Of a DNA stretch of 64,000 bases, positions 1 through 64,000 are shown piece after piece. The notes beneath the pieces are model-generated. The model was not told where the DNA came from, did not search any database, and was given only the letters and a program-made list of their open reading frames with translations. Source of the DNA: Halobaculum marinum (lineage in GTDB: Archaea; Halobacteriota; Halobacteria; Halobacteriales; Haloferacaceae); the NCBI RefSeq assembly GCF_029338555.1, contig NZ_CP119989.1, positions 2,604,001 through 2,668,000 of the forward strand. The letters run 5' to 3'. Every line of letters begins with the position of its first letter. Position 1 is the stretch's first letter. The position numbers and the translations under genes are program-made.

Positions 1-248
1 TCCTGATCGTCCTGTCGTTCACCTTCATGATCGTCGAACCGCACGGCGGGATGGTGCTGTCCGTCCTCGTGCTCGGGATGGTGGTCGCCGACTTCTTCGA
101 GTACGAGGCGCGCCGCGTCGAAGCGCGCAACGACATGGAGATGGACCGCCCCAACAGCGCACTCGCCGCCTCCGCGCTCGTCGTCGCCTACGCCGGCTAC
201 CAGTCGCTGTTCTTCATCGTCGCGCCGGTGTGGAACGCCATCGTCTGA
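1..248 (+). CDS. Membrane protein, C-terminal part
   Basis: The reading frame is open from the window edge, so the gene begins upstream; an internal ATG at 27 is not taken as the start. The visible part has two hydrophobic stretches, one around GGMVLSVLVLGMVVADFF and one near the C-terminus (ALVVAYAGYQSLFFIVAPVW), separated by a charged loop rich in Arg and Glu. It therefore looks like the end of a multi-pass integral membrane protein. I do not recognise the family and assign no function. Confidence 0.6.
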   Translation, partial: LIVLSFTFMIVEPHGGMVLSVLVLGMVVADFFEYEARRVEARNDMEMDRPNSALAASALVVAYAGYQSLFFIVAPVWNAIV

Positions 249-346
249 GGCGACCCACACCGCGACGCGTTCTCACTCGGACCACCACCGCACTCCCGAA
301 CCGCCGGGAGGCGAACCCCTTTCCGCGCACTCGCGCACCGACGCGT

Positions 347-1342
347 ATGGCTAGCTACGACACCGCGCTGTTCGTCGGCGGCACGCGCTTCATCGGTCGC
401 CACACCGTCGAGGCGTTCCTGGAGGCCGGCTACGAGGTGACGACCGTCACGCGCGGCGAGCACGACGACCCGTTCGCCGACCGCGACGGCGTGGACAACC
501 GCACCGGCGACCGGACCGTCCGCGCGGACCTCGAAGCCGCCCGCGACGCCGTCGACCCGGACGTGGTCGTCGACTTCGTCGGCCTCCACCCCGGCGAGGT
601 GCGCGCGGCGACCGACGTGTTCGCCGACAGCCGCTACGTGTACGTTTCCTCGGGGTCGGCGTACGTCCCCGGCGACGTGCCGATGCGCGAGGACGAGACG
701 GACCTGCACCCCTGTGACCCGGAGCAGGAGGACGAGGACTCAGTCGAGACGTACGGCCCGCGCAAGGCCGAGTGCGACCGCGCGGTGTTCGCGGCCGCCG
801 AGGAAGGCGTCGAGGCGATGGCCGTCCGCCCGATGCTCGTGCAGGGGCCACACGACTACACCGAGCGCTTCGGCTACTGGGTGCACCGCGTGGCCGAACA
901 CGACCGCGTGCTGGTGCCCGGCGACGGCGGGTCACTGCTCCACCGCGTGTACGTGCGGGACCTCGCGGACGCGCTCTTGCGCGTCGCCGAAGATGGTGAG
1001 CCGGGGGAGGCGTACAACGCCGCCGACCGCTCGGCGTACTCACTGGGTCGGTCGCTACAGCTGATCGCCGACGCGCTCGACACCGAGGTCGATGTCGTCA
1101 CCGCCAGCGAGCGAGAGTTGGCCGCCCACGACGTGGAGCCGACGGCGTTCCCGCTGTACACGCCCGACCCGATGCTCGTCTCGACCGACAAACTCGCCGC
1201 GCTTGGGTGGGAGTCGACGCCGCCGGCAGAGGCCGTCGCCGAGACCGCGCGGGCGCACGTTGACGCCGGCGTCACGGGTCCCGAGGAGTCGTTAGACCGG
1301 GAGACGGAGGAAGCCGTGATCGACGCGCTGCACGGGGAGTAG
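347..1342 (+). CDS. NAD-dependent epimerase/dehydratase, first of tandem pair
   Basis: A 331-residue extended short-chain dehydrogenase. The N-terminal Rossmann motif GGTRFIGRH follows the first strand, and the region YVSSGSAY with a later YGPRKAE supplies the Tyr-x-x-x-Lys type active site. The start is the ATG at 347, because it puts the dinucleotide fold right at the N-terminus; the frame is open further upstream only through GC bias. The next gene is a close paralogue in the same direction. The substrate is unknown: the family acts on nucleotide sugars, flavonoid-like compounds or RNA (CSP41-type), and nothing nearby discriminates. Confidence 0.85.
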   Translation: MASYDTALFVGGTRFIGRHTVEAFLEAGYEVTTVTRGEHDDPFADRDGVDNRTGDRTVRADLEAARDAVDPDVVVDFVGLHPGEVRAATDVFADSRYVYVSSGSAYVPGDVPMREDETDLHPCDPEQEDEDSVETYGPRKAECDRAVFAAAEEGVEAMAVRPMLVQGPHDYTERFGYWVHRVAEHDRVLVPGDGGSLLHRVYVRDLADALLRVAEDGEPGEAYNAADRSAYSLGRSLQLIADALDTEVDVVTASERELAAHDVEPTAFPLYTPDPMLVSTDKLAALGWESTPPAEAVAETARAHVDAGVTGPEESLDRETEEAVIDALHGE

Positions 1343-1408
1343 CGGGACGTACCGGCGAAGCCGTCGAGGACCGCGCCCTTTTCGATGCCCGCCCGCCACG
1401 CACCTCGT

Positions 1409-2401
1409 ATGGCAGACACCGCGCTCGTCATCGGCGGCACGCGCTTCATCGGGCGACACGTCGTCGAGGACCTGCTCGACAACGACTACGAGGTGACGAT
1501 CTTCAACCGCGGCAACCACGACAACCCGTTCGCGGACCACGACGACGTGAGCCACGTCGAGGGTGACCGCCGCGACGACACCGACCTGAAGGCAGCGGCG
1601 CTGTCGGTCCAACCGGACATCGTCATCGACTGCGTCGCCTACTACCCGGAGGACGTGCGCGTCGCGGTCGACGTGTTCGCCGACGTGGACGGCTACGTGT
1701 ACATCTCCTCGGGGTCGGCGTACGGCGTCGAGGAGATTCCCAAGCGCGAGGACGAGACGGAACTGTGTGACTGCACCGAGGAGCAGGCGACCGACGACTC
1801 TCACGCCTCCTACGGCCCGCGCAAAGCCGAGGGCGACCGCATCGTGTTCGAGGCCGCCGAAGACGGCGTGAACGCGATGAGCCTCCGCCCGTGCATCGTG
1901 TACGGTCCCCACGACTACACCGAGCGCCTCGACTACTGGATCGACCGCGTGCTCAACTACGACCGCGTCGTCGTCCCCGGCGACGGCCAGAACCTCTGGC
2001 ACCGCGCGTACGTCGAAGACGTGGCGAGCGCCCTCCGCGTCGTCGCCGAGGAGGGTGAGCCTGGCGAGTCGTACAACGTCGGCGACCGCACGCTGGTGAC
2101 GATGGAGGAGATGGTCGATCTGATCGCCGAAGCTGCCGACACCGACTGTGAGGTCGTCCACGCGGGCGAGCACGAGTTGGCGGCCGCCGACCTCTCGCCG
2201 GACGACTTCATCCTCTACCGCGACTACCCGCACGTCCTCGACACGAACAAGCTCGCGGCGCTCGGCTGGGAGTCGACGCCGCTGACGGAGGCGATGGAGC
2301 GCAGCGTCGCCGACCACCGTGACAGCGACCGCGACGGCAGCGAGCACGACCCCGGTCGCGACGCAGAAGAGCGCGTGCTCGGCGTGCTCGACACGCTCTG
2401 A
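1409..2401 (+). CDS. NAD-dependent epimerase/dehydratase, second of tandem pair
   Basis: A 330-residue paralogue of the preceding gene. It shares GGTRFIGRHVVE at the N-terminus, the YISSGSAYGVEE block, the YGPRKAEGD segment carrying the catalytic Tyr and Lys, and the stretch around the PGDG loop and the C-terminal LAALGWESTP. The start is the ATG at 1409; an upstream in-frame ATG at 1385 would add eight residues before the Rossmann fold and is less likely. The pair most likely arose by tandem duplication and has diverged enough to suggest different substrates. The reaction is an inference from the fold only. Confidence 0.85.
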   Translation: MADTALVIGGTRFIGRHVVEDLLDNDYEVTIFNRGNHDNPFADHDDVSHVEGDRRDDTDLKAAALSVQPDIVIDCVAYYPEDVRVAVDVFADVDGYVYISSGSAYGVEEIPKREDETELCDCTEEQATDDSHASYGPRKAEGDRIVFEAAEDGVNAMSLRPCIVYGPHDYTERLDYWIDRVLNYDRVVVPGDGQNLWHRAYVEDVASALRVVAEEGEPGESYNVGDRTLVTMEEMVDLIAEAADTDCEVVHAGEHELAAADLSPDDFILYRDYPHVLDTNKLAALGWESTPLTEAMERSVADHRDSDRDGSEHDPGRDAEERVLGVLDTL

Positions 2402-2433
2402 GGCAGCAGATCCAGCGGGGGGTGGCGGCGTCG

Positions 2434-3132
2434 CTACCGCCCGTCGAAGGTCTCGCGGTGGCGCTCCATCTGCGCCACTTCGTCTTCCAACCACTCGCGG
2501 AACCACTTCACGCGCTTGATGCGCTCGTGCGCGATGGACTCGGCGGTGTCGCTCTCGACGCGCGAGGCGTGTTCGCGCCCACGTTCGAGCACCCGCTGGA
2601 CCATCTCGGCGGCGTCCATGTGCGTGCGTGCCTCGTACCCCATGCGGAGGATCATGAGCGCGGTGCCGTTGGCACCGACCTTGTCGAGCAGGTCAGCCTC
2701 GATCAGACAGCGCGTCTCCAGCGACAGGTCCGACAGCGGCCCCTGGTAGGAGTGGTCCTCGACGGACGAGCACACCTCGGCGACGAACGACTCCGGGTAG
2801 TCGCCGTGCGTCTCCAGGTACTGGCGCGCGACGCGGGCGCCCTCGTCGGCGTGGACGTCCTGGTCGGCCTCCAGTTTCGACACGTCGTGGAAGAGGGCGG
2901 CCACGCGCACCACGTCTGTGTCGGCGCCCTCCTTGGCGGCGATGCGCCCCGCGATGTCGACGACGTTGAGGATGTGGTTGAAGCGGTACTCCGCCGAGTG
3001 CCACGGGTACCACCGCATCCGCCCGCCGTCCTCCTCGCTCTCGACGGAGGCGGCGAGGTACTCCCGGACGAAGTGCTCCATGTCGGCGAACTCCTCGTCG
3101 GTGACGCGGGAGCCTTTTATCTCGACGCCCAC
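2434..3132 (-). CDS. HD domain metal-dependent phosphohydrolase
   Basis: About 232 residues. The HD-superfamily metal ligands are visible in order: a His in FNHILNV, the His-Asp pair in ALFHDVSK, a His in VEDHS and an Asp in EADLLDKVGANG. Such proteins hydrolyse phosphate esters, often of nucleotides. The start is uncertain: GTG at 3132 gives MGVEIKG, GTG at 3141 adds three residues, and an ATG at 3081 also exists. The gene converges with the tandem epimerases and is divergent from alaX. Substrate unknown. Confidence 0.8.
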   Translation of the reverse strand: MGVEIKGSRVTDEEFADMEHFVREYLAASVESEEDGGRMRWYPWHSAEYRFNHILNVVDIAGRIAAKEGADTDVVRVAALFHDVSKLEADQDVHADEGARVARQYLETHGDYPESFVAEVCSSVEDHSYQGPLSDLSLETRCLIEADLLDKVGANGTALMILRMGYEARTHMDAAEMVQRVLERGREHASRVESDTAESIAHERIKRVKWFREWLEDEVAQMERHRETFDGR

Positions 3133-3342
3133 GGCTCCCACCCCCGGCTTGGTTCCATTCGCAAAGAGACGAACGATGTTCTCATTACGGAACGATACGG
3201 CGTGATTCGTCCTTAGTCGTTACGACAGGTCGGGCCGCGCGCCCGCGCGTCGGCCACCGCCGTGGGCGTTCCTCGGCCCGCGGACCCCGCTGACCGACCG
3301 CGTGAGCTAACGGATAAGTGCGCTGGGGGTCCACCACCGGGT

Positions 3343-4104
3343 ATGACCGAACAGCGCTACCTCGCCGACAGCACGGTCGGCGAGTTTGAGGCGACCGTCG
3401 AGCGGGCACTCGACGACCGGGTCGTCCTCGACCGCACGTACTTCTACCCCACCGGCGGGGGCCAACCGCACGACACGGGCACCCTGCACGTGATCGGCGA
3501 CAGCCTGTCCGTCGACGGCGACGCGGACGACGACGGCTGGACGTTCGAGGTGGTCGACGTGGAGAAGACCGACACCGTCTACCACCACCTCGACGGCGCC
3601 GCACCCCCAGAGGGGACCCGCGTCCGGGGGACGGTCGACTGGGACCGCCGCGAAGCCCACATGCGCTACCACACCGCCCAACACCTCCTGTCGGCGGTGC
3701 TGCTCGACGAGTTCGGCGCGCGCACCGTCGGCAACCAACTGTACACGGACCGCGCCCGCCTCGACGCCGAGTACCCGAAGTTCTCCGACGACGACCTCGC
3801 GACCGTCGAGGCGCGCATGAACGCGCTCGTCGACGACGCCCTCCCGGTGCGCACCTACACGATGGACCGCGCCGACGCCGAGGCGGAGTTGGACACCGAG
3901 CGCACGCGGATCGACCTGCTACCGGATTCGATCACCGAGTTGCGGATCGTCGAGATCGGTGACCCGGACGACCCGTTCGACCGGACCGCCTGCGCCGGCA
4001 CGCACGTCGCGAACACCGGGGCGGTCGGCGCGGTGACGATCACCGGGCGGACGACGCAGGGCGGCGAGAAGGAGCGCGTCGAGTTTACGCTCGCGGACTC
4101 CTGA
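3343..4104 (+). CDS. alaX: Alanyl-tRNA editing protein AlaX
   Basis: A 253-residue stand-alone homologue of the AlaRS editing domain; it deacylates Ser-tRNA(Ala) or Gly-tRNA(Ala) in trans. The zinc ligands are the HxxxH motif at H110/H114 (RYHTAQHLLS) and the CxxxH motif at C217/H221 (ACAGTH). The N-terminal region TYFYPTGGGQPHDTG is the usual start of the editing domain. The ATG at 3343 places this domain near the N-terminus; the upstream open frame is not conserved-looking. The C-terminus GRTTQGGEKERVEF is also typical. Apparently a single-gene unit. Confidence 0.9.
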   Translation: MTEQRYLADSTVGEFEATVERALDDRVVLDRTYFYPTGGGQPHDTGTLHVIGDSLSVDGDADDDGWTFEVVDVEKTDTVYHHLDGAAPPEGTRVRGTVDWDRREAHMRYHTAQHLLSAVLLDEFGARTVGNQLYTDRARLDAEYPKFSDDDLATVEARMNALVDDALPVRTYTMDRADAEAELDTERTRIDLLPDSITELRIVEIGDPDDPFDRTACAGTHVANTGAVGAVTITGRTTQGGEKERVEFTLADS

Positions 4105-4165
4105 GCGAGTCCGCGGGTGAGGCGGCGCCCGAACCGATTTCACGCCTGATATTCGGGTCAGTAGG

Positions 4166-4171
4166 TATATA
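4166..4171 (+). promoter_or_regulatory. TATA element of the FlaD/E-actin operon
   Basis: TATATA in an otherwise GC-rich leader. Transcription would be expected to begin about 25 bases downstream, near 4193-4197, some 30 bases before the ATG at 4227. It is the only obvious promoter before the three-gene operon. Confidence 0.5.
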
Positions 4172-4226
4172 CGACGATTCCGGATAGGGGCAGGTAGCGG
4201 CACAGGGAGTGCGGACGATCCAGAAC

Positions 4227-4685
4227 ATGCTCAGACCGAGCGATTACGACCCAAAGGAGTTGCGAGCGTTGACGGGAGCGGCGGCGCCGACGCACGCCGA
4301 CGAGGAGCCTGCCCGGTGGACGGAACCGGACGACTTCCTCGGCCGAGCGGATGCGCGCGTGCGGGCGGCGCAGGTGGAAGACGCCTTCCTCCTTCAGGCG
4401 GCGTCCGGCGGCGCGAGCAGGCCCTACCTCCCGAGTCTCCCGGACTCGGTGGTTGGGACCCAACTCGTGCTCGACTGGTTACGCTACCTCGTCGGCGTCG
4501 GCGGGCGCGAACGCGCCCGCGAGGCGCTCGCCCTCTATCGGGACGTAGAGTGGCTCACCGAGTCCGTCGAGGACGACCTCGAACGGTACCTCGAAGCCTT
4601 CGACGAGACTGAAGGCATGCGACTCGAGTTCGGCCACCATCGGACGAGCCTGCTGTTCGTCGCCCGCCTCGCCGCGCTCCGATAA
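4227..4685 (+). CDS. FlaD/E (ArlD/E)-domain protein
   Basis: A 152-residue protein starting MLRPSDYDPKELRAL, a start typical of haloarchaeal FlaD/E proteins. The C-terminal half (LPSLPDSVVGTQLVLDWLRYLV followed by an Ala/Glu-rich helix and an EYL-like end) matches the archaellum accessory FlaD/E domain, which in archaella belongs to the cytoplasmic C/D/E complex linking the motor to chemotaxis. A GTG start at 4209 is possible. No other archaellum gene is near. The stop lies two bases before the start of the actin-like gene, so the two are probably co-translated. A role with the actin rather than the archaellum is my inference. Confidence 0.75.
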   Translation: MLRPSDYDPKELRALTGAAAPTHADEEPARWTEPDDFLGRADARVRAAQVEDAFLLQAASGGASRPYLPSLPDSVVGTQLVLDWLRYLVGVGGRERAREALALYRDVEWLTESVEDDLERYLEAFDETEGMRLEFGHHRTSLLFVARLAALR

Positions 4686-4687
4686 CT

Positions 4688-5755
4688 ATGTCAGCAGAAT
4701 CCGACTCAGCCGACGACAGCTTCGAATCCAGCAACCCGACGCCGATCGGCGTCAAACTCGGCTCCACCCGGACCGTCCTCCGATACCGGGACGCCGACGA
4801 CGACGACATGACCACCGTGCGGACACTCACGTGTCTCGCCCTCTACGAAGACGCGATCACCGGCGACGAGAAGGCCCTGTTCGGGGAACAGGCCGCCGCC
4901 GAGTACCCCGACCGCGTCCAGTACATGCTTCGCTCGGGCCTCCCGGAAGACGACGACCGCGCGGAACTCGCCGGGCGGTTCTTCCGTGAACTCCTCTCGG
5001 CCAACGGCGTCCCGCAAGACTCCGCCGTCGTGTACGCCATCCCGACGATGGAGAACGACGACGGCCTGGAGAACCTCACCGACGTCATCGAGTCCTCCAA
5101 CATCGGCGCGCACACGATGCGCGCGTACCCCGAGTCGCTGTGTGGCGCCATCCCCGCGATGGGCGACGGCGTCGAGGCGGTCTCGGACGTGTTCATCTCC
5201 GTGAACATGGGCTCGACGAACCTCGAGGCGTGTGCGTACCGCCGCGGCGACCAGCTCGTGCCCTTCTCCACCGGCTCGGTGACGGGCAACGACGTCGACC
5301 GCCGCATCGTCGCCAACGTCGAGGAGGAGACGCAGGGGCGTGTCCACGTCGACCTGACGACCGCCCGCGAGTACAAAGAGGAGCACGGCAACGTCGGCAA
5401 CTTCGAGCCGTTCTCGGACGTGATCCAGCAGCCCGGCGGCGGCTCCCACGAGTTCACCATCGAGGACAGCGTCGTCGACGCGCTCGACTGGTACCTCGAC
5501 GCCGCCGTCGACGAGGTCGCCAACGAGTTCCTCCCCGAACTCGCCAACGACTACATGAAGGTGTACCAGCTCTCGCTGGGCAACGACATCGCGCTCACCG
5601 GCGGCATGGCGTGCATCCCGGGGCTCCCCGAGGAGTTCGAGCGCCGCCTCAGCGCCGAACTCGACCGCGACGTGAACGTCGTCGTCCCCGACGAGCCGGA
5701 CCTCGCCGCGGCGGAGGGCGCCCGACGCATCGCCGAGAAGCTCGCCGAGCAGTAA
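4688..5755 (+). CDS. Actin/MreB-fold ATPase (volactin-like)
   Basis: A 355-residue member of the actin/Hsp70/sugar kinase fold. The phosphate-1 loop is IGVKLGSTRT (residues 20-29), phosphate-2 is VFISVNMGSTNLE (168-180) and the adenosine loop is IALTGGMACIPGL (301-313). The length fits MreB-like proteins and the haloarchaeal actins that shape cells (volactin, salactin). The Asp usually seen in the DLG of phosphate-1 is Lys/Leu here (K23-L24) and the Asp of phosphate-2 is N173, so catalysis may be weak or altered. It sits between a FlaD/E-type gene (2-base gap) and a membrane protein gene (6-base gap). Polymer formation is inferred, not shown. Confidence 0.8.
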   Translation: MSAESDSADDSFESSNPTPIGVKLGSTRTVLRYRDADDDDMTTVRTLTCLALYEDAITGDEKALFGEQAAAEYPDRVQYMLRSGLPEDDDRAELAGRFFRELLSANGVPQDSAVVYAIPTMENDDGLENLTDVIESSNIGAHTMRAYPESLCGAIPAMGDGVEAVSDVFISVNMGSTNLEACAYRRGDQLVPFSTGSVTGNDVDRRIVANVEEETQGRVHVDLTTAREYKEEHGNVGNFEPFSDVIQQPGGGSHEFTIEDSVVDALDWYLDAAVDEVANEFLPELANDYMKVYQLSLGNDIALTGGMACIPGLPEEFERRLSAELDRDVNVVVPDEPDLAAAEGARRIAEKLAEQ

Positions 5756-5761
5756 GGCGCG

Positions 5762-6571
5762 ATGAGCGGCTTCGACTTCGAGCGCGACGACCCGGACGCT
5801 CGGGACGACCCCGAGCCGGGACCGACCGAGACGGACACCACGGCCGACAGCGGCGTGTCGTTCGCCGCCGACGCCGACACGGTCGTCTCGCCCGCCGAGC
5901 CGGTGCCGCTCCCCGACGACCTCGATCCTGACGCGACTCGTTCCTCACCCGCCAGCGCCGGCGACGGCCCGGGTGGCCCCGTCGACGACACCCTCCTGTA
6001 CGCCGGTGAGGAGCCGCAGGCGGACCTGTCGGTCGCTGACGGGCGCCTCGTCGCGACGAGCCACCGCGTCCTCGCGTACGCCCCCGACGACGACGAGCGG
6101 GCAACGCTGCGAGACGTCCACCGCGTGAACGTCCGCGAAGTACGGCTGTCGTCGACCGGCACCGACTGGCTGGTCCGCCCCATCGCCTACTGCGTGCTGG
6201 GCGGGCTCGCGATGGTGCTCGGCGGGTCGATGGTCTCGTTCGACGCGATGTCGACGACGATGCCCGAGGGTGCCGGCGCGACGGGCGTCGGCGGCCTGCT
6301 GTCGATGATCGGCGGCGTCCTGTCGGTGCTGGCGCTCGTCGACGACCTCCTGCGCGTGGGGGGCGCGCTCACGCTGCTCGTCGGCGCCGCGCTGCTGGGC
6401 GTGTACGCCTACACCCGCGGGCGCGAGGTCGTCGTCAAGACCGAGGGAGAGGCCGACACGCTCCGCGTCGACGCGGGCGACGCCGACGGCGACGCCGTCG
6501 AGCGCTTCCGCGCAAAGGCAGAACTAGAGCGTGCGTCAGGCGGTCGATTGAAACAGTTGTTCCGGCGATAG
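5762..6571 (+). CDS. PH-like domain membrane protein
   Basis: A 269-residue protein with three parts: an acidic, disordered N-terminus (about residues 1-75), a bacterial-PH-like segment (LLYAGEEPQADLSVADGRLV followed by ATSHRVLAY, about 79-135), and hydrophobic helices between roughly 140 and 220, then a cytoplasmic tail rich in Arg and Lys at the very end. Such PH-like domains often sit on membranes. Six bases after the actin-like gene, so it is probably its membrane partner; that is an inference from operon position. I find no catalytic motif. Confidence 0.65.
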   Translation: MSGFDFERDDPDARDDPEPGPTETDTTADSGVSFAADADTVVSPAEPVPLPDDLDPDATRSSPASAGDGPGGPVDDTLLYAGEEPQADLSVADGRLVATSHRVLAYAPDDDERATLRDVHRVNVREVRLSSTGTDWLVRPIAYCVLGGLAMVLGGSMVSFDAMSTTMPEGAGATGVGGLLSMIGGVLSVLALVDDLLRVGGALTLLVGAALLGVYAYTRGREVVVKTEGEADTLRVDAGDADGDAVERFRAKAELERASGGRLKQLFRR

Positions 6572-6634
6572 CGCGGCGCCGGTGTGGCGCCGCCGTCGCC
6601 GTGCGGTCGGTCGGTGTGGCTGGCTCTTACGCGC

Positions 6635-7777
6635 TTACAGTTCGCCGAGCTTGCGGAGCAGCTGGCCGCGGTAGCGCTCGTCGGCGGTGACGCCCTTCAC
6701 TTCGAGCACGTTGCGCTCCAACTTGTCGAGCGCGACGTGGAACGCGTGTTCGGCGCCGTACCCCTCGCCCGAGCCGGCGACCTGCCCGTGGGTGGTGCGC
6801 AGGCGGATCTGACACTGGATGAGCGGCGTGCCACGGAGCTTCTCTTTGTGCTCGTGGAAGCGCACGTGCGCGTGGAGGACGCGCATCTCCTGGTACTTGT
6901 TCGCCACCTGCCCGATCGAGTTGCGCACGTCCTCGCGGGTGAGCGTGTCGAGCAGGCCGACGTTCGTCACCTGCACGTCCATCGCGTCCTCCTCGGTGAA
7001 CGTGAGCGCGCGCAGCACGTCCGTCTTCGTCAGCACGCCGGCGACGAGGTCGTCGCGCTCCTCGGGGGTGACGACGAGGCCGCTCACGTCGTTGTCCATC
7101 ATCAGCTCGACGGCGTCGCGCACCGACTCGCTCGCGGTGATCGTGAGCACCGGCGACGACATCATGTCGTACACCGGCAGGTCGAGCATCCGGTCGATGT
7201 CGCCGCTGCGGTCGCCGCGCCCCTGCCGCTCGTCGTCACGGATGACGAAGTCGACGATGTCGTGGGTGGTGAGGATCCCCTCCAGCCGACCGTTCTCGTT
7301 GACCACCGGGAGCCGCGAGATGCCGTTCTCGCGCAGGCGGTTGATCGCCTTGCCGACGTGGGCGTCCTCCGGCACCGTCACCACGTCGCCGGTGTAGATG
7401 TCGTCGACGGTGAGCGCGTCGAGATTGTCGAGTACCGCCGAGAGGATGTCGTCGACGGCCACGATGCCGTACAGCCGCTCACCCTCGTAGACGGGCGCGA
7501 CCTTCACGTTCCCCTCGACGAGGACGCGTGCCACCTCGCGCACGTCTTCGGTGCGGGTGACCTCGGGGGCGTGCTTCATCAGCGCAGCCGCCCGGGTGTC
7601 GTCGTCGACGCGCGAGTTGATGAGCTCGCGCTCGCCGATGACGCCCGCGTACTCGCCGTCCTCCATCACGATGATTCCCTTCGGGTTCTCGCGGTCGAAG
7701 ATGGCGCGGATCTTACCCAGTCGCTGATCCGCGTCGACCTCGACGAACTCCGGCACGGCGATGTCTGAAATATCCAT
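6635..7777 (-). CDS. Four-CBS-domain protein with HPF/S30AE-like tail
   Basis: A 380-residue protein. Residues about 1-270 hold four CBS modules, recognisable from repeats such as YAGVIGERELI, LYGIVAVDDIL, LEGILTTHDIV and VAGVLTKTDVL; CBS pairs bind adenine nucleotides. The last 100 residues (from MRVLHAHVRFHEHKEKLRG through AEHAFHVALDKLERNV) resemble the ribosome-associated HPF/S30AE fold. A nucleotide-sensing ribosome hibernation factor is therefore the likely role. It is convergent with the actin operon and forms its own unit. The tail similarity is by eye and needs a profile search. Confidence 0.8.
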   Translation of the reverse strand: MDISDIAVPEFVEVDADQRLGKIRAIFDRENPKGIIVMEDGEYAGVIGERELINSRVDDDTRAAALMKHAPEVTRTEDVREVARVLVEGNVKVAPVYEGERLYGIVAVDDILSAVLDNLDALTVDDIYTGDVVTVPEDAHVGKAINRLRENGISRLPVVNENGRLEGILTTHDIVDFVIRDDERQGRGDRSGDIDRMLDLPVYDMMSSPVLTITASESVRDAVELMMDNDVSGLVVTPEERDDLVAGVLTKTDVLRALTFTEEDAMDVQVTNVGLLDTLTREDVRNSIGQVANKYQEMRVLHAHVRFHEHKEKLRGTPLIQCQIRLRTTHGQVAGSGEGYGAEHAFHVALDKLERNVLEVKGVTADERYRGQLLRKLGEL

Positions 7778-8031
7778 AACTCCAATACGGCAGTACGATC
7801 CCCCGGGTATTGAAGGTTGGTTCGGATCCCAGTAGTGTAGACCGTGTCATGATACAGCATATCACTGCGTGAAATCGACAGACTGCGGCGCCTTCTCGTC
7901 GAAGTCAACGCCAATAACAGTCAAACAGTTGATGTGTGTCGTCGTCGATCTGCCACCCCGTCGTGGCGCTCGCGCGCGCCGAGTCGGTGGCGCCGGAGGA
8001 CGGGAGGTCGTGTGCCCTGTCACCCGCGCCT

Positions 8032-8451
8032 TCAGACGATCCCGTCGCCCTCGCCGATCGGGGTGACGGAGTAGTCGACCGTCTTGGTGTCGGTGGTCGC
8101 GCGCACCTTCCCGACGAACGTCGAGATCTGTTCGAGGTTGCCTTCGAGGATGAACAACTCCATGCAGTTGTGGTCGCCGACGTGGCTGTGGAAGTTCGAG
8201 GCGACGATGTCCTCGTGCTCGTGGCGCAACTGCATCATGCGCTCCTCGACGGTGGTGCCCTCGTAGTCGAACACCACCGTGACGACCCCCATCAGCTCAC
8301 GATCCTCCAGTTTCCGGTCCTCGAACTCACCGAGGAGGTCGCGGGCGGCCTCCCGAAGGAACTCGCTGCGACCGGTGTAGCCGTGTTCCTCGGTGAACTC
8401 GTCGATCCGCTCGACGAGGCTGTCTGGCATCGAGACGCTGATCACGCCCAT
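8032..8451 (-). CDS. nikR: Nickel-responsive regulator NikR
   Basis: A 139-residue ribbon-helix-helix regulator. The N-terminal strand [18 protein letters not shown] and helix [12 protein letters not shown] form the RHH domain. The C-terminal ACT-like domain keeps all four high-affinity nickel ligands at H77, H88, H90 and C96 ([11 protein letters not shown]), matching E. coli H76/H87/H89/C95 shifted by one. It represses or activates nickel uptake or usage genes. No nickel transporter is in the window. An inverted repeat lies directly before its start, suggesting self-control. Confidence 0.9.
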
Positions 8452-8455
8452 GTAT

Positions 8456-8476
8456 TAATCGAAGGGCGATCGATTA
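8456..8476. promoter_or_regulatory. Candidate NikR operator
   Basis: A perfect inverted repeat TAATCGA-N7-TCGATTA starting five bases upstream of the nikR start codon. A TATA-like TTTAGTAA (minus strand, 8474-8481) overlaps its distal edge, at the distance expected for leaderless transcription of nikR. Binding here would block initiation. The arms differ from the E. coli GTATGA half-site, so the link to NikR is by position. Confidence 0.5.
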
Positions 8477-8501
8477 CTAAACCTTCCGTATCGACCGACG
8501 A

Positions 8502-10103
8502 TCACTCGGTGAGTCGATCGACCGAGCCGCGGACGCGGTCGAGGCGGGCGCGCTGGTCGTCCGCCGCCTCGGCGATCTCCTCGACGTTGCGCCGGACGGC
8601 CATCGCCTCGGTGCTGGCCTCCTCGACGAGCGCGGCGACCTCCTCCGTGGTCGTCGCCTGTGAGTCGGTCGCGTTGGCGACCTCCTCGACGCCGGAGGCG
8701 GCCTCGCGAATCGCGTCGGCGATCCGGTCGAGGCGCTCCATCGCCTCGTCGACGCGCGCGACGCCGTCTTCGATCCGCTGTTCGGTCCGTTCGAGGCTCT
8801 CGACGGTGTCCTCGGCACCCCCCTGGATGTTGTCGACGAGCGTCTCGATCTCGCCGGCGCGGCGCTGGGACTCCTCGGCGAGACTCTTCACCTCGTTGGC
8901 GACGACCGCGAAGCCGTCGCCCGCCTCGCCGGCCCGTGCGGCCTCGATGTTCGCGTTGAGCGCCAACAGGTTCGTCTGGTCTGCGATCCCGTCGATCACC
9001 GACACCACCTCGTCGATCTCGCCGACGCGGTCGCGGAGGTCGTCGAGGTCGTCGGTCACCTCGTCGGTCGCCGTCTCGATGTCCTCCATCGTGTCGCGCG
9101 CCTCGCCGGCGGCGTCGACGCCCTCCTCGGCCAGCGTCTCCGCGTCGGCCGAGACAGCCGCCACCTGCTCGGCACTGGCGGCGACCTCCTCGACGCTCGC
9201 CGACAGCGTCCCGACCTCGGCCTCGACGTCCGCCATGCGCTCCGCCTGCGTTTCGGCGAGGTCAGCGAGTTCGTCGGCGTTGTCGGCGACGCCGCCGGCA
9301 GTCTCTCCCACCTCGTCCAGCGGCGACGCCACTTCCTCGGACACCTCGGCAGTCAGTTCGCGGCGACGGTCGATCTCTGCTTCCATCTGCTGGGCGTACG
9401 AGTCGATGTACGTGTCCATCACGACCTGCTGGTCCATCAAGATCAGTTTCAGGACGGGGAGGAGTCGGTCGGCGAACCGCGAGAGCGCCTCGTCACCGGC
9501 CGACCCGGGTTCGACGCCTGCGGACTCGCGCGCCTCGTCCGCCAGCGCGTCCATCAGGCCCTCGTAGTAGATGCTGTAGCCGGCGAAGTAGATCCGCGGG
9601 CCCAGGTCCAGCATCTCGTGGAGTTTGCCGACCCGCGCGCGACACTCGAAGTACGATCGGCCGTACTCACCGTTCGCGAGGTCGGTCAGGTACGACGTCT
9701 GCGTCTGCTTCAGCGCGTCGACCCCCTTCGTCGAGGCGCCGATGAACGCGTGCATCTCCTCGTTGCTGGTGAGGTGATCGTAGAACTCGTCGACCAGGTC
9801 GGGGGCGACCTCCTCGAACAGCGGTTCGAGCGACGCCAACGTCTCCTCGTCCTCGGGCGCCAGGCGCGTGAAGCGTTTTCGCGCCCGAATCTCTTCGGCG
9901 TCGATGCCGAGCCGATCAGCCAGGTCGCCGCCGTCGACGGACTGTCGCATGGCGTCGGTCACCGCGTAGTCGCCGTCCCCCGGCGGCGCGCCCGTCCCCG
10001 CGCCGGCGCCGGCGTCCGCCTTCGCGACGCCGCCGTCGGTTCGTCGCTCGTCTGTTCCGTCTTCCTGCATCTCGGGTCCGTCGCGCGGCCGCCTCCCAGT
10101 CAT
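8502..10103 (-). CDS. hemAT: Globin-coupled transducer HemAT
   Basis: A 533-residue soluble methyl-accepting transducer for aerotaxis. Residues about 50-230 form the globin-coupled sensor; the proximal haem ligand is H162 in [17 protein letters not shown]. The remaining part is a long coiled coil carrying the MCP signalling tip ([20 protein letters not shown]) that contacts CheW/CheA. No transmembrane helix is present, as expected for HemAT. A TATA box (10127-10134, minus strand) stands about 25 bases before the ATG at 10103, giving a near-leaderless transcript. A CheY-like gene is divergently transcribed from the same short intergenic region. Confidence 0.9.
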
Positions 10104-10126
10104 TGCCGTGGGTCAAACAGACTCGG

Positions 10127-10134
10127 CTATAAGG
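10127..10134 (-). promoter_or_regulatory. TATA box of hemAT
   Basis: CCTTATAG on the minus strand, 24-31 bases before the hemAT start codon, placing the transcription start at or within a few bases of the ATG. Confidence 0.5.
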
Positions 10135-10205
10135 ACCACGCCCCGAATTTCAACTCCGATTTTCGCGAGTCAACCCTTATGTCTGGTGCCGCCCGGAGCC
10201 GAGGT

Positions 10206-10565
10206 ATGACTAGACGGATCCTCATCGTGGACGACTCCGGGTTCCAGCGGACGCTGATCCGGGGGATCCTCGAGGACGACTTCGAGGTGGTCGGCGAGGC
10301 AGAGAACGGCTCGGAGGCGGTCACGCTGTTCGAGGAGACCCGCCCCGACCTCGTCACCATGGACATCATGATGCCGGAGGTCAACGGCATCGAGGCGACC
10401 AGCGACATCAAACAGCGCGACCCCGAGACGCGAATCGTGATGTGTACGAGTGTCGAGCAGCGCGACCAGATGAAACAGGCGGTGAAAGCCGGCGCCGACG
10501 GCTACGTCACCAAGCCCGTCGAGGAGGACACCCTCCGCAGCGAAGTCGAGAGCGCGTTGGCCTGA
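10206..10565 (+). CDS. CheY-like single-domain response regulator
   Basis: A 119-residue receiver domain with nothing attached. The acidic pocket is D9/D10 (IVDDSG), the phospho-acceptor D53 (TMDIMMPEVNG), the switch Thr T81 (CTSVEQ) and the conserved Lys K103 (VTKPVEED). The sequence GADGYVTKP and the CTSV segment are close to haloarchaeal CheY. The ATG at 10206 starts directly at the first beta strand; an in-frame ATG at 10179 would add nine residues. It is divergent from hemAT, which supports a taxis role, but the main che cluster is not in the window. Confidence 0.85.
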   Translation: MTRRILIVDDSGFQRTLIRGILEDDFEVVGEAENGSEAVTLFEETRPDLVTMDIMMPEVNGIEATSDIKQRDPETRIVMCTSVEQRDQMKQAVKAGADGYVTKPVEEDTLRSEVESALA

Positions 10566-10597
10566 ACGGGACTGGCACCCCACAACCGCGGCGCCGT

Positions 10598-11320
10598 TCA
10601 CAGGTCCTCTTCCGAGAAGATCAACTGCAGTCCGTTGTCGGCGAGCCACGCTCGGTGTCGCTCGTACGCCGGGTCGTGCTCGCCCACGAGGTCCCAGAAC
10701 GCCGGCGAGTGGTTCAGTTCGCGCCGGTGGGCCACCTCGTGGACGACGACGTACTCGCCGATTTCGGGCGGCGCCAACTGGAGGCGCCAGTTCAGGCTGA
10801 TCGTCCCGCTCGTCGAACAACTCCCCCACTTCGTCCGCTGGTTGCGCACCTCGATCCGGTCGTAGTCGACCCCCATCGCCGCGGCGTACTCGTCGGCGAG
10901 TCGCTCGAACCGGTCGCGCGCGCGACGTCGGTACAGCGTCTCCAGCGCCCGCTTCACCGACGTGTCCGCGACGTGGTGGGACGCCAGTCGGAGCGTCTCG
11001 TCGCCGACGACGGAGTACGAGCGACGCTCGACGACCACCTCGTGTGGCTCGCCGAGGAACGGGAACGTCGCCCCGGGTTCGAAGCGCCGCTCTGGGAGGC
11101 GCTCGCGACGGGCCGCCGCCTTCCGGGCGTGTTCGACCACCCACTCCGCGTGGTCGCGCAACAAGGCCGCCGGCCGAACTGACGCGCCCTCGGGAACGAC
11201 GACCGTGACACCGCTCGTGTCGACGCTGAGGCGCGACCGCGTCGCTCGGGAACTGTGTCGCACCTCGTACTCGATCGTCTCCCCCGCGAGGTCCACCGTC
11301 CGCGGTCGCGACTCGGCCAT
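10598..11320 (-). CDS. YgjP-like zinc metallopeptidase
   Basis: A 240-residue protein of the YgjP/WLM gluzincin group. The zinc site is H194-E195-x-x-H198 in VVHEVAHRRELNHSPAFW, with H204 the probable third ligand. The preceding NQRTKWGSCSTSGTISLNW is the family signature. An N-terminal beta-rich part (residues 1-100) is also typical. The ATG at 11320 is preferred over an upstream in-frame start at 11362. No signal peptide, so cytoplasmic. Physiological substrate unknown. Confidence 0.85.
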   Translation of the reverse strand: MAESRPRTVDLAGETIEYEVRHSSRATRSRLSVDTSGVTVVVPEGASVRPAALLRDHAEWVVEHARKAAARRERLPERRFEPGATFPFLGEPHEVVVERRSYSVVGDETLRLASHHVADTSVKRALETLYRRRARDRFERLADEYAAAMGVDYDRIEVRNQRTKWGSCSTSGTISLNWRLQLAPPEIGEYVVVHEVAHRRELNHSPAFWDLVGEHDPAYERHRAWLADNGLQLIFSEEDL

Positions 11321-11383
11321 CGGACTACCTGACGCGAACGCCCACATAAACCCACCCGCCACCGCGACGACCGGGCGCGTCGC

Positions 11384-11689
11384 TCACTCGGCGTCGAACC
11401 CCGGCGCGAGCACGATCGTACTGTCGGCGGCCTCGTGGCGGACGCCGACGACCTCGGCGTACTCCTCGTCGTCGAAGAAGTCGTGGGCGTGCTCCGCGGA
11501 GGGGAACTCGATCACGACCGTCCAGTTGGCGGGCCACTCGCCCTCCAGTCGCTCCACCTCGTCGGTGCCGACCAACATCTCCCCGCCGTTGGCCTCGATT
11601 CGCTCCAACGTCGTCGGCAGGTAGTCGTTCCGGTAGGCGTCCCAGTCGTCGACTTCGACCGCCGCGATCACGTAGGCGCTGTCTGCCAT
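11384..11689 (-). CDS. DUF1330-like dimeric barrel protein
   Basis: A 101-residue protein with ferredoxin-like alpha-beta barrel features: YVIAAVEVDDWDAY at the start, GGEMLVGTDEVERLEG in the middle and VVIEFPSAEHAHDFFDDEEY near the end, all standard for the DUF1330 family. The ATG at 11689 begins at the first strand. Function of the family is not established. It lies upstream of the protease gene in the same direction, with a 60-base gap. Confidence 0.75.
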   Translation of the reverse strand: MADSAYVIAAVEVDDWDAYRNDYLPTTLERIEANGGEMLVGTDEVERLEGEWPANWTVVIEFPSAEHAHDFFDDEEYAEVVGVRHEAADSTIVLAPGFDAE

Positions 11690-11802
11690 CTCGGTGTCGT
11701 GTTCTCGTGGAGACAGCATAACTGTGCAGTCGGATGGGACTGCGGCGAGCGCACGGACGATCCGAGTCGACGCGACGCTACTTGTGTGGCGTCGTGAAGA
11801 AG

Positions 11803-11877
11803 TGGGTCGGGGCGGATTCGAACCGCCGACCTGCTCCGTGTGAAGGAGCCGTCATAACCGGACTAGACCACCGACCC
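11803..11877 (-). tRNA. tRNA-Val (CAC)
   Basis: On the minus strand the acceptor arms GGGTCGG and CCGACCC pair over seven bases with discriminator A. The D arm, a five-pair anticodon stem (GCTCC/GGAGC) with loop TTCACAC, and the T arm GGCGG-TTCGAAT-CCGCC are all intact. The anticodon is CAC, reading GTG valine codons. No intron and no encoded CCA. Confidence 0.95.
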
Positions 11878-11990
11878 GTACCTCGATGTACCCCGGTGGG
11901 ACGCTTAAGGCTTACCGATCCAGCCCGTCTGTTCGTGGGTGGCTGGTCCCGACCCGAGGATTAATCCCGCCCCACCACGGAGGACCGCGC

Positions 11991-12236
11991 GTGACGAAGA
12001 TCGAAGTCGACCTGCCCGACCGAATCGACAGCGAGATCGCGCGTCTCGCCGAGCAGGGGGAGTTCCTGAACCGCAAGGAGGCCATCGAGGAGTTCCTCAC
12101 CCGTGGCTTGCAGGCGTACGACGTCGAACAGGAGTCGCGCGAGGGGGAGGCCGACGGCGACCTCTTCACCGACGCCATCGACGAACAGCAGGACCCCGCC
12201 GCGCTCGACGACCCCGGCGACGAGCCCACCTTCTGA
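11991..12236 (+). CDS. Ribbon-helix-helix DNA-binding protein
   Basis: An 81-residue protein starting with GTG at 11991. The N-terminal TKIEVDLPDRIDSEIARL strand-helix followed by NRKEAIEEFLTRGLQAY is a CopG/RHH fold. The rest is an acidic tail. The frame stays open upstream but gives a non-conserved, tRNA-overlapping extension, so the GTG is preferred. Likely a small haloarchaeal transcription regulator; targets unknown. Confidence 0.75.
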   Translation: MTKIEVDLPDRIDSEIARLAEQGEFLNRKEAIEEFLTRGLQAYDVEQESREGEADGDLFTDAIDEQQDPAALDDPGDEPTF

Positions 12237-12293
12237 CCCGGCCCCATTTTCGGAGTTGTCCGCCGACCGACGAGCGTCGCCGCCGTGTGGTGC

Positions 12294-12560
12294 CTACTCC
12301 TCGGCGCTCTTCGACCGGTAGTCGCGCAGACGCTCGCGGGCGTCCTGGACGGCTTCCTTCGCGTCGCCCTCCGCCTTCTTCGAGAGCTCCTTCAGGTCGG
12401 CCTCCAGTCGGTCGAGCCGCGACGGCTCCGGCTCCTTCTCGCGACCGACGAGTTCGCGAACTCGCGTCTCGACCGGCTCCAACTCCTCTTTGACGCCCTC
12501 CTTCGCGTGGTCGGCGGCGCGCCCCAGGTAGTACCGCGCGTCTTCGAAGTGTTTCGACAT
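12294..12560 (-). CDS. Small coiled-coil haloarchaeal protein
   Basis: An 88-residue, almost fully helical and highly charged protein. A hydrophobic heptad pattern runs from ARYYLGRAADHAKEG to AKEAVQDARERLRDY. No cysteine, membrane segment or enzyme motif. It looks like a conserved haloarchaeal small protein of unknown role. It converges with the RHH gene and is divergent from the NmrA-like gene. Confidence 0.6.
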   Translation of the reverse strand: MSKHFEDARYYLGRAADHAKEGVKEELEPVETRVRELVGREKEPEPSRLDRLEADLKELSKKAEGDAKEAVQDARERLRDYRSKSAEE

Positions 12561-12721
12561 ACCTGTCGCTTGCGCCAGGACGGGTAAACCGTTTGTGGGG
12601 CCGGGGATCGCTCCCGAGGAGCGTCCCGCCGCTCTCGCCGTGGGCCACCCGAGGCCGCACCCATCGCCGTGAACACGTGTCGCACAGCGGAGGTTATGCT
12701 CTGAGCGCGCGATATCTCAGT

Positions 12722-13609
12722 ATGGCAACCACATCCACCATCCTCGTCCTCGGCGCGACGGGTCAGCAAGGCGGCGCCGTCGTCGACGCCCTCGAGTCCG
12801 GCGAGTTCGGCACTTTCGACACGGTCGCCGGCACCCGGAACCCCGCCAGCGACGCGGCGGAGGCGCTCCGCGAACGCGGCGTGCGCGTCGTCCCGGTCGA
12901 CATGCTCGACCGAGAGTCGCTGGTCGCCGCGATGGACGGCGTCGACGCCGTCTTCGCGGTGACGACGTTCTTCGAGAGCGGCATCGACGCAGAGCGCGCG
13001 CAGGGCGAACACGTCGTCGCCGCCTGCGAGTCCGCCGGCATCGACCACCTCGTGTTCAGTTCCGTCGGCTCCGCCGACGCCGACACCGGCCTCGACCACT
13101 TCGAGTCCAAGGCCCACACCGAACGGCTGATCGCCGAGGCCGGCATCGACGCCACGATCCTGCGTCCGGTGTACTTCATGCAGAACTTGGCCATGCAGGC
13201 CGACGAGATCCGGTCGGGCACGGTGTCGCTCGCGCTGAGCGAAGGGACCAAGTTGGCGATGGTCGACGCCCGCGATATCGGTCGCGCCGCCGCCGCCGCG
13301 TTCGCCGACCCCGAGACGTACGTCGGCGAGACACTCACCCTCGCGGGTGACTCGCTCACCGTCGAGGAACTCGCCGCGGTCCTCACCGAGTACCTCGACA
13401 CCGACGTTGAGGCGGTTCACCTCGACACCGAGGCGCTGCGGGCGGCCGCCGGCGACGAGATGGCCGACATGTTCGTCTGGTTCGACGAGACCGGCTACGA
13501 CGTCGACATCCCGGCACTCGAGCAGACGCTCGGCTTCGAACTGCGCGACTTCGAGACGTGTCTCGCGGAGACGGAGTTTATCGCCCGTTCGGAGACCCCG
13601 GCGCAGTAA
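12722..13609 (+). CDS. NmrA-like NAD(P)-binding protein
   Basis: A 295-residue atypical short-chain dehydrogenase. The dinucleotide motif is GATGQQG (residues 11-17); the central TTFFESGIDAERAQG and LRPVYFMQNL segments are typical of the NmrA group, which senses redox cofactors or reduces small substrates. The Tyr-x-x-x-Lys catalytic pair is not evident, as usual in this group. The ATG at 12722 is close to the fold start. Monocistronic by position. Confidence 0.8.
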   Translation: MATTSTILVLGATGQQGGAVVDALESGEFGTFDTVAGTRNPASDAAEALRERGVRVVPVDMLDRESLVAAMDGVDAVFAVTTFFESGIDAERAQGEHVVAACESAGIDHLVFSSVGSADADTGLDHFESKAHTERLIAEAGIDATILRPVYFMQNLAMQADEIRSGTVSLALSEGTKLAMVDARDIGRAAAAAFADPETYVGETLTLAGDSLTVEELAAVLTEYLDTDVEAVHLDTEALRAAAGDEMADMFVWFDETGYDVDIPALEQTLGFELRDFETCLAETEFIARSETPAQ

Positions 13610-13666
13610 GCGGATTGGCGGCAGTCGCGACGGCGGCGAGCGCCTCCAAAAGGCGACGACGCGTCG

Positions 13667-14203
13667 CTACTCGTAGTCGGGTGCGTCCTCTGGGACGCCG
13701 TCGCGGGCGTTGACCGCGCGGGCGAAGGTGAACAGCGCGTCCGACAGGCGGTTGAGGTACGCCACCGCCTCGCCGTTGACCGGTTCGTCGTCGGCGAGGT
13801 CTACCGCTCGGCGCTCGGCGCGGCGGACGACCGTCCGCGCGTGGTGGAGTTTCGCCCCCGCCTCGCTCCCGGAGGGGAGCACGAAGTGGGTCAGTGGCTC
13901 AAGTTCTTCGTCCAACTCGTCGATCCAGGTCTCCAGTTGCTGCGTGTGGTGCGGTTTCACCACCGGGTCGTCCTCGTCGGGGTCGGGGTTGGCGAAGTCC
14001 GCCTGCAGGACGTGCAGGTGGTCTTGCACCGACTGGAGCATCTCGTCGACGTCGTCGTACCCCGTCGGCCGGATCGTGCCGATGAGCGCGTTCGCCTCGT
14101 CGACGGTGCCGTACGCCTCGATGCGCGGGGAGGTCTTCGAGACGCGCGACATGTCCCGGAGGTCCGTCTTCCCCTCGTCGCCGCGGCCGGTGTAGATGGG
14201 CAT
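13667..14203 (-). CDS. PduO-type cob(I)alamin adenosyltransferase
   Basis: A 178-residue enzyme that makes adenosylcobalamin from ATP and cob(I)alamin. The N-terminal IYTGRGDEGKTDL is the ATP-binding signature, followed by RIEAYGTVDEANALIG. The helical core holds VVRRAERRAV and YLNRLSDALFTFAR, both family hallmarks. The glutaredoxin-like gene lies just upstream, seven bases away, suggesting one transcript. No other cobalamin gene is in the window. Confidence 0.9.
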   Translation of the reverse strand: MPIYTGRGDEGKTDLRDMSRVSKTSPRIEAYGTVDEANALIGTIRPTGYDDVDEMLQSVQDHLHVLQADFANPDPDEDDPVVKPHHTQQLETWIDELDEELEPLTHFVLPSGSEAGAKLHHARTVVRRAERRAVDLADDEPVNGEAVAYLNRLSDALFTFARAVNARDGVPEDAPDYE

Positions 14204-14210
14204 CGGTCGG

Positions 14211-14453
14211 TCAGGCCGTGAGCGTGCGCTCGACGTACTCGAGGATGTTCGCCGACTCGTTCATCGTGACGCCGTGGGCCTCGTCGACGAGGACGGGCAC
14301 GCCGCGCTGGCCGCTGACGCGGGCGACCTCGTCGCGCTCGGAGTGGAGCGCCTCGGTCCACACGGTCTCGTACTCGATGTCGTTTTCCTGCAGGGCGTCG
14401 TGGACCTTCTCACACCACGGGCAGCCGTCCAGCGCGTACAGCGTTACGGACAT
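14211..14453 (-). CDS. Glutaredoxin-like protein
   Basis: An 80-residue thioredoxin-fold protein. The redox motif is C11-P-W-C14 right after the first strand (VTLYALDGCPWC), and GVPVLVDEAHGVTMNES contains the cis-Pro and the glutathione-contacting loop. Haloarchaea use gamma-glutamylcysteine, so the thiol partner may differ from glutathione. The ATG at 14453 starts the fold; the long upstream open frame is a GC artefact. Confidence 0.85.
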   Translation of the reverse strand: MSVTLYALDGCPWCEKVHDALQENDIEYETVWTEALHSERDEVARVSGQRGVPVLVDEAHGVTMNESANILEYVERTLTA

Positions 14454-14590
14454 ACCCGATCGGTCGACCGCGACACCGAAGTAGCTTGTCACGGCGGCGG
14501 CCCGGCACGACCCCACAGAAGCAGCAAATCGTACCGGATCCTGTGACGCGGAGCGAGTCGCTGAAGTGCATTCCGTCGCGAGTTGTGGGC

Positions 14591-14704
14591 GTGCAGGATC
14601 CGACGTCGCTCGCGCGACGCTGTGCCGAGCTTGACCGCGGCTGGAAGGCGACGGCGCTGGCGGCGGCGATCGTCGCCGTCGACGTCGCCGTCCACACGGT
14701 ATGA
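14591..14704 (+). CDS. Possible 37-residue small membrane protein
   Basis: A short frame from GTG 14591 to a stop overlapping the ATG of the YeiH-type gene by four bases. It would encode a soluble stub ending in DRGWKATA, followed by a hydrophobic run LAAAIVAVDVAV. The overlap and the hydrophobic end suggest a coupled small protein. It is too short for codon bias to decide and I do not recognise it; it may be a chance frame. Confidence 0.3.
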   Translation: MQDPTSLARRCAELDRGWKATALAAAIVAVDVAVHTV

Positions 14705-15774
14705 GCACGGGCGAGCCGGCCGCCGCGTCGTCCTTCTCGCCGTGGTCGACGATCCGGCGACTGTTGCCGGGAGTCGCTACGCTCGTCGCCGTCGCCGCGG
14801 GGGCCCGACTCGTAGCGCCACACGCCCCCCTCACGCCGCTGTTGCTCGCGGTCGCCGCCGGCGCCGTCGTCGCGAACACCGTGGGCGTCCCCGACGCCCT
14901 CGCGCCGGGGGTGGCGGTCCACTCGCTGCTGTTGGAGACGGGCATCGTGTTGCTCGGCGCGGGCGTCTCGCTCGCGGCGCTGGCGGCCGCCGGGCCAGCG
15001 TTGGTCGTCGCCGTCCTCGTCGTCGTCGCCGGGGGACTCGCGCTCGTCGAGGCGCTGGCACGGCTCGCGGGGTTGGACGGACGCGTCGGGTCGTTACTCG
15101 CCGCGGGGTCGGCGGTCTGCGGCGTCTCGGCGGTCGCGGCGGCGGCGGGCGCACTCGACGCCGACGAGTCCGAGGTCGCGCTCGCCGCCGGCACCGTGTT
15201 GACGTTCGACGCCGTGACGCTCGCCGTCTACCCGGCGGTCGCGTCGACGCTGGCGCTCGACCCGCGGGTGTTCGGCGTGTGGGCGGGGCTGTCGATGTTC
15301 TCGACCGGACCGGTCACCGCCGCCGGGTTCGCGTACCACCCGGTCGCCGGTGAGTGGGCCACCGTCACGAAACTCGCGCGGAACGCGCTCGTCGGCGTAG
15401 TCGCCGTCGCGTACTCGGTTCGCGCCGCCGCCGAGACCACGCCCGCCGGCGACGCTCGCGACCGCCCGGAACGCGAGGCGTCGGCGACAGGCGTCCGTCG
15501 GGCGGTCGCGGCGCTGTGGGACGGGCTGCCGAAGTTCCTCGTCGGGTTCGTCGCCGTCGCGGTCCTCGCGAACGCCGGTGTGATCTCGGGGGCCGCACGC
15601 GAGACGCTCCTCGTCGCGTCCGACGCGCTGTTTTTGCTGGCGTTCGCCGGCCTCGGGTTCGACATCAGGGTCGACCGGATGCGCGACGCTGGCGCTCGTC
15701 CGCTGGCGGTCGTCGGCGTCGCCTTCCTCGCGGTGAGTGGCGCCGCCTACCTGCTCGCGACGAGCGTCGTCTGA
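14701..15774 (+). CDS. YeiH/UPF0324 family membrane transporter
   Basis: A 357-residue protein with about ten hydrophobic helices. The segment GSAVCGVSAVAAAAGALDADE and the downstream FSTGPVTAAGFAY are hallmarks of the YeiH (UPF0324, putative sulfate exporter) family, where the central Gly-Ser-Ala-x-Cys-Gly is strongly conserved. A long charged loop lies between the two halves (around residues 241-265). It transports an unknown substrate, possibly a sulfur oxyanion. Convergent with an oxyanion-type binding lipoprotein. Confidence 0.85.
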   Translation: MSTGEPAAASSFSPWSTIRRLLPGVATLVAVAAGARLVAPHAPLTPLLLAVAAGAVVANTVGVPDALAPGVAVHSLLLETGIVLLGAGVSLAALAAAGPALVVAVLVVVAGGLALVEALARLAGLDGRVGSLLAAGSAVCGVSAVAAAAGALDADESEVALAAGTVLTFDAVTLAVYPAVASTLALDPRVFGVWAGLSMFSTGPVTAAGFAYHPVAGEWATVTKLARNALVGVVAVAYSVRAAAETTPAGDARDRPEREASATGVRRAVAALWDGLPKFLVGFVAVAVLANAGVISGAARETLLVASDALFLLAFAGLGFDIRVDRMRDAGARPLAVVGVAFLAVSGAAYLLATSVV

Positions 15775-15808
15775 GCGCGGCACCGGCGCGTCGTGGCCCC
15801 GTCAGCGG

Positions 15809-16672
15809 TCACCCGAGGCGCTCCTCCGACGGGTACGACGCGGGCACGGCCAGCGCGTCGCCGGCCCACTCGGCGTCGACGACGGTCTCGAACACCGAGG
15901 CGACCGCCGGGTCCGACCGGCGTGCGACCGCCCCGTAGCGGATGGGCGCCCCGCGGACGACGGTCCCGTCGGGCAGTTCGTACGATTCGCCGGCGTACGC
16001 GTCGGCGTGGGCGGGCGAACCGAGGTTGACCGCCGGCGGGAGGGAGCGGAACGGGACGCCGTGGTCGACGGCCATGTTTCGGTAGACGACCGCGGCGTCG
16101 AGTTCGCCCGTCTCGAACACCGCCAGCAGCTCCGCCTCCGGGAACAGTTGGCCCGGTGCGAGCGCGTCGGGGTACGGACGCCCCCACCGCTGTTCGGCCA
16201 GTCGGAGGGCGAACAGGGTGCGGTAGCCCAGCGGGTCGGCGTCGGGGTCGGTGCGCCCCCAGCGGAAGTCGCGGTCGAGCAGCGGGTCGAACGGACACTC
16301 GGCGTCCCGCACGGCCCGCCCGCCGGCGGTGTCCGGGTGGTACGCGACGACCACCTCGTTCGTCGCGAACGCGGTGTACCGCTCTGCGAGCCCCCCGAAC
16401 AACACCGGGTCCGCCAGGACGAGCACATCCGGGTCACGCAACCCGTCGCGGACGAGGCGGGCGCACACCGCCGACCCGCGGAACTCCGTGTCGAGGGGTG
16501 CGTCGACTGCCGGGCGAAGGCGCTCCTCAACGGCGCGCGCGAGGCTCCCCGCCGCGAGCACGGAGACCGACGTACGTGTGGGAGCCCCGAGACAGCCCGT
16601 CGACCCCACGACGCCGCCGACCCCCGCACCGGTCGCGAGCGTCGATACAACCGCCCGTCGGGTCGTCTGCAT
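15809..16672 (-). CDS. Molybdate/tungstate-type substrate-binding lipoprotein
   Basis: A 287-residue exported binding protein. The N-terminus has a twin-arginine motif (TTRRAVVSTL) and a lipobox GSTGC, so it is probably a Tat-exported lipoprotein. The mature part (VSVLAAGSLARAVEE, FRGSAVCARLVRDG, DVLVLADPVLF, AAVVYRNMA) follows the ModA/WtpA pattern for tetrahedral oxyanions. The permease and ATPase genes are not adjacent, which is unusual for an ABC importer. A start seven codons upstream (16693) is possible. Confidence 0.8.
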   Translation of the reverse strand: MQTTRRAVVSTLATGAGVGGVVGSTGCLGAPTRTSVSVLAAGSLARAVEERLRPAVDAPLDTEFRGSAVCARLVRDGLRDPDVLVLADPVLFGGLAERYTAFATNEVVVAYHPDTAGGRAVRDAECPFDPLLDRDFRWGRTDPDADPLGYRTLFALRLAEQRWGRPYPDALAPGQLFPEAELLAVFETGELDAAVVYRNMAVDHGVPFRSLPPAVNLGSPAHADAYAGESYELPDGTVVRGAPIRYGAVARRSDPAVASVFETVVDAEWAGDALAVPASYPSEERLG

Positions 16673-16820
16673 CCCGAACGTGAGTTCGAACAACTACGTG
16701 ATAAGTGTGATGTGGCCAGAACCAGTTACATCACTCCTCGCCCGACTGTGGAACGCTGAACGCCGTCGCTCACGGCGACGGTGCCCTCCGCCGAGGACGG
16801 CGCCGTCGCTTCGGAGTGTG

Positions 16821-16858
16821 AAAGAACGGAAAACCGCAGGTCGCGCCCGAGGGCGCGG
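16821..16858 (-). terminator. Hairpin plus T-rich tract after cspA
   Basis: On the minus strand, twelve bases after the cspA stop, a seven-pair GC hairpin (CGCGCCC, loop, GGGCGCG; 16842-16857) is followed by a T-rich run (16821-16833). The form suits a transcription terminator. Confidence 0.5.
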
Positions 16859-16870
16859 TGATTCGGTGCC

Positions 16871-17065
16871 TTACAGGCGGGTGACGTTCGTCGCGCGCGG
16901 GCCCTTCTCGGCCGTCTCGATGTCGAACTCGAGCTCCTCGCCCTCCTCCAGGTCGCCGCCCTCGATGTCGTCCATGTGGACGAAGACGTCGTCGTCGGAG
17001 TCGTCAGTCGCGATGAAACCGTAGCCGCCAGTGTCGTTGAAGAAGTCGACCTTCCCTTTCGCCAT
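16871..17065 (-). CDS. cspA: Cold-shock domain protein CspA
   Basis: A 64-residue single cold-shock domain. RNP1 is GGYGFIA and RNP2 is DVFVHM, both intact; the start MAKGKVDFFNDTGGYG is typical for haloarchaeal Csp. It binds single-stranded nucleic acid and acts as an RNA chaperone. Own promoter and, by sequence, its own terminator, so probably highly expressed and monocistronic. Confidence 0.95.
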   Translation of the reverse strand: MAKGKVDFFNDTGGYGFIATDDSDDDVFVHMDDIEGGDLEEGEELEFDIETAEKGPRATNVTRL

Positions 17066-17185
17066 ACCCGTGAGTGTCGAAGGGGACTGATAACCCTTCC
17101 GTCCCGCGGTCGCGTGCGCTACGGTGCGTCGTGGCGGACAGTCACACGGGGCGACTCGTCCACCCGGGCGGTCGGCGTGGCGACG

Positions 17186-18403
17186 CTACAAGCCCAGTCC
17201 GAACGCCCGGTTCGCCCCCAACAGGCCGAGACACGCTACCAACAGCGCGACCACCAGGCCGTACGCCGCGGGCCACCCCGCCGTGCTCGCGACCGCGCCG
17301 GTGACGACCGACCCAGAGGCGGCGAGGAACATGTACACCGTCCGCAACAGGCCGAAGGCGTAGCCCCGCTCGGCGTCGCGCAGGCGGTCCATGAACCGCG
17401 CCTGGATCGGCCCGGGCCACGAGATGCCCGCGCCCAGCAGCGCCACGCCGGCGACGGTCCCGACGACGCCGGGGGCGAGCACGAGCGTCGCGATGCCCGT
17501 CCCCGCGAGCGTGACGCTGATCGCGACCGCCGCGTCGCGAGACAGGGCGTCCGACACGCGTCCGTTCACCGGTTGCGCGACGGCGCTGATGGCGAACACG
17601 GCGCCGAACGCGACCGCCGCCCTCGACGGGGGGAGCCCCCGGTGGGTGACGAGGAACGCCGCGAGGAACGACGACACCGCCTGGAACGTGAAGCCGCACA
17701 GGACCGCCAGCGCCGTCGTGTACGCCAGCGGCGGCCGGGTGAGGATCCCGCGGATCCGGGCCGGGTCGACCAGCGCCCGCAGGTCGCGGTCGGGGTTCGC
17801 GGGCGGGAGCGAGGGGACGAACAGCAGCGTCGCGGCCGCCGCCGGCAGGGCGACCGCGGCGCCGGCGCCGACGGCGACCTCCCACCCGAACCGGTCGGCG
17901 AGCACACCACCGGCGGCGGGGAACGCCGCGCCCGCGACGGCGCCCGCACCAGTGAGGACACTGAGCGCGCCGCCGCGTTCGTCGTACAGTCGCGAGAGCA
18001 GCGCCGTCGCCGGCGCGAAGAACAGGCCCGCACCCGCGCCGAGGACGAGCGTCGCGGCGCCGAACGCGAGCACGGTCGGCGAGAGCGCGACGAGGACGGT
18101 GCCGACGGCGGCGCCGGTGATCCCTGCGAGCACGACCGGTCGCTCGCCGACGCGGTCGGCGAGCACGCCGCTGGGGAACTGAAACAGCGCGTACGTCGCC
18201 CACATCCCGGTGAGTGCGAGGCCGAGCGTCGCCTCCGTCGTCTCCAGGTCGAGGAGGACGAACGGCACGACGGCACCGAGGAGGATGCGCGCGCCCAGTT
18301 GGCTGAAGTTGCCGCCGCCGATGGCCGCGAGCGCGAGTCGGCGACGCCGTGGACTTGCGCCCCCACCCGCCTCGGCGACTGTCGCCACGTCGTCCCCGCT
18401 CAT
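17186..18403 (-). CDS. MFS transporter
   Basis: A 405-residue protein with about twelve hydrophobic helices in two halves joined near residue 200 by a charged loop (PPANPDRDLRALVDPAR). The loop after helix 2 (GVLADRVGERPVV) carries the major facilitator signature, repeated weakly as NGRVSDALSRDAA in the second half. Substrate unknown, probably efflux of a small molecule. The ATG at 18403 overlaps the stop of the thioesterase gene by four bases, so the pair is co-translated. Confidence 0.85.
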   Translation of the reverse strand: MSGDDVATVAEAGGGASPRRRRLALAAIGGGNFSQLGARILLGAVVPFVLLDLETTEATLGLALTGMWATYALFQFPSGVLADRVGERPVVLAGITGAAVGTVLVALSPTVLAFGAATLVLGAGAGLFFAPATALLSRLYDERGGALSVLTGAGAVAGAAFPAAGGVLADRFGWEVAVGAGAAVALPAAAATLLFVPSLPPANPDRDLRALVDPARIRGILTRPPLAYTTALAVLCGFTFQAVSSFLAAFLVTHRGLPPSRAAVAFGAVFAISAVAQPVNGRVSDALSRDAAVAISVTLAGTGIATLVLAPGVVGTVAGVALLGAGISWPGPIQARFMDRLRDAERGYAFGLLRTVYMFLAASGSVVTGAVASTAGWPAAYGLVVALLVACLGLLGANRAFGLGL

Positions 18404-18786
18404 TCGACGCGGTGACGCTCGGCGGCGGCGCGCACGTCGTCGGGGAGCGGGGTCGGCTCTCCGTCGGCGAGCGCGACCTGCACGGTCTCGCCCGTCGCGA
18501 CGACGCGCCCCTCGAACTGGAGTTCGTACGCGAGCGTGAGGCTCGTGGTGCCCACGTCGACGACGTCGATGGCGGCGTCGACCGCACCGGTTCCTTCGAT
18601 CGGTGCACGGAACTCGACCTCCAGCGTGGCCAGCGCCGCCTGTGAGTCGGCGAGGTCGACGCCGACCTCCTCGCGGAAGAACGCCGTGCGGACCTCCTCG
18701 AAGTAGGTCGCGTACACGGCGTTGTTCACGTGGCCCATCGGGTCGAGGTCGCGGTAGCGGACGGGAACCGTCGTCTCGAAGGTCAT
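18400..18786 (-). CDS. Hot-dog acyl-CoA thioesterase (4HBT type)
   Basis: A 128-residue hot-dog protein. The N-terminal RYRDLDPMGHVNNAVYATYFEE carries the Asp and the His-Val-Asn signature of 4-hydroxybenzoyl-CoA thioesterase-like enzymes, which hydrolyse acyl-CoA thioesters. Normal length for a single hot-dog unit. It overlaps the downstream MFS gene by ATGA, suggesting that the transporter handles a product or acyl compound; this link is inference only. Confidence 0.85.
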   Translation of the reverse strand: MTFETTVPVRYRDLDPMGHVNNAVYATYFEEVRTAFFREEVGVDLADSQAALATLEVEFRAPIEGTGAVDAAIDVVDVGTTSLTLAYELQFEGRVVATGETVQVALADGEPTPLPDDVRAAAERHRVE

Positions 18787-18816
18787 ACACGTCCGTCGCT
18801 CGGGGAGGGTTTCGGG

Positions 18817-19341
18817 CTATCGTTCTGCGTCAACCGCGGCACCCCCGGTCGACTCCGACAGCGCCGCGACCGCCGGGACGGTCGCCCGCGAGGCGAGGAA
18901 CAGCGCCGCGACCCCCGCGGCCAGCACGGCGGCGTCCGTCGCCGATGGCAGGAGGCCGAGCGCGACGATGAGCGTGGTCGCACACGCTGGCGCGTGGCGG
19001 GTGTCCGTCAGCGCCATCCCGAGCGTGGTCGCCCCGACCGAGGCGACCGCGCTGGCGGCGAGACGCGCCCCTGCCGGCGTCGTCGCGGCGACCGACCCTG
19101 TGATGACGGCCTCGCCCGCGAGCCCGTGGTACGCGAGCAGCCCCGCGAGGATGCCGACCGCGTGGCCGCCGAGCAGTTGCCGACCGGTCGGGCGAGCGTC
19201 GCCCGCCGCGATCAGGTACGCCGACGGCCCGAGGCTCGGGAACACGAGCGGTCGACCGGTGGCCCACGCGAGCGCGCCGGCGACCGCCAGCAACGCCGCC
19301 GCGTGGAGCGCCTCGACGACACCATCGGATCCCCGTCGCAC
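18817..19341 (-). CDS. HPP family membrane protein
   Basis: A 174-residue protein with four to five hydrophobic helices. The central motif FPSLGPSAYLI and the following GHAVGILAGLLAYHGL and DTRHAPACATTLIVAL match the HPP family, whose members include nitrite transporters of chloroplasts and cyanobacteria. The likely start is GTG 19341, just before the first helix; the ORF is open to 19479 but the extra 46 residues overlap the divergent zinc-ribbon gene. Transport substrate not shown. Confidence 0.75.
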   Translation of the reverse strand: MRRGSDGVVEALHAAALLAVAGALAWATGRPLVFPSLGPSAYLIAAGDARPTGRQLLGGHAVGILAGLLAYHGLAGEAVITGSVAATTPAGARLAASAVASVGATTLGMALTDTRHAPACATTLIVALGLLPSATDAAVLAAGVAALFLASRATVPAVAALSESTGGAAVDAER

Positions 19342-19477
19342 GCTCGGTGGTGGCTGGGCGCAGGGAATGAAGTCGGCGGTTCGCGACGAGGGAGGCGAGA
19401 CAGCGGAGCCGACGGGGCTGGAGGAGCGACGGAGCGGGACCGGTGTCTTGAAATTCTCGGCCCTCACACGCACGATC

Positions 19478-19648
19478 ATGAGCCTGGAACAGGAGTTCTA
19501 CTGTCCGGCGTGCGGCGAGGACCGCGACTTCTGGCGCGTCGCCGCGATGACGCTCCACCTCGGCGAGAAGACCAAGTGGCGCTGCAACGACTGTGACTAC
19601 GGCCTGACGCGGATCAACGGCGACATCAGCACCGCCATCGAGGCGTAG
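19478..19648 (+). CDS. Small zinc-ribbon protein
   Basis: A 56-residue protein with two Cys pairs: CPACGED near the N-terminus and CNDCDYG near the C-terminus, forming a single zinc ribbon. The start at 19478 has the usual haloarchaeal MSLEQEF-like beginning. Small zinc-ribbon proteins are common in haloarchaea and several affect biofilm or motility, but I cannot assign a function to this one. Confidence 0.75.
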   Translation: MSLEQEFYCPACGEDRDFWRVAAMTLHLGEKTKWRCNDCDYGLTRINGDISTAIEA

Positions 19649-19663
19649 TCCGACCGTCCTTCC

Positions 19664-20293
19664 TCATCCCGGCAGCAAGTCGCCGAGCGCCGCCCCCACC
19701 GCCATCGGGAGCGTCGCGACGAGCGTGCTCCCGAGCGCGACCGCGGGGGCCGCCCAGTCGACTCGTCCCCACACGGTCAACCCGACCACCGCGGTCACGA
19801 ACGCGACGCCGAGCACGCCGACGAGTCGCCGTGGCACCACCCCGAGGATGGGGTTGTGCACCCGCACGTCCTGGAAGTCCGCGACGTACAAGATTCCGAT
19901 CACCAGCAGGACCGTCACGACCGCCGTCCCGACGAGCGACAGCGGCCGCGACGCGAGCACCGCGCCGACCTCGGTGGTACCACCCTCCACGAGCATCGGG
20001 ATGCCGAACAGCACGCTCCCGAGCAGCGCCTCCGCGAGGTCGCTCCGGTCGAAGCCGCGGACGACCCGCCCGAACACCGACGGCTGCTCCCGTGCCGCCA
20101 GGTCGCGGGCGGTCCGCATCGCCTCGCGCACCTTCCGGCGCTCTTCGGAGTCGTCGACGACCTCCTCTAAGGTCTCCAGCGACTGGATCAGGTCCTCGAC
20201 CGTCGGCGACTGGTCGGCGGGGTCGGAGCCGACTCCGGCCGACTCGCTCGTCGGGTCGGGTGGGTGACCGCCGTCGGCGTCGCGCTCGCTCAT
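19664..20293 (-). CDS. DUF2391-like membrane protein
   Basis: A 209-residue protein. The first 65 residues are acidic and helical (PTVEDLIQSLETLEEVVDDS), followed by a segment FDRSDLAEALLGSVLFGIPMLVEGGT that starts the first of about four transmembrane helices. This layout and the LFGIPMLVEGG motif fit the DUF2391 family. Function unknown. Convergent with the zinc-ribbon gene. Confidence 0.7.
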   Translation of the reverse strand: MSERDADGGHPPDPTSESAGVGSDPADQSPTVEDLIQSLETLEEVVDDSEERRKVREAMRTARDLAAREQPSVFGRVVRGFDRSDLAEALLGSVLFGIPMLVEGGTTEVGAVLASRPLSLVGTAVVTVLLVIGILYVADFQDVRVHNPILGVVPRRLVGVLGVAFVTAVVGLTVWGRVDWAAPAVALGSTLVATLPMAVGAALGDLLPG

Positions 20294-20408
20294 CGGTCGG
20301 TTCTGTCGCCGTCGCTACGTAGTTCCGACGGTGACGGCGGCCGCGAAAGAACGAGGAGTCGGGATTCGCGCGCGATGCAGTCGTCGCCGACCGACTCGGC
20401 CTCGGCGA

Positions 20409-21452
20409 TCAGTCGTCGTCGTTGGACGAGGAGGTGATCGGCTCCGAGCGGTCCTCCGCGAAGCCGGCGGAGTCCTCGATGCGCTCCTTCGCCTCGGGGT
20501 CGAAGCGCGTCTCGATGTCCTGGTAGCGGTCGACGAACGACAGCGCGTGGTGGCTCTCGGTCTCGTGGCCGATGTAGCGCTCCTCCAGGTCGAACTGCGC
20601 CTGTTCGGCGTTCTCCGCGATGTTCTGCATATCCTCGTAGACGCTGTGGGCGCCCGAGTGGAGCGCGTACAGCGTGATGAACTGGTACTTGTAGCCGAGG
20701 TCGCCCAGTTCCTGGAACGTGAGCGGGTCCTCCTCGGCGCCCCACTCGAACGACGACGAGTAGTTGAACGCGAGGTCGAGGTCGGGGTGCGTCTCGTGGA
20801 TGGTCTCGGCGTACTCGACGGCGTCCTCGCGGCTCGGGTCGGGCATCTCCGGCCAGACGAGGTCGACGCCGGCGTCGGCGTAGATGCGCCCGCGTTCGAG
20901 GTGCTCCTCCCAGTCGCCGTTCGCAGAGCCGTAGGCGTCCGTCCGGGCGATGACGACGGTGTCCTCGCTCTGCTTGGCGTCGACCGCCGCCTCGAAGCGC
21001 GAGCGGGCCTTCTCGCGGGAGATGATCTGCTTGCCCGCGATGTGGCCGCAGCGCTTGGGCGTCGTCTGGTCTTCGATGTGGACCGCGGCGACGCCCGCCT
21101 TCTCGTACTCGCGGACGGCGCGGCGGACGTTGTGGGTGCCGCCGTAGCCGGTGTCGCAGTCGGCGATGACCGGGAGGTTCGTCGACTCGACGATGCGCTT
21201 TGCGTTCTCGACCATCTCGGTCATCGTGACCATCTCCAGGTCCGGGAAGCCGAACTGGCCGAGGACCGTCGAGTAGCCGGACATGTACGCGGCGTCGAGC
21301 CCCGCCATCTCCGCGAGGCGGGCGTCGAGGGCGTGGTACAGCCCCGGCGCGAACACGTAGTCCTGCTCGTCGAGCATCTGTCGGAGCTTCGCGCCCTGCG
21401 GGTTGTCGATGTCCTTCGTGAAGACGTCCTGGTCGAGTTCTGAGGGGTGCAT
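20409..21452 (-). CDS. aceA: Isocitrate lyase
   Basis: A 347-residue PEP-mutase-fold enzyme that splits isocitrate into succinate and glyoxylate for the glyoxylate shunt. The catalytic loop is K133-R-C-G-H137, preceded by the metal-binding ADCDTGYGG (about 97-105) and AVHIEDQ. Methylisocitrate lyase is related and cannot be excluded, but the long C-terminal part fits haloarchaeal AceA. The start codon overlaps the stop of a 73-residue ORF by one base. No malate synthase gene lies beside it, unlike the usual haloarchaeal aceA-aceB pair. Confidence 0.85.
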
Positions 21453-21673
21453 TATTCTGAGTCCTCCATGAGCGCGAGTTCGAACGGGTCGCGGCGACGG
21501 CGGCGCTCGGCGCGGTCGCTGGTGGTGTCGGTCGTGGGGTCAGTCGTCGTGTCGGTGCGGCCCGGTCGCGTCCCGAGGTCGGGGACGAGCGGCGCGTCCG
21601 TCTCCTGGCCCGGGCGGGTGAACGGCGTCCGGGTCGGCGTCGTGTCGGGACGCGGCGTGGCGCGACGGCTCAT
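21452..21673 (-). CDS. Small basic/acidic ORF upstream of aceA
   Basis: A 73-residue frame, mostly disordered and Thr/Arg/Pro-rich, ending [12 protein letters not shown]. Its stop overlaps the aceA start by one base and its start overlaps the stop of the preceding 29-residue ORF by four bases, which argues for translation. The C-terminal motif resembles that of the preceding ORF (DPRELSLFDTE). Not recognised. Confidence 0.45.
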
Positions 21674-21759
21674 CGGTCGTCGGCCTCCGTGTCGAACAGG
21701 CTCAGTTCGCGCGGGTCGATGTCGTCGATGTCGGTGTCTGGGTTCGGGTCGAACGTCAT
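21670..21759 (-). CDS. 29-residue ORF, first of the ace transcript
   Basis: A very short acidic frame (starts MTFDPNPDTD, ends [15 protein letters not shown]). It overlaps the next ORF by ATGA and shares with it the pattern D-P-x-E-L-(S/A)-L followed by acidic residues. Too short for composition to prove coding; the overlap and shared motif are the evidence. Confidence 0.4.
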   Translation of the reverse strand: MTFDPNPDTDIDDIDPRELSLFDTEADDR

Positions 21760-21892
21760 GTGGGTCGTGTGGGTGGTATGGGTGGTGTCAGCCGGCCGTG
21801 GTCGGTGTCGGTCGTTCCGTGTGGTGCTGCGGCGGATGTGTGGTGGGGTACGCCCATGCTGTGTCGCCTCACCCGATTCGAGCCGATGACAC

Positions 21893-21930
21893 CAAATAAA
21901 TGTAATGATAGATAATGATAATATTCTATA
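21893..21930. promoter_or_regulatory. AT-rich divergent promoter with direct repeats
   Basis: A short AT-rich island between the ace transcript (minus) and the fluoride channel genes (plus). It contains TAATGATA at 21903-21910 and again at 21913-21920, spaced ten bases, i.e. one helical turn, plus TATA-like CTATAATG at 21926-21933. Looks like a shared promoter with a candidate regulator site. Confidence 0.45.
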
Positions 21931-21987
21931 ATGCGTTTTGGGGCCTGAAGGCTCCTTAATTGTCACTGTGTACCACACCTGCGGCGA

Positions 21988-22431
21988 GTGGCAACCGACA
22001 CGCCGATACGCGAGCCCTCGGAGGTGCGGACGATGGCGGCTCGTGGGGTCGACTCGGCGGTCGTGCTCGGACTCGTCGCCGCCGGCGGCGCGGTCGGCGC
22101 GAGCGCACGCTACGCCGTCGGCGCGGCGCTCCCGGGGCTGTGGGGGACGCTCGCGGCCAACGTGAGCGGGAGCCTGCTGTTGGGGTTCCTGCTGTACGAG
22201 GCGCTGCGGACCGACCGGCTCGGCGACCGGACACGCACGCTACTGGCGACTGGCGTGCTCTCGTCGTACACCACCTACAGCACCTTCGCGGTCGAGACGG
22301 CGCTGGCGGCGCCGGTCGTCGGGGCGGCGTACCTCCTCGGGAGCTACGGGCTCGGGATCGGTGCCGCGCTGGTCGGTCGCGACGTCGCCGCGCGGGTCGA
22401 CCCGCGTCCGGACCGGGAGGTGGAGGTGTGA
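21988..22431 (+). CDS. crcB: Fluoride channel subunit CrcB/Fluc, first
   Basis: A 147-residue, four-helix membrane protein; Fluc channels export fluoride as dual-topology dimers. Visible family motifs are GGAVGASARYAV in helix 1, the LAANVSGSLLLGFLL segment with the conserved Asn, and the central TGVLSSYTTYSTFAVET, which carries the polar track and sodium site. An ATG at 22033 would remove 15 residues before helix 1 and is an alternative start. The stop overlaps the GTG of the second subunit by four bases, so the two probably form a heterodimer. Confidence 0.85.
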   Translation: MATDTPIREPSEVRTMAARGVDSAVVLGLVAAGGAVGASARYAVGAALPGLWGTLAANVSGSLLLGFLLYEALRTDRLGDRTRTLLATGVLSSYTTYSTFAVETALAAPVVGAAYLLGSYGLGIGAALVGRDVAARVDPRPDREVEV

Positions 22432-22808
22432 GTCCCCTCACCGCGCTCGGAGCGGTCCCCGACCCCGCACTCGTCGCCGCCGGCGGGGCCGGCGGAGCGG
22501 TCGGACGCTACCTCGTCGGATCTGCGGTCGACCGCGGGGGGTCGTTCCCGCTCGGGACCCTCACCGTGAACGTCGTCGGGAGCTTCCTCCTCGGCCTCCT
22601 CACGTTCCTCCCCGTCGGGGGCGACGTGTCGCTCTTCGTCGGCACCGGCGCCTGCGGGGCGTTCACCACGTTCTCGTCGTTCTCGGTGGCGACCGTCCAG
22701 TTGTGGGACGGCGGCGAGCGCGGCCGCGCGGTTGCGTTCGTCGCCGCCAACACGCTCCTCGCCGGCGGTGCCGTCGCCCTCGCCGCCGTACTCGCGGGCG
22801 CGAGTTGA
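22428..22808 (+). CDS. crcB: Fluoride channel subunit CrcB/Fluc, second
   Basis: A 126-residue partner of the preceding gene, starting at GTG 22428. It shows GGAGGAVGRYLVG, LTVNVVGSFLLGLL with the conserved Asn, and GTGACGAFTTFSSFSVATV, the equivalents of the first subunit's motifs. Paired crcB genes with fixed opposite topologies are common in archaea and Gram-positive bacteria. Translational coupling is suggested by the GTGA overlap. Confidence 0.9.
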   Translation: MSPLTALGAVPDPALVAAGGAGGAVGRYLVGSAVDRGGSFPLGTLTVNVVGSFLLGLLTFLPVGGDVSLFVGTGACGAFTTFSSFSVATVQLWDGGERGRAVAFVAANTLLAGGAVALAAVLAGAS

Positions 22809-22913
22809 GCCGGACGGGCCGCAGTACCGCCTGAACGCGCCGCGAAACTGCCGCCACCTCGCCACCACCGGGCCACCGAAACGCCCGAGTACCCCCACTG
22901 CGTCGTCGTCGCC

Positions 22914-23354
22914 ATGTCACGACGCGTACTCGTCCCCATCGACACGTCGGATCACTCGACGAAGGCCCTCGACCACGCGCTCGCCGTCCACGGCGACGCG
23001 ACGCTCGTCCTCGTGAACGTCGTCGACCCGAGTCGCTGGATCTCCGGCGGCGACGACGAGGGGATGGAGGCATTCTACTCGAAGGAGTTAGAGGAGTCGG
23101 CCCGCTCGGCGAGCGAGGACCTCCTCGCCAGCACCGCCGAGCGCGTCCGCGACGCCGGCACCGAGGTGGAGACGCACCAACTCGTGGGCGGCCCAGCGCG
23201 CGAGATTCTCGCGTACCTCGACGAGGAGGACGCGGACATCGACCAGGTCGTCATGGGGAGCCACGGGCGGACGGGGCTCGGGCGGATGCTGATGGGCAGC
23301 GTCGCCGAGACGGTGACGCGGCGCTCGCCCGTTCCGGTCACGGTCGTCCGGTGA
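22914..23354 (+). CDS. Universal stress protein UspA
   Basis: A 146-residue Usp-fold protein. The first strand RRVLVPIDTSDHS and the ATP-binding loop GSHGRTGLGRMLMGSVAETV (Gly-x2-Gly-x9-Gly-Ser) are intact, so it should be of the nucleotide-binding class. The C-terminal SPVPVTVVR strand completes the dimer. Its stress or ligand is unknown; haloarchaea carry many copies. Confidence 0.9.
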   Translation: MSRRVLVPIDTSDHSTKALDHALAVHGDATLVLVNVVDPSRWISGGDDEGMEAFYSKELEESARSASEDLLASTAERVRDAGTEVETHQLVGGPAREILAYLDEEDADIDQVVMGSHGRTGLGRMLMGSVAETVTRRSPVPVTVVR

Positions 23355-23426
23355 GCACGTCCGGTGAGGTCACCCTCGAACAGCCCGGGCGGTAGCGATT
23401 AGCCCGTCGCCCGCGTGGGGGTGACA

Positions 23427-24944
23427 ATGGATCGACATCCCGGCTTCCACTCCCTCCACGAGGAGACGGCCGAGACCCTCCCGGTCGACGGCTCCCTCCC
23501 CGACTGGCTCCGCGGCAGTCTCGTCCGCAACGGTCCCGGCGCCTTCTCGTTCCCCGACGGCAGTTCCGTCGACCACTGGTTCGACGGCCTCGCGATGCTG
23601 TACCGCTTCACCTTCGACCCCGGGAACCGCGCGAACGGCGACACGGGCGACTCGGGCGGACTCGGGAGTCGTCTCCGCCACCGCCGCGGCGACGCGGTCC
23701 ACTACCGCAATCGCTTCCTCCGCACCGACGCGTACGAGGCGGCCCGGACGGGTGCGTTCGACGGCGGGTTCGCGACCGGCGAGACGACGCTCCGCTCGCG
23801 GCTGACGACGTTCCTCCGAGAACCGTACGACAACACCAACATCATCGCCGAGCGAGTCGGAGACGACTACCTCGCCTTCACCGAGTCGCCGCGACGGGTT
23901 CGCGTCGACCCGAACACGCTCGACGCCGTCGGCCACCACGAGTACGACGACGGCGTCCCCTCGGGCCACCTCGCGTGCGCGCACCTGAAGCGCGACCCCG
24001 CGACCGGCGCGCTGGTGAACGTCGAGACGGGGTTCGGACGGACGAGCAGGTACCACGTCCACGCGGTCACTCCCGACGGTGAGCGCCGCCACGTCGCCAC
24101 CGCACGCACCGACAAGCCGGCGTACCTGCACTCGTTCGCACTCACGCCACGGTTCGTCGTGATCGCCGAGTTCCCGCTCCGACTCGACCCGCTCCGGTTG
24201 TTCAAACCGGGGCACCAGCGCCCGTTCATCGAGCAGTTCGAGTGGGAACCCGAGCGGGGGACTCGGGTGGTCGTCCTCGATCGGACGACCGGCGAGGTGG
24301 TCGCCGACCCCGTGACGGACCCGGTGTTCGGCTTCCACCACGTGAACGCCTTCGAGCGGCGCGGGGGGCGCGAGGTCGTGTTCGACCTGGAGACGGTGCC
24401 CGACGCGAGTAGCATCGACTCGCTGTACCTCGAGGAACTCCGCGCGGGCAGTTTCGGCGCGCTCGGCGCCCGCGTCGAGCGGTTCGTCGTCGACCTGGGC
24501 GACGCGAACGGACGGGGCCGTTACGGCGTCGGCGACGCCACGGTGACACGGGAGACGCTGTACGACGGCGGCACCGCGTTGCCGACCGTGTCGCCCGCGC
24601 GCTGGTGCGCCGAGCACCGCTACGTGTACGCGATGAGCACGGACAAGCCGGTGAACGAGTGGGCGCGGGCGGTGTTGAAACTGGACACGGAGACGGGGGA
24701 AGTGGTCGAGTTCGACGGCGGTGGCTACTTCGGCGAGCCCATCTTCGTGCCGAATCCCGACGGCGACGCGGAGGACGACGGCGTCGTGCTCGTGGTGACG
24801 CTGGAGGAGGGAGCCGAAGCGTCGTCGCTGGTGGTACTGGACGGTGAGTCGTTCGCAGAACGGGCGCGGGTGCGACTCCCGCACGTGGTGCCGTTCGACT
24901 TCCACGGGCGCTACTTCCCGGAACTGAAGGCGAGGTCGGCGTAG
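23427..24944 (+). CDS. Carotenoid oxygenase (RPE65/CCD family)
   Basis: A 505-residue seven-bladed propeller enzyme that cleaves carotenoid or apocarotenoid double bonds with non-haem iron. The four iron-binding histidines can be placed at H186 (ACAHLKRDP), H235 (YLHSFALTP), H304 or H305 (FHHVNAFE) and H493 (PFDFHGRYF). The N-terminal GSLVRNGPGAFSF is the family signature. Haloarchaeal retinal is usually made by the unrelated Brp/Blh oxygenase, so this may act on other carotenoids. ATG 23427 is preferred to GTG 23415. No carotenoid gene is adjacent. Confidence 0.85.
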   Translation: MDRHPGFHSLHEETAETLPVDGSLPDWLRGSLVRNGPGAFSFPDGSSVDHWFDGLAMLYRFTFDPGNRANGDTGDSGGLGSRLRHRRGDAVHYRNRFLRTDAYEAARTGAFDGGFATGETTLRSRLTTFLREPYDNTNIIAERVGDDYLAFTESPRRVRVDPNTLDAVGHHEYDDGVPSGHLACAHLKRDPATGALVNVETGFGRTSRYHVHAVTPDGERRHVATARTDKPAYLHSFALTPRFVVIAEFPLRLDPLRLFKPGHQRPFIEQFEWEPERGTRVVVLDRTTGEVVADPVTDPVFGFHHVNAFERRGGREVVFDLETVPDASSIDSLYLEELRAGSFGALGARVERFVVDLGDANGRGRYGVGDATVTRETLYDGGTALPTVSPARWCAEHRYVYAMSTDKPVNEWARAVLKLDTETGEVVEFDGGGYFGEPIFVPNPDGDAEDDGVVLVVTLEEGAEASSLVVLDGESFAERARVRLPHVVPFDFHGRYFPELKARSA

Positions 24945-24969
24945 GGGCCGGACCGGAGGGGTCGCCGGC

Positions 24970-26454
24970 TTACTCCTCGTCGCCCAGCGCGTGCCACGAC
25001 AGCCGCGGGTTGCGTGCCGCGGAGGTTTGGTCGACGCGTCGCGAGGTCGTCTTGTTCGGGGCCGCGTGGAGCTCCTCGTCGGTGTCCGCGAACGCCTCGT
25101 TGAACGCATGCGCCAGGTCCTCCAGCGAGCGCTTGTTCTCCACCTCCGTCGGCTCCGTCAGCATCGCCTCGGGCACCATCTCGGGCCACTTCGTCGTCGG
25201 GGGGTGGACGCCGTAGTCGAGCATCCCCTTCGCCACGTCGGCGGCGTCGCGGTCGCCCGCGGTTGCCGCGAACTCGTGGTGGAACGGGCCGTACGGCACC
25301 TCCAGGTCGAGCAGGCTCGCGAGGTAGTTCGCGTTCAGCGTCGCCTTCGCGCTCGCGTCGAGCAGGCCCTCGTCGCCGAGGCGGTGGATGTACGCGTACG
25401 CACGGATGAGGACGAGCCAGTTGCCGCCGAATCCGTGGACCTTCCCGATGGAGTGGGCGGGGTCGAACAGTTCGTACTCGGGCGTGTCGGCCTCGTCGCC
25501 GGCGTCGTCGGCGTCGTCGGCGTCCGCGAGCGCGCCGCCATCCGAACCTACCTGCCGAACCTGCGGTCTGGGGAGGAACTCCGCGAGTTCCTCGACGACG
25601 CCCACCGGCCCGGCGCCGGGGCCACCACCGCCGTGGGGCGTCGCGAACGTCTTGTGGACGTTGTAGTGCATGATGTCGAACCCCATGTCGCCCGGGCGAG
25701 CGCGGCCCAGCAGGGCGTTGAGGTTCGCGCCGTCGTAGTACAGCAGGCCGCCCGCGTCGTGGACCACGTCCGCGATGTGGGCAATGTCGCGCTCGAACAG
25801 CCCCACCGTGTTGGGGTTGGTGAGCATCAGCGCGGCGGTGTCCTCGCTGACGGCGGCCTCCAGCGCCTCCACGTCGACGCGCCCGTCCTCGCCGGATGGG
25901 AGTTCGACCACGTCGTAGCCGGCCATCGCCGCGGTGGCGAAGTTGGTGCCGTGGGCGGACGCGGGGATGATAACCTCCGACTTGTCGTTGCCGTGGTGCT
26001 GGTGGTACGCCTTCGCGACGGCGATGCCGGTGAACTCGCCGGCGGCGCCCGCGGGCGGCTGGAGCGTGACGGCGTCCATCCCGCCGATGGTCGCGAGGTA
26101 CTCTTGCAGGCCGTAGAGGAGTTCGAGGTTCCCCTGGACCGTCTCGGGGTCGCGGTCGGGGTGGACCGCCGCGTTCGGGTCGGCCGCGACCGCGTCCGCG
26201 AACGAGGGGTTGTACTTCATCGTACAGGAGCCGAGCGGGTACGGCCCCAACTCGACGCTCCAGTTCATCTGCGACAGCCGGGTGTAGTGGCGCGCCAGTT
26301 CCGGCTCGGAGATCTGGGGCAACTCCAGCGAGTCGCGCGTCAGGTCGTCCGGGAGGGCTGAGTTCTCGCCGGGGTCGACCGCGGTCGAGTCCTTCTCCGA
26401 CAGGAGTGGCTCGTTGCGGGTATCGTCGCCGAAGCGGGCCTGATCGAAGTTCAT
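24970..26454 (-). CDS. gcvPB: Glycine dehydrogenase (decarboxylating) subunit 2
   Basis: A 494-residue PLP enzyme, the catalytic half of the split glycine cleavage P-protein. The PLP lysine is K268 in [16 protein letters not shown]. The N-terminal [10 protein letters not shown] and [11 protein letters not shown] are also typical. It carries an Asp-rich insert at about residues 306-325 that is absent from bacterial enzymes and fits the acidic haloarchaeal proteome. Its ATG overlaps the stop of gcvPA by four bases; the two subunits form the active heterotetramer. Confidence 0.95.
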
Positions 26455-27791
26455 TGAATCACCTCGGCGAACGCCGCGACCAAGTCGTCTGCTTCGTCGG
26501 CGTTCAGATCAGTCACGCACACCTGCAGCGTCTCGTCGTCGAGGACGTGGACCGCGAAGCCGTGGTCACGCAGGTCGACGGCGACGCGGGGGGCGTCGGC
26601 GACGCCGACGGTGAACTCCCGGAAGTGGTGGTGGGAGTCGAGCGGCGCCGTCACGCCGTCGACGGTGTCCAGGTCCGCCGCCAGCGACTCGGCGTTTCGG
26701 ACGCAGTCTTCCGCCAGCGCGACGAGGCCCTCCGGGCCGAGCGAGGCGGCGTGCATCGCCGCCCGGAGCGCGACCCACGCCTGGTTGGTGCAGATGTTGG
26801 AGGTGGCGCGCTCCTTGCGGATGTGCTGTTCGCGCGTCTGGAGCGTGAGCGTGAACGCCCGGCGGTCGTCGGCGTCCTCGCTCTTGCCGACGAGGCGACC
26901 CGGCACCTGTCGGAGGAACTCCTCCTTACAGGCGAACAGGCCCAGGCCCATCCCGTAGCTCGCGGGCAGGCCGAGCGCGCCGGCCTCGCCGACGACCACG
27001 TCGGCGCCGACCGAGGCTGGCTCCTGCAGCAGCGAGAGGGCGACCGGGTCCGATCCGACGCAAAAGAGCGCGTCGTTCTCGTGTGCGAGGTCGCCGACCG
27101 CGGCCAGCGCGGGTTCGATGGCGCCCGTCACCGTCGGCGTCTCCGCGTACACGAACACGGTGTCGTCGTCGACGAGGTCCGCGAGCGCGTCGAGGTCGAC
27201 CGTGTTGTCCGCGTACGGGTACGTCTCGACCGTCAGGTCCGAGCCGTCGACGTAGTTGTCGAGCGTGCCGCGCTTGCCGTCGCGGAGGGCCTCGGGCACG
27301 AGCACCGTCGCCCCGGACGTGCTCCGGACGCGCTCGGCGAGGAGGGCGGCCTCGGCGAGGCCGGTCGCGGCGTCGTACATCGAGCAGTTGGCGATGGGGA
27401 GGCCCGTCAGCTCCACCAGCATCGACTGGTACTCGAACAGCGCCTGGAGGAACCCCTGTGTGATCTCGGGCTGGTACTGGGTGTAGCTGGTGAGGAACTC
27501 CGATCGCGAGGAGAGGTCGTCGACCACGGCGGGGACGTAGTGCGAGTAGTGGCCCCGACCGAGGAACTCGGTGAGGTCGTCGTTGCGCGCGAACGTCTCG
27601 GCCAGATCCGCGCGGACCGTCCGCTCGTCGCGCTGGGGGATGCCGAACTCGCCGTCGAAGGCGACCTCCGCTGGGATGTCGAACAGGTCTGCCTCCTCGT
27701 CGACGCCGAGCGCGTCGAGCATCGCCGCCGTCTCGTCGGCGGTGTGGGGGGCGAAGGGAGAGCCGGTCGGCCCGCTCGTCCGTCCGCTCAT
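26451..27791 (-). CDS. gcvPA: Glycine dehydrogenase (decarboxylating) subunit 1
   Basis: A 446-residue fold-type I protein without the PLP lysine, the structural/binding half of the split P-protein. Recognisable segments are [42 protein letters not shown], and [16 protein letters not shown]. The ATG at 27791 is preceded by a normal intergenic region; the open frame further upstream is chance. Translated together with gcvPB. Confidence 0.95.
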
Positions 27792-27986
27792 CGGGGGACC
27801 ACCTCGGCACGTCCGTGGGGGTGCACCGGCGTTCCGTGTCCACGTCTGTCCATATACGTGCCTACGGTCCCCCCACCAAGAGTCGTTCGTTCCCGGGCGG
27901 TGCAGCCGCCTCACCCGGACGATCACTCGGTCGCGAGTGAGTCCTGGCGCGGATCGGTTTTGTCCGTCGCGCCCCCACCGTCGCTC

Positions 27987-28190
27987 GTGCCCGACCCCGT
28001 CGACCCGCCGAAGTCCGACCCGCTCGACGTCGACGACGACGCCGACGTGATGCCCCGCCCGTACGCGGATCTGGTCCACGGCGTGATGGAGGCGCGGGGG
28101 TGTTCGAAGCCCGACGCCGAGGCGTGGGTAGACGAGCAGGGCCGTGAAGCCGCCGAGCGATTCCTCCTCGCGCGGTGGGCCGGTCGCTGA
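27987..28190 (+). CDS. Small acidic haloarchaeal protein
   Basis: A 67-residue protein from GTG 27987 (or 46 residues from ATG 28050). The N-terminus is disordered and Asp/Pro-rich; the rest ([36 protein letters not shown]) is helical with a UBA-like pattern. It is divergent from gcvPA and its stop abuts the stop of the lipoprotein gene on the other strand. Function unknown. Confidence 0.5.
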
Positions 28191-29204
28191 TCAGCCCTCG
28201 GTCGGCGTCTCGGTGAACGCGGACTCGTCGACCGAGAGGCGGGTCCAGTAGACGGTTCCCTCGTAGGTGACGACGTAGTCACCGCTCACGCGCCACGTCT
28301 CGGGTGGTGACTCCCACTCGAAGCGTACTGGATCGTGTGCGCGAAAGCGGTCGACGAGCGACCGGAGCGCGTCGCTCGGCTCCTCGTCGTGGGCGACGTG
28401 GTAGCCCTCCCCGGCGCGCTCGTGGGGAACGTCGCCCGTCGGCGTCTGGCCGACCGCCGTCTCCACGATGTCGCGCTCGGCATCGGTGAGGCCGTCGAGC
28501 GTCCAACCGAACCGCTCGCGCACGTCGGCGCCGAAGTCGGCCGTCGACGAGACCCGGTCGGCGGTCACCTCGTACGTGTAGACGGTGTAGGAGCCGCGGT
28601 CGTCCACCTCGATCGTCGCGGGACCGTCGGGCCAGACGACCGCCGCGTACTCCGGGTCGGGGACGAGCACGGATTCCTCGACAGCCTCGGGTCGATAGTG
28701 CAGCGACGTGAGCACGCCCGGCGGTCGGTGGTCGTCGTAGCCTCGGTCCGCGAGTGCTTCGCGGTCGACCGCGGGCAACTCCTCGTAGCCGATCCGGTCG
28801 GCCGGGTCGGGCGTCTCGTCGCCGTCCTCGACCCGGATCGGATTCATCGTCACGCCGAACGCGCGCATCTCGCGGGAGTCGGTCACGTCGGCCCCGAAGC
28901 GGTAGACGCCCTCGCCCGCGACGACGACTGGTCGGTCCGTCGGGAGTGGTTCGTGTCGGTCCTCGACGGTCGCCGAACCAGTGTCGACGACCTCGCGGGC
29001 GAGCGCGTCCCGGTTCTCCGGGCCGGGGTCGGACACGTCGCCGTCGCCGAACGTCCACAGCGCCTGCTCGGCGATACCGGCGTCGTCTTCGGAGACCATG
29101 CGGAGGGAGGCGGTCGGGGAGGGCGCACAGCCGACACAGCCGCCGGTGGCTGTCACGGCCAGCGTCGCCGTCGTCGCGAGGAACGAGCGGCGGTCGAGTG
29201 GCAT
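28191..29204 (-). CDS. Tat lipoprotein inside the gcv region
   Basis: A 337-residue exported protein. The N-terminus PLDRRSFLATTATLAV carries a twin-arginine motif and TGGC a lipobox, so it should be a Tat-exported lipoprotein. The mature part is acidic, with repeated beta-like segments and no recognisable enzyme motif. It separates gcvH from gcvPA and is on the same strand. A start nine codons upstream (29231) is possible. I do not recognise the family. Confidence 0.6.
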   Translation of the reverse strand: MPLDRRSFLATTATLAVTATGGCVGCAPSPTASLRMVSEDDAGIAEQALWTFGDGDVSDPGPENRDALAREVVDTGSATVEDRHEPLPTDRPVVVAGEGVYRFGADVTDSREMRAFGVTMNPIRVEDGDETPDPADRIGYEELPAVDREALADRGYDDHRPPGVLTSLHYRPEAVEESVLVPDPEYAAVVWPDGPATIEVDDRGSYTVYTYEVTADRVSSTADFGADVRERFGWTLDGLTDAERDIVETAVGQTPTGDVPHERAGEGYHVAHDEEPSDALRSLVDRFRAHDPVRFEWESPPETWRVSGDYVVTYEGTVYWTRLSVDESAFTETPTEG

Positions 29205-29285
29205 ACCCGCGGCTACACGACAGGGTGCCAAGAGGTTCCCGGTGGCGAAAACGCGCGTGTGTGTGTCTCGGTGTCGGCCCGACGC

Positions 29286-29660
29286 CTACGCGATCTGGTC
29301 GGCGTACTCCTCGGCGGTGAGGAGGTCCTCGAGGTCGCCCTCGTCCAGGTCGAGTTCGAGCATCCAGCCCTCGCCGAACGGGTCGTCGTTGACGAGTTCG
29401 GGCGCGTCGAACAGCGCCTCGTTCACGGCGGTCACCTCACCGGAGACGGGGGCGTACAGGTCCGAGACGGCCTTGATCGACTCGATGACGCCGAACTCGG
29501 CGTCGGCGTCGAGCGCGTCGCCCTCGTTGGGGAGTTCCACGAACACCACGTCGCCGAGTTCGTCCTGCGCGAAGTCGGTGATGCCGACCCGCCCCGTTTC
29601 GGGGTCGATCCACTCGTGCGACTCGCGGTAGTGCAGGCCCTCGGGTACGTCGAAGCTCAT
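29286..29660 (-). CDS. gcvH: Glycine cleavage system H protein
   Basis: A 124-residue lipoyl protein that shuttles the aminomethyl group between P, T and L proteins. The lipoylated lysine is K63 in [15 protein letters not shown]. The rest ([14 protein letters not shown] at the start, [20 protein letters not shown]) is the canonical H-protein layout. Downstream of gcvT with a 100-base gap. Confidence 0.97.
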
Positions 29661-29759
29661 CGTCTATCGGTACCCGTGCGGCGAGGGTACTTGGGTGTAT
29701 TCGAATCCGTCCGACCCGCCGGTTCACCACAGACGGTCGGGTGAGCGCCAGCCAGCGAC

Positions 29760-30902
29760 CTACTCGAACGGGACCGTCACGACCTTCGCGCGCTTCTCGC
29801 GCGCGCGGACGACGACGTTCACCTCGGTACCCGGGTCGGTGAAGCCGACCGGGAGGTAGCCCAGCGCGATGGGCTTGTCGAGGGTGGGGCTCATCGTCCC
29901 CGACGTGACGACGCCGACGACGTGGCCGTTCTCGTCGGTCACGTCGTAACCGTGGCGCGGGACGCCGCGGTCGAGCAGTTCGATCCCGACGAACGTCTCC
30001 TCGACGCCCGTCTCGGCCTGCTCGGCGAGCGCGTCGCGGCCGACGAACTCCGTGTCGAGGTCGACGACGAAGCCGATGTCCGCCTCGTACGGCGTGCGTG
30101 GCTCGTCCTCGGGGTGGAAGTCCTGCCCCGACAGGAGGAAGCCCTTCTCCATGCGCAGGGTGTCGCGAGCGCCGAGGCCGCACGGCGCCGCGTCGTCGGC
30201 GAACAGCGCCCACACGTCCTCGGCGGCCTCCCACGGACAGAGAATCTCGAACCCGTCCTCGCCCGTGTAGCCGGTCCGGGCGACCCAACACTCGGCGCCG
30301 GCGAACGGTGCGAACGTCGCGGAGAACCGCGACAGGTCGCGCACGTCCGGTCCGTCGGCGTCGACCGCGTCGGCGACGAGGTCCGGCGCCTCGGGACCCT
30401 GCACGGCGAACATCGCCCAGTCCTCGGTGACGTTGCGCACCTCGCAGTCGAGGTCCCACTCGTCGCGGTGGTCGACCCACCGGTCGTGCGTCTCGGTGTC
30501 GTGGCCGGCGTTCGGGATGAACAGGTACGCCGGCACCGTGTTGGCATCGTCCGCGTCGTCGCCGTCGCCGTCTGCGGTCGACTCGTCGGGGAGGCGGTAG
30601 ACGACCGTGTCGTCGATCATGACGCCGTCCTCGCGGGTGATGGCGGCGTACTGGGCGTCACCGACGGCCAACTCGGTCACGTCGTTGCTCGTCAGGCGCT
30701 GCATGAGCGTCGTCGCGTCGGGACCCGCGACCTCGATTTCGCCCATGTGGGAGACGTCGAATATCCCAGCCGCCTCGCGCACCGCCGTGTGTTCGGTGCG
30801 GATGGAGTCGAACTCGACCGGCATGTCCCACCCGCCGAACTCGGTGAACTTGGCGCCGCGCTCGGCGTGTACCTCGCGGAGGGGCGGCTTCCGGAGCGTC
30901 AT
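29760..30902 (-). CDS. gcvT: Glycine cleavage T protein (aminomethyltransferase)
   Basis: A 380-residue folate-dependent aminomethyltransferase. Typical segments are TEFGGWDMPVEFDSI, FDVSHMGEIEVAGPDA, GYTGEDGFEILCPWE and GVVTSGTMSPTLDKPIALGY. A haloarchaeal Asp-rich loop (TADGDGDDADDAN) sits near residue 120. The ATG at 30902 is chosen because MTLRKPPL begins the fold; a start at 30908 adds two residues. First gene of the gcv group; no gcvL is present. Confidence 0.95.
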   Translation of the reverse strand: MTLRKPPLREVHAERGAKFTEFGGWDMPVEFDSIRTEHTAVREAAGIFDVSHMGEIEVAGPDATTLMQRLTSNDVTELAVGDAQYAAITREDGVMIDDTVVYRLPDESTADGDGDDADDANTVPAYLFIPNAGHDTETHDRWVDHRDEWDLDCEVRNVTEDWAMFAVQGPEAPDLVADAVDADGPDVRDLSRFSATFAPFAGAECWVARTGYTGEDGFEILCPWEAAEDVWALFADDAAPCGLGARDTLRMEKGFLLSGQDFHPEDEPRTPYEADIGFVVDLDTEFVGRDALAEQAETGVEETFVGIELLDRGVPRHGYDVTDENGHVVGVVTSGTMSPTLDKPIALGYLPVGFTDPGTEVNVVVRAREKRAKVVTVPFE

Positions 30903-31038
30903 ACCCACAGCGTCGCCCGCCCGCGAGTAAGCGTTTGGTATTCCAGCCGAATGATCCCGCCGTTGGTCACGGTGCCAGTCGCGGCGCCGACGGCTCCCTC
31001 GGCGTGGGTTTCACCGCCGATAGCCGGAGCGCCCAGTC

Positions 31039-31046
31039 TTAAATAG
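31039..31046 (+). promoter_or_regulatory. TATA box of the 7TM kinase gene
   Basis: TTAAATAG centred about 26 bases before the ATG at 31068, placing the transcription start at or next to the start codon (leaderless). Confidence 0.55.
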
Positions 31047-31067
31047 GTGCGGCGGGTGCGACGACTG

Positions 31068-32774
31068 ATGCTCGGAACCGGCGTCCCGACACTCCTCTCG
31101 CTTTACGTGGTGGCCTACGCCGTCGCGATCGGTGGCTGTCTGCTCGCGCTCCGTCGGGCGGTCGCCATCGACGACGACGAGACGCGACGGGGACTCGTCG
31201 CGTTGGTGGTCTCCAGCGGCGGGTGGGCGGTCGCCCAGTTGGCGTACCTGCTCGCCCCGACGCCGACGCTCCAGTACGCGTTGTACCTCACCGGTCTGAT
31301 CGTCGGCCTGACCACGATCGGAGGGTGGCTGTACTTCTGTTCGGCGTACACCGGGCGCGCGTTCCACCGGAACCAGACGTACCGCCGCGCGGCGGTCGGC
31401 GCGTACCTCGCCGTCGTCGCGATCAAGGTGACGAACCCCCTCCACGGCTTCTACTTCACCGCCGAGGTGGCGACCACGCCGTTCACCCACCTCGCCGTCC
31501 AGCAGGGCCTCGCCCACTGGGTGGTCACTGGGGTGTCGTACTCGCTCGTCGCGGTCGGCTTCTTCATGCTGTTCGACCAGTTCCTCGAGGCCGACTTCGA
31601 CACGCGACCGCTGGCGGCGCTGGTCGGCGCGACCGCGCTGCCGGTCGCGTTCGACGTGGTCGAGGTCGCGACGCCGTCGCTGCTCGATCTCAGCATGGAA
31701 CCCGTGGGCGTCGCGGTGTTCGCCGTCGGCACCCTGTACGTGTTCGAAGACCGGTTCCTCTCGGTCCAGTTGTCCGACGGGATCGACGACTCGTTGATCT
31801 ACCTGGACGAGGACGACCGAGTGCGCGAGACGAACGACCTCGCTCGCGAGACGTTCCCCGAACTGCGGGGCGCCCGCGGCGACCCGATCTCGACTGCGCT
31901 GCCCGACGTGGCCGCCGAACTCGACGGCGGCGAGGGACTGCTCGAACGGTCGGGCGCGGGTGGCTCGCGCTTTTTCCTCGTGACGACGACCGAGTTCGTC
32001 CGCGCCCGTGGGACCGTCGGGCGCTTAGTGATGTGCAGCGACGTGACCGACTCCGAACGCCGGCGCCGAGAGTTGGCCCGGCAGAACGACCAACTGGAGT
32101 CGTTCGCCGCCGCCATGCGCCACGAACTGTTCAACACCCTCCAGATCGTCGCCGGGCGCGTCGACCTCGCCGGCGCCGAACTGGAGGGGGGCGACGTGGA
32201 CGCGGCGCGTGAGTCGCTCCGCACGGCCTCGCGGACCGCCGACCGGATGCGGCGACTCGTCGAGGACTTCGCCGAACTCGCGCGCAAGGGGCAGACCGTC
32301 GAGGACACCGAGTCGGTCGCGTTCGGGTCGACCGTCGAGGACGCGTGGCGGTCCCTCGGCCCCGACGGGCTCCGACTGGTGCGCGAAGGCGACGGCCAGA
32401 TCGACGCCGACCCCGAGCGCCTCGAGTCGTTGCTCGCCAGCGCGTTCCGCTTCGCCGCGCACAACGACGCCTCGCAGGTGAGCGTCACCCTCCGCGAGGA
32501 CGGCCTCGTCGTCGCCGACGACGGCGAGGAGTACCCCGAACTGGACCCCGAGGCGTTCTTCGAGTACGGCGGCGCCGTTCCGGACGCAGAGGCCGGAATC
32601 GCGCTCCCCAACGTCCGCACGCTCGCGGAGGTCCACGGCTGGCAGGCGACGGTCGACCCCGACTACGCCGGGGGCGTCAAGGTCGTCGTCAGCGGCGCCT
32701 GCACCGACATCGAGGAGCGGTCGCCGGGCGCGACGCTCGGTGAGCACGGCCAAGCGACCGCGTCTGTCGAGTGA
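31068..32774 (+). CDS. 7TM-sensor histidine kinase
   Basis: A 568-residue membrane sensor kinase. Residues 1-230 contain seven hydrophobic helices of the N-terminal 7TM histidine kinase type. A PAS-like domain follows (about 240-330). The dimerisation box with phospho-His H352 is in AAAMRHELFNTLQIVAGR. The ATPase part is degenerate: the N box lacks a clear Asn pair, and the G1 equivalent reads VVADDGEEYPE, with a G2-like EAGIALPNVRTL. The leaderless start at 31068 is supported by the TATA position. No response regulator is adjacent. Confidence 0.8.
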   Translation: MLGTGVPTLLSLYVVAYAVAIGGCLLALRRAVAIDDDETRRGLVALVVSSGGWAVAQLAYLLAPTPTLQYALYLTGLIVGLTTIGGWLYFCSAYTGRAFHRNQTYRRAAVGAYLAVVAIKVTNPLHGFYFTAEVATTPFTHLAVQQGLAHWVVTGVSYSLVAVGFFMLFDQFLEADFDTRPLAALVGATALPVAFDVVEVATPSLLDLSMEPVGVAVFAVGTLYVFEDRFLSVQLSDGIDDSLIYLDEDDRVRETNDLARETFPELRGARGDPISTALPDVAAELDGGEGLLERSGAGGSRFFLVTTTEFVRARGTVGRLVMCSDVTDSERRRRELARQNDQLESFAAAMRHELFNTLQIVAGRVDLAGAELEGGDVDAARESLRTASRTADRMRRLVEDFAELARKGQTVEDTESVAFGSTVEDAWRSLGPDGLRLVREGDGQIDADPERLESLLASAFRFAAHNDASQVSVTLREDGLVVADDGEEYPELDPEAFFEYGGAVPDAEAGIALPNVRTLAEVHGWQATVDPDYAGGVKVVVSGACTDIEERSPGATLGEHGQATASVE

Positions 32775-32829
32775 GCGTGAACGGGCAGCAGAGAATCGGC
32801 GGTGTCGCGGCGGGTCGCCGGTCGGCGCC

Positions 32830-33888
32830 TCAGTAGGCGTCGACGTAGGCGGCGACGTCGAGCAGGCGGTTCGAGAAGCCGTACTCGTTGTCGTACCACG
32901 TCAGGATCTTCGCGACGCCCTCGTCGTCGTCGCCGACGACGTTCGTCGAGCGCAGGTCGACGTACGAGGAGAACGGCAGGCCGATGATGTCGCGGCTGAC
33001 GACCTCGTCGTCGGTGTAGCCGAGCACGCCCGCCAGCGGCCCCGAGTCCGCCGCGTCACGGAACGCCGCGTTGATCTCGTCTGCCGACGGGGAGTCCTCG
33101 AGGTCCACGACGAGTTCGGTGAGCGAGCCGTTCGGGACCGGGACGCGCATCGCCATCCCGTCGAGTTTCCCCTGCAGTTGCGGGAGAATCTCGGTGGCCG
33201 CCTGCGCGGCGCCCGTCGAGGTGGGGACGATGTTCTCGGCGGCGGCGCGCCCGCGGCGCGTCTTCGCCTTCGGGCCGTCGACGAGGTTCTGGCTCCCCGT
33301 GTACGCGTGGACGGTCGTCAGGGTGCCCGAGGCGATGCCGAACTCCTCGTCGAGCACCTTCGCGACCGGCGTGACGGAGTTGGTCGTACAGGAGGCGTTC
33401 GAGACGACCGACTCGCCCTCGTACTCCTCCTCGTGGTTGACGCCGTACACGAGCTGTTTCACCGGCTCCTCGCCCTTCGGCGGCGCGGAGATGACGGCCA
33501 CGTCGGCGCCTGCCTCCACGTGCTTCTCGGCGTCGCCCTTCGTGCGGAACACGCCGGTACACTCCAACGCCACGTCGACGTCGAGGTTGTCCCACGGCAG
33601 GTCGGCGGGGTCCTGCTCGTCGAGCACCGGCACCGCCGTGTCGCCGATGGACAACTCGCGCGCGTCGGCGTCGTAGCTGATCCCGTCGAGGCGACCCATC
33701 ACCGAGTCGTAGGACGCGAGGTAGCGCATCTCCTCGCCCTCCATCACGTCGTTGATGCCGACGAGTTCGATGCGGGGGTCCTCCAACACCGCACGGAAGA
33801 CGTTGCGACCGATCCGACCGAACCCGTTGAGCCCCACACGGACGGGATTGTCGACGTCGTCGCCCGCCGCGAGGTACGATTTACTCAT
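32830..33888 (-). CDS. gap: Class I glyceraldehyde-3-phosphate dehydrogenase
   Basis: A 352-residue bacterial-type (class I) GAPDH. The NAD fold begins GLNGFGRIGRNVF; the catalytic cysteine is C167 in SNASCTTNS; the C-terminal half ends WYDNEYGFSNRLLD. In Haloferax the class I enzyme is the glycolytic one, while class II serves gluconeogenesis. The first nine residues (SKSYLAAGDD) are a short halophilic extension. The ATG at 33888 is preferred although the frame stays open far upstream through GC bias. Confidence 0.95.
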   Translation of the reverse strand: MSKSYLAAGDDVDNPVRVGLNGFGRIGRNVFRAVLEDPRIELVGINDVMEGEEMRYLASYDSVMGRLDGISYDADARELSIGDTAVPVLDEQDPADLPWDNLDVDVALECTGVFRTKGDAEKHVEAGADVAVISAPPKGEEPVKQLVYGVNHEEEYEGESVVSNASCTTNSVTPVAKVLDEEFGIASGTLTTVHAYTGSQNLVDGPKAKTRRGRAAAENIVPTSTGAAQAATEILPQLQGKLDGMAMRVPVPNGSLTELVVDLEDSPSADEINAAFRDAADSGPLAGVLGYTDDEVVSRDIIGLPFSSYVDLRSTNVVGDDDEGVAKILTWYDNEYGFSNRLLDVAAYVDAY

Positions 33889-34092
33889 ATCCGAATAACT
33901 GATGGCCGACGACTTATCGCTTGTGGGTACGGCCGAGCGGGGCGCTGCGCGACGGTCGAGTGGGAGCGCGACTCGGCGCCCCGATGTGGCGCCCCGTCGC
34001 CTCGGGGGAGACGTGTCGGGCGAGACGGCAGGACGTGGCGCTCGCCGGGGGGGAGAAGGCTTATTCGGACCAACGAACAACAAGCGGTGAGA

Positions 34093-34476
34093 ATGCGTGA
34101 CAACCGCGACGATCCGTTCGGCGATATCTTCGAGGAGATCGAACGGATGATGAGCGAAATGACCGGCGCTGCGACGGGTGCGGCCGCGCCCGGCGACGCC
34201 GGCTTCGGCGACGAGACCCACGTGTCGGTGTACGAGGAGGGTGAGACGGTGCGAGTCGTCGCCGACCTCCCGGGGATCGACAAGGGAGGGATCGACCTCC
34301 AGTGTGACGGGTCGACCCTGACGATCACCGCGGAGGGTGAGCACCGCCGCTTCGACGAGCGTGTTCGGCTCCCGACCCGCGTCGACGAGCACTCCGCGAC
34401 GGCGACGTTCAACAACGGCGTCCTCGAAGTTCGCCTCGACGCCCTCGAACCGTCCGCCGACATCGACGTCGAGTAA
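34093..34476 (+). CDS. Hsp20/alpha-crystallin small heat-shock protein
   Basis: A 127-residue small chaperone. The N-terminus (DPFGDIFEEIERMMSEM) is the usual amphipathic arm; the alpha-crystallin domain runs from about 45 to 120 with VVADLPGIDKGGIDLQCDG and the conserved AT(F)NNGVLEVRLDA. The C-terminal Ile-x-Ile/Val anchor is present only weakly (ADIDVE). A TATA-like CTTATTC lies about 25 bases before the start. Divergent from gap. Confidence 0.9.
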   Translation: MRDNRDDPFGDIFEEIERMMSEMTGAATGAAAPGDAGFGDETHVSVYEEGETVRVVADLPGIDKGGIDLQCDGSTLTITAEGEHRRFDERVRLPTRVDEHSATATFNNGVLEVRLDALEPSADIDVE

Positions 34477-34554
34477 CTCCGCCACCCACGCCGGGTCGGC
34501 GTCCGTTCTCGAACGCGTTGGTTCGACAGCGACCGCCACGCCGGCGCCCGCGGA

Positions 34555-34584
34555 ACCAGTTTCTGCCGCACCAGTTTCTGCCAC
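34555..34584. repeat. Tandem 15-bp direct repeat
   Basis: Two adjacent copies of ACCAGTTTCTGCC(G/A)C (34555-34569 and 34570-34584) between two converging genes, followed by two looser ACCAGCTACCGC copies at 34585 and 34612. The last of these enters the end of the ATP-grasp gene. Confidence 0.7.
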
Positions 34585-34616
34585 ACCAGCTACCGCTGTG
34601 CCATCCTCCCCACCAG

Positions 34617-35534
34617 CTACCGCCGGGCCGTCCGCCGCACCAGCGCCGCCACGTCGGCGTCGAAGCCGTCGCGGTACTTGTGGGCCTCGTCGACCGTCGG
34701 GCGGGCGTTCGTCTCCGAGATGACGAGGCGACCGTCCGTCTCGAGGAGGTCGACCCCGAGCAGGGGGATGTCGAGCGCCTCGGCTGCCCGTTCCGCCAGT
34801 TCCCGCGCCGGGTCGTCGAGGGCGACGCCCTCCGCGACGGCGCCGCGGTGGACGTTGTGCTTCCACCTGCCCTCGGCGAGCGCCCCCGCCGGGAGTCGGC
34901 GCTCGACGGCGCCCGCGTAGTCGCCGTCGACCACCATCGCCCGGTAGTCGGTCGCGCCCGGGAGGAACTCCTGGAGGAGGAACGACTTGTCGCCCGTCGC
35001 GCGGTAGTCGTGGACCAAATCGAGGTAGTCGGTGACGCCGAGCAGTGAGTCTGGGTCGGTCGCCTTCGCGACGCCCACCCCGCGGGTCGCGGAGTTGGGT
35101 TTGACGACGACGGGGTAACCGACCTCGTCGGCGGCGGCGAGCACCGCCTCGTCGTCGACGGGGTTCGACACTAGTCGCGTCTCCGGCACCGGCAGGCCGG
35201 CGGCCGACAGCGCCGCGAGCGTGCCGGCCTTGTTGCGCGAGGCGAGGGTCGCATCGCGCCCGTTCACCCACGGCACGCCGAGGTGCGTGTCGAGCACCGC
35301 CCCCTCCATCAGTCGCGAGGGGTACACCCACCCGGCGTCGAAGCCGTCGAACTCGTCGGTCGCGTCGCCCGCACCGGTCGCGTCCGCGGTGTCGACGCGG
35401 AGCACGCGCTCGTCGGGTTGGACGTGCTCGACGGCGATGCCGTGCGGGGCGAGTCGCTCGCGGAGGCGCTCGAACGTCTCCGCCCGCGTCGTCACGGCGA
35501 GGCGGAGGTCGGGGTCGGTGGGGGGCGACGGCAT
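34617..35534 (-). CDS. ATP-grasp ligase, RimK-like
   Basis: A 305-residue ATP-grasp enzyme. The ATP-binding central part reads RNKAGTLAALSAAGLPVPETRLV, YPVVVKPNSATRGVGVAKA and FLLQEFLPGATDYRAMVV; the metal-binding end is LLGVDLLETDGRLVISETNARP. The order fits RimK-type amino-acid ligases, which attach Glu or similar residues to a protein or cofactor. The target is not deducible. ATG 35534 starts the fold; the open upstream frame is ignored. Confidence 0.8.
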   Translation of the reverse strand: MPSPPTDPDLRLAVTTRAETFERLRERLAPHGIAVEHVQPDERVLRVDTADATGAGDATDEFDGFDAGWVYPSRLMEGAVLDTHLGVPWVNGRDATLASRNKAGTLAALSAAGLPVPETRLVSNPVDDEAVLAAADEVGYPVVVKPNSATRGVGVAKATDPDSLLGVTDYLDLVHDYRATGDKSFLLQEFLPGATDYRAMVVDGDYAGAVERRLPAGALAEGRWKHNVHRGAVAEGVALDDPARELAERAAEALDIPLLGVDLLETDGRLVISETNARPTVDEAHKYRDGFDADVAALVRRTARR

Positions 35535-35618
35535 GGTCGTATCCGACCGTCGGGCCCCCCGGAGGTAACGGTTCGGCTCGCGGTGTTGGGGGCGCTGGCC
35601 CCCACCCATCGACGGCGA

Positions 35619-36056
35619 CTACTCGGTCATCTCGGGCGGGAGTGCGCCGAGTTGCGCGAGAATCCCGAGCATGTCGTAGTACCACCACGCCTCGGTGACC
35701 GCGCCGTCCTCGACGGCGTACACCGTGGTTCCGGACCACTCGGCGCGTTCGTTACTGGGTTCCAGCCCGAAATCCGTGAGCCCGCCCTCGTCGGTGCCGG
35801 ACGCCGTCCACCGGGAGACGATCCGACCCTCGCCGACGATCACCTCGTCGGTCTCGACGTGGAAGTCGGGGAAGATCGTCCTGACGTCGTCGATCCACTC
35901 GGCGAACTCGTCGACACCGTGGAGTTCCTCGTTCTCGGGGATATCGTGGATCACGGCGTCCGCGGCGACGTAGTCGCCGAGGGTCGCGAGGTCTCCACCG
36001 TTCCAGATCTCCTGCGTGAAGTCGGCTATCAGTTCCGCTGCCGCATCGTTGGACAT
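35619..36056 (-). CDS. SnoaL-like cyclase/NTF2-fold protein
   Basis: A 145-residue NTF2-fold protein. The helical start AAELIADFTQEIWNGGDLATLGDYVA and the WIDDVRTIFPDFHVETDEVIVGEGRIVSRWTASGT core are typical of SnoaL-like ester cyclases or hydrolases of unknown substrate. Start at ATG 36056. It is divergent from the zinc-finger gene and not in an obvious operon. Confidence 0.75.
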   Translation of the reverse strand: MSNDAAAELIADFTQEIWNGGDLATLGDYVAADAVIHDIPENEELHGVDEFAEWIDDVRTIFPDFHVETDEVIVGEGRIVSRWTASGTDEGGLTDFGLEPSNERAEWSGTTVYAVEDGAVTEAWWYYDMLGILAQLGALPPEMTE

Positions 36057-36248
36057 CGTGCTCACTCGAACCACCCGATCTGCGGTAGTCTGTCGTGGAG
36101 CATCAACGGTGCCGGCGGTTTTCGTCGCGCTGGTATCGCCCCGCCTGTAGCGCCCCGGATCACCCGCCGGCGCCGCCCCCGCGACACGGCGCCACACGCG
36201 CATCCGGAGAAACGAGGCTTCTTACGGCCCGAGCAGGTAGTCGCCCAC

Positions 36249-36902
36249 ATGAGCGATTCCGACGTTCCCTCGCAGGTGCCCGTGGAGTGCCCGGGCTGTG
36301 CCGAGGAGACGCCCCACGAGGTGCTGAAGCCCGGCGGTCACGCGACGGTGCAGTGTACGGTCTGCGGTCACACGCACAAAGTCGAGGTGCCCGAACCGAC
36401 GACCGTCGACGTCGACGTGGTCGTCTCGCAGGACGGCGAGTCGTACACCGCGACGCTGGAGGGCGAGCCCGACCAGCTCGTCGAGGTCGGCGACGAGTTC
36501 ATCGTCGAGACCGAACAGGCGATCCAACAGGTGCGCGTCACCTCCATCGAGTTGGAGGGCGACCGTCGCGTCGAGCAGTCCGACATCGACCACGCCGCGA
36601 CCGTCTGGACGCGCGTCGTCGACAACGTCTCCGTCAACATCACCGTCCACCCGAAGGACGGGCGCCGCGACGAGACGCGCTCGCTGAAGGTGTACGTCCC
36701 CGGCGACTACGAGTTCGTCGTCGGGCAGACCGTCTCCTTCGGCGACGACGAGATCGAAATCGAGGGCGTGCAGGTGCGCGACGAGACCGCCGACACCTAC
36801 CGCCACGAGAAATTCGACCACGACGGCGACATGGTGTACGCGAAGGACGTGAAGCGGGTGTACGCCCGCGACACCAAGACGGCCGCCTGGTCCGCCTGGT
36901 GA
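36249..36902 (+). CDS. HVO_0476-family zinc finger protein
   Basis: A 217-residue protein. The N-terminus holds a zinc ribbon with CPGC and CTVC pairs (VECPGCAEETPHE, VQCTVCGHTHKV). The remainder is beta-rich, with a domain in the middle (VDVDVVVSQDGESYTATLEG) and the conserved end KRVYARDTKTAAWSAW. It corresponds to a conserved haloarchaeal family named after Haloferax HVO_0476. In Haloferax that locus number is close to the glycolytic gap, matching the distance here. Molecular role unknown. Confidence 0.8.
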   Translation: MSDSDVPSQVPVECPGCAEETPHEVLKPGGHATVQCTVCGHTHKVEVPEPTTVDVDVVVSQDGESYTATLEGEPDQLVEVGDEFIVETEQAIQQVRVTSIELEGDRRVEQSDIDHAATVWTRVVDNVSVNITVHPKDGRRDETRSLKVYVPGDYEFVVGQTVSFGDDEIEIEGVQVRDETADTYRHEKFDHDGDMVYAKDVKRVYARDTKTAAWSAW

Positions 36903-37047
36903 GAAGGCGATAGCCCCGACCGAACACCGATTCTCTCGACGGCTGAAGTGCGCTTCAGCGAGCGCTTTTCTTCCTCCTTGCACATCCCGAGACCGTGCGA
37001 CCGAGTCCCCGATCACACCCAACCGACCCCCGCGACGGAGGTCACCG

Positions 37048-38145
37048 ATGAGCGAGTGGCGCGTCGCCGACCCGACCGCCCGCACGACCGACCCCGACGC
37101 CGCACAGCCGCCACGCGAGACGACGTTCGCCGACGCGGCCGCGCACGCGAACTTCGTCGTCCACGAACCGACGACCCTCCCCGACGACTGTGCCGTCGAG
37201 ACAGTGACCTACCGGCCGGAACAGCCGCCGGGCAGACCTGAGGGCGTCGAGGCGGCCGACCTCGGGCAGACACCGTGGAGCGAGGGGAACCCCTCCAGCG
37301 TGCGCGCCGTGGTCCGCGGCGACGACCGTGCGCTCCGGGTCAAGCAGTTCCTGTACGACTGGGCGCCCCCCGCGGCGAGCGTCGCGCCGCTGTGGCGCAC
37401 GCCGGCGCCGACGCCCGTCGCCTGCGATGACGCGGTGGGCTGGCTCGGCACCGACTACGAGGACCGGCGCGGCGCGTGTCTCCAGCGCGAGCGCGCACAG
37501 ATCGAGGTGTCGGTCACCGCGGGCTCGTTCGCGGACGACGAACTCGCGGCGCTGCTGCGCGGGTTCGCGCCCGCCGACCCCGAGGCGAGCCGAGGGGTCC
37601 GCGAGGCGCCGTTTCACGCGCTGAACTACTGGGTCCGGTTCGGTTGTCGGCCACCGGGCGTCCCGCACGGTCTGTGGGACCACTCGGGTCCGCGGCCGTA
37701 CGACGAGAGCCGACCCGTGTCGCTGTCTGCGCTGGCGGCGGCGTCGGAGCGCTACACCCCACAGCCGCTCGTCCCGGGCGACCGCGGGGCAGGCGACGCC
37801 TTCGTGTTCGACTCGGCGCTGGCGTTCCCCGAGGCCGACGCGGTCGAACTCCTGTTCCGCGACCGCACGACCGGAAGCGACCACCTCTGGATCACCGCCG
37901 CGGCGGCGGGGAGTCCGCTCGCGCCGGCGTTGCCTCCGGCGGAGGCCGACCAGCCAGCCGAGACGCGCGAACGGATCGACTGCCGCGGAACCAACGTGTA
38001 CTACGCCGCACTCACCGAGGAGCACGGCGCGTGGGAGGCACAGTGGGCGGACGACGGGGTCCGGTACGCCGTCTGGGCGGGCGCCTCGCACGGCCTCGAC
38101 GGGGCGGCGTTCCGCGAGGTCGTCGCCGGACTGACACCGCCGTAG
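37048..38145 (+). CDS. Uncharacterised two-domain haloarchaeal protein
   Basis: A 365-residue acidic protein without signal peptide or membrane segment. It appears to have two similar halves: each contains a beta stretch around an ITA/VSVTAG-like strand and ends with a helix of the form DDELAALLRGFAP or GAAFREVVAGLTP, resembling the C-terminus of DUF4367-type domains. No catalytic motif seen. It precedes the methyltransferase on the same strand with a 116-base gap. Confidence 0.6.
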   Translation: MSEWRVADPTARTTDPDAAQPPRETTFADAAAHANFVVHEPTTLPDDCAVETVTYRPEQPPGRPEGVEAADLGQTPWSEGNPSSVRAVVRGDDRALRVKQFLYDWAPPAASVAPLWRTPAPTPVACDDAVGWLGTDYEDRRGACLQRERAQIEVSVTAGSFADDELAALLRGFAPADPEASRGVREAPFHALNYWVRFGCRPPGVPHGLWDHSGPRPYDESRPVSLSALAAASERYTPQPLVPGDRGAGDAFVFDSALAFPEADAVELLFRDRTTGSDHLWITAAAAGSPLAPALPPAEADQPAETRERIDCRGTNVYYAALTEEHGAWEAQWADDGVRYAVWAGASHGLDGAAFREVVAGLTPP

Positions 38146-38261
38146 CCCGCCGATACGCCCGGTCCGACGACTGCGTTCCCGAGCACCGCCCCGATTCCGT
38201 GGCGCGCCCCCCGTGGAGGGATGCTCTTTTATCCACCCAGTCAAACTCCCGCGAACGAACG

Positions 38262-39185
38262 ATGCCGACCGACGAGCGGACCGGGCTCGACACCGAGGAA
38301 CTGCTCCTCGTGTGGGCAGCGCGGCGGACGGGCGTGTTGGACGCGCTGTTGACGACGGCGGGGACGCCGGCGGAGGTGGCCGCCGCGACCGACGTCGCGG
38401 AGCCGCTGGCTCGACGGCTCGTCGAGGCGCTGGCGGAGTTGGGGTTCTTCGAGGCCGTCGACGACGAGTACGAGCCGACGAACCGCGCGCTCGGGATGCT
38501 CGCGAAGCGCGACGTGCGCTCCATCGGGTCGGTCCCTCACGACCTCGACGTGCTCGACGAGTTGGTCGGGCTCCCCGAGACGCTGGAGACGGGCGTCCCG
38601 CCCGAGCGTCGCAGCGACTGGGAGGCGAACGCGCTGGGCGCGCACTACGCCACCGACCCCGCCGTCGTCCGGGCGTGCGTCACCGCCGCGGTCCGGGCGA
38701 ACCCCGACGCCGACTCGGTGGTGGACCTGTGCGGTGGCTCCGGCGTGTACGCCCGCGAGTTCGCCGCCCGCGGCGTCGACGCGACGCTGGTCGAGTCGCC
38801 GTCTGCGGTCGACCTGCTCGGGCGCGTCCACGGCGACCGCGTGTCCTTGCACGCGGGCATCCCCGCGACGCTCGACCGGAGCTTCGACCTCGCGTTCCTC
38901 GGCGACGGCCTCTCCGGGATGGACCCCGGCGAAATCGTGCCGACGCTGTCGGTCGCGGTCGACCTGCTCGACGGCGACGGCGCCCTCGTCGCGACCGACG
39001 TGCTCGACGACGACTCGGGCGACGCCGTCGCCGTGGAGGCACGCGCGCTCGCCGCGGGGCACGGGGGCGCCTACGCGCCCGAGACCGTCCGCGACTGGTT
39101 CTCCGAGGCCGGCCTCGCGGACGTGCGCGTCGAGCCGATCCCCGGGATCGGCCGGCACGCCGCCGTCGGCGTCGTCGACGGCTGA
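38262..39185 (+). CDS. SAM methyltransferase with winged-helix N-terminus
   Basis: A 307-residue protein. The first 90 residues form a winged-helix dimerisation domain (ELLLVWAARRTGVLDALL, LVEALAELGFFEAV). The SAM-binding motif I is VVDLCGGSGVYAREF, with the acidic loop later (LAFLGDGLSGMDPGEI). The architecture is that of plant/bacterial O-methyltransferase-like enzymes. A TATA-like CTTTTAT at 38225-38231 stands before ATG 38262. Substrate unknown. Confidence 0.75.
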   Translation: MPTDERTGLDTEELLLVWAARRTGVLDALLTTAGTPAEVAAATDVAEPLARRLVEALAELGFFEAVDDEYEPTNRALGMLAKRDVRSIGSVPHDLDVLDELVGLPETLETGVPPERRSDWEANALGAHYATDPAVVRACVTAAVRANPDADSVVDLCGGSGVYAREFAARGVDATLVESPSAVDLLGRVHGDRVSLHAGIPATLDRSFDLAFLGDGLSGMDPGEIVPTLSVAVDLLDGDGALVATDVLDDDSGDAVAVEARALAAGHGGAYAPETVRDWFSEAGLADVRVEPIPGIGRHAAVGVVDG

Positions 39186-39369
39186 CCGCCGGTCCCCACG
39201 ATGACGTTCGCGTTCGCGCAGAGGTCACCACTCGCTCCGCGATCGGGGCGAAACCGCTGGGCTGAGAGTTTCTGTTAAGTAGATACGATCCAACTGGCAG
39301 TCGAATGTGTGACGAGTCCCGACACGGTGTCGGTCTCCTGCAGTCAGGTTCGGTTCACGGTCGAGGGTC

Positions 39370-40701
39370 GTGACCGGCGCCATCGTCGAGGTCGTCTCGC
39401 CGGAGACGCTGCGCGTCCTCAGCGATGCGTGGTCGTTCGTCCTGTCCTCGCCGGACGTGTTCGTCGCGTTCGTCCTCTGGCAGTTGCTGCTGCTGTACAC
39501 CGTCCCGGTCGCGTTCTGGGACTACGAACTGCTCCGGTCGACCGTCAGCCGACGCCGCATCGCGCGGTCGAGCGATCCGACCCTCAGTTGGGACCTCGAC
39601 GCCGTGCAAGTGCGGATCCTCACCATCGGCAACGAGGCTGTCGTGCGCGAGACCGTCGCGTCCCTGCCCGATGGACTCGACGACGTGGTCGTCGTCGCGG
39701 AGGAACCGATCGACGTGCCGGGCGCTGAGGTGTTGGTCGTGCCGGACGACTTCGTCTGCACCGCGACCCACAAGGGACGCGCCGTGGAGTGGGCGCGGCG
39801 CAACCACCCGACCGACCGCGAGTACGTGCTGTACCTCGACGAGGACACCGACGCGTCGGCGCTGACGGAGATTCCGTCGAACGCGGACGTCGTCCAGTTC
39901 CGCGAACGTCCGTCCCGGAGCGGCGGGTTGGTCCCGTACTTGGCGGAGATCCACCGCATCGGCTTCAACGTCGAACAGCGGGCGTTCCCGTTCTTGGGCA
40001 TCCCGTTCTACGCGTGGGGCGGTGGGATCGCGATCCGGCGGAGTCTGGAGGAGGAGGTGACCTGGGACACGCCGAGCATCGTCGAGGACTCGGTGTTCCT
40101 CTGGCGCGCGGTCCGCGAGTACGGCGCGACGCTGGACGTCGCCGACGTGCCCCTCCGTAACCAGGCGCCACCCTCGGTGTCGGCGATGATCGCACAGCGA
40201 CGCCGGTGGTTGACGGGGACCCGCACGCGCACGGACCTGCTCCCGAAGGACTACCGCGTCCTCTACCAGATGCGCGACCTCGGGTGGGCGCTGTCGACGG
40301 TCAGCCCGTTGCTGTGGCTCGGCTCCGTCGTGAGCTACCTCGGGTACACCGACCTCTCGCTGCTCCCGGTGTTCTTCCCGGAGGCGTACACGGCGCTCTC
40401 GCTCGTCCTCCTGTGTCACGTGTACGGGTGGTCGCTCCTGGGTCTCGTCACCTACCGACCGCCGGCAGCGGTGTGGGTGTACCTGCTCGTGTTCACCCCG
40501 CTCGTCGTCACGGTCCACTCGGCGGGCGCGCTGTACGGGCTGCTCCGCCCCGCGAAGACGTTCGCCGTCACCCGGAAGGTCGTCGAGGCGGCGCCCGACG
40601 GGGTCGACGACGCGCTCGGGGAGGTACTGGACGTCCCGACCGACGACGACGCGCCGGAGCACCTCCTCGAGAGTGACGGCGGCGAAGAGGAGCGCCCGTG
40701 A
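39370..40701 (+). CDS. Processive GT2-like glycosyltransferase, membrane
   Basis: A 443-residue integral membrane glycosyltransferase starting GTG. One helix lies near the N-terminus (about residues 30-50), then the catalytic domain with D157-E-D159 (YLDEDTDA), the EDS acid (IVEDSVFLW) and Q276-R-R-R-W280, the Q/RxxRW motif of processive beta-glycan synthases. Three or more helices follow. The DEDT form recalls Egghead-type beta-mannosyltransferases. Its stop overlaps the GTG of a GH26 gene, implying one polysaccharide unit made and trimmed together. The polymer is not known. Confidence 0.75.
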   Translation: MTGAIVEVVSPETLRVLSDAWSFVLSSPDVFVAFVLWQLLLLYTVPVAFWDYELLRSTVSRRRIARSSDPTLSWDLDAVQVRILTIGNEAVVRETVASLPDGLDDVVVVAEEPIDVPGAEVLVVPDDFVCTATHKGRAVEWARRNHPTDREYVLYLDEDTDASALTEIPSNADVVQFRERPSRSGGLVPYLAEIHRIGFNVEQRAFPFLGIPFYAWGGGIAIRRSLEEEVTWDTPSIVEDSVFLWRAVREYGATLDVADVPLRNQAPPSVSAMIAQRRRWLTGTRTRTDLLPKDYRVLYQMRDLGWALSTVSPLLWLGSVVSYLGYTDLSLLPVFFPEAYTALSLVLLCHVYGWSLLGLVTYRPPAAVWVYLLVFTPLVVTVHSAGALYGLLRPAKTFAVTRKVVEAAPDGVDDALGEVLDVPTDDDAPEHLLESDGGEEERP

Positions 40702-41735
40702 CCCCACCCGACAGCGGTCGAGGTGGCAGACGGTCACGCTCGACGGCGGCCCGCCCGCCGCTCGACGGGTCGGGACGGAGGCTCGGCGGGGCGTTCCTCG
40801 GCGACGTCCCCGAGTCGCTGCAGCGCGCCAGCGACGTGGAGGCGTGGCTCTCGACCGGCCTGGACGTCCAGACCGTGTTCGAGCCGTGGGCGACCGCACC
40901 CGTTGCGATCGCCGACCTGTTCGATCGGTTGGCCGCCGTCTGGGAGGCGGGCCGGACGCCCCTGCTGACGTGGGAACCGTTCACCCGTACTCCCGAGGAG
41001 ACGCCGGACGACCTCCTCGTGCGGATCGTGCGCGGTCGCTACGACGAGTACCTCGGCGAGTGGGGGCGCGCCCTCTCGCAGTGGCTCGCCGGACCGGACG
41101 GCGAACACGGCACCCCGGACGACCGCCGGATCCTGATCCGCCCGATGCACGAAGCGAACGGCGACTGGTACCCGTGGGCGCCGTCGGTCGCGGAGACGCC
41201 CGCTTCGACGTACGTTCGCGCGTGGCGACGGATCCACCGCGAGGTCACCAAGCGCCTCCCGGCCGACGCCGCCGTGTCGTGGATCTGGGCCGTCAACCAC
41301 GTCGACGTGGGCGACGTGCACGCGGAGGCACTGTTCCCCGGCGACGACGCCGTCGACTGGGTCGGCGTCGACGGCTTCAACTGGGGGACGAGTCGCGAGT
41401 GGAGCGCGTGGCGCGACCCGGCGGCGGTGTTCGGCGAGATGCTCGACCGCGTCGCCGGGTGCTCGGCACGCCCGCTGTGTGTCCCCGAGTTCGGCTGTGG
41501 CTCCGAGCGAGCGACCGGTCCAGATCCGGACGCAAAGAGCGCGTGGCTCGCCGACGCGTTCGCCACGTTCGTGGACCGGGACGTCCGCCTCGCTGGGTAC
41601 TTCGGTACCGACAAAGAGACCGACTGGGCCGTCTTCGGCGGCGAGCGCGGCGCGAACACGATCCGCGTCGACGGGCGCTCGTACCGGACGTACCCGGGGT
41701 TCAGGCGCGGCTACCGCGCGTTCGTCGACGCGTAG
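40698..41735 (+). CDS. GH26 glycoside hydrolase (beta-mannanase-like)
   Basis: A 345-residue (beta/alpha)8 enzyme. The acid/base is E152 in RPMHEANGDWYPW and the nucleophile E264 in CVPEFGCGS, in the order and spacing of GH26 retaining enzymes. WIWAVN and GVDGFNWG between them are typical too. GH26 members cleave beta-1,4-mannan or mixed beta-glucan. No signal peptide or membrane helix is visible, odd for a polysaccharide hydrolase. It is translationally coupled (GTGA) to the GT2 synthase, similar to a BcsA-BcsZ arrangement. Confidence 0.8.
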   Translation: MTPPDSGRGGRRSRSTAARPPLDGSGRRLGGAFLGDVPESLQRASDVEAWLSTGLDVQTVFEPWATAPVAIADLFDRLAAVWEAGRTPLLTWEPFTRTPEETPDDLLVRIVRGRYDEYLGEWGRALSQWLAGPDGEHGTPDDRRILIRPMHEANGDWYPWAPSVAETPASTYVRAWRRIHREVTKRLPADAAVSWIWAVNHVDVGDVHAEALFPGDDAVDWVGVDGFNWGTSREWSAWRDPAAVFGEMLDRVAGCSARPLCVPEFGCGSERATGPDPDAKSAWLADAFATFVDRDVRLAGYFGTDKETDWAVFGGERGANTIRVDGRSYRTYPGFRRGYRAFVDA

Positions 41736-41809
41736 CGTCGAACCGTCGGCGGGTCGATGCTCCGGAAAAGTGGCGTTTTACACGTCCGCGCTACGTCTTG
41801 GCCCGACGC

Positions 41810-42028
41810 TCAGGCGGTCGACTCCTCGACGGCGGCCTCGGACTCGGTGTGGGCCGACTCGCGGATGTCGCGTTCGATCTCCTCGCGCCCCTTCTTGAAC
41901 TCGCCCATCGCCTGCCCGCTGGAGCGGGCGAGTTGCGGCAGCTTGTTCGCGCCGAACAGCAGGACGACGATGAGGAGGATCACGAGCATCTCGGGGCCGC
42001 CGGGTATCATGCCGAACAGTAGGGTCAT
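41810..42028 (-). CDS. tatA: Twin-arginine translocase subunit TatA
   Basis: A 72-residue TatA protein. The N-terminal transmembrane helix GGPEMLVILLIVVLLFG is preceded by the conserved Glu (E13) and followed by the FGANKLPQLARSSGQAMGEFKKG hinge and amphipathic helix. The ATG at 42028 is chosen; in-frame ATGs at 42055 and 42061 add 9-11 residues. tatC is not in the window. Several putative Tat substrates lie a few kilobases away. Confidence 0.9.
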   Translation of the reverse strand: MTLLFGMIPGGPEMLVILLIVVLLFGANKLPQLARSSGQAMGEFKKGREEIERDIRESAHTESEAAVEESTA

Positions 42029-42067
42029 CACCGTCCGATAGTCGGGACGGGCCATGAACACGCACCG

Positions 42068-42083
42068 CGTTCCCCGGGGAACG
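42068..42083. promoter_or_regulatory. 16-bp palindrome upstream of tatA
   Basis: CGTTCCCCGGGGAACG is a perfect 16-base palindrome, 40 bases before the chosen tatA start. It could be an operator or a hairpin in the transcript leader. Confidence 0.4.
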
Positions 42084-42135
42084 GTGTCCCTGTCAGGTCA
42101 GTGTGAGAAGAACACTGTCGGGTTGGTCCGAGAAG

Positions 42136-42155
42136 CGCGCCGGCGCGCCGGCGCG
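42136..42155. terminator. Perfect 20-bp GC palindrome after regulator gene
   Basis: CGCGCCGGCGCGCCGGCGCG, eleven bases beyond the stop of the minus-strand winged-helix gene. Position suits a transcription end or mRNA-protecting hairpin; no T tract follows. Confidence 0.4.
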
Positions 42156-42165
42156 TCGGGGGGTC

Positions 42166-42831
42166 TCAGTCGGTGTCCTGCAGTCGATTCACATCGCCGC
42201 CGGTCCCGTCGCCGTCGTCGTTGCGGGCGGCGTACTGCGTGTCGCTCTGGTGTGCCGAGCCGCTGAGGACTGCGGGACGCGTCCGGAGATACATCCCGAT
42301 CGTCACCAGTCCGAAGGCGGCGGTGACGGTCGCGGTCAGGAGGTAGCCGTCGAGGAGGGCGAACGGCGGCACTCCGAGCCACGACAGCGCGGTGACGACG
42401 GCCCCCGACAGGACGGCGACGAGGGCCATGCGCGTGTACTTCTCGCCGATGTCGCGACGCGGCCACAGATACGGCTGGAGCTCCTCCCCGACCTCGGTCA
42501 GCGCGACCGTGCCCCGGTTCACGTCGTACTCGACGACGTCGTACTCAGCGAGTTTCGGGAGATGCGTCTGTCGAAGCGCGGTGTACGTCCGCTTGCGCTC
42601 CTTCGAGGTGACCGCCTCGGGGGGCTTGCCGGTCTCCCACGCCGCGAGCCGGCGTGCGAGGTCGGAGACGGTCGAGGTGCCGTCGTTGGCGACGAGGGCG
42701 TGTAAGACGTTCCGACGGCGACGACTGCTCAACAGCGAGTACATCGCGTCGCGGTCGATCTTGCCGCTCGATTCGACGACGGGGCCGGTAGTAGCGGATT
42801 CCCGCTGAGGAAGGATGGATATCTGTGACAC
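42166..42831 (-). CDS. DUF7344-type winged-helix membrane regulator
   Basis: A 221-residue protein. The N-terminal half is a haloarchaeal winged helix: AMYSLLSSRRRRNVLHALV, then AWETGKPPEAV, the TYTALRQTHLPKLAEYDVVEYD recognition part and VALTEVGEEL wing. The second half contains two transmembrane helices (ALVAVLSGAVVTALSWL and GYLLTATVTAAFGLVTIGMYL). Membrane-anchored regulators of this type are common in haloarchaea. The start is the GTG at 42831, about 35 bases after the expected transcription start. A paralogue lies at 44337-44888. Confidence 0.8.
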   Translation of the reverse strand: MSQISILPQRESATTGPVVESSGKIDRDAMYSLLSSRRRRNVLHALVANDGTSTVSDLARRLAAWETGKPPEAVTSKERKRTYTALRQTHLPKLAEYDVVEYDVNRGTVALTEVGEELQPYLWPRRDIGEKYTRMALVAVLSGAVVTALSWLGVPPFALLDGYLLTATVTAAFGLVTIGMYLRTRPAVLSGSAHQSDTQYAARNDDGDGTGGDVNRLQDTD

Positions 42832-42908
42832 TGCGAACCCCTGGCGATCGGATGCGACCGGGCACGCGACCGACGACAAATTAATCGTTTTTGGGTATTT
42901 AATGTTAT

Positions 42909-42927
42909 CGTGTCAATATGAGACACG
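42909..42927. promoter_or_regulatory. Inverted repeat between divergent genes
   Basis: CGTGTC-N7-GACACG, six-base arms, lying beside TATA-like TATTTAAT (42895-42902) between the winged-helix gene and the zinc-binding membrane protein gene. Candidate operator for one or both. Confidence 0.4.
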
Positions 42928-43085
42928 GGCCCGCACATATCTGGCTCAAACCTGGCGTGAACGGCTCGGCAGGGCCCTCCTGTCCGGGCGCAGGGTGCCC
43001 GTGCGCGCAGGCATCGCGGTGCGTTCTTACGTCGACAGTCGGCGTACCAGCCGGTACACCCGCCCACGGCGGGCGACCACGCACC

Positions 43086-43943
43086 ATGTCCATACACGAC
43101 TCTTCACTGACCGGCCGTGTCGCATCGTCACTCAGACGCCTCCGCAACCCCGCGTACACCGGGGCGAACCGCTGTTACCCCTGCACCGGCGTCAACCTCG
43201 CGGCGACCGGGGCGCTGGCGCTGGCCGCCGGTACAGTCTCCGTGCCGGCAGGTGTGGCCGTGGCCGCTGGCGGTGCCGCTGCCGTCTACTTCCGAGGCTA
43301 TCTCGTACCCGGGACGCCCGAACTCACGAAACGCTATCTGCCGGAGCGCGTGCTCCGCTGGTTCGACAAGGCGCCGACGGGCGACGCGCTCGGCGGCATC
43401 GACCCGGAGCAGTATCTCCGTGCCGCTGGCGCGGTGATCGACGGCCCGGACGGCGACCTGACGGTCGCTCCCGCGATGCGGGCCGCCATCGTCTCCGAGG
43501 TGGCGGACCTCGACAGCGACGACGCGCTCGCGTTCGCGCTGGCCGACGCCCTCGGGTTCGACCCCGCCGAGGTGACCGTCCGCGTCGAGGGGGCCGGCTA
43601 CGGCGCCCGGATCGGCAACCAACCCGCCGGGCGGTGGGAGTCGCGCGTCGCACTCGCCACGGACCTGGCGGCCCACGAGGTGTTCACCCGCCAGGTCGGC
43701 GGCTGGCGCGGTCTGCCCGCAGACACACGCGCGAGTCTCCTGGGCGCGTTCCGCCTCTGCATGGACAGTTGCCCCGCCTGCGACGGCGCCGTCTCGCTCG
43801 GCACCGACGTCGCCGAGTCGTGCTGCCGCTCGTACGAGGTGCTCGTCGCCACCTGCGCCGGGTGCGACGCTCGCCTGTTCGAAGTCGACGCATCGCTCGT
43901 CGGCGTGACCGAAGACGACGCCTCCCAGCCTGTTCGCGCCTGA
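43086..43943 (+). CDS. Haloarchaeal membrane protein with C-terminal zinc site
   Basis: A 285-residue protein. The motif NPAYTGANRCYPCTGVN near residue 21 precedes two hydrophobic stretches (about 35-75). The soluble part ends in a Cys-rich site: CPACDG, then CCRSYEV and CAGCDAR, likely a zinc ribbon. The N-terminal motif recurs in an uncharacterised haloarchaeal family. An ATG at 42918 in the same frame gives a long, non-conserved leader and is rejected. It lies between two DUF7344-type regulators. Confidence 0.65.
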   Translation: MSIHDSSLTGRVASSLRRLRNPAYTGANRCYPCTGVNLAATGALALAAGTVSVPAGVAVAAGGAAAVYFRGYLVPGTPELTKRYLPERVLRWFDKAPTGDALGGIDPEQYLRAAGAVIDGPDGDLTVAPAMRAAIVSEVADLDSDDALAFALADALGFDPAEVTVRVEGAGYGARIGNQPAGRWESRVALATDLAAHEVFTRQVGGWRGLPADTRASLLGAFRLCMDSCPACDGAVSLGTDVAESCCRSYEVLVATCAGCDARLFEVDASLVGVTEDDASQPVRA

Positions 43944-44336
43944 GTCGCCCCCGTGTCCCCGCTGTCTCGCCGCAGTTCTGCTCCTTCTGACCCCACTCCG
44001 ACGCTGACCCAACTCCGACGAGCGGTCCGCACTCGCTCGCGTCCTACCGTGCCGTGCAGTCGGTGTCGCGACACGACGGGTCGAGACGTGTCGAACCGTG
44101 TCGTGTCGGCGCTCGACGCTCGACGCGACCGCCTGACGCGGTGGGCAAGTCCCTGGTCTCGTGGCGGTCGGCACGGTCTCGGAGCGCCATGAGCGGCCAC
44201 CGGCGAGGCGGGGACTGACTGGAACAGCCGGGAGAAACGGAGGGCGCGACACACGGTTGAGTAGGTGTATGCGGTGAGAACAGAGACTACGGTGCGCGCG
44301 GCGTGGAGAAGGTCGAGGGGAGGATAGTCGTCGGAC
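43944..44336. other. Intergenic region, 393 bp
   Basis: No frame with coding character. It holds short imperfect repeats of GTGTCG and CGACGCTCGACGC near 44080-44130 and no clear promoter. It separates the zinc-site gene from the converging second regulator. Confidence 0.6.
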
Positions 44337-44888
44337 TCAGGCGCGCGACGGGTGCCAGCCCTCGGCGGCAGTACCGCTTGGTCCGGCCCGCGAGCGCCGG
44401 GGGCGGAGGGTCCACACGTGGTACGCGGACGTGCCGGCGTACGCCGCGAGGCCCACCACCGCCGGGATCAGCGGGTCGACCGTCGCCAGCCCCGGCGCCC
44501 CGGCGAGGGTCGCGACGGTGGCGAACAGGCCAGAGACGCCGACGGTCCGGTACACCTCGCTCCACGAGAGACCGAACGGGCCGGTGTCGCGGATCCGACG
44601 GACGACCGCCTTGGCCGCCGGCGTCGCCACCGGGTCGCCGGCGTCGTCGACCCGCACCAGCCCGTGGCGTTCGAGCGTCGGGACGTGCGTCTGGCGCAGC
44701 GACGTGTAGACGCTCTCGCGGGCGGGTCGCGGCGCCGGTTCCTCGCCGGTCTCGACGGCGGCGACGGCGTCGGCGAGGGTCGCAAGCGAGGTGGGTTGGG
44801 CGGCGTCCCAGAGGTACTCAAGCGCCAGCCGGCGGCGCGAGCAGCTCAGGATCTGACAGAGGTCGGCGTCGGTGAGTGTCTGGGTCAT
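44337..44888 (-). CDS. Second DUF7344-type winged-helix membrane regulator
   Basis: A 183-residue paralogue of the gene at 42166. Winged-helix core: CQILSCSRRRLALEYLWDA, then VETGEEPAPRPARESVYTSLRQTHVPTLERHGLVRVDDAG. The C-terminal half carries two hydrophobic helices (VGVSGLFATVATLAG and LIPAVVGLAAYAGTSAYHVW). The ATG at 44888 starts MTQTLTD; an upstream in-frame ATG at 44942 is less likely. It is divergent from the TasA-like cluster and separated from it by a long leader, so it is a good candidate regulator of that cluster. Confidence 0.8.
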   Translation of the reverse strand: MTQTLTDADLCQILSCSRRRLALEYLWDAAQPTSLATLADAVAAVETGEEPAPRPARESVYTSLRQTHVPTLERHGLVRVDDAGDPVATPAAKAVVRRIRDTGPFGLSWSEVYRTVGVSGLFATVATLAGAPGLATVDPLIPAVVGLAAYAGTSAYHVWTLRPRRSRAGPSGTAAEGWHPSRA

Positions 44889-45499
44889 GGATGTGAGGGG
44901 AGTCGGGTCGGTTCGTCGACCTCGACTCGATACCCACGACACGCGCGGGGGTGACTAAGCGACGGTCACCCTTCGGTCAAGTGAGGGTGTGCGTCCCGTA
45001 CGGGTGGCCCCGCCTGTGCCCGCGACACGGCCACCGTTCTGCCTGACACGCGGTGCCTGCGAACCTGAGCGGAACCCCCTCAGCAACGGTACGGTGTCCC
45101 TGCGGAGGCCGCACTGACCGACACGGACACCAACACCGACAGTGCTCATCTGGGTTTTTCGGGCGTTCTGGGGCCGAACGTTCGGTTCTCCGGTGTCGTG
45201 GCTCTCCATGAGTAAGTGGGTACGTGCATTCGGGTAGGTTGTCGCCGAGCCCCCCGTGGGCACCGCGCTCACTGAAGCCACCCCCCGACCCCGACTGGAC
45301 TGCCGGGATCGGAGGGTGGCGGCGACACGAGCCCGCAGCTGGCCCTCGGCGGCCAGCGCGAGGACTCATGGATGTGCCCCGCCGGGCCGTCGCACTCGCG
45401 ACGGAGCCGGTGCGGCGGTGCGACGCCGCCGTCGGGGACTCTCCCGCCATCGAGGCGGGACGACCGAACGCGAACACACCAAACCCACAACCCAAACAA
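44889..45499. other. Long intergenic leader, 611 bp
   Basis: No convincing gene on either strand. It contains a perfect palindrome CCGAACGTTCGG at 45174-45185 and an unusual A-rich, C-rich stretch just before the start of the VWA-bearing gene (45475-45499). It probably carries the promoter and control region of the TasA-like cluster. Confidence 0.55.
45174..45185. promoter_or_regulatory. 12-bp palindrome before TasA-like cluster
   Basis: CCGAACGTTCGG, perfectly symmetrical, in the long region between the regulator gene and the first TasA-like gene. Candidate operator by symmetry and position only. Confidence 0.35.
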
Positions 45500-47038
45500 A
45501 TGGACGAACAACCCAAACTCTTCAACACGTCCCGCCGGCAGGTGCTGGCGGGCCTCGGCGCCGTCGGCCTCGCCTCCGCGGGCGCAGGCCTCGGCACGAC
45601 TGCGTACTTCAGCGACACCGAGTCCTTCTCGGGCAACTCCCTGCAGGCGGGTCGCCTCGACCTCATGCTCGACTACAAGGCCACGTACGACGGCCCCAAC
45701 GGCGTCGAACTGATCGGACAGGCCCCGACCGCCGAACAGATGCTCGAGCAGTACGGCGACGAGATGGACGGCCCCCTCACCTGGGAGCAGCGCGCCGACC
45801 TGGACTTCTCCTGCAACACGGAGGGGCTCATCAACGGCGAGGCGATGCCCGTCTTCGGCCTCGACGACGTGAAGCCCGGCGACTACGGCGAGGTCACGAT
45901 GAGCTTCCACATCTGTGACAACCCCGCGCACGTGTACTTCCGGGGGCTCGTCTACGACGACCTCGACAACGACCTGAGCGAGCCCGAGGCGCTCGTCGAC
46001 CAGAACGGCCTCGACGCCGGCGAGCTGGCCGAGAACATCGACGTCCGCATGTGGTACGACGAGAACTGCTCGAACACGTACGACGAGAACACCGGCAGCG
46101 CCGACGTGCTCATCGTGCAGGACATCTCCGGCTCGATGGAGTACAGCCAGAACGGTGGCGTCATCTCGGACGGCCAGGGCGGCACCACGACGAAGCTCGC
46201 GGTCGCCAAGACGGCGATCGAGGCGTTCGGCGACGAGGTGTTCGGCAACCCCGCACAGGACATCGAGGTCGGGCTGTTCACCTTCGGCAACGAGAACTAC
46301 ATCGGCGACGACACGCCCCCCGGCGACGACGTCGGCATCGCGCTGGCGCCGACCGACGACGAGACGCTGTTCGAGTCGAACGTCGCGGCCATCGAGCCCG
46401 CGGCGCTCGGTGTCGGCGGCACGGCGCTCGGTGTCGCCGTTCGCGAGGCGAACGACTTCCTGCAGGCGAACCTGCGTGCGGGCGCCCAGCCCGTCATGAT
46501 CGTCCTCACGGACGGGGAGCAGTTCGACTCCGTCGTCGACGAACTGGCCGAGGCCAACGAGGCCAAGTCCGAGGGCACCGAGATCGTCATGGTCGACATC
46601 AACGACCCCGGCGACGGCGAGCCGCAGCTCCTCAAGGACATGGCCGGCAGCACGGTCACCGCACCCGGCGACGGCGACGGCACCGACTACTACCAGTCGG
46701 CCGACGGGGACTTCGCGACCGCCGCGATCGACATCCTCGACTCGATCCTCGCGACGATCCTCGAGGCCGAGGGCGTCCTCTTCGAGGGCACCCTCGCGGA
46801 GTTCGGCGCCTTCGCGGAGAACGGCGTGAAACTCGACCCAGTGCCGCTCCTGGGCGACGACGTCTCCAGCGACGTCTGTTTCCGACCCGGAACCCACTGC
46901 GTCGCGTTCGAGTGGTCGGTCGACCCGATGGTCGGCAACGAGATCCAGACCGACTCCGTCAAGTTCGACTTCGACTTCGCGGCGGTCCAGTGCCGCCACA
47001 ACGACGAGCCCGTGAACCCGTTCGGCCAGTCCGCCTGA
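45500..47038 (+). CDS. TasA/CalY-like exported protein with inserted VWA domain
   Basis: A 512-residue protein. The N-terminus combines a twin-arginine motif (SRRQVL, R12-R13) with the TasA/camelysin-type cleavage region GLGTTAYFSDTESF and the NSLQAG turn. The TasA-like fold begins (DLMLDYKATYDG, DVKPGDYGEV), is interrupted by a von Willebrand A domain from about residue 200 to 425 with an intact MIDAS (D208-I-S-G-S, GGTALG, LTDGEQ), and resumes to end with VGNEIQTDSVKFDFDF. The VWA domain should bind metal and a protein ligand. First gene of the cluster; probably a tip, adhesin or assembly subunit (inference). Confidence 0.8.
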   Translation: MDEQPKLFNTSRRQVLAGLGAVGLASAGAGLGTTAYFSDTESFSGNSLQAGRLDLMLDYKATYDGPNGVELIGQAPTAEQMLEQYGDEMDGPLTWEQRADLDFSCNTEGLINGEAMPVFGLDDVKPGDYGEVTMSFHICDNPAHVYFRGLVYDDLDNDLSEPEALVDQNGLDAGELAENIDVRMWYDENCSNTYDENTGSADVLIVQDISGSMEYSQNGGVISDGQGGTTTKLAVAKTAIEAFGDEVFGNPAQDIEVGLFTFGNENYIGDDTPPGDDVGIALAPTDDETLFESNVAAIEPAALGVGGTALGVAVREANDFLQANLRAGAQPVMIVLTDGEQFDSVVDELAEANEAKSEGTEIVMVDINDPGDGEPQLLKDMAGSTVTAPGDGDGTDYYQSADGDFATAAIDILDSILATILEAEGVLFEGTLAEFGAFAENGVKLDPVPLLGDDVSSDVCFRPGTHCVAFEWSVDPMVGNEIQTDSVKFDFDFAAVQCRHNDEPVNPFGQSA

Positions 47039-47199
47039 TCGGACGCTGGTTCACTCCTACCGACACCCGCTGACTCGGCTCGACGCACCCCGTCGAGCCA
47101 CCCGACCCGTTCGGCGTCGACTCCGGTCGACGGCCGACACGGCGGTTCGTGACCGCCGTCGGGTCCTCGCTCGCGACCGTCGCGAGCCGGAACCAACCA

Positions 47200-48048
47200 A
47201 TGTCACAAGACACCCCCCAGACGTTCGATCTGTCTCGCCGCACGATGCTCCTCGGCCTCGGTACCGTGGGCCTCGCGTCCGCCGGTGCCGGCCTCGGCAC
47301 GACCGCGTACTTCAGCGACACCGAGTCGTTCTCGGGTAACTCCCTGCAGGCTGGCTCGCTCGACCTGCTGGTCGACTACGAGGCGACCTACGACAGCGAC
47401 GGCGCCGTCGAGAACCTCGCCGAGCAGTCCGCCGGCACGGTCGACGGCGAGCCAGCGGGCATGTTCTACATGCTCGACGACGTGAAGCCCGGCGACTCCG
47501 GCAGCGTGAAGTTCTGCTTCGAGATCGACGACAACCCCTCGTACATGTGGGCCTGCGGTGACCTGACCGAGGCCGAGAACGGCATGACCGAGCCCGAGAT
47601 GGACGTCGACGAGACGGCCGACGCTGGCGAACTCGGCGCTGCGATCAGCGCGACGCTCAGCTACTGCGAGGAGGTCGACGGCGAGACGATCGTCGGCGAG
47701 GAGATCGCCTCCGGCAGCCTCGCGGACCTGTTCGCGATCCTGGCGGGCGGTGTCGCGCTCGACGGCGACGGCGTCGCTGGGCTCGTCCCCGGCGAGCAAG
47801 CGATGTACGACGAGCCCGTCCTCGACGAGAGCGAGGCGGTCGTCGCGGTCACCGGCCCGTGCCTGTGCCTGGAGTGGGAGATCCCCACCTCGGTCGGCAA
47901 CGAGATCCAGACCGACTCGCTGGAGATGATGCTCGACTTCCACGCGCTGCAGGCGCGCCACAACGACGGCACGTACAACCCGTGCGTCGACGAGCAGGCC
48001 GACGACCTCCTCGACGGGGGGCAGTCGGACAACTCCACCCAGATCTAA
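47200..48048 (+). CDS. TasA/CalY-like exported protein
   Basis: A 282-residue protein with the same start as the previous gene: LSRRTMLLGLG twin-arginine motif, then GLGTTAYFSDTESFSGNSLQ. The mature part is all-beta and acidic, with MLDDVKPGDSGSVKFCFEIDD and the closing signature SVGNEIQTDSLEMMLDF. Four or more cysteines could form disulfides. No VWA insert. By homology to TasA and to archaeal bundling pilin AbpA it is a candidate main fibre subunit. It stands 160 bases after the VWA gene with an A-rich leader. Confidence 0.8.
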   Translation: MSQDTPQTFDLSRRTMLLGLGTVGLASAGAGLGTTAYFSDTESFSGNSLQAGSLDLLVDYEATYDSDGAVENLAEQSAGTVDGEPAGMFYMLDDVKPGDSGSVKFCFEIDDNPSYMWACGDLTEAENGMTEPEMDVDETADAGELGAAISATLSYCEEVDGETIVGEEIASGSLADLFAILAGGVALDGDGVAGLVPGEQAMYDEPVLDESEAVVAVTGPCLCLEWEIPTSVGNEIQTDSLEMMLDFHALQARHNDGTYNPCVDEQADDLLDGGQSDNSTQI

Positions 48049-48163
48049 CCGCCTCGCACGCTGACCACGCCACGTTTTTCTCGACCCCAGCACGGTCTCA
48101 CCGAGACCGCCCACCGTACGGTCGTGTTCGTCCCCGTCACGGCCCAGCAGGTACACAGTATCC

Positions 48164-48392
48164 CTCGCGGACGGCGTTCCGCTCGACGGCGACGGGGGCC
48201 GTCGGTATCCCCATCCCTGTCGGCAACGAGATCCAGACCGATTCGCGGAAGGTGGCGCTCGACTTCCGCGCGCTGCAGGCGCGCCACAACGACGGCCTGT
48301 ACAACCCGTGCACGGACACCGTCTCCGACCCCGAATCGGCGCCGCTGACCCCCGAGGCGTTATCGCCGACACCGGAGGACGGCGTCGACTGA
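48164..48392 (+). pseudogene. Frameshifted remnant of a TasA-like gene
   Basis: The DNA matches the 3' third of the preceding gene. LADGVPLDGDG is readable in one frame (from 48164), then the frame shifts near 48196-48204 into GIPIPVGNEIQTDS...DFRALQARHNDGLYNPC, ending at 48392. About 90 bases of the parent equivalent between the two parts are missing and there is no start or signal sequence. A decayed partial duplicate. Confidence 0.7.
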
Positions 48393-48754
48393 CCTGCGCT
48401 CCTACCACGTTCCGTGTTCCCCAGTCGTCACAGCCGATCGAGCGACACCCGACGTGCTCCCGCGGGGATCGATCCGCACCGAGCGACACACACCGGGGCA
48501 CCCCCTCGTAGACGCACCGACCAGTGTCGGTGCCCCCGTGTCTCGACCCCTTCGGAGCCCGCTGACAGTGGGCGCGTTCTCGGTGGAGAAACCGAGCGAC
48601 TGCGGGCTGGCAGGGTGACCCTGCCGCTCGCGCACGCCACGCCTGCCGGGTCGCACGGACACCATGCTCTGCTGACGCGTTGTCCGTACTAACGCCCCCG
48701 AAGCGCGTGGAGCAGGTATCGCGCCCGCGTCGGCGGACGCGGGAGTTCACACAC
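48393..48754. other. Intergenic region, 362 bp
   Basis: No coding frame with haloarchaeal character. It follows the TasA-like remnant and precedes the second gene group; it may carry their promoter. I see no clear TATA box or repeat. Confidence 0.5.
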
Positions 48755-49561
48755 ATGACTCACTTCACTCGACGGGGCGTGCTGACCGCCCTCGGCGTCG
48801 CCGGCTTCTCCACGGTAGCGGGGGCTCGGCTCGCCGGGGGCAGCCGGCCGCCGTTCGCCCGCTATACGGTGGCGCAAGCGACGGACGGCCCGGGCGCGCT
48901 CCGCGTCTCGTGGTACGAGACGTACAACGGCACACCGATCGACTCCCCCGAAGGCGACCCCGTCGCCGGCGCCGAGGACACCCTCGACCCGACGACTGGC
49001 CCGACGTACGTAGACGACGCGCCCGGCGCGGTCGTCTCGCTCGGCAACGTCCTCCCCGGCGACTCCGGGAACCTCGTGATCGGCCTCCAAGCGCTGGACG
49101 CCGACCTCAACGTCTGGTTCCGCCCCGTGCTCACGGCGAACGCCGAGAACGGGCAGAACGAACCCGAAGAGCTGGCCGAGGGCGTCGACACCGACGGCGT
49201 CGGCGAACTCGGTGGGGTGACGAACAGCCTCTTCTGGCTCGACAACAGCGTCGTCTTCGGCGCCTGCGACGGGCAGGCCGACCTGTTCGAGCCGCAGGTC
49301 CCGACCGCCGACGGCTCCGGCGCAGCCGGCGCCTTCGTCGACGTGGTCGAAGCGTTCGAGACGGGCGTCCGACTCCCGTTCGACGGGGGAGACGGCTGCC
49401 CCGAGGCGCTCCCGCAGGACGGCAACCGCTGTGTCGGGTTCCGCTGGGCGGTTCCCGAGGAGATAGGCAACACGATCCAGAGCGACTCCCTCGAGTTCAC
49501 GCTGGAGTTCGCCGCCGTCTCCTGTGGCGACGACGCCAACCCGTTCGAGGTGGCAGCGTGA
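48755..49561 (+). CDS. Divergent TasA-like exported protein, operon start
   Basis: A 268-residue protein. The start THFTRRGVLTALGVAGF is a twin-arginine signal, but the AYFSDTE block is replaced by a divergent RYTVAQATDGP region. The beta core (VVSLGNVLPGDSGNLVIGLQAL) and the end IGNTIQSDSLEFTLEFAAVSCG keep the TasA-like signature. Several cysteines. Its stop overlaps the next GTG by four bases. It opens the operon that includes the signal peptidase, so it is probably a minor or specialised subunit processed by it. Confidence 0.7.
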   Translation: MTHFTRRGVLTALGVAGFSTVAGARLAGGSRPPFARYTVAQATDGPGALRVSWYETYNGTPIDSPEGDPVAGAEDTLDPTTGPTYVDDAPGAVVSLGNVLPGDSGNLVIGLQALDADLNVWFRPVLTANAENGQNEPEELAEGVDTDGVGELGGVTNSLFWLDNSVVFGACDGQADLFEPQVPTADGSGAAGAFVDVVEAFETGVRLPFDGGDGCPEALPQDGNRCVGFRWAVPEEIGNTIQSDSLEFTLEFAAVSCGDDANPFEVAA

Positions 49562-50673
49562 GACACGTCACCCGCCGCGAGGTGCTCGCCGGGATCACCG
49601 CCGCGGGCGCCGCCGGCGCGATATCGGGCGTCGGCACCGCCGCGATGCTCGCCGACCGCGAGACGCTCGCCGCGAGCGTCGCCAGCGGTCGCGTCGAACT
49701 CCGCGTCGACGTCGGCGACGGCTTCGCCGACGCGACCGCCGGTCCGATCGCCGTGCCGGTCCCGACGCTCTCGCCCGGCGACGTTGAGAGCGTGGACCTG
49801 ACGTTCCTCGTCCCTGCGGAGTCGGGCGTCAACCCCGCCTACCTGTGGCTCCGGTGCGACTGCGCCGGTCCCAGCGGGCTGGGCGACGACCTGCTGCTCA
49901 CCGTCTCGTACGCGAGCGGTGCTGGCGAGACGATCTTCGAGGGCACGTACGCCGAGTTCCTCGCGGAGCTGGGCGGCGGCGTCCCGCTCGACCCGAGCGG
50001 CGTCGCCGTCGCGCCGGGCGAGCAGTCGTGTCTCGACCCCGGAACCGCGGTCCCGCTGACGGTCGAGTTCGAACTGTCGAGCGGCTACGTCGGCGACGAC
50101 GACGCGACGATCCTCCTGGAGGGCGTCGCCGTCCAGTGTCGCCGCGTCGGTGCGACGGAGAATCCGTTCGCCGGCACCGCGTCGCTGTCGAACGCCGACT
50201 GTCTGTCCGACTCGGTCGACGAGTGCGACTGCTGTGTCCGAATCGGCAAGTACGAACTCGACGAGTCGAACAGCCTCGACGCTGGAACCTACGCGTTCAC
50301 CGAAGGGTCGTCCGCGTACCTCCTCCGCGTCGACGACGTGGACGAGAACGGCGACGGGGAGGCGATGGCCGCCCGGTTCGCGGTCGTCCTCGCCGACGAC
50401 CCGACGACGGTGGTCGCCGGCTGCAAGACGGTCCTGAAGGCCGGGAACGACGACCCGTACGTGTACGAGGGCGACGACCTCGACGGCGTCATCGGCGTCG
50501 GTCGCAACGCGATCAGCCACGTCACCGTGTCGATCTGCACCCCGCAGATCGAGGGCGAGGACGGGGAGCCGACCTGCCCCGAGGACCTCGTGCGCGACCC
50601 CAGCCTCCGCAACGGCGGTGGCCCCAGCGACGACAAGCCGAACAACGCCGGCGGCAACGGGGGGAAGCGATGA
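49558..50673 (+). CDS. TasA-like exported protein with extra C-terminal domain
   Basis: A 371-residue protein from GTG 49558. A twin-arginine start (VTRREVLAGI) leads to GVGTAAMLADRETLAASV, a variant of the TasA cleavage block. The first beta domain ends near GVAVQCRR (about 200). A second domain follows with a Cys cluster (CDCCVRIG) and KYELDESNSLDAGTYAFTEG, and an Asn/Gly/Lys-rich tail. Coupled to the genes on both sides by four-base overlaps. Confidence 0.7.
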   Translation: MRHVTRREVLAGITAAGAAGAISGVGTAAMLADRETLAASVASGRVELRVDVGDGFADATAGPIAVPVPTLSPGDVESVDLTFLVPAESGVNPAYLWLRCDCAGPSGLGDDLLLTVSYASGAGETIFEGTYAEFLAELGGGVPLDPSGVAVAPGEQSCLDPGTAVPLTVEFELSSGYVGDDDATILLEGVAVQCRRVGATENPFAGTASLSNADCLSDSVDECDCCVRIGKYELDESNSLDAGTYAFTEGSSAYLLRVDDVDENGDGEAMAARFAVVLADDPTTVVAGCKTVLKAGNDDPYVYEGDDLDGVIGVGRNAISHVTVSICTPQIEGEDGEPTCPEDLVRDPSLRNGGGPSDDKPNNAGGNGGKR

Positions 50674-51644
50674 GCCTCCGTTCGCGGATCGACCTCCGGC
50701 AGGTGCTCGTCGCCGTCGTCGTGCTCGGCGTCGTGTTCCCGTTCGCGGCGTACGCCGCGCCGGCGCTCGTCGGCGCCGACGAGAGCTACGTCGTGCTCAC
50801 CGGGAGCATGCGCCCCGCGATCGCCCCCGGCGACGTGGTGTTCGTCACGGCGACGCCGGCGTCGGCGATCGGCGTCGGTGACGTGATCACGTTCGACCGC
50901 GGCACGGACGTGCCGACGACCCACCGCGTGATCGAGGTGATCGAGGAGGACGGCACCCTGCTGTTCCGCACGCAGGGTGACGCCAACGAGGACCCAGACG
51001 CCGGCATCGTCACGGCGCCGAACGTGGTGGGCGTCGTGACGCTCACGATCCCGTTCCTCGGCACCGCGATCACCGCGATCGACTCGCAGTACGGCTTCGT
51101 CGCGCTCGTCGTACTCCCGTTCGCGCTGCTGGTCCTCGACGTGGGCTACGGCCTCGTCCGGGGACGACTTGGCGGCGACGCGGCGTCCGCGCCGGTCGAC
51201 GGCGCGGCGACGACCGCTGGCGCCGCCGACCGCGCGCTCCCGACCGTGTACGACCCGGTCGCGGCCGCACAGGCGTACTACGCGGCGGCGTCGACCGACG
51301 ACACGGCCGGCGACGGGGGAACCCTCACCGGTCGCGACATGACGGCGTCCATCGCGGTCGCCGCGCTCCTGGTCGCGTACGCCGCGTGGAACGCCTACTG
51401 GCAGTTCACGGCGCTCGACGCGCCGCGCCCCGAGACGATGTCCGTGCTGTCGGGCGCGCTCGTCGGCCTCGCGTTCCTCGTGTACCTCCGGTACAGCGGT
51501 GGGACGGGCGCCGGCACCGAGCCGACCGAGTCGGTCGCGTCCGGCCCGACCCCCGCGGCGACCGAGTTCGTCCCCGCGGCGGTCGCGTCCCCCGCGGCCG
51601 CGACTCCCGTCGTCGACGACGAGGAGGTGTACCGTGCGGACTGA
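50670..51644 (+). CDS. SipW/ER-type signal peptidase I
   Basis: A 324-residue signal peptidase. An N-terminal helix (VLVAVVVLGVVFPFAAYAA) precedes the catalytic serine S46 in LTGSMRPAIAPGD. The general base is H85 (PTTHRVIEV), not Lys, as in SipW, ER and archaeal enzymes, and an Asp follows in GDANEDPD (D104-D110). Beyond residue 130 the protein has three further hydrophobic helices and a Pro/Ala/Thr-rich end, longer than a minimal peptidase. SipW in Bacillus processes TasA; here the gene overlaps a TasA-like gene, so it is very likely their dedicated processing enzyme. Confidence 0.85.
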   Translation: MSLRSRIDLRQVLVAVVVLGVVFPFAAYAAPALVGADESYVVLTGSMRPAIAPGDVVFVTATPASAIGVGDVITFDRGTDVPTTHRVIEVIEEDGTLLFRTQGDANEDPDAGIVTAPNVVGVVTLTIPFLGTAITAIDSQYGFVALVVLPFALLVLDVGYGLVRGRLGGDAASAPVDGAATTAGAADRALPTVYDPVAAAQAYYAAASTDDTAGDGGTLTGRDMTASIAVAALLVAYAAWNAYWQFTALDAPRPETMSVLSGALVGLAFLVYLRYSGGTGAGTEPTESVASGPTPAATEFVPAAVASPAAATPVVDDEEVYRAD

Positions 51645-52269
51645 CGCGCTGTTCGCGGTCCTCGTGGCCGCGTTCGTCGTGGTCGCCGCCGCGGCCGGCG
51701 GTGCGACCGTCGCGCTGTTGACCGACGGCGAGGCGGTCGCGATCACCGTGTCCGCGAGCGGCCAGCCGGCCCTCGTCACGAGCGACACGTCCGACGACGG
51801 CCCCGCGGCCGCACGCGCCGGCGTGACTCTCGACGACGAAAACGGCACCGCCAACGAGACGACCCCGGTCCCGGAGGACTCGAACGCCACCGCCGGTGCG
51901 ATGGGCAACGAGACGACTCCCAGCACCGACAACAGCACGGCTCCCGTCGGTGACGACGAGACGACTCCCGGCGCCGACAACAACACGGCGCCCGACGGTG
52001 ACGACGAATCGACACCCGCAGTCGACAACAGCACCGCTTCCGGCGGTGACGACGAATCGACACACGGTGCCGACAACAGCACCGCTCCCGAGGGTGACGA
52101 CGATAGTGCACCGGACGGGACGGCGACTGACGGCGCGACGGGCGGCGACGACACGCCGCCGAATGACCCGAGCGGCGACGGTGGGAACACCACCAGTACG
52201 GGGCAAACCGACGGGAACGTCACCGGTGTGGTCGGTGACCCCGACGCGGCCGACACGCCACCAGCCTGA
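51634..52269 (+). CDS. Sequon-rich Thr/Asn membrane-anchored protein
   Basis: A 211-residue protein from GTG 51634, overlapping the signal peptidase gene by 11 bases. The N-terminus has one hydrophobic helix (LFAVLVAAFVVVAAAAGGATVALL); the rest is acidic, disordered and Thr/Asn/Asp-rich. About ten N-x-S/T sequons are visible, many in a repeat of the form DNSTAPxGDDEST. It resembles a glycosylated stalk or spacer of a surface protein. No anchor is seen at the C-terminus. Function inferred from neighbours only. Confidence 0.6.
   Translation: MRTDALFAVLVAAFVVVAAAAGGATVALLTDGEAVAITVSASGQPALVTSDTSDDGPAAARAGVTLDDENGTANETTPVPEDSNATAGAMGNETTPSTDNSTAPVGDDETTPGADNNTAPDGDDESTPAVDNSTASGGDDESTHGADNSTAPEGDDDSAPDGTATDGATGGDDTPPNDPSGDGGNTTSTGQTDGNVTGVVGDPDAADTPPA
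51918..52109 (+). repeat. Tandem coding repeat (sequon unit)
   Basis: Four imperfect copies of a unit of about 16-17 codons encoding DNSTAP-type sequons followed by GDDEST/ETTPG, inside the membrane-anchored protein gene. Nucleotide copies begin near 51927, 51975, 52023 and 52071. Confidence 0.6.
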
Positions 52270-52363
52270 GACGGTCCCCGCCACCGTCCTCCCCCGCCGA
52301 ACGACTCGTTCGGCGGCGGTACGGGGCGGTTGTTGAACTCCGTTCCGCGCTTCTCACCAGCCA

Positions 52364-53254
52364 ATGACTCAGCTTTCTCGACGGGCCGCGCTCGTCACAC
52401 TCGCCGCCGTCGCCGGTGCGGGGGTCGCCCTCCCGGCGTCGACCCCGCTTGGACGCCTGCTCGACGACGACGACCCCGCCGCGACCGGCGCCGTCCCAGA
52501 CCCCGCGATCACCGTCGGCTATCGGATCCTCCCGTGGGAGACGCCCACCACCACTCCCGACGGCACGGCGAGCGGAGCGGGTGCGAACGACTCCTCGCCG
52601 GACGGCGGTCAGCCGTCCGCCACCCCGACGCCGCCCGAGAGTGCCACGCCGACGCCGTCGGCCGACCCAGCGCTGACTGGGTGGCGACGGGGGTCGCCCA
52701 CCGAGTCGACGACGACGGTCGACCGCGACGACGACGGGCGCACCCGTCTCGTCACCCGTGCGACGACGCCGACGGTCCCTCTCGAAGCGGTCACGCCCGG
52801 CAGCGGCGGCACGCTCGCACTCGGCGTCAGCGTCGGCGACACCCCCGTGTGGCTCTCCCTCCGAACCGACGCAACTGACGACGAGAACGGCGTCGGCGAG
52901 AGCGAGGCCGCCGCGGGCGACACCACCCCGGACGCCGGCGAGTTGGCCGCCTTCCTCGGCGTCCGCCTCGTTGTCGTGCCCGAGGACGGGGGGAGCGACA
53001 CCGTGTTCGAGGGGACTCTCGCGGGGCTGCTCGCGGCGACCGCCGCCGACGGCGACGGACTCGCTGTCGCCGGGGGGCGACCCGACGGGGCGTGGTCGCC
53101 CGGTGCGAGCTGTGAGGTCCGACTGGAGTGGACGTTCCTGGGTGACGCCGCCGCGTTCGCCGCGCGCGGACTGCCCGTCCCCGGCGACGTGAACGTGACG
53201 CAGAGCGACCGACTCGACCTGTCGGTCACGATCACGGCACAGACGGTCGCCTGA
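52364..53254 (+). CDS. Divergent Tat-exported TasA-like protein
   Basis: A 296-residue protein. A twin-arginine signal (TQLSRRAALVTLAAVAG, R6-R7) is followed by a Thr/Pro/Ser-rich low-complexity stretch (about 60-115) inserted after the first strand. The beta part (VTPGSGGTLALGVSVGD, VFEGTLAGLLAATAADGDGLAV) and the end VTQSDRLDLSVTI match the TasA-like pattern only loosely. It follows the sequon-rich gene by 94 bases. Likely another extracellular component; placement in the family is uncertain. Confidence 0.6.
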   Translation: MTQLSRRAALVTLAAVAGAGVALPASTPLGRLLDDDDPAATGAVPDPAITVGYRILPWETPTTTPDGTASGAGANDSSPDGGQPSATPTPPESATPTPSADPALTGWRRGSPTESTTTVDRDDDGRTRLVTRATTPTVPLEAVTPGSGGTLALGVSVGDTPVWLSLRTDATDDENGVGESEAAAGDTTPDAGELAAFLGVRLVVVPEDGGSDTVFEGTLAGLLAATAADGDGLAVAGGRPDGAWSPGASCEVRLEWTFLGDAAAFAARGLPVPGDVNVTQSDRLDLSVTITAQTVA

Positions 53255-53610
53255 GGGCACCTCCAGTCGAACGCCACCGCCGACGGCGGTCGTTCGGTGG
53301 CACACAGTGACTCCGTGCACGAGACGACTCCTTCGCGCGCAGACCTCCTCGCTCGACCAGCGTGGCGCAGGCTGCGTCGTCCGTCGGCTTGTGGCGTGCC
53401 CGATCCGACCACGATCCACCGAAACCGACAGACTCCGACGCGCTGGACCGGCGTCGCAGGCACGTCCTGCGAGCCGGAACGGCTCGCCTGTCGGTGGACT
53501 CGCGTCGGAACTGGTCGAACGAACCACACGTTCGCGGCGGCGAACGGTGGCGTCGCCGACGGCGTGGCTGTGCGTACATAGGCTCCCTCCAGACGTGGGG
53601 CCAGTCGCTA
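53255..53610. other. Intergenic region, 356 bp
   Basis: No convincing gene on either strand. Contains a near-palindromic GCCGACGGCGGTCGTTCGGTGGC (in pieces) around 53277-53300. It should contain the promoter of the last TasA-like gene; no clear TATA box is seen. Confidence 0.45.
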
Positions 53611-55014
53611 ATGAGCAACAGATCGTTCACCACGTCTCGACGCAACGTCCTCCTCGGCATCGGCGCCGTGGGAATCGCCTCCGCGGGCGCGGGCCTGGGC
53701 ACGACGGCGTACTTCAGCGACACCGAGTCGTTCTCGGGCAACTCCCTGCAGGCCGGCGAGTTCGACCTGCGCGTCCGCTTCGACGGCCAGTACAACATGC
53801 CCGGTCAGCCCCTGTTCGGCGCGGCCAGCGGCGTGATCGACGGCGTGAACTCGACCGCCAACGGGCAGGTCATCGGCGAGGCCGACTTCGGCTTCGTCGT
53901 GGACGACCTCAAGCCCGGTGACACGGGCATCGGCGAGTTCTGCTTCCAGATCGACGACAACCCCGGCTACCTCACCTTCGGCGGCGAGGCGACCGAGAAC
54001 CTGGAGAACGGCTACACCGAGCCCGAGTCGACGACGGCCGCGATGGGCGACATCAACGACGAGGGCGACGCCGCCGGCGAGGGTGAGCTGCTCGACGCGA
54101 TGATCGTGGACGTGTCCTACTCGAACGGGAACTACTCCGACGGCGGCGTCGTCCAGTACCTCCCCGGCACGTCGAAGGGCGACATCTTCAGCGGCACCCT
54201 CCGCGAGTTCTTCGCGGGCGCGCCGTACCTGTTCGACCACGACCCGAGCACGCTCGTCGCCGACCCGGTCCCCGGCTCCGACGACGGCTTCGTCGAGCCG
54301 TGCCTGCTGTTCGAGTTCGAGGTGCCCACCTCCGTGGGTAACGAGATCCAGACCGACTCCATCGCGTTCGACATCGACTTCAACGCGGTGCAGGCGCGTC
54401 ACAACCTGCTCCGCGCCTCCAGCGCGAACACCGGCTTCGTCGACGCGAGCCAGACGGTTAACCAGAACGGCGGCTACGGTGACGGCGGCGAGGACTTCGG
54501 CTCCGTCGCCATGACCGGGCGCGCTCGCTACGGTGGCACCAACACCTGGGAACTGGCGACCGGCGCGGGCGCCGGCACCCCGAGCCAAGACCAGCAGAAC
54601 ATCGACTGGACACCCCTCAACGGCGTCGCAGTCCCGTTCACCTACACGTACGACGACGCCGCGGGCACTGCGACGTTCGACCTCGGCTCCGGGTCGTTCG
54701 TCTCGACCGCCACGGGCGTCGCCGCCCCCGCGGGCCGGATCGGCCTGCAGGCGAAGGCCGACGAGGCCACCGTCGACATCGACAACGTGGCGCTGTCGGT
54801 CGACGGCACGACCGTCACGTTCGTCGGTCCCGACGGCGTGACCGCCAGCAACGACGACGGCCCCGGCGGGCGCGAAATCGCGTACGTCGCGCTCACCACC
54901 GACGCGGCCGACCTCGCGAACGGCTTCGTCCTCTCGGGTGACGTGACGATCACGCTGCAGGGCGACTTCCCCGGCAACGACGAGGGCGTCGCGTTCGACA
55001 TCGTCGTCGAGTGA
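53611..55014 (+). CDS. TasA/CalY-like protein with C-terminal beta domain
   Basis: A 467-residue protein. It starts with TTSRRNVLLGIG, followed by the same GLGTTAYFSDTESFSGNSLQ block as the first two cluster genes. The TasA-like domain (DDLKPGDTGIGEFCFQIDD) closes near residue 270 with SVGNEIQTDSIAFDIDF. A further beta domain follows (about 275-467), with strands such as GSFVSTATGVAAPAGRIGLQ and FVLSGDVTITLQGDFPG. That extra domain distinguishes it as a possible adhesin or cap. Own transcription unit by spacing. Confidence 0.8.
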   Translation: MSNRSFTTSRRNVLLGIGAVGIASAGAGLGTTAYFSDTESFSGNSLQAGEFDLRVRFDGQYNMPGQPLFGAASGVIDGVNSTANGQVIGEADFGFVVDDLKPGDTGIGEFCFQIDDNPGYLTFGGEATENLENGYTEPESTTAAMGDINDEGDAAGEGELLDAMIVDVSYSNGNYSDGGVVQYLPGTSKGDIFSGTLREFFAGAPYLFDHDPSTLVADPVPGSDDGFVEPCLLFEFEVPTSVGNEIQTDSIAFDIDFNAVQARHNLLRASSANTGFVDASQTVNQNGGYGDGGEDFGSVAMTGRARYGGTNTWELATGAGAGTPSQDQQNIDWTPLNGVAVPFTYTYDDAAGTATFDLGSGSFVSTATGVAAPAGRIGLQAKADEATVDIDNVALSVDGTTVTFVGPDGVTASNDDGPGGREIAYVALTTDAADLANGFVLSGDVTITLQGDFPGNDEGVAFDIVVE

Positions 55015-55096
55015 CCCCGTCGTCCCCCGTGAATCGCTGAGACGCACTGCACAGCACACCCCACCCATTATTTCGGACCGTCGACAACACGAACCG

Positions 55097-55423
55097 ATGA
55101 GCCCGCCCTCCACGGCGGCCCGGCTTCGCCTCGCTGCGACCGCTCGATCGACGCTTCTCGTGACGCTCGCACTGCTTGGAACCGTCGCGGTCGCTCGGAC
55201 GACCCCGCTCCCGGAGGAACTCACCGTCGTCGCGTGGCCGGCGTTCGCCGTCGCGTTCCTGGTCGACACCGCCCTGTTCAACGAACTCGGCGTCGCCGTC
55301 GGCGACGCGGGGTTCTGGGCGCTGTTCGTCGCGTGTTGCTACCTCGAAGCCGTACTTCTCGTCGCGCTCGGTCGCGCGACGCAGTGCCTGCGCGCCGCTC
55401 GCGGGCGAACAGACGCGGGGTGA
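55097..55423 (+). CDS. Small membrane protein
   Basis: A 108-residue protein with about three hydrophobic helices (STLLVTLALLGTVAVA, VVAWPAFAVAFLVD, GFWALFVACCYLEAVLLVALG). No enzyme motif. It follows the last TasA-like gene by 82 bases with an ATTATTT-like TATA element just before. Its part in the cluster is not known. Confidence 0.55.
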   Translation: MSPPSTAARLRLAATARSTLLVTLALLGTVAVARTTPLPEELTVVAWPAFAVAFLVDTALFNELGVAVGDAGFWALFVACCYLEAVLLVALGRATQCLRAARGRTDAG

Positions 55424-55442
55424 CGGCCCGAGTCGACCGTGG

Positions 55443-55736
55443 TCAGCGGGCCGACGCCGACCGCTCGTGGGCGAGGCCCACCTCCGGTTCGTCGGGGTCG
55501 CGTTCGCCCGCCTCTAGCGAGTAGAAGCGCTGGCGGGCGTCCATGATGTTCAGTTCCTCCTTCAGTACCTCGACCTCGCGCAGTTCGTCGAGCGCGTATC
55601 GCACCGTCCGCTGCGGGAGCAGCGTCTCCTCTGCGAGCGCCGCCTGTGTGAGTCGTTCGTGCTGTTCGAGCACGACGAACACGAGCTTCGCGCTCGGAGG
55701 GAGATCCGCCACCGCCGACCGCAGGTCCGTTGGCAT
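55443..55736 (-). CDS. Winged-helix transcription regulator
   Basis: A 97-residue winged-helix protein: PPSAKLVFVVLEQHERLTQAALAEETLLPQRTVRYALDELREVEVLKEE. The layout is MarR/ArsR-like with the recognition helix at RTVRYALDEL and the wing near ARQRFYSLE. No metal or redox ligand cluster is visible. It converges with the small membrane protein gene at the edge of the TasA-like region and may regulate it. Confidence 0.75.
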   Translation of the reverse strand: MPTDLRSAVADLPPSAKLVFVVLEQHERLTQAALAEETLLPQRTVRYALDELREVEVLKEELNIMDARQRFYSLEAGERDPDEPEVGLAHERSASAR

Positions 55737-55867
55737 CGGTAGGGTTCACTCCCGGCATCGGTAAGACGCTCTGCATCGTGTGCGCACACTGCGCACACCC
55801 GTTCCGTGCCCGGCGATCCGACCCGGCGAGCGTGCGGTTCATTACCGGCGAGTGCCTCCCGAGGTTC

Positions 55868-56641
55868 ATGGACGGACCCGACCCGGCGCTGTTGCGCGAG
55901 GACATGCTCGACTCGGTCGAGCACGGACTCGGCACACAGATCGCGTCTGCGGTTCGCGAGGCGATGGCGACGGTCCCGCGCGAGGAGTTCGTCGCCGAGG
56001 CGCCGTACGCGAACCGCGCGGGCGAACAGGGGGGGACGCGTGTGCTCGCGCCGGCGACGGTCGCACGACTGCTGTCGGCGCTCGACGCGAGCGAGGGCGA
56101 CGAGACGCTCGTCGTCGGCGCGGGCATCGGCTACACGGCGGCGGTGCTGGCGGAGGTCGTCGGCGCGAGGCACGTCCACGCCGTCGACATCTCGCGACGG
56201 ATGGTGTACGACGCCCGCCAGAACCTCTCGGCGGCGGGCTACGGCGCCGTGCTCGTCGACCGCGCCGACGGGGCCCGGGGCCTCCCCGCGTACGCCCCCT
56301 TCGACCGCGTGCTCGTCGAGGCGGCGGCGGTCGAACCGCCGCGCGACCTCGCGGACCAACTCGCACCGGGCGGGCGACTCGTGCTCCCGCGGGGGCGCGG
56401 CGCCGACCAGTCGGTCGTCGCCTTCGAACCCGACGAGGCCGGGCGACTCCACGAGGTCGACACGGCGGGACCGGTGTCGCTGTCGCCGCTGCTCGTCGAG
56501 GGCGAGCAGGCGGGCGCCGGCGTCCGCAACCGCACCCGGCGAGAGGACGCCGAGTTCTCCGACCAGGGCTACTTCGCGAAGACCGGGTGGGAGCACGAGT
56601 GGATCGACTGGGACGACCGGCTGACCGGGACGGACCGCTGA
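55868..56641 (+). CDS. pcm: Protein-L-isoaspartate O-methyltransferase-like
   Basis: A 257-residue SAM enzyme. The N-terminal helix region ends VPREEFVAEAPYANRA; motif I is TLVVGAGIGYTAAVLAEVVG, with VHAVDISRRMV (motif II). The conserved GGRLVLPRGRG follows. Members repair isoaspartyl residues. The usual active-site Ser-Ala-Pro turn is absent around TRVLAPATVARL, so substrate assignment is tentative. ATG 55868 starts the fold; the frame is open further up. Confidence 0.7.
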   Translation: MDGPDPALLREDMLDSVEHGLGTQIASAVREAMATVPREEFVAEAPYANRAGEQGGTRVLAPATVARLLSALDASEGDETLVVGAGIGYTAAVLAEVVGARHVHAVDISRRMVYDARQNLSAAGYGAVLVDRADGARGLPAYAPFDRVLVEAAAVEPPRDLADQLAPGGRLVLPRGRGADQSVVAFEPDEAGRLHEVDTAGPVSLSPLLVEGEQAGAGVRNRTRREDAEFSDQGYFAKTGWEHEWIDWDDRLTGTDR

Positions 56642-56704
56642 GGCGGCGGTCCGGTCGCTGGCTTCGAGAGCTTTTACCGACGCCCGCACCGACGACCGGT
56701 AGCC

Positions 56705-58408
56705 ATGGATGCCGACGGGGACCGAGACGAGGGGCGAGCCACCGATCCGGCCCGGGTGCTCGCCGACGGGGGCCAGCCCGAGTGGTACCGCGACGCGGTG
56801 GTGTACAGCCTCGACGTGAAGACGTTCCAGGACAGCGACGGCGACGGCTGGGGCGACTTCCGCGGGCTGATCGACCGCCTCGACTACCTGGAGGAGTTGG
56901 GCGTCGACTGCCTGTGGATCCGCCCGTTCTACCCGAGTCCGCTCCGCGACAACGGGTACGACGTGGCCGACTACCGCGACGTGGACTCGCGGTACGGCTC
57001 CCTCGACGCGTTCGACGCGCTCGTCGACGCGATGGACGAGCGCGGGATGCGGCTGATCACCGACCTCGTGCTCAACCACACCTCGACCGAGCACGAGTGG
57101 TTCCAGCGCGCTCGCGAGGACCCCGACTCGAAGTACCACGACTACTACCTGTGGACGAGCCACCTCGACGACGCCTACCACACGACGAACATCTTCCCCG
57201 AGTTCGAAGACGGCGTCTGGAGCTACGACGAGGTGGCTGACAAGCACTACTTCCACCAGTTCTACAACCACCAGCCAGACCTCAACGTCGCCAACCCCGA
57301 CGTGCAAGAGGAGTTGTTCTCCATCGCCGAGTTCTGGCTGGAGCGGGGTGTCGACGGCTTCCGAATCGACGCCGCGCACCCGATGGTGCTCCCGAAGGGG
57401 CACAACGCCCACCAGATGGACGACCCGCAGTGGCTGTTCCGAGAGCTGAAACGTCGCGCGCGCGAGGTGAAAGACGACGCCGTGCTGCTCGCGGAGGCGG
57501 ACGACGAACCCGACAAACTCGACTTCTACTTCGCCGGCGGCGAGGCGTTCGACGCGCTGTTCAACTTCGTCGGGAACTCCCACGTCACCTACGGCGTCGG
57601 CGTCGAGGACACGTGGCCGCTGCACCGGATGTTCGAGCAGATCCCAGACGCCCAGCCCGACGGCCACGTCTGGTGGGCGAACTTCCTGCGCAACCACGAC
57701 GAGTGGAACCTGCTCAAACTCCCGCACGAGGCGCTCGAACACGCCCGCGAGTTCTTCCGCGAGGGCCACGGCGACGGTCGCGACTCGTGGATCTTCGGGC
57801 GCGGCCACCGCCTGCGCCTCGCGGACCTGTACGACGGCGACCACGACCGCATCGCGATGGCGCACAGTCTCCTGCTGTCGCTGCCGGGAACGCCGATCCT
57901 GTTCTCGGGCGACGAGATCGGGATGCACGCGGACCTCGACTTGCCGGAGCGGCAGGCCGTCCGCACGCCGATGCGGTGGGACGACGACGAGCCGAACGCC
58001 GGATTCTCCTCGGCCGATCCGGAGGACCTCGTGCTTCCGGTCGACGGCACCGGCTGGCCGGGCGTGTTCCAGGCCGACGCCGCGAGCCAGCGGGGCGTCG
58101 ACGGCTCGCTGTTCGAGCGCGTCGCCGACGCGACCGACGCGCGCGCCGAAAGCCCCGAGGTCGCCCGCGGCGAGTTCGCCGTCGTCGACACGGGCCCCAA
58201 GGAGGTGTGGGCTCACCGCTTCGACCACGACGGCACGACGCTCGTGGTCGTGCACAACTTCGCCGACGACCCACGCGAGGTGACGGTCGACGTCGACGCC
58301 GCCGCCGACCTCGAACGGGTGCTCGGCGCGGCAGACTACCGCGTCGGCGACGGCGACGTGACCGTGGCTCTCGACGGCTGCGACTACCTCTGGCTCCGCG
58401 ACGAGTGA
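56705..58408 (+). CDS. GH13 trehalose synthase-like enzyme
   Basis: A 567-residue alpha-amylase family enzyme of the trehalose synthase type. It begins with WYRDAVVYSLDVKTFQDSDG, and the catalytic residues are D222 (GFRIDAAH), E264 (LLAEADD) and D332 (NHDE). LVLNHTS supplies conserved region I. The enzyme should isomerise maltose and trehalose or act on related alpha-glucosides. Haloarchaea use trehalose as a solute, but no other trehalose gene is here. The start at ATG 56705 is close to the first conserved segment. Confidence 0.8.
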   Translation: MDADGDRDEGRATDPARVLADGGQPEWYRDAVVYSLDVKTFQDSDGDGWGDFRGLIDRLDYLEELGVDCLWIRPFYPSPLRDNGYDVADYRDVDSRYGSLDAFDALVDAMDERGMRLITDLVLNHTSTEHEWFQRAREDPDSKYHDYYLWTSHLDDAYHTTNIFPEFEDGVWSYDEVADKHYFHQFYNHQPDLNVANPDVQEELFSIAEFWLERGVDGFRIDAAHPMVLPKGHNAHQMDDPQWLFRELKRRAREVKDDAVLLAEADDEPDKLDFYFAGGEAFDALFNFVGNSHVTYGVGVEDTWPLHRMFEQIPDAQPDGHVWWANFLRNHDEWNLLKLPHEALEHAREFFREGHGDGRDSWIFGRGHRLRLADLYDGDHDRIAMAHSLLLSLPGTPILFSGDEIGMHADLDLPERQAVRTPMRWDDDEPNAGFSSADPEDLVLPVDGTGWPGVFQADAASQRGVDGSLFERVADATDARAESPEVARGEFAVVDTGPKEVWAHRFDHDGTTLVVVHNFADDPREVTVDVDAAADLERVLGAADYRVGDGDVTVALDGCDYLWLRDE

Positions 58409-58424
58409 GCCACGAGGGGGTGAC

Positions 58425-60509
58425 TCACTCCTTCGCGGTCCCGTTGGCGGCGGTGTCGTCGGCGTCCTCACCGTGGGTGCCGCCGTCACCGTCGCCATCG
58501 GTGTCCCGCTCACCGTCGTGTCGCTCCCCGACCGTCGGGAGGCGCGCGACGACGCGTGCGCCGCCGCCGGGGGCGTCCTCGTAGGCGACGGTGCCGCCGG
58601 CAGCGTCGACCGTCCAGCGCACGAGCCACAGTCCGATCCCCTGTCCGTGCTCGGTCGGCGTCTCCGACCCGTAGCCGAGCGCCGTCCGGCTGTCGGGTGT
58701 GATCCCCGGCCCGTCGTCGGAGACCGTCACCACCGCCTCGCCCGTCTCGACGGCGAGCGCTACCGTCACCGTCGGCTCGACCACGTGCTCGACGACGTTC
58801 GTGAGCAGTTCCTCGACCACGAGCATCAGCGGTGCCGCGCCGGCGACCCAGACGGTCGTGTCCGGCAACGAGAGCCGAACCTCGGCGTCGGGCGCCCCCG
58901 CGGCGATTCGTGCGGCCACCTCCTCGACGACCGTCGCAGCGTCGACTGGGTCGGCGTCGTCGGCGTCGACGACCTCCTCGCGGAACCGACGGGCGCTGTC
59001 CGACAGCGCCAACACGTCCATCGCCGCCGCGCGAACGTGGTCGGCGTCCGCTCGGACGGCGGTCACGTCGACGCCGTCGGTCACGGCGCCGTCCGCACCG
59101 TCTTCCCCATCGGCGCCGTCCGCTCCCTCGGCGCGGTCCGCACCCTCGGCGACCGCGAGGAGTTCCTCGATGTGGTCGGTGTAGCCGAGGACGACGTTCA
59201 GGCGGTTGCGGATGTTGTGTCTGAGCACCCGGTCGAGCACCGTGAGTCGCTGGTCGCGCGCGACGCGGTCGCTCACGTCGCGCTGGAAGCCGAGGTAGTG
59301 GGTCACCTCGCCGTCGGCGTTCCGGATCGGCGAGATGTCGACGGCGTTGTACCACGTCCGCCCGTCGGCCCGACGGTTCAACAGCACGACCGACGCCTCC
59401 TCGCCCGCGTCGATCGCTCGACGGAGTTTTGCGACCTGGTCGGGGTCCGTCGCGTCCGTCTGGAGGAATCGCGGATTGCGACCGACCGCCTCCTCGTCGG
59501 TCAGGCCGGTCAGTCGCTTGAACTCGTTGTTGACGTAGGTGAGCACCTCGTCGTCGTCGGTGTGGTCGGCGATGGTGATCCCGACGGTCGCCTCGTCCAT
59601 CGCGCGGCGGTACAGCGCGAGTCTGTCTTCCCGTGCCCGACGCTCGCGGATGTCGTGTGCGAGCACCTGCGTCTCGTCGCCGACCGCGATGGTGGTGACC
59701 TCGACCGGCACCATCCCGGCGTCGGCGTCGACCTCGGCGGATGCCACCGCCCCGGCTGTGTCGGTCGTCTCCGCCGAGCCGACGTCCTCCCGTGTTTCCG
59801 ACCCGCCGTCTGCGTCGGTCGGGTGCTCGACGCCGCCGTCGGCGTCGCGGACCATCGCGCGGGTCAACACCGTCTCCACGGGGCCGCCACGACCCCGCTC
59901 GTCGGCTGCCGCCAGCGCCGCCTCGACGGCTTCGCGGTCGACCGCCGCGACGAGGTCGGTGAACGGTCGGTCGATCAACACCGCGTCGTCGACGCCGAGT
60001 AGCGACGCCGCGACGGGGTTGGCGTACGTCACGACGCCGTCGCGGCAGACGAACAGCGCGTCTGGGAGGTACCGGACGAGTCGCCGAATGCGGTCGCGGT
60101 TCGCCGCCAACCGCGTCGAGTAGCGTCGGGCACGCCCGAGCGACCGGATGCGGCGCGCGAGGGCGGTCCGCTGTACGGGTGCGGCGATGGTGTCGTCGAT
60201 CAGTCGTTCGTCGCCGTCGAGGCGGTCGAGCACCGCCGCCGGCTCGCCGTCTCGCTCGGGGACGAACAGCAACGACGGGAGGTACGTGGTGCTCGCCTCC
60301 CGCGACGCCGCCAGCGCCGCGCGGTGGGCGGTGACTCCCGCCACGTCGAGCACGCAGACGTCGAAGTCGGCGTCGAACGGGTCGTCCGCAGAGCCGACCA
60401 GCGGATCGAAGCCGTCGGTGTCGTCGAGCCAGTCGTACAACAGGTCGTGGTCCGTCTGGTCTTCGACAACGATCAGCACCGTCAGCGGCGCCGTCTGCTC
60501 GTCAGTCAT
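58425..60509 (-). CDS. Multi-PAS sensor histidine kinase, LOV-like but Cys-less
   Basis: A 694-residue cytoplasmic kinase. Residues 1-120 resemble a receiver-like fold lacking the usual acidic triad. A PAS domain (about 135-205) is followed by an acidic linker. A second PAS domain (about 296-415) has the LOV-type loop GRNPRFLQ, but residue 346 is Pro where the flavin-binding Cys would be. Then the His box H431 (RHNIRNRLNVV), N box VVEELLTNVVEHV and G1/G2 boxes SDDGPGI and GQGIGLWL. A repeated GADGAEG-type stretch lies after the His box. Signal unknown; no adjacent receiver gene. Confidence 0.8.
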   Translation of the reverse strand: MTDEQTAPLTVLIVVEDQTDHDLLYDWLDDTDGFDPLVGSADDPFDADFDVCVLDVAGVTAHRAALAASREASTTYLPSLLFVPERDGEPAAVLDRLDGDERLIDDTIAAPVQRTALARRIRSLGRARRYSTRLAANRDRIRRLVRYLPDALFVCRDGVVTYANPVAASLLGVDDAVLIDRPFTDLVAAVDREAVEAALAAADERGRGGPVETVLTRAMVRDADGGVEHPTDADGGSETREDVGSAETTDTAGAVASAEVDADAGMVPVEVTTIAVGDETQVLAHDIRERRAREDRLALYRRAMDEATVGITIADHTDDDEVLTYVNNEFKRLTGLTDEEAVGRNPRFLQTDATDPDQVAKLRRAIDAGEEASVVLLNRRADGRTWYNAVDISPIRNADGEVTHYLGFQRDVSDRVARDQRLTVLDRVLRHNIRNRLNVVLGYTDHIEELLAVAEGADRAEGADGADGEDGADGAVTDGVDVTAVRADADHVRAAAMDVLALSDSARRFREEVVDADDADPVDAATVVEEVAARIAAGAPDAEVRLSLPDTTVWVAGAAPLMLVVEELLTNVVEHVVEPTVTVALAVETGEAVVTVSDDGPGITPDSRTALGYGSETPTEHGQGIGLWLVRWTVDAAGGTVAYEDAPGGGARVVARLPTVGERHDGERDTDGDGDGGTHGEDADDTAANGTAKE

Positions 60510-60763
60510 CGATCGACATCGAGCGCCGCTCGAAGGTGTCGTGCGGACGCCGTGTGACGCGGGCACGGTCGAGGCACCGATAAGGGAGGTGGACAGGCGT
60601 GTCGGAGCCGTCCGAGGTGCGCCGACTGTGGGAGACGGCGTCGAGTCCCCGGACACCGGGGTCGAGTCGCCGGGAACCGAACATGGCTCTGTTAGCGGGC
60701 GTCAGCTACTTAACCGAGACGACTCGTGTCGTCCCTTCGTCAGGAGCGAGACTGCGACCCGCG

Positions 60764-61762
60764 CTACTGCGAGAGGTCGACCGGCTCGCCGTCGGAGGCG
60801 AACACCGCGTCGACGACGCGCTGGACGGCGGTCGCCTCCGCGAAACTGACGAGGTCGGCGTCGCCGCCCTTCAACGCGGTCACGAACTCGTCGACGAGCG
60901 TCAGCGTCGTCGACGGGCGGTCGCCGCACAACTCCCGCTCGTCGTCGGTCCCGGGGTCGGCGACGAGGCGGTACCACTCGGTCAGCCCCAACGCTCCCTC
61001 GGTGCCGGTCACGGTGAGGGCGTTCTGCTCGGGGCGGTCGTGGTCGGTGAGCACGTCGACGGTGCCGTGCACCTGCCCGTCGATGTCGACTGCGCCGCCC
61101 TCGGCCTCGCCGACCGCGAACCACCCGACGACGGACTCCTCACACTCGTCGGGCGCGGCGTACTGCACCGCGGCACTCACGCGGTCGACGCCGCCGAACA
61201 GTTCCTGAATGCCGAACAGGAAGTGCGTCCCCACCTCGCGGAGCGGCCCGCCCTGCTCGCGCGACCGGAGCCAGTCGACGTCCTGCCACTCGCGGGGCCA
61301 GCGGGGGAACCGGAAGTCGAGCGAGACGCGCTTGGGCGTACCCACCTCGCCGTCGGCGACCCGCTCGCACAACTCGACGAACCCCGGCGTGTAGCGGAAC
61401 GGGAGGTTGACCGCCGTCACGAGGTCCGTCTCCGCCTCCAGCGCCGCGAGTTCGGCGCCCTCCTCGGCGTCTTCGGCGATCGGTTTCTCGCAGATCACGT
61501 TGACGCCGGCGTCGAGGCCGGCGGTGGCGATCTCGCGGTGGTGGACCGGCGGGACGCCGACGTACAACACGTCGAGGTCCTCGTCGGCCAGCATCGTCTC
61601 GTGGTCGGTGTAGGCCGCCGCGTCGCGCTCGGCGGCGAACGTCTCTGCGCGCTCGGCGTCGACGTCGCAGGCTGCCGCGACGGTCGTCTCCGGGTGCTCC
61701 GCGAACGACTCCGCGAGTCGATTGCCGATGACGCCACAGCCGACGATCCCCACGTCGTACAT
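60764..61762 (-). CDS. Gfo/Idh/MocA family oxidoreductase
   Basis: A 332-residue NAD(P)-dependent dehydrogenase. The Rossmann motif is VGIVGCGVIGNRL and the catalytic lysine lies in ICEKPIAED. The C-terminal domain contains NLPFRYTPGFVEL and GPLREVGTHFLFGIQ, typical of the family, which oxidises sugars, inositols or similar compounds. No sugar operon surrounds it, so the substrate is open. Confidence 0.85.
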   Translation of the reverse strand: MYDVGIVGCGVIGNRLAESFAEHPETTVAAACDVDAERAETFAAERDAAAYTDHETMLADEDLDVLYVGVPPVHHREIATAGLDAGVNVICEKPIAEDAEEGAELAALEAETDLVTAVNLPFRYTPGFVELCERVADGEVGTPKRVSLDFRFPRWPREWQDVDWLRSREQGGPLREVGTHFLFGIQELFGGVDRVSAAVQYAAPDECEESVVGWFAVGEAEGGAVDIDGQVHGTVDVLTDHDRPEQNALTVTGTEGALGLTEWYRLVADPGTDDERELCGDRPSTTLTLVDEFVTALKGGDADLVSFAEATAVQRVVDAVFASDGEPVDLSQ

Positions 61763-61860
61763 GGCCGACGGTTCGTCGCCGGGGGTTTGTGGGTTCGTAT
61801 TCCGGCGCGAGTGACCGCCACGCTTAGCCCCCGTGTCAACGAGTGTGCACGAACGGGGCC

Positions 61861-62262
61861 ATGGAGAAACACGAACGCCACCGATTCCTCGACCGACTGC
61901 GCGGCGGGAGCACGCTCGGCGCCGAGATGGCCGACACCGTCGAAGTCGACGGGACCACCGTGGACCTGACGGCGCTCGTCTTCGAGTTGCGCGACCTCGA
62001 TGCGGTGCCCGAGCGCGAACGCGAGCGGGTGGACGACCTGCTCGGACACCTCCGGCGTGAACGGATCGCCCGGCGGCGACGGATCGAAGAGGCCGACATC
62101 ACCGCCGAGGAGGGGGAGGCGCTCGCAGCCGAGGTGATCGGGCTCGACCGCGCCATCAACGCACTGGAGAGCCTCGACGACGCGTCCTACGGCGAGCAAG
62201 CGCGGCGGAGTCACGTCGAGGGGCACAAGGAGTTCCTCGGACTGGTGAACCAACTTCGATAG
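61861..62262 (+). CDS. DUF5788-like haloarchaeal protein
   Basis: A 133-residue, largely helical and charged protein (MEKHERHRFLDRLRGG to LGLVNQLR). It matches in length and composition a conserved haloarchaeal family of unknown function. The ATG at 61861 begins the conserved part; six extra in-frame codons upstream are not needed. No membrane segment or cysteine. Confidence 0.65.
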   Translation: MEKHERHRFLDRLRGGSTLGAEMADTVEVDGTTVDLTALVFELRDLDAVPERERERVDDLLGHLRRERIARRRRIEEADITAEEGEALAAEVIGLDRAINALESLDDASYGEQARRSHVEGHKEFLGLVNQLR

Positions 62263-62292
62263 AACGGTGTGCGGCCTCGCGACCTCTCCCCT

Positions 62293-63132
62293 TCATCCGC
62301 GCCTGCGGTCCGGCGGTGGCGACGGGACCGAGCCGTCGCGTCGGAGCGTCCGGTGGCCGAAGATTGCGACGACCGTGACCGCGAGGAGCACCTTCGCGGC
62401 GAGGAGGACTCGCTCGCCCGCCGGCGGCAACGTAGTGACCTGTCCAACGAAGTTCTCCGTGAAGTGGAGCAGGACGACCGCGAGCACACTCCGGTCGGTG
62501 TTGTCGTACACCCACGCGTACAGCACCGACGAGCACAGCAGACTCGCCCCGAACGGGAGCGGGTCGGGTGCGAAGTCGAAGGCCTCGTAGTAGCCCGGCA
62601 TCACGAACAGTGGCGCGTGCCACGTCGCCCACGCGACCCCAACCACGAGGGCGGCCGCGAGCGCCGACCACCGACGCTGACACCGGTCGAGGAGGTACCC
62701 CCGCCAGCCGACCTCCTCGGGCAGCGGCCCGACGACGAGCGTCACGGCGACGGTCGACGCGAGTGCCGCCGGCGAGGTGAGGAGTCCGGCGAGTGTCGAC
62801 ACGTCGAGGACGGTGACCGCCCCAGTGCCGACCGCGGTGGCGGCGCCAGCGACGACCGCGAGCGTCGGGAACAGGAGCACCGTGACCGCCACCCAGCGCG
62901 GCGAGAGCCGCCGTGGGTCGACCAGTCGGGTCCCGAGGTCCACGAGGCCGGCCCGCCCGTAGGTGTCACGGCTCATCACGACGCCGCCCAAGAGCGGACC
63001 CGCGCCGCCCAGGAGCGTGAACGGGAGGCCGGCGCCGAAGGCGTCGAGGCCCGCCACGACGTTGACGCCCCACCAGAGCCACGTCCAACCGTGGGAGAAC
63101 AGCAGGTAGCCCCAGAGGTCGCGTCCACGCAT
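62293..63132 (-). CDS. CPBP intramembrane metalloprotease
   Basis: A 279-residue protein with about eight transmembrane helices. The catalytic Glu pair is in LPEEVGWRGYLL, with further metal ligands in WATWHAPLF and VLLHFTENF: the CAAX/CPBP (ABI) arrangement. Such enzymes cleave within membranes; the substrate is unknown. Start at ATG 63132 is before the first helix; the open frame upstream overlaps the divergent MaoC gene. Confidence 0.85.
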   Translation of the reverse strand: MRGRDLWGYLLFSHGWTWLWWGVNVVAGLDAFGAGLPFTLLGGAGPLLGGVVMSRDTYGRAGLVDLGTRLVDPRRLSPRWVAVTVLLFPTLAVVAGAATAVGTGAVTVLDVSTLAGLLTSPAALASTVAVTLVVGPLPEEVGWRGYLLDRCQRRWSALAAALVVGVAWATWHAPLFVMPGYYEAFDFAPDPLPFGASLLCSSVLYAWVYDNTDRSVLAVVLLHFTENFVGQVTTLPPAGERVLLAAKVLLAVTVVAIFGHRTLRRDGSVPSPPPDRRRG

Positions 63133-63287
63133 CGGTCGGTCTGGGGCACCTGACGGGGCGGACGTGGAAATAGCGGGCGTGCGGTTCCCGTCCCACGACG
63201 GCGTCGTGAGTCGCCGACCGTCGGTGCGAGGTGGCCGCCGGTCGCGACACGCGAAACGACTTTCACGCGATCCGGTGTGGCTCTGAT

Positions 63288-63770
63288 ATGGCATACAGCT
63301 ACGAGCCGCACTACTTCGAGGACTTCGAGGTCGGCCAGGAGTTCGTCACCGTCGGGCGCACCGTCACCGAGTCGGACTTCATGATGCACTCGGCGCTGAC
63401 GGGCGACTGGACGGAACTCCACACCAACAAGGAGTACGCCGAGGACAACGCCTTCGGCGAGCGCATCGCCCACGGCCCGATGACGTTCGTACAGGCGACG
63501 GGGTTCGTCTACCGCACGGGCATCGTCGAGCGCACCGCGCTGGCGTTCCTCGGGATGAACTACATGGACCTCCCGAACCCCGTGTTCATCGGCGACACCA
63601 TCTCCATGGAGATGGAGGTGACGGAGACGAAGGACCTCTCCAGCCGCGGCGACGCCGGCCTCGTAATCCTCGACTGCGAGGTGACGAAGCAGGACGGCAC
63701 CGTGGTCCTCCAGGGCGACATGAAGTTCCTCATCAAGACGCGCGCCGAGGCGGACGACCCGCACGCCTGA
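63288..63770 (+). CDS. MaoC-like (R)-specific hydratase
   Basis: A 160-residue hot-dog protein of the MaoC hydratase type. The catalytic region DFMMHSALTGDWTELHTNKEYAED and the following GERIAHGPMTFVQATG keep the Asp/His pattern expected for hydration of an enoyl-CoA. Normal length for a single-domain MaoC. Start ATG 63288. Its pathway is not shown by neighbours. Confidence 0.8.
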   Translation: MAYSYEPHYFEDFEVGQEFVTVGRTVTESDFMMHSALTGDWTELHTNKEYAEDNAFGERIAHGPMTFVQATGFVYRTGIVERTALAFLGMNYMDLPNPVFIGDTISMEMEVTETKDLSSRGDAGLVILDCEVTKQDGTVVLQGDMKFLIKTRAEADDPHA

Positions 63771-63788
63771 GCGCACGCGCCGACACGG

Positions 63789-64000
63789 TCAGCCGTTTCC
63801 GAACAGCGCCTGCACGACCTCCGGCGCGCGACGGCCCACCCGCGCGGCCGTCCACGCGCTCTTGCGTCCCGCGCCGACGAGGTAGTGGTGTGCGCTTCGG
63901 GGCACCGGCTGGCGACACCCTTGGACGGAGCCGTTCCCCTCGGCCAGCGCCGCGACCACGTCCTCGCCGTCGACCGCGCTCTGGCGCTCGACGCCCGGGA
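63789..64000 (-). CDS. C-terminal part of an unidentified protein
   Basis: About 70 residues at the edge of the window, minus strand, ending GRRAPEVVQALFGNG. The frame continues beyond the end, so the start is outside. The visible piece has a Gly-Val-Glu-Arg-Gln beginning and a HHYLVGAGRKSAWTAARVG segment. I do not recognise it. Confidence 0.4.
   Translation of the reverse strand, partial: PGVERQSAVDGEDVVAALAEGNGSVQGCRQPVPRSAHHYLVGAGRKSAWTAARVGRRAPEVVQALFGNG

Follow-up and report, generated by a model that had tools for sequence, protein, structure and literature searches.

A conserved haloarchaeal operon of TasA-like proteins with a SipW-class signal peptidase, a candidate extracellular fiber system in Halobaculum marinum

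TasA-type matrix fibers are known in detail from Bacillus. In the tapA-sipW-tasA system of Bacillus subtilis, TasA (PDB entries 5of1, 5of2, and 8aur) polymerizes through N-terminal residues 28 to 38, which enter the next subunit and make contacts by way of F29, I32, and F39 (PMC9674648), and P62, which belongs to a conserved proline box, is in contact with A28 and F29 (PMC10151520). A Bacillus strain that secretes only residues 44 to 57 of TapA still makes proper biofilms (PMC10151520). Bacillus cereus carries the gene set sipW-calY1-bc_1280-calY2, in which more than one camelysin lies beside the SipW peptidase and a true tapA is absent (PMC10151520). Archaeal relatives of TasA and archaeal donor-strand fibers have been reported before (PMC10151520, PMC9674648, PMC9715654). 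They include the archaeal bundling pilus of Pyrobaculum calidifontis, built from AbpA (7ueg), which two of these sources (PMC9674648, PMC9715654) describe as a TasA-related donor-strand fiber, and the Sulfolobus thread filament (Saci_0406/0405; PMC9715654), a donor-strand fiber with a signal cut by type I signal peptidase and an adjoining putative cap subunit.

The window analyzed here, a 64,000-nucleotide stretch of the Halobaculum marinum genome, contains a cluster that resembles these systems at several points (Table 1). Like tapA-sipW-tasA, it combines a jelly roll (Z 9.7) and a SipW-type signal placed directly ahead of a conserved N-terminal segment with a KPGD partner box, a closing block of the form GN-x-Q/S, a linked SipW-class peptidase, and a linked putative SipW substrate other than the jelly-roll proteins. 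Unlike the B. subtilis system, it has six subunits rather than one, a Tat motif, a VWA subunit, and the cores C, D, and F, and its protein E probably lacks the Ig domain of TapA. The camelysins of B. cereus, compared here by description and not by sequence, number only two and have no VWA domain. The Sulfolobus thread filament differs in its Sec-type signal and its subunit family, and a dedicated peptidase has not been reported for it.

The coordinates that the original prediction gave for 45500-55014 were all correct, and the eight genes form one set on the forward strand. The set exceeds the tapA-sipW-tasA layout, as had been claimed, with six subunits, a peptidase, and E in an operon; the VWA domain of A, a decayed seventh core, and the Tat signals are additions to that account. 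Overlaps between C and D (4 nt), D and S (4 nt), and S and E (11 nt) indicate coupled translation of C-D-S-E. The peptidase gene had been described as overlapping two genes for TasA-like cores, which holds for D, whereas its second partner is E, which is not one of the six. The closing block VGNEIQTDS had been assigned to all six cores, intact or as a variant; A, B, and G carry it unchanged, C (GNTIQSDS) and F (VNVTQSDR) have variants, and D has lost it. At the 5' end, genes A, B, and G resemble each other in DNA (72 to 80% across 180 nt), which, together with the decayed B-like fragment, argues that the subunits multiply by tandem duplication. A scan for sigma-70 promoters and terminators gave no signal above chance, as expected for an archaeal host. 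Upstream of the cluster lie a gene for a DUF7344 protein (44337-44942, reverse strand; PF24035, 82 bits), which could be a regulator, and an uncharacterized gene (42918-43943, forward strand); relatives of both also stand upstream of the cluster in Halolamina (loci L018 and L020).

Table 1. Features of the cluster, with positions in the window and the evidence for each assignment (pLDDT values are those of AlphaFold models).
Feature	Coordinates	Strand	Description	Evidence
A	45500..47038	+	TasA-like, VWA inserted in jelly-roll hairpin, Tat and SipW-type signal	TIGR04088 32.1 bits; PF00092 E 3e-8; pLDDT 83
B	47200..48048	+	Plain TasA-like, probably the shaft subunit, Tat and SipW-type signal	TIGR04088 30.0 bits; pLDDT 82; top PDB match TasA, Z 9.7
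Decayed B-like fragment	48163..48392	+	Closing block only	105 nt, 89% identity to B; frame within ORF 47859-48392
C	48755..49561	+	TasA-like core, twin-arginine signal, no SipW box	hhalign against B family; kept in operon
D	49558..50673	+	GTG start; TasA-like core, weak SipW box, Cys-containing C-terminal part	hhalign; TIGR04088 11.9 bits, below cut-off
S	50670..51644	+	SipW-class type I signal peptidase with S46 and H85 as catalytic residues	TIGR02228 91.6 bits
E	51634..52269	+	GTG start; SipW-type signal without twin arginines, acidic Ser/Thr/sequon-rich tail	Positional relatives; signal statistics
F	52364..53254	+	Divergent C-like TasA core, twin-arginine signal, no SipW box	hhalign against C family
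G	53611..55014	+	TasA-like core, C-terminal choice-of-anchor W domain, Tat and SipW-type signal	TIGR04088 32.7 bits; NF041928 52.7 bits (cut-off 45)

A, B, C, D, F, and G are all TasA-like, in agreement with the six cores of the original prediction; the assignment draws on the fold of B, on profile homology of C, D, and F, and, for A, B, and G, on SipW-type signals. Structure prediction, which had been proposed as a check with folds unrelated to TasA as the refuting outcome, was run on B. B passed this check, and the original interpretation is supported with two changes, which concern E and the Tat signals. The AlphaFold model of B, built with 40 related sequences taken from the collected loci, is a confidently predicted jelly roll (mean pLDDT, 82) in which mature residues 1 to 17 are without structure. 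TasA was its sole PDB match at a Foldseek E value of 0.001 or less, and crystal and fiber structures of TasA occupied ranks 1 to 3 in a VIA-align comparison with the PDB (Z 9.7, 9.6, and 8.7; rmsd 3.3 to 3.7 over 153 to 155 residues), followed by the next chain at Z 7.6. AbpA matched the model only at Z 5.6 (rmsd 5.4, 146 aligned residues), a value in the range that unrelated jelly rolls also reach. At the sequence level, B used as a single sequence found no match in the PDB, and the B profile found TasA only at an E value of 0.22, ranked below a chance match to sialoadhesin. The camelysin model PF12389 has a gathering score of 22.5 bits, and A, B, and G fall short of it at 20.4 to 22.4 bits with partial matches; a search of the H. 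marinum genome with this model gave no match. The kinship to TasA and camelysin is therefore one of fold and signal and not of the PF12389 model.

The remaining cores were connected to B by profile comparison with hhalign. D matched the B family with a probability of 99.7% (E 8e-27), and C did so with 99.2% (E 6e-20) in an alignment that starts at the KPGD box. F matched the C family (92%, E 6e-7) and is tied to the TasA core through C; in the rest of the taxonomic family, F was without a close relative. The missing SipW box in C and F and the weak box in D mean that the subunits do not all fit a simple scheme. C is possibly an end or adaptor subunit, and the retention of the jelly roll in both C and F, with the SipW box absent, would suit such a role for the two proteins. 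In G, the choice-of-anchor W domain occupies residues 300 to 458, with no anchor behind it. The B orthologue of Halorubrum bears a C-terminal part resembling that of G.

Of all 16-residue windows in the relatives of B (40 proteins), YFSDxESFxGNxLxAG is conserved best, yet it is unfolded in the B model. Residues F2, D4, N11, A15, and G16 are invariant in these relatives, and the KPGD box varies hardly at all. The corresponding parts of TasA are the donor strand and the interface between protomers. Among the large subunits, the N-terminal segment ranks fifth of 461 windows for conservation, behind the closing block. A conserved but unfolded N terminus directly behind the predicted cleavage site matches what donor-strand exchange predicts, and by analogy with TasA, this segment would work as the donor strand of the B family.

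The SipW-type signals were identified with the model TIGR04088 (cut-off, 19 bits), which A, B, and G exceed, which D fails to reach, and which has no match in C and F. Each of the 101 SipW-type signals of TasA-like proteins from the haloarchaeal loci contained a Tat motif (S/T-R-R-x-hydrophobic), always placed 22 residues ahead of the predicted cut; the first loci were gathered by a pattern including GTTAYFSD, which biases the residues after RR and not RR itself, and a sample collected with TIGR04088 had the motif in 13 of 13 signals. Only 1 of the 22 SipW-type signals of other Halobacteriota had a Tat-type motif. The signal core was weakly hydrophobic in the haloarchaeal proteins (mean Kyte-Doolittle value, 1.13) compared with a mean of 1.88 in the other Halobacteriota. 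The H. marinum genome has three TatC matches, and A, B, and G are predicted from their signals to be Tat substrates. Tat is the predominant secretion route in halophilic archaea (PMC2910488), which makes a switch of folded jelly-roll subunits to Tat plausible. In a review (PMC4343526), the export route of proteins cut by archaeal type I peptidases still stands as "Sec (Tat?)", and no description of Tat combined with SipW processing was found among searchable open-licence papers, an absence that is weak evidence.

The peptidase S, of the Ser/His type I class (S26B), scored above the cut-off of the archaeal type I family model TIGR02228 (51.85 bits) and is the best of four such matches in the genome. 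It scored 91 bits against the equivalog model for Bacillus SipW (NF046067) and missed the cut-off of 190, and S is SipW-class by context and not an equivalog of the Bacillus enzyme. The original prediction had named S46 and H85 for the SipW-like peptidase; both residues are intact and, like G103-D104, invariant in 20 relatives. Across the whole genome, TIGR04088 matched A, B, and G and nothing else, and all of the clear SipW-type substrates thus adjoin the peptidase.

The VWA domain of A is inserted between two strands that form a hairpin near residues 114 to 137 in B. Pfam identified a VWA domain in 29 of 49 large relatives, and of the 36 relatives with the MIDAS columns filled, 30 had the complete set of MIDAS residues. 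The best structural match to the insert was the VWA domain of the type V pilus tip protein Mfa5 (6tnj; Z 22.2, rmsd 2.0, 183 residues), in a tie with many other VWA domains. Mfa5 is likewise one VWA-bearing subunit of a donor-strand pilus, but it belongs to an unrelated pilus family, and convergence is likely. Placement of VWA in the jelly-roll hairpin is as expected for an adhesive subunit, and A may have this role, perhaps at the tip.

In a survey that took a single genome for each species, 36 loci were found, almost all in haloarchaea. About 25 began with two to four TasA-like genes, of which some carry VWA, followed by C, D, S, and E in this order, and a few Natronococcus-like loci were without C. 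Haloferax volcanii, too, has a match to TIGR04088. Recurrence of this order and of the neighbors in about 25 haloarchaeal contigs indicates that the set is more than a chance association. The closest relatives were those in Halolamina, with 75% identity in A and 64 to 67% in C. Within the taxonomic family, 101 genomes had SipW-type signals, and 78 of them had C, which was absent from all 69 genomes without such signals (nominal p = 8e-28, the species not being independent). Within the genus, C occurred in 2 of 11 genomes, which marks the system as accessory. A metagenome-assembled genome of the Patescibacteria (L034:9983-13495) had a pair of TasA-like genes and, behind them, genes for a SipW-class peptidase and one more protein; the signals there are of the Sec type. 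Natronocalculus (L014:9280-14291) has two clusters in facing orientation, both equipped with a peptidase of their own.

Taken as a whole scheme, the locus would be a haloarchaeal TasA/camelysin-type extracellular fiber system, a reading to which we assign a probability of about 0.78. A, B, D, and G would fold in the cytoplasm and leave the cell through the Tat translocase, after which S would cut behind GTTA, just before the YFSDxESFxGN...AG segment. This cut would free an N-terminal donor strand to enter the groove of the next subunit, and the fiber would grow by donor-strand exchange, as that of TasA does. The shaft would consist of B and perhaps also G; the part of an adhesive subunit, perhaps at the tip, would fall to A with its metal-binding VWA domain; and C and F would serve as end or adaptor subunits. 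E would be exported via Sec, cut by S, and remain otherwise disordered, and it would provide the first donor strand in the manner of the TapA N terminus. A Tat-exported subunit might in principle self-associate before export, which is a point against this scheme; it is conceivable that the signal peptide, uncut during Tat export, would tie up the donor strand until SipW cleavage. The more specific proposition that subunits are exported folded, that the SipW cut at the start of the strand is the polymerization switch, and that E is a Sec-exported initiator, so that two export routes join at one peptidase, is somewhat less likely than not.

The position of E in this scheme has a serious competitor. 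The original prediction had described E as sequon-rich and membrane anchored; its 10 sequons bear out the former, whereas the supposed anchor is more likely a signal peptide of the SipW type. If the hydrophobic N terminus stayed uncut, E would be a membrane anchor or a wall-spanning tether whose acidic, glycosylated tail holds the fiber to the cell. We regard this alternative as somewhat improbable yet well worth keeping in view: the N-terminal stretch is strongly hydrophobic in all 27 E proteins (core mean 1.86), and several residues of the SipW-type box depart from the consensus, the E protein of the window reading LLTDGE. Nevertheless, of 10 scanned positional relatives of E, which stand behind S at almost every locus, 9 match TIGR04088 with scores from 12.5 to 21 bits, one of them reaching the cut-off, and Ala or another small residue precedes the predicted cut in all 27 proteins. 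None of the 27 has a Tat motif, and their signal core resembles that of Sec-type signals. The tail, which is acidic, low in complexity, and rich in Ser/Thr and sequons, mostly has no further hydrophobic stretch at the C terminus, as suits a secreted protein. E is thus probably not a membrane anchor. Family models gave no match to E and hence none to an Ig domain. We propose that E resembles a minimal TapA initiator consisting of a donor strand and a disordered tail, TapA-like by analogy in its working and not a member of that family. Positions 51854-52099 of E hold imperfect 24/48-nt repeats that encode a sequon-bearing unit of approximately ETTPxADNSTAPxGDD, and the length of the tail may therefore differ between strains.

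For the subunits themselves, it is conceivable but unlikely that they are surface proteins, secreted but not polymerizing, for example adhesins or decoration of the S-layer, which have the jelly roll of TasA and a SipW-type signal in common. The many subunits per operon, their varied C-terminal additions, and the VWA and choice-of-anchor W domains would all suit surface adhesins. This explanation leaves no reason for a non-polymerizing protein to retain both the unfolded N-terminal segment, the best-conserved window and the counterpart of the donor strand in TasA, and the KPGD box. The Pfam name of PF12389, Peptidase_M73, would instead make A, B, and G camelysin metallopeptidases, and their N termini are indeed hit at E values of 1e-4 to 5e-4, just short of the cut-off. 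That match, however, spans about 40 of 196 model positions and corresponds to the signal and the donor segment, HExxH is absent from every subunit, and the fold is shared with TasA, which has a structural role. This metallopeptidase reading, which is highly improbable, was dropped for the absence of HExxH and the partial match.

Searches of open-licence papers returned no relevant publication on SipW or TasA in haloarchaea, Haloferax, or Halobacteria and no description of a multisubunit haloarchaeal operon with Tat-type SipW signals, a VWA subunit, and E, although such absence is weak evidence. The fiber system proposed here would carry TasA-type matrix fibers from Bacillus to salt-loving archaea in the form of a conserved operon with named parts, and it suggests a VWA-bearing donor-strand pilus beyond the known bacterial ones. 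S is a testable candidate for the enzyme that trims a class of Tat-exported archaeal proteins, and the operon is a concrete candidate for haloarchaeal adhesion and biofilm matrix.
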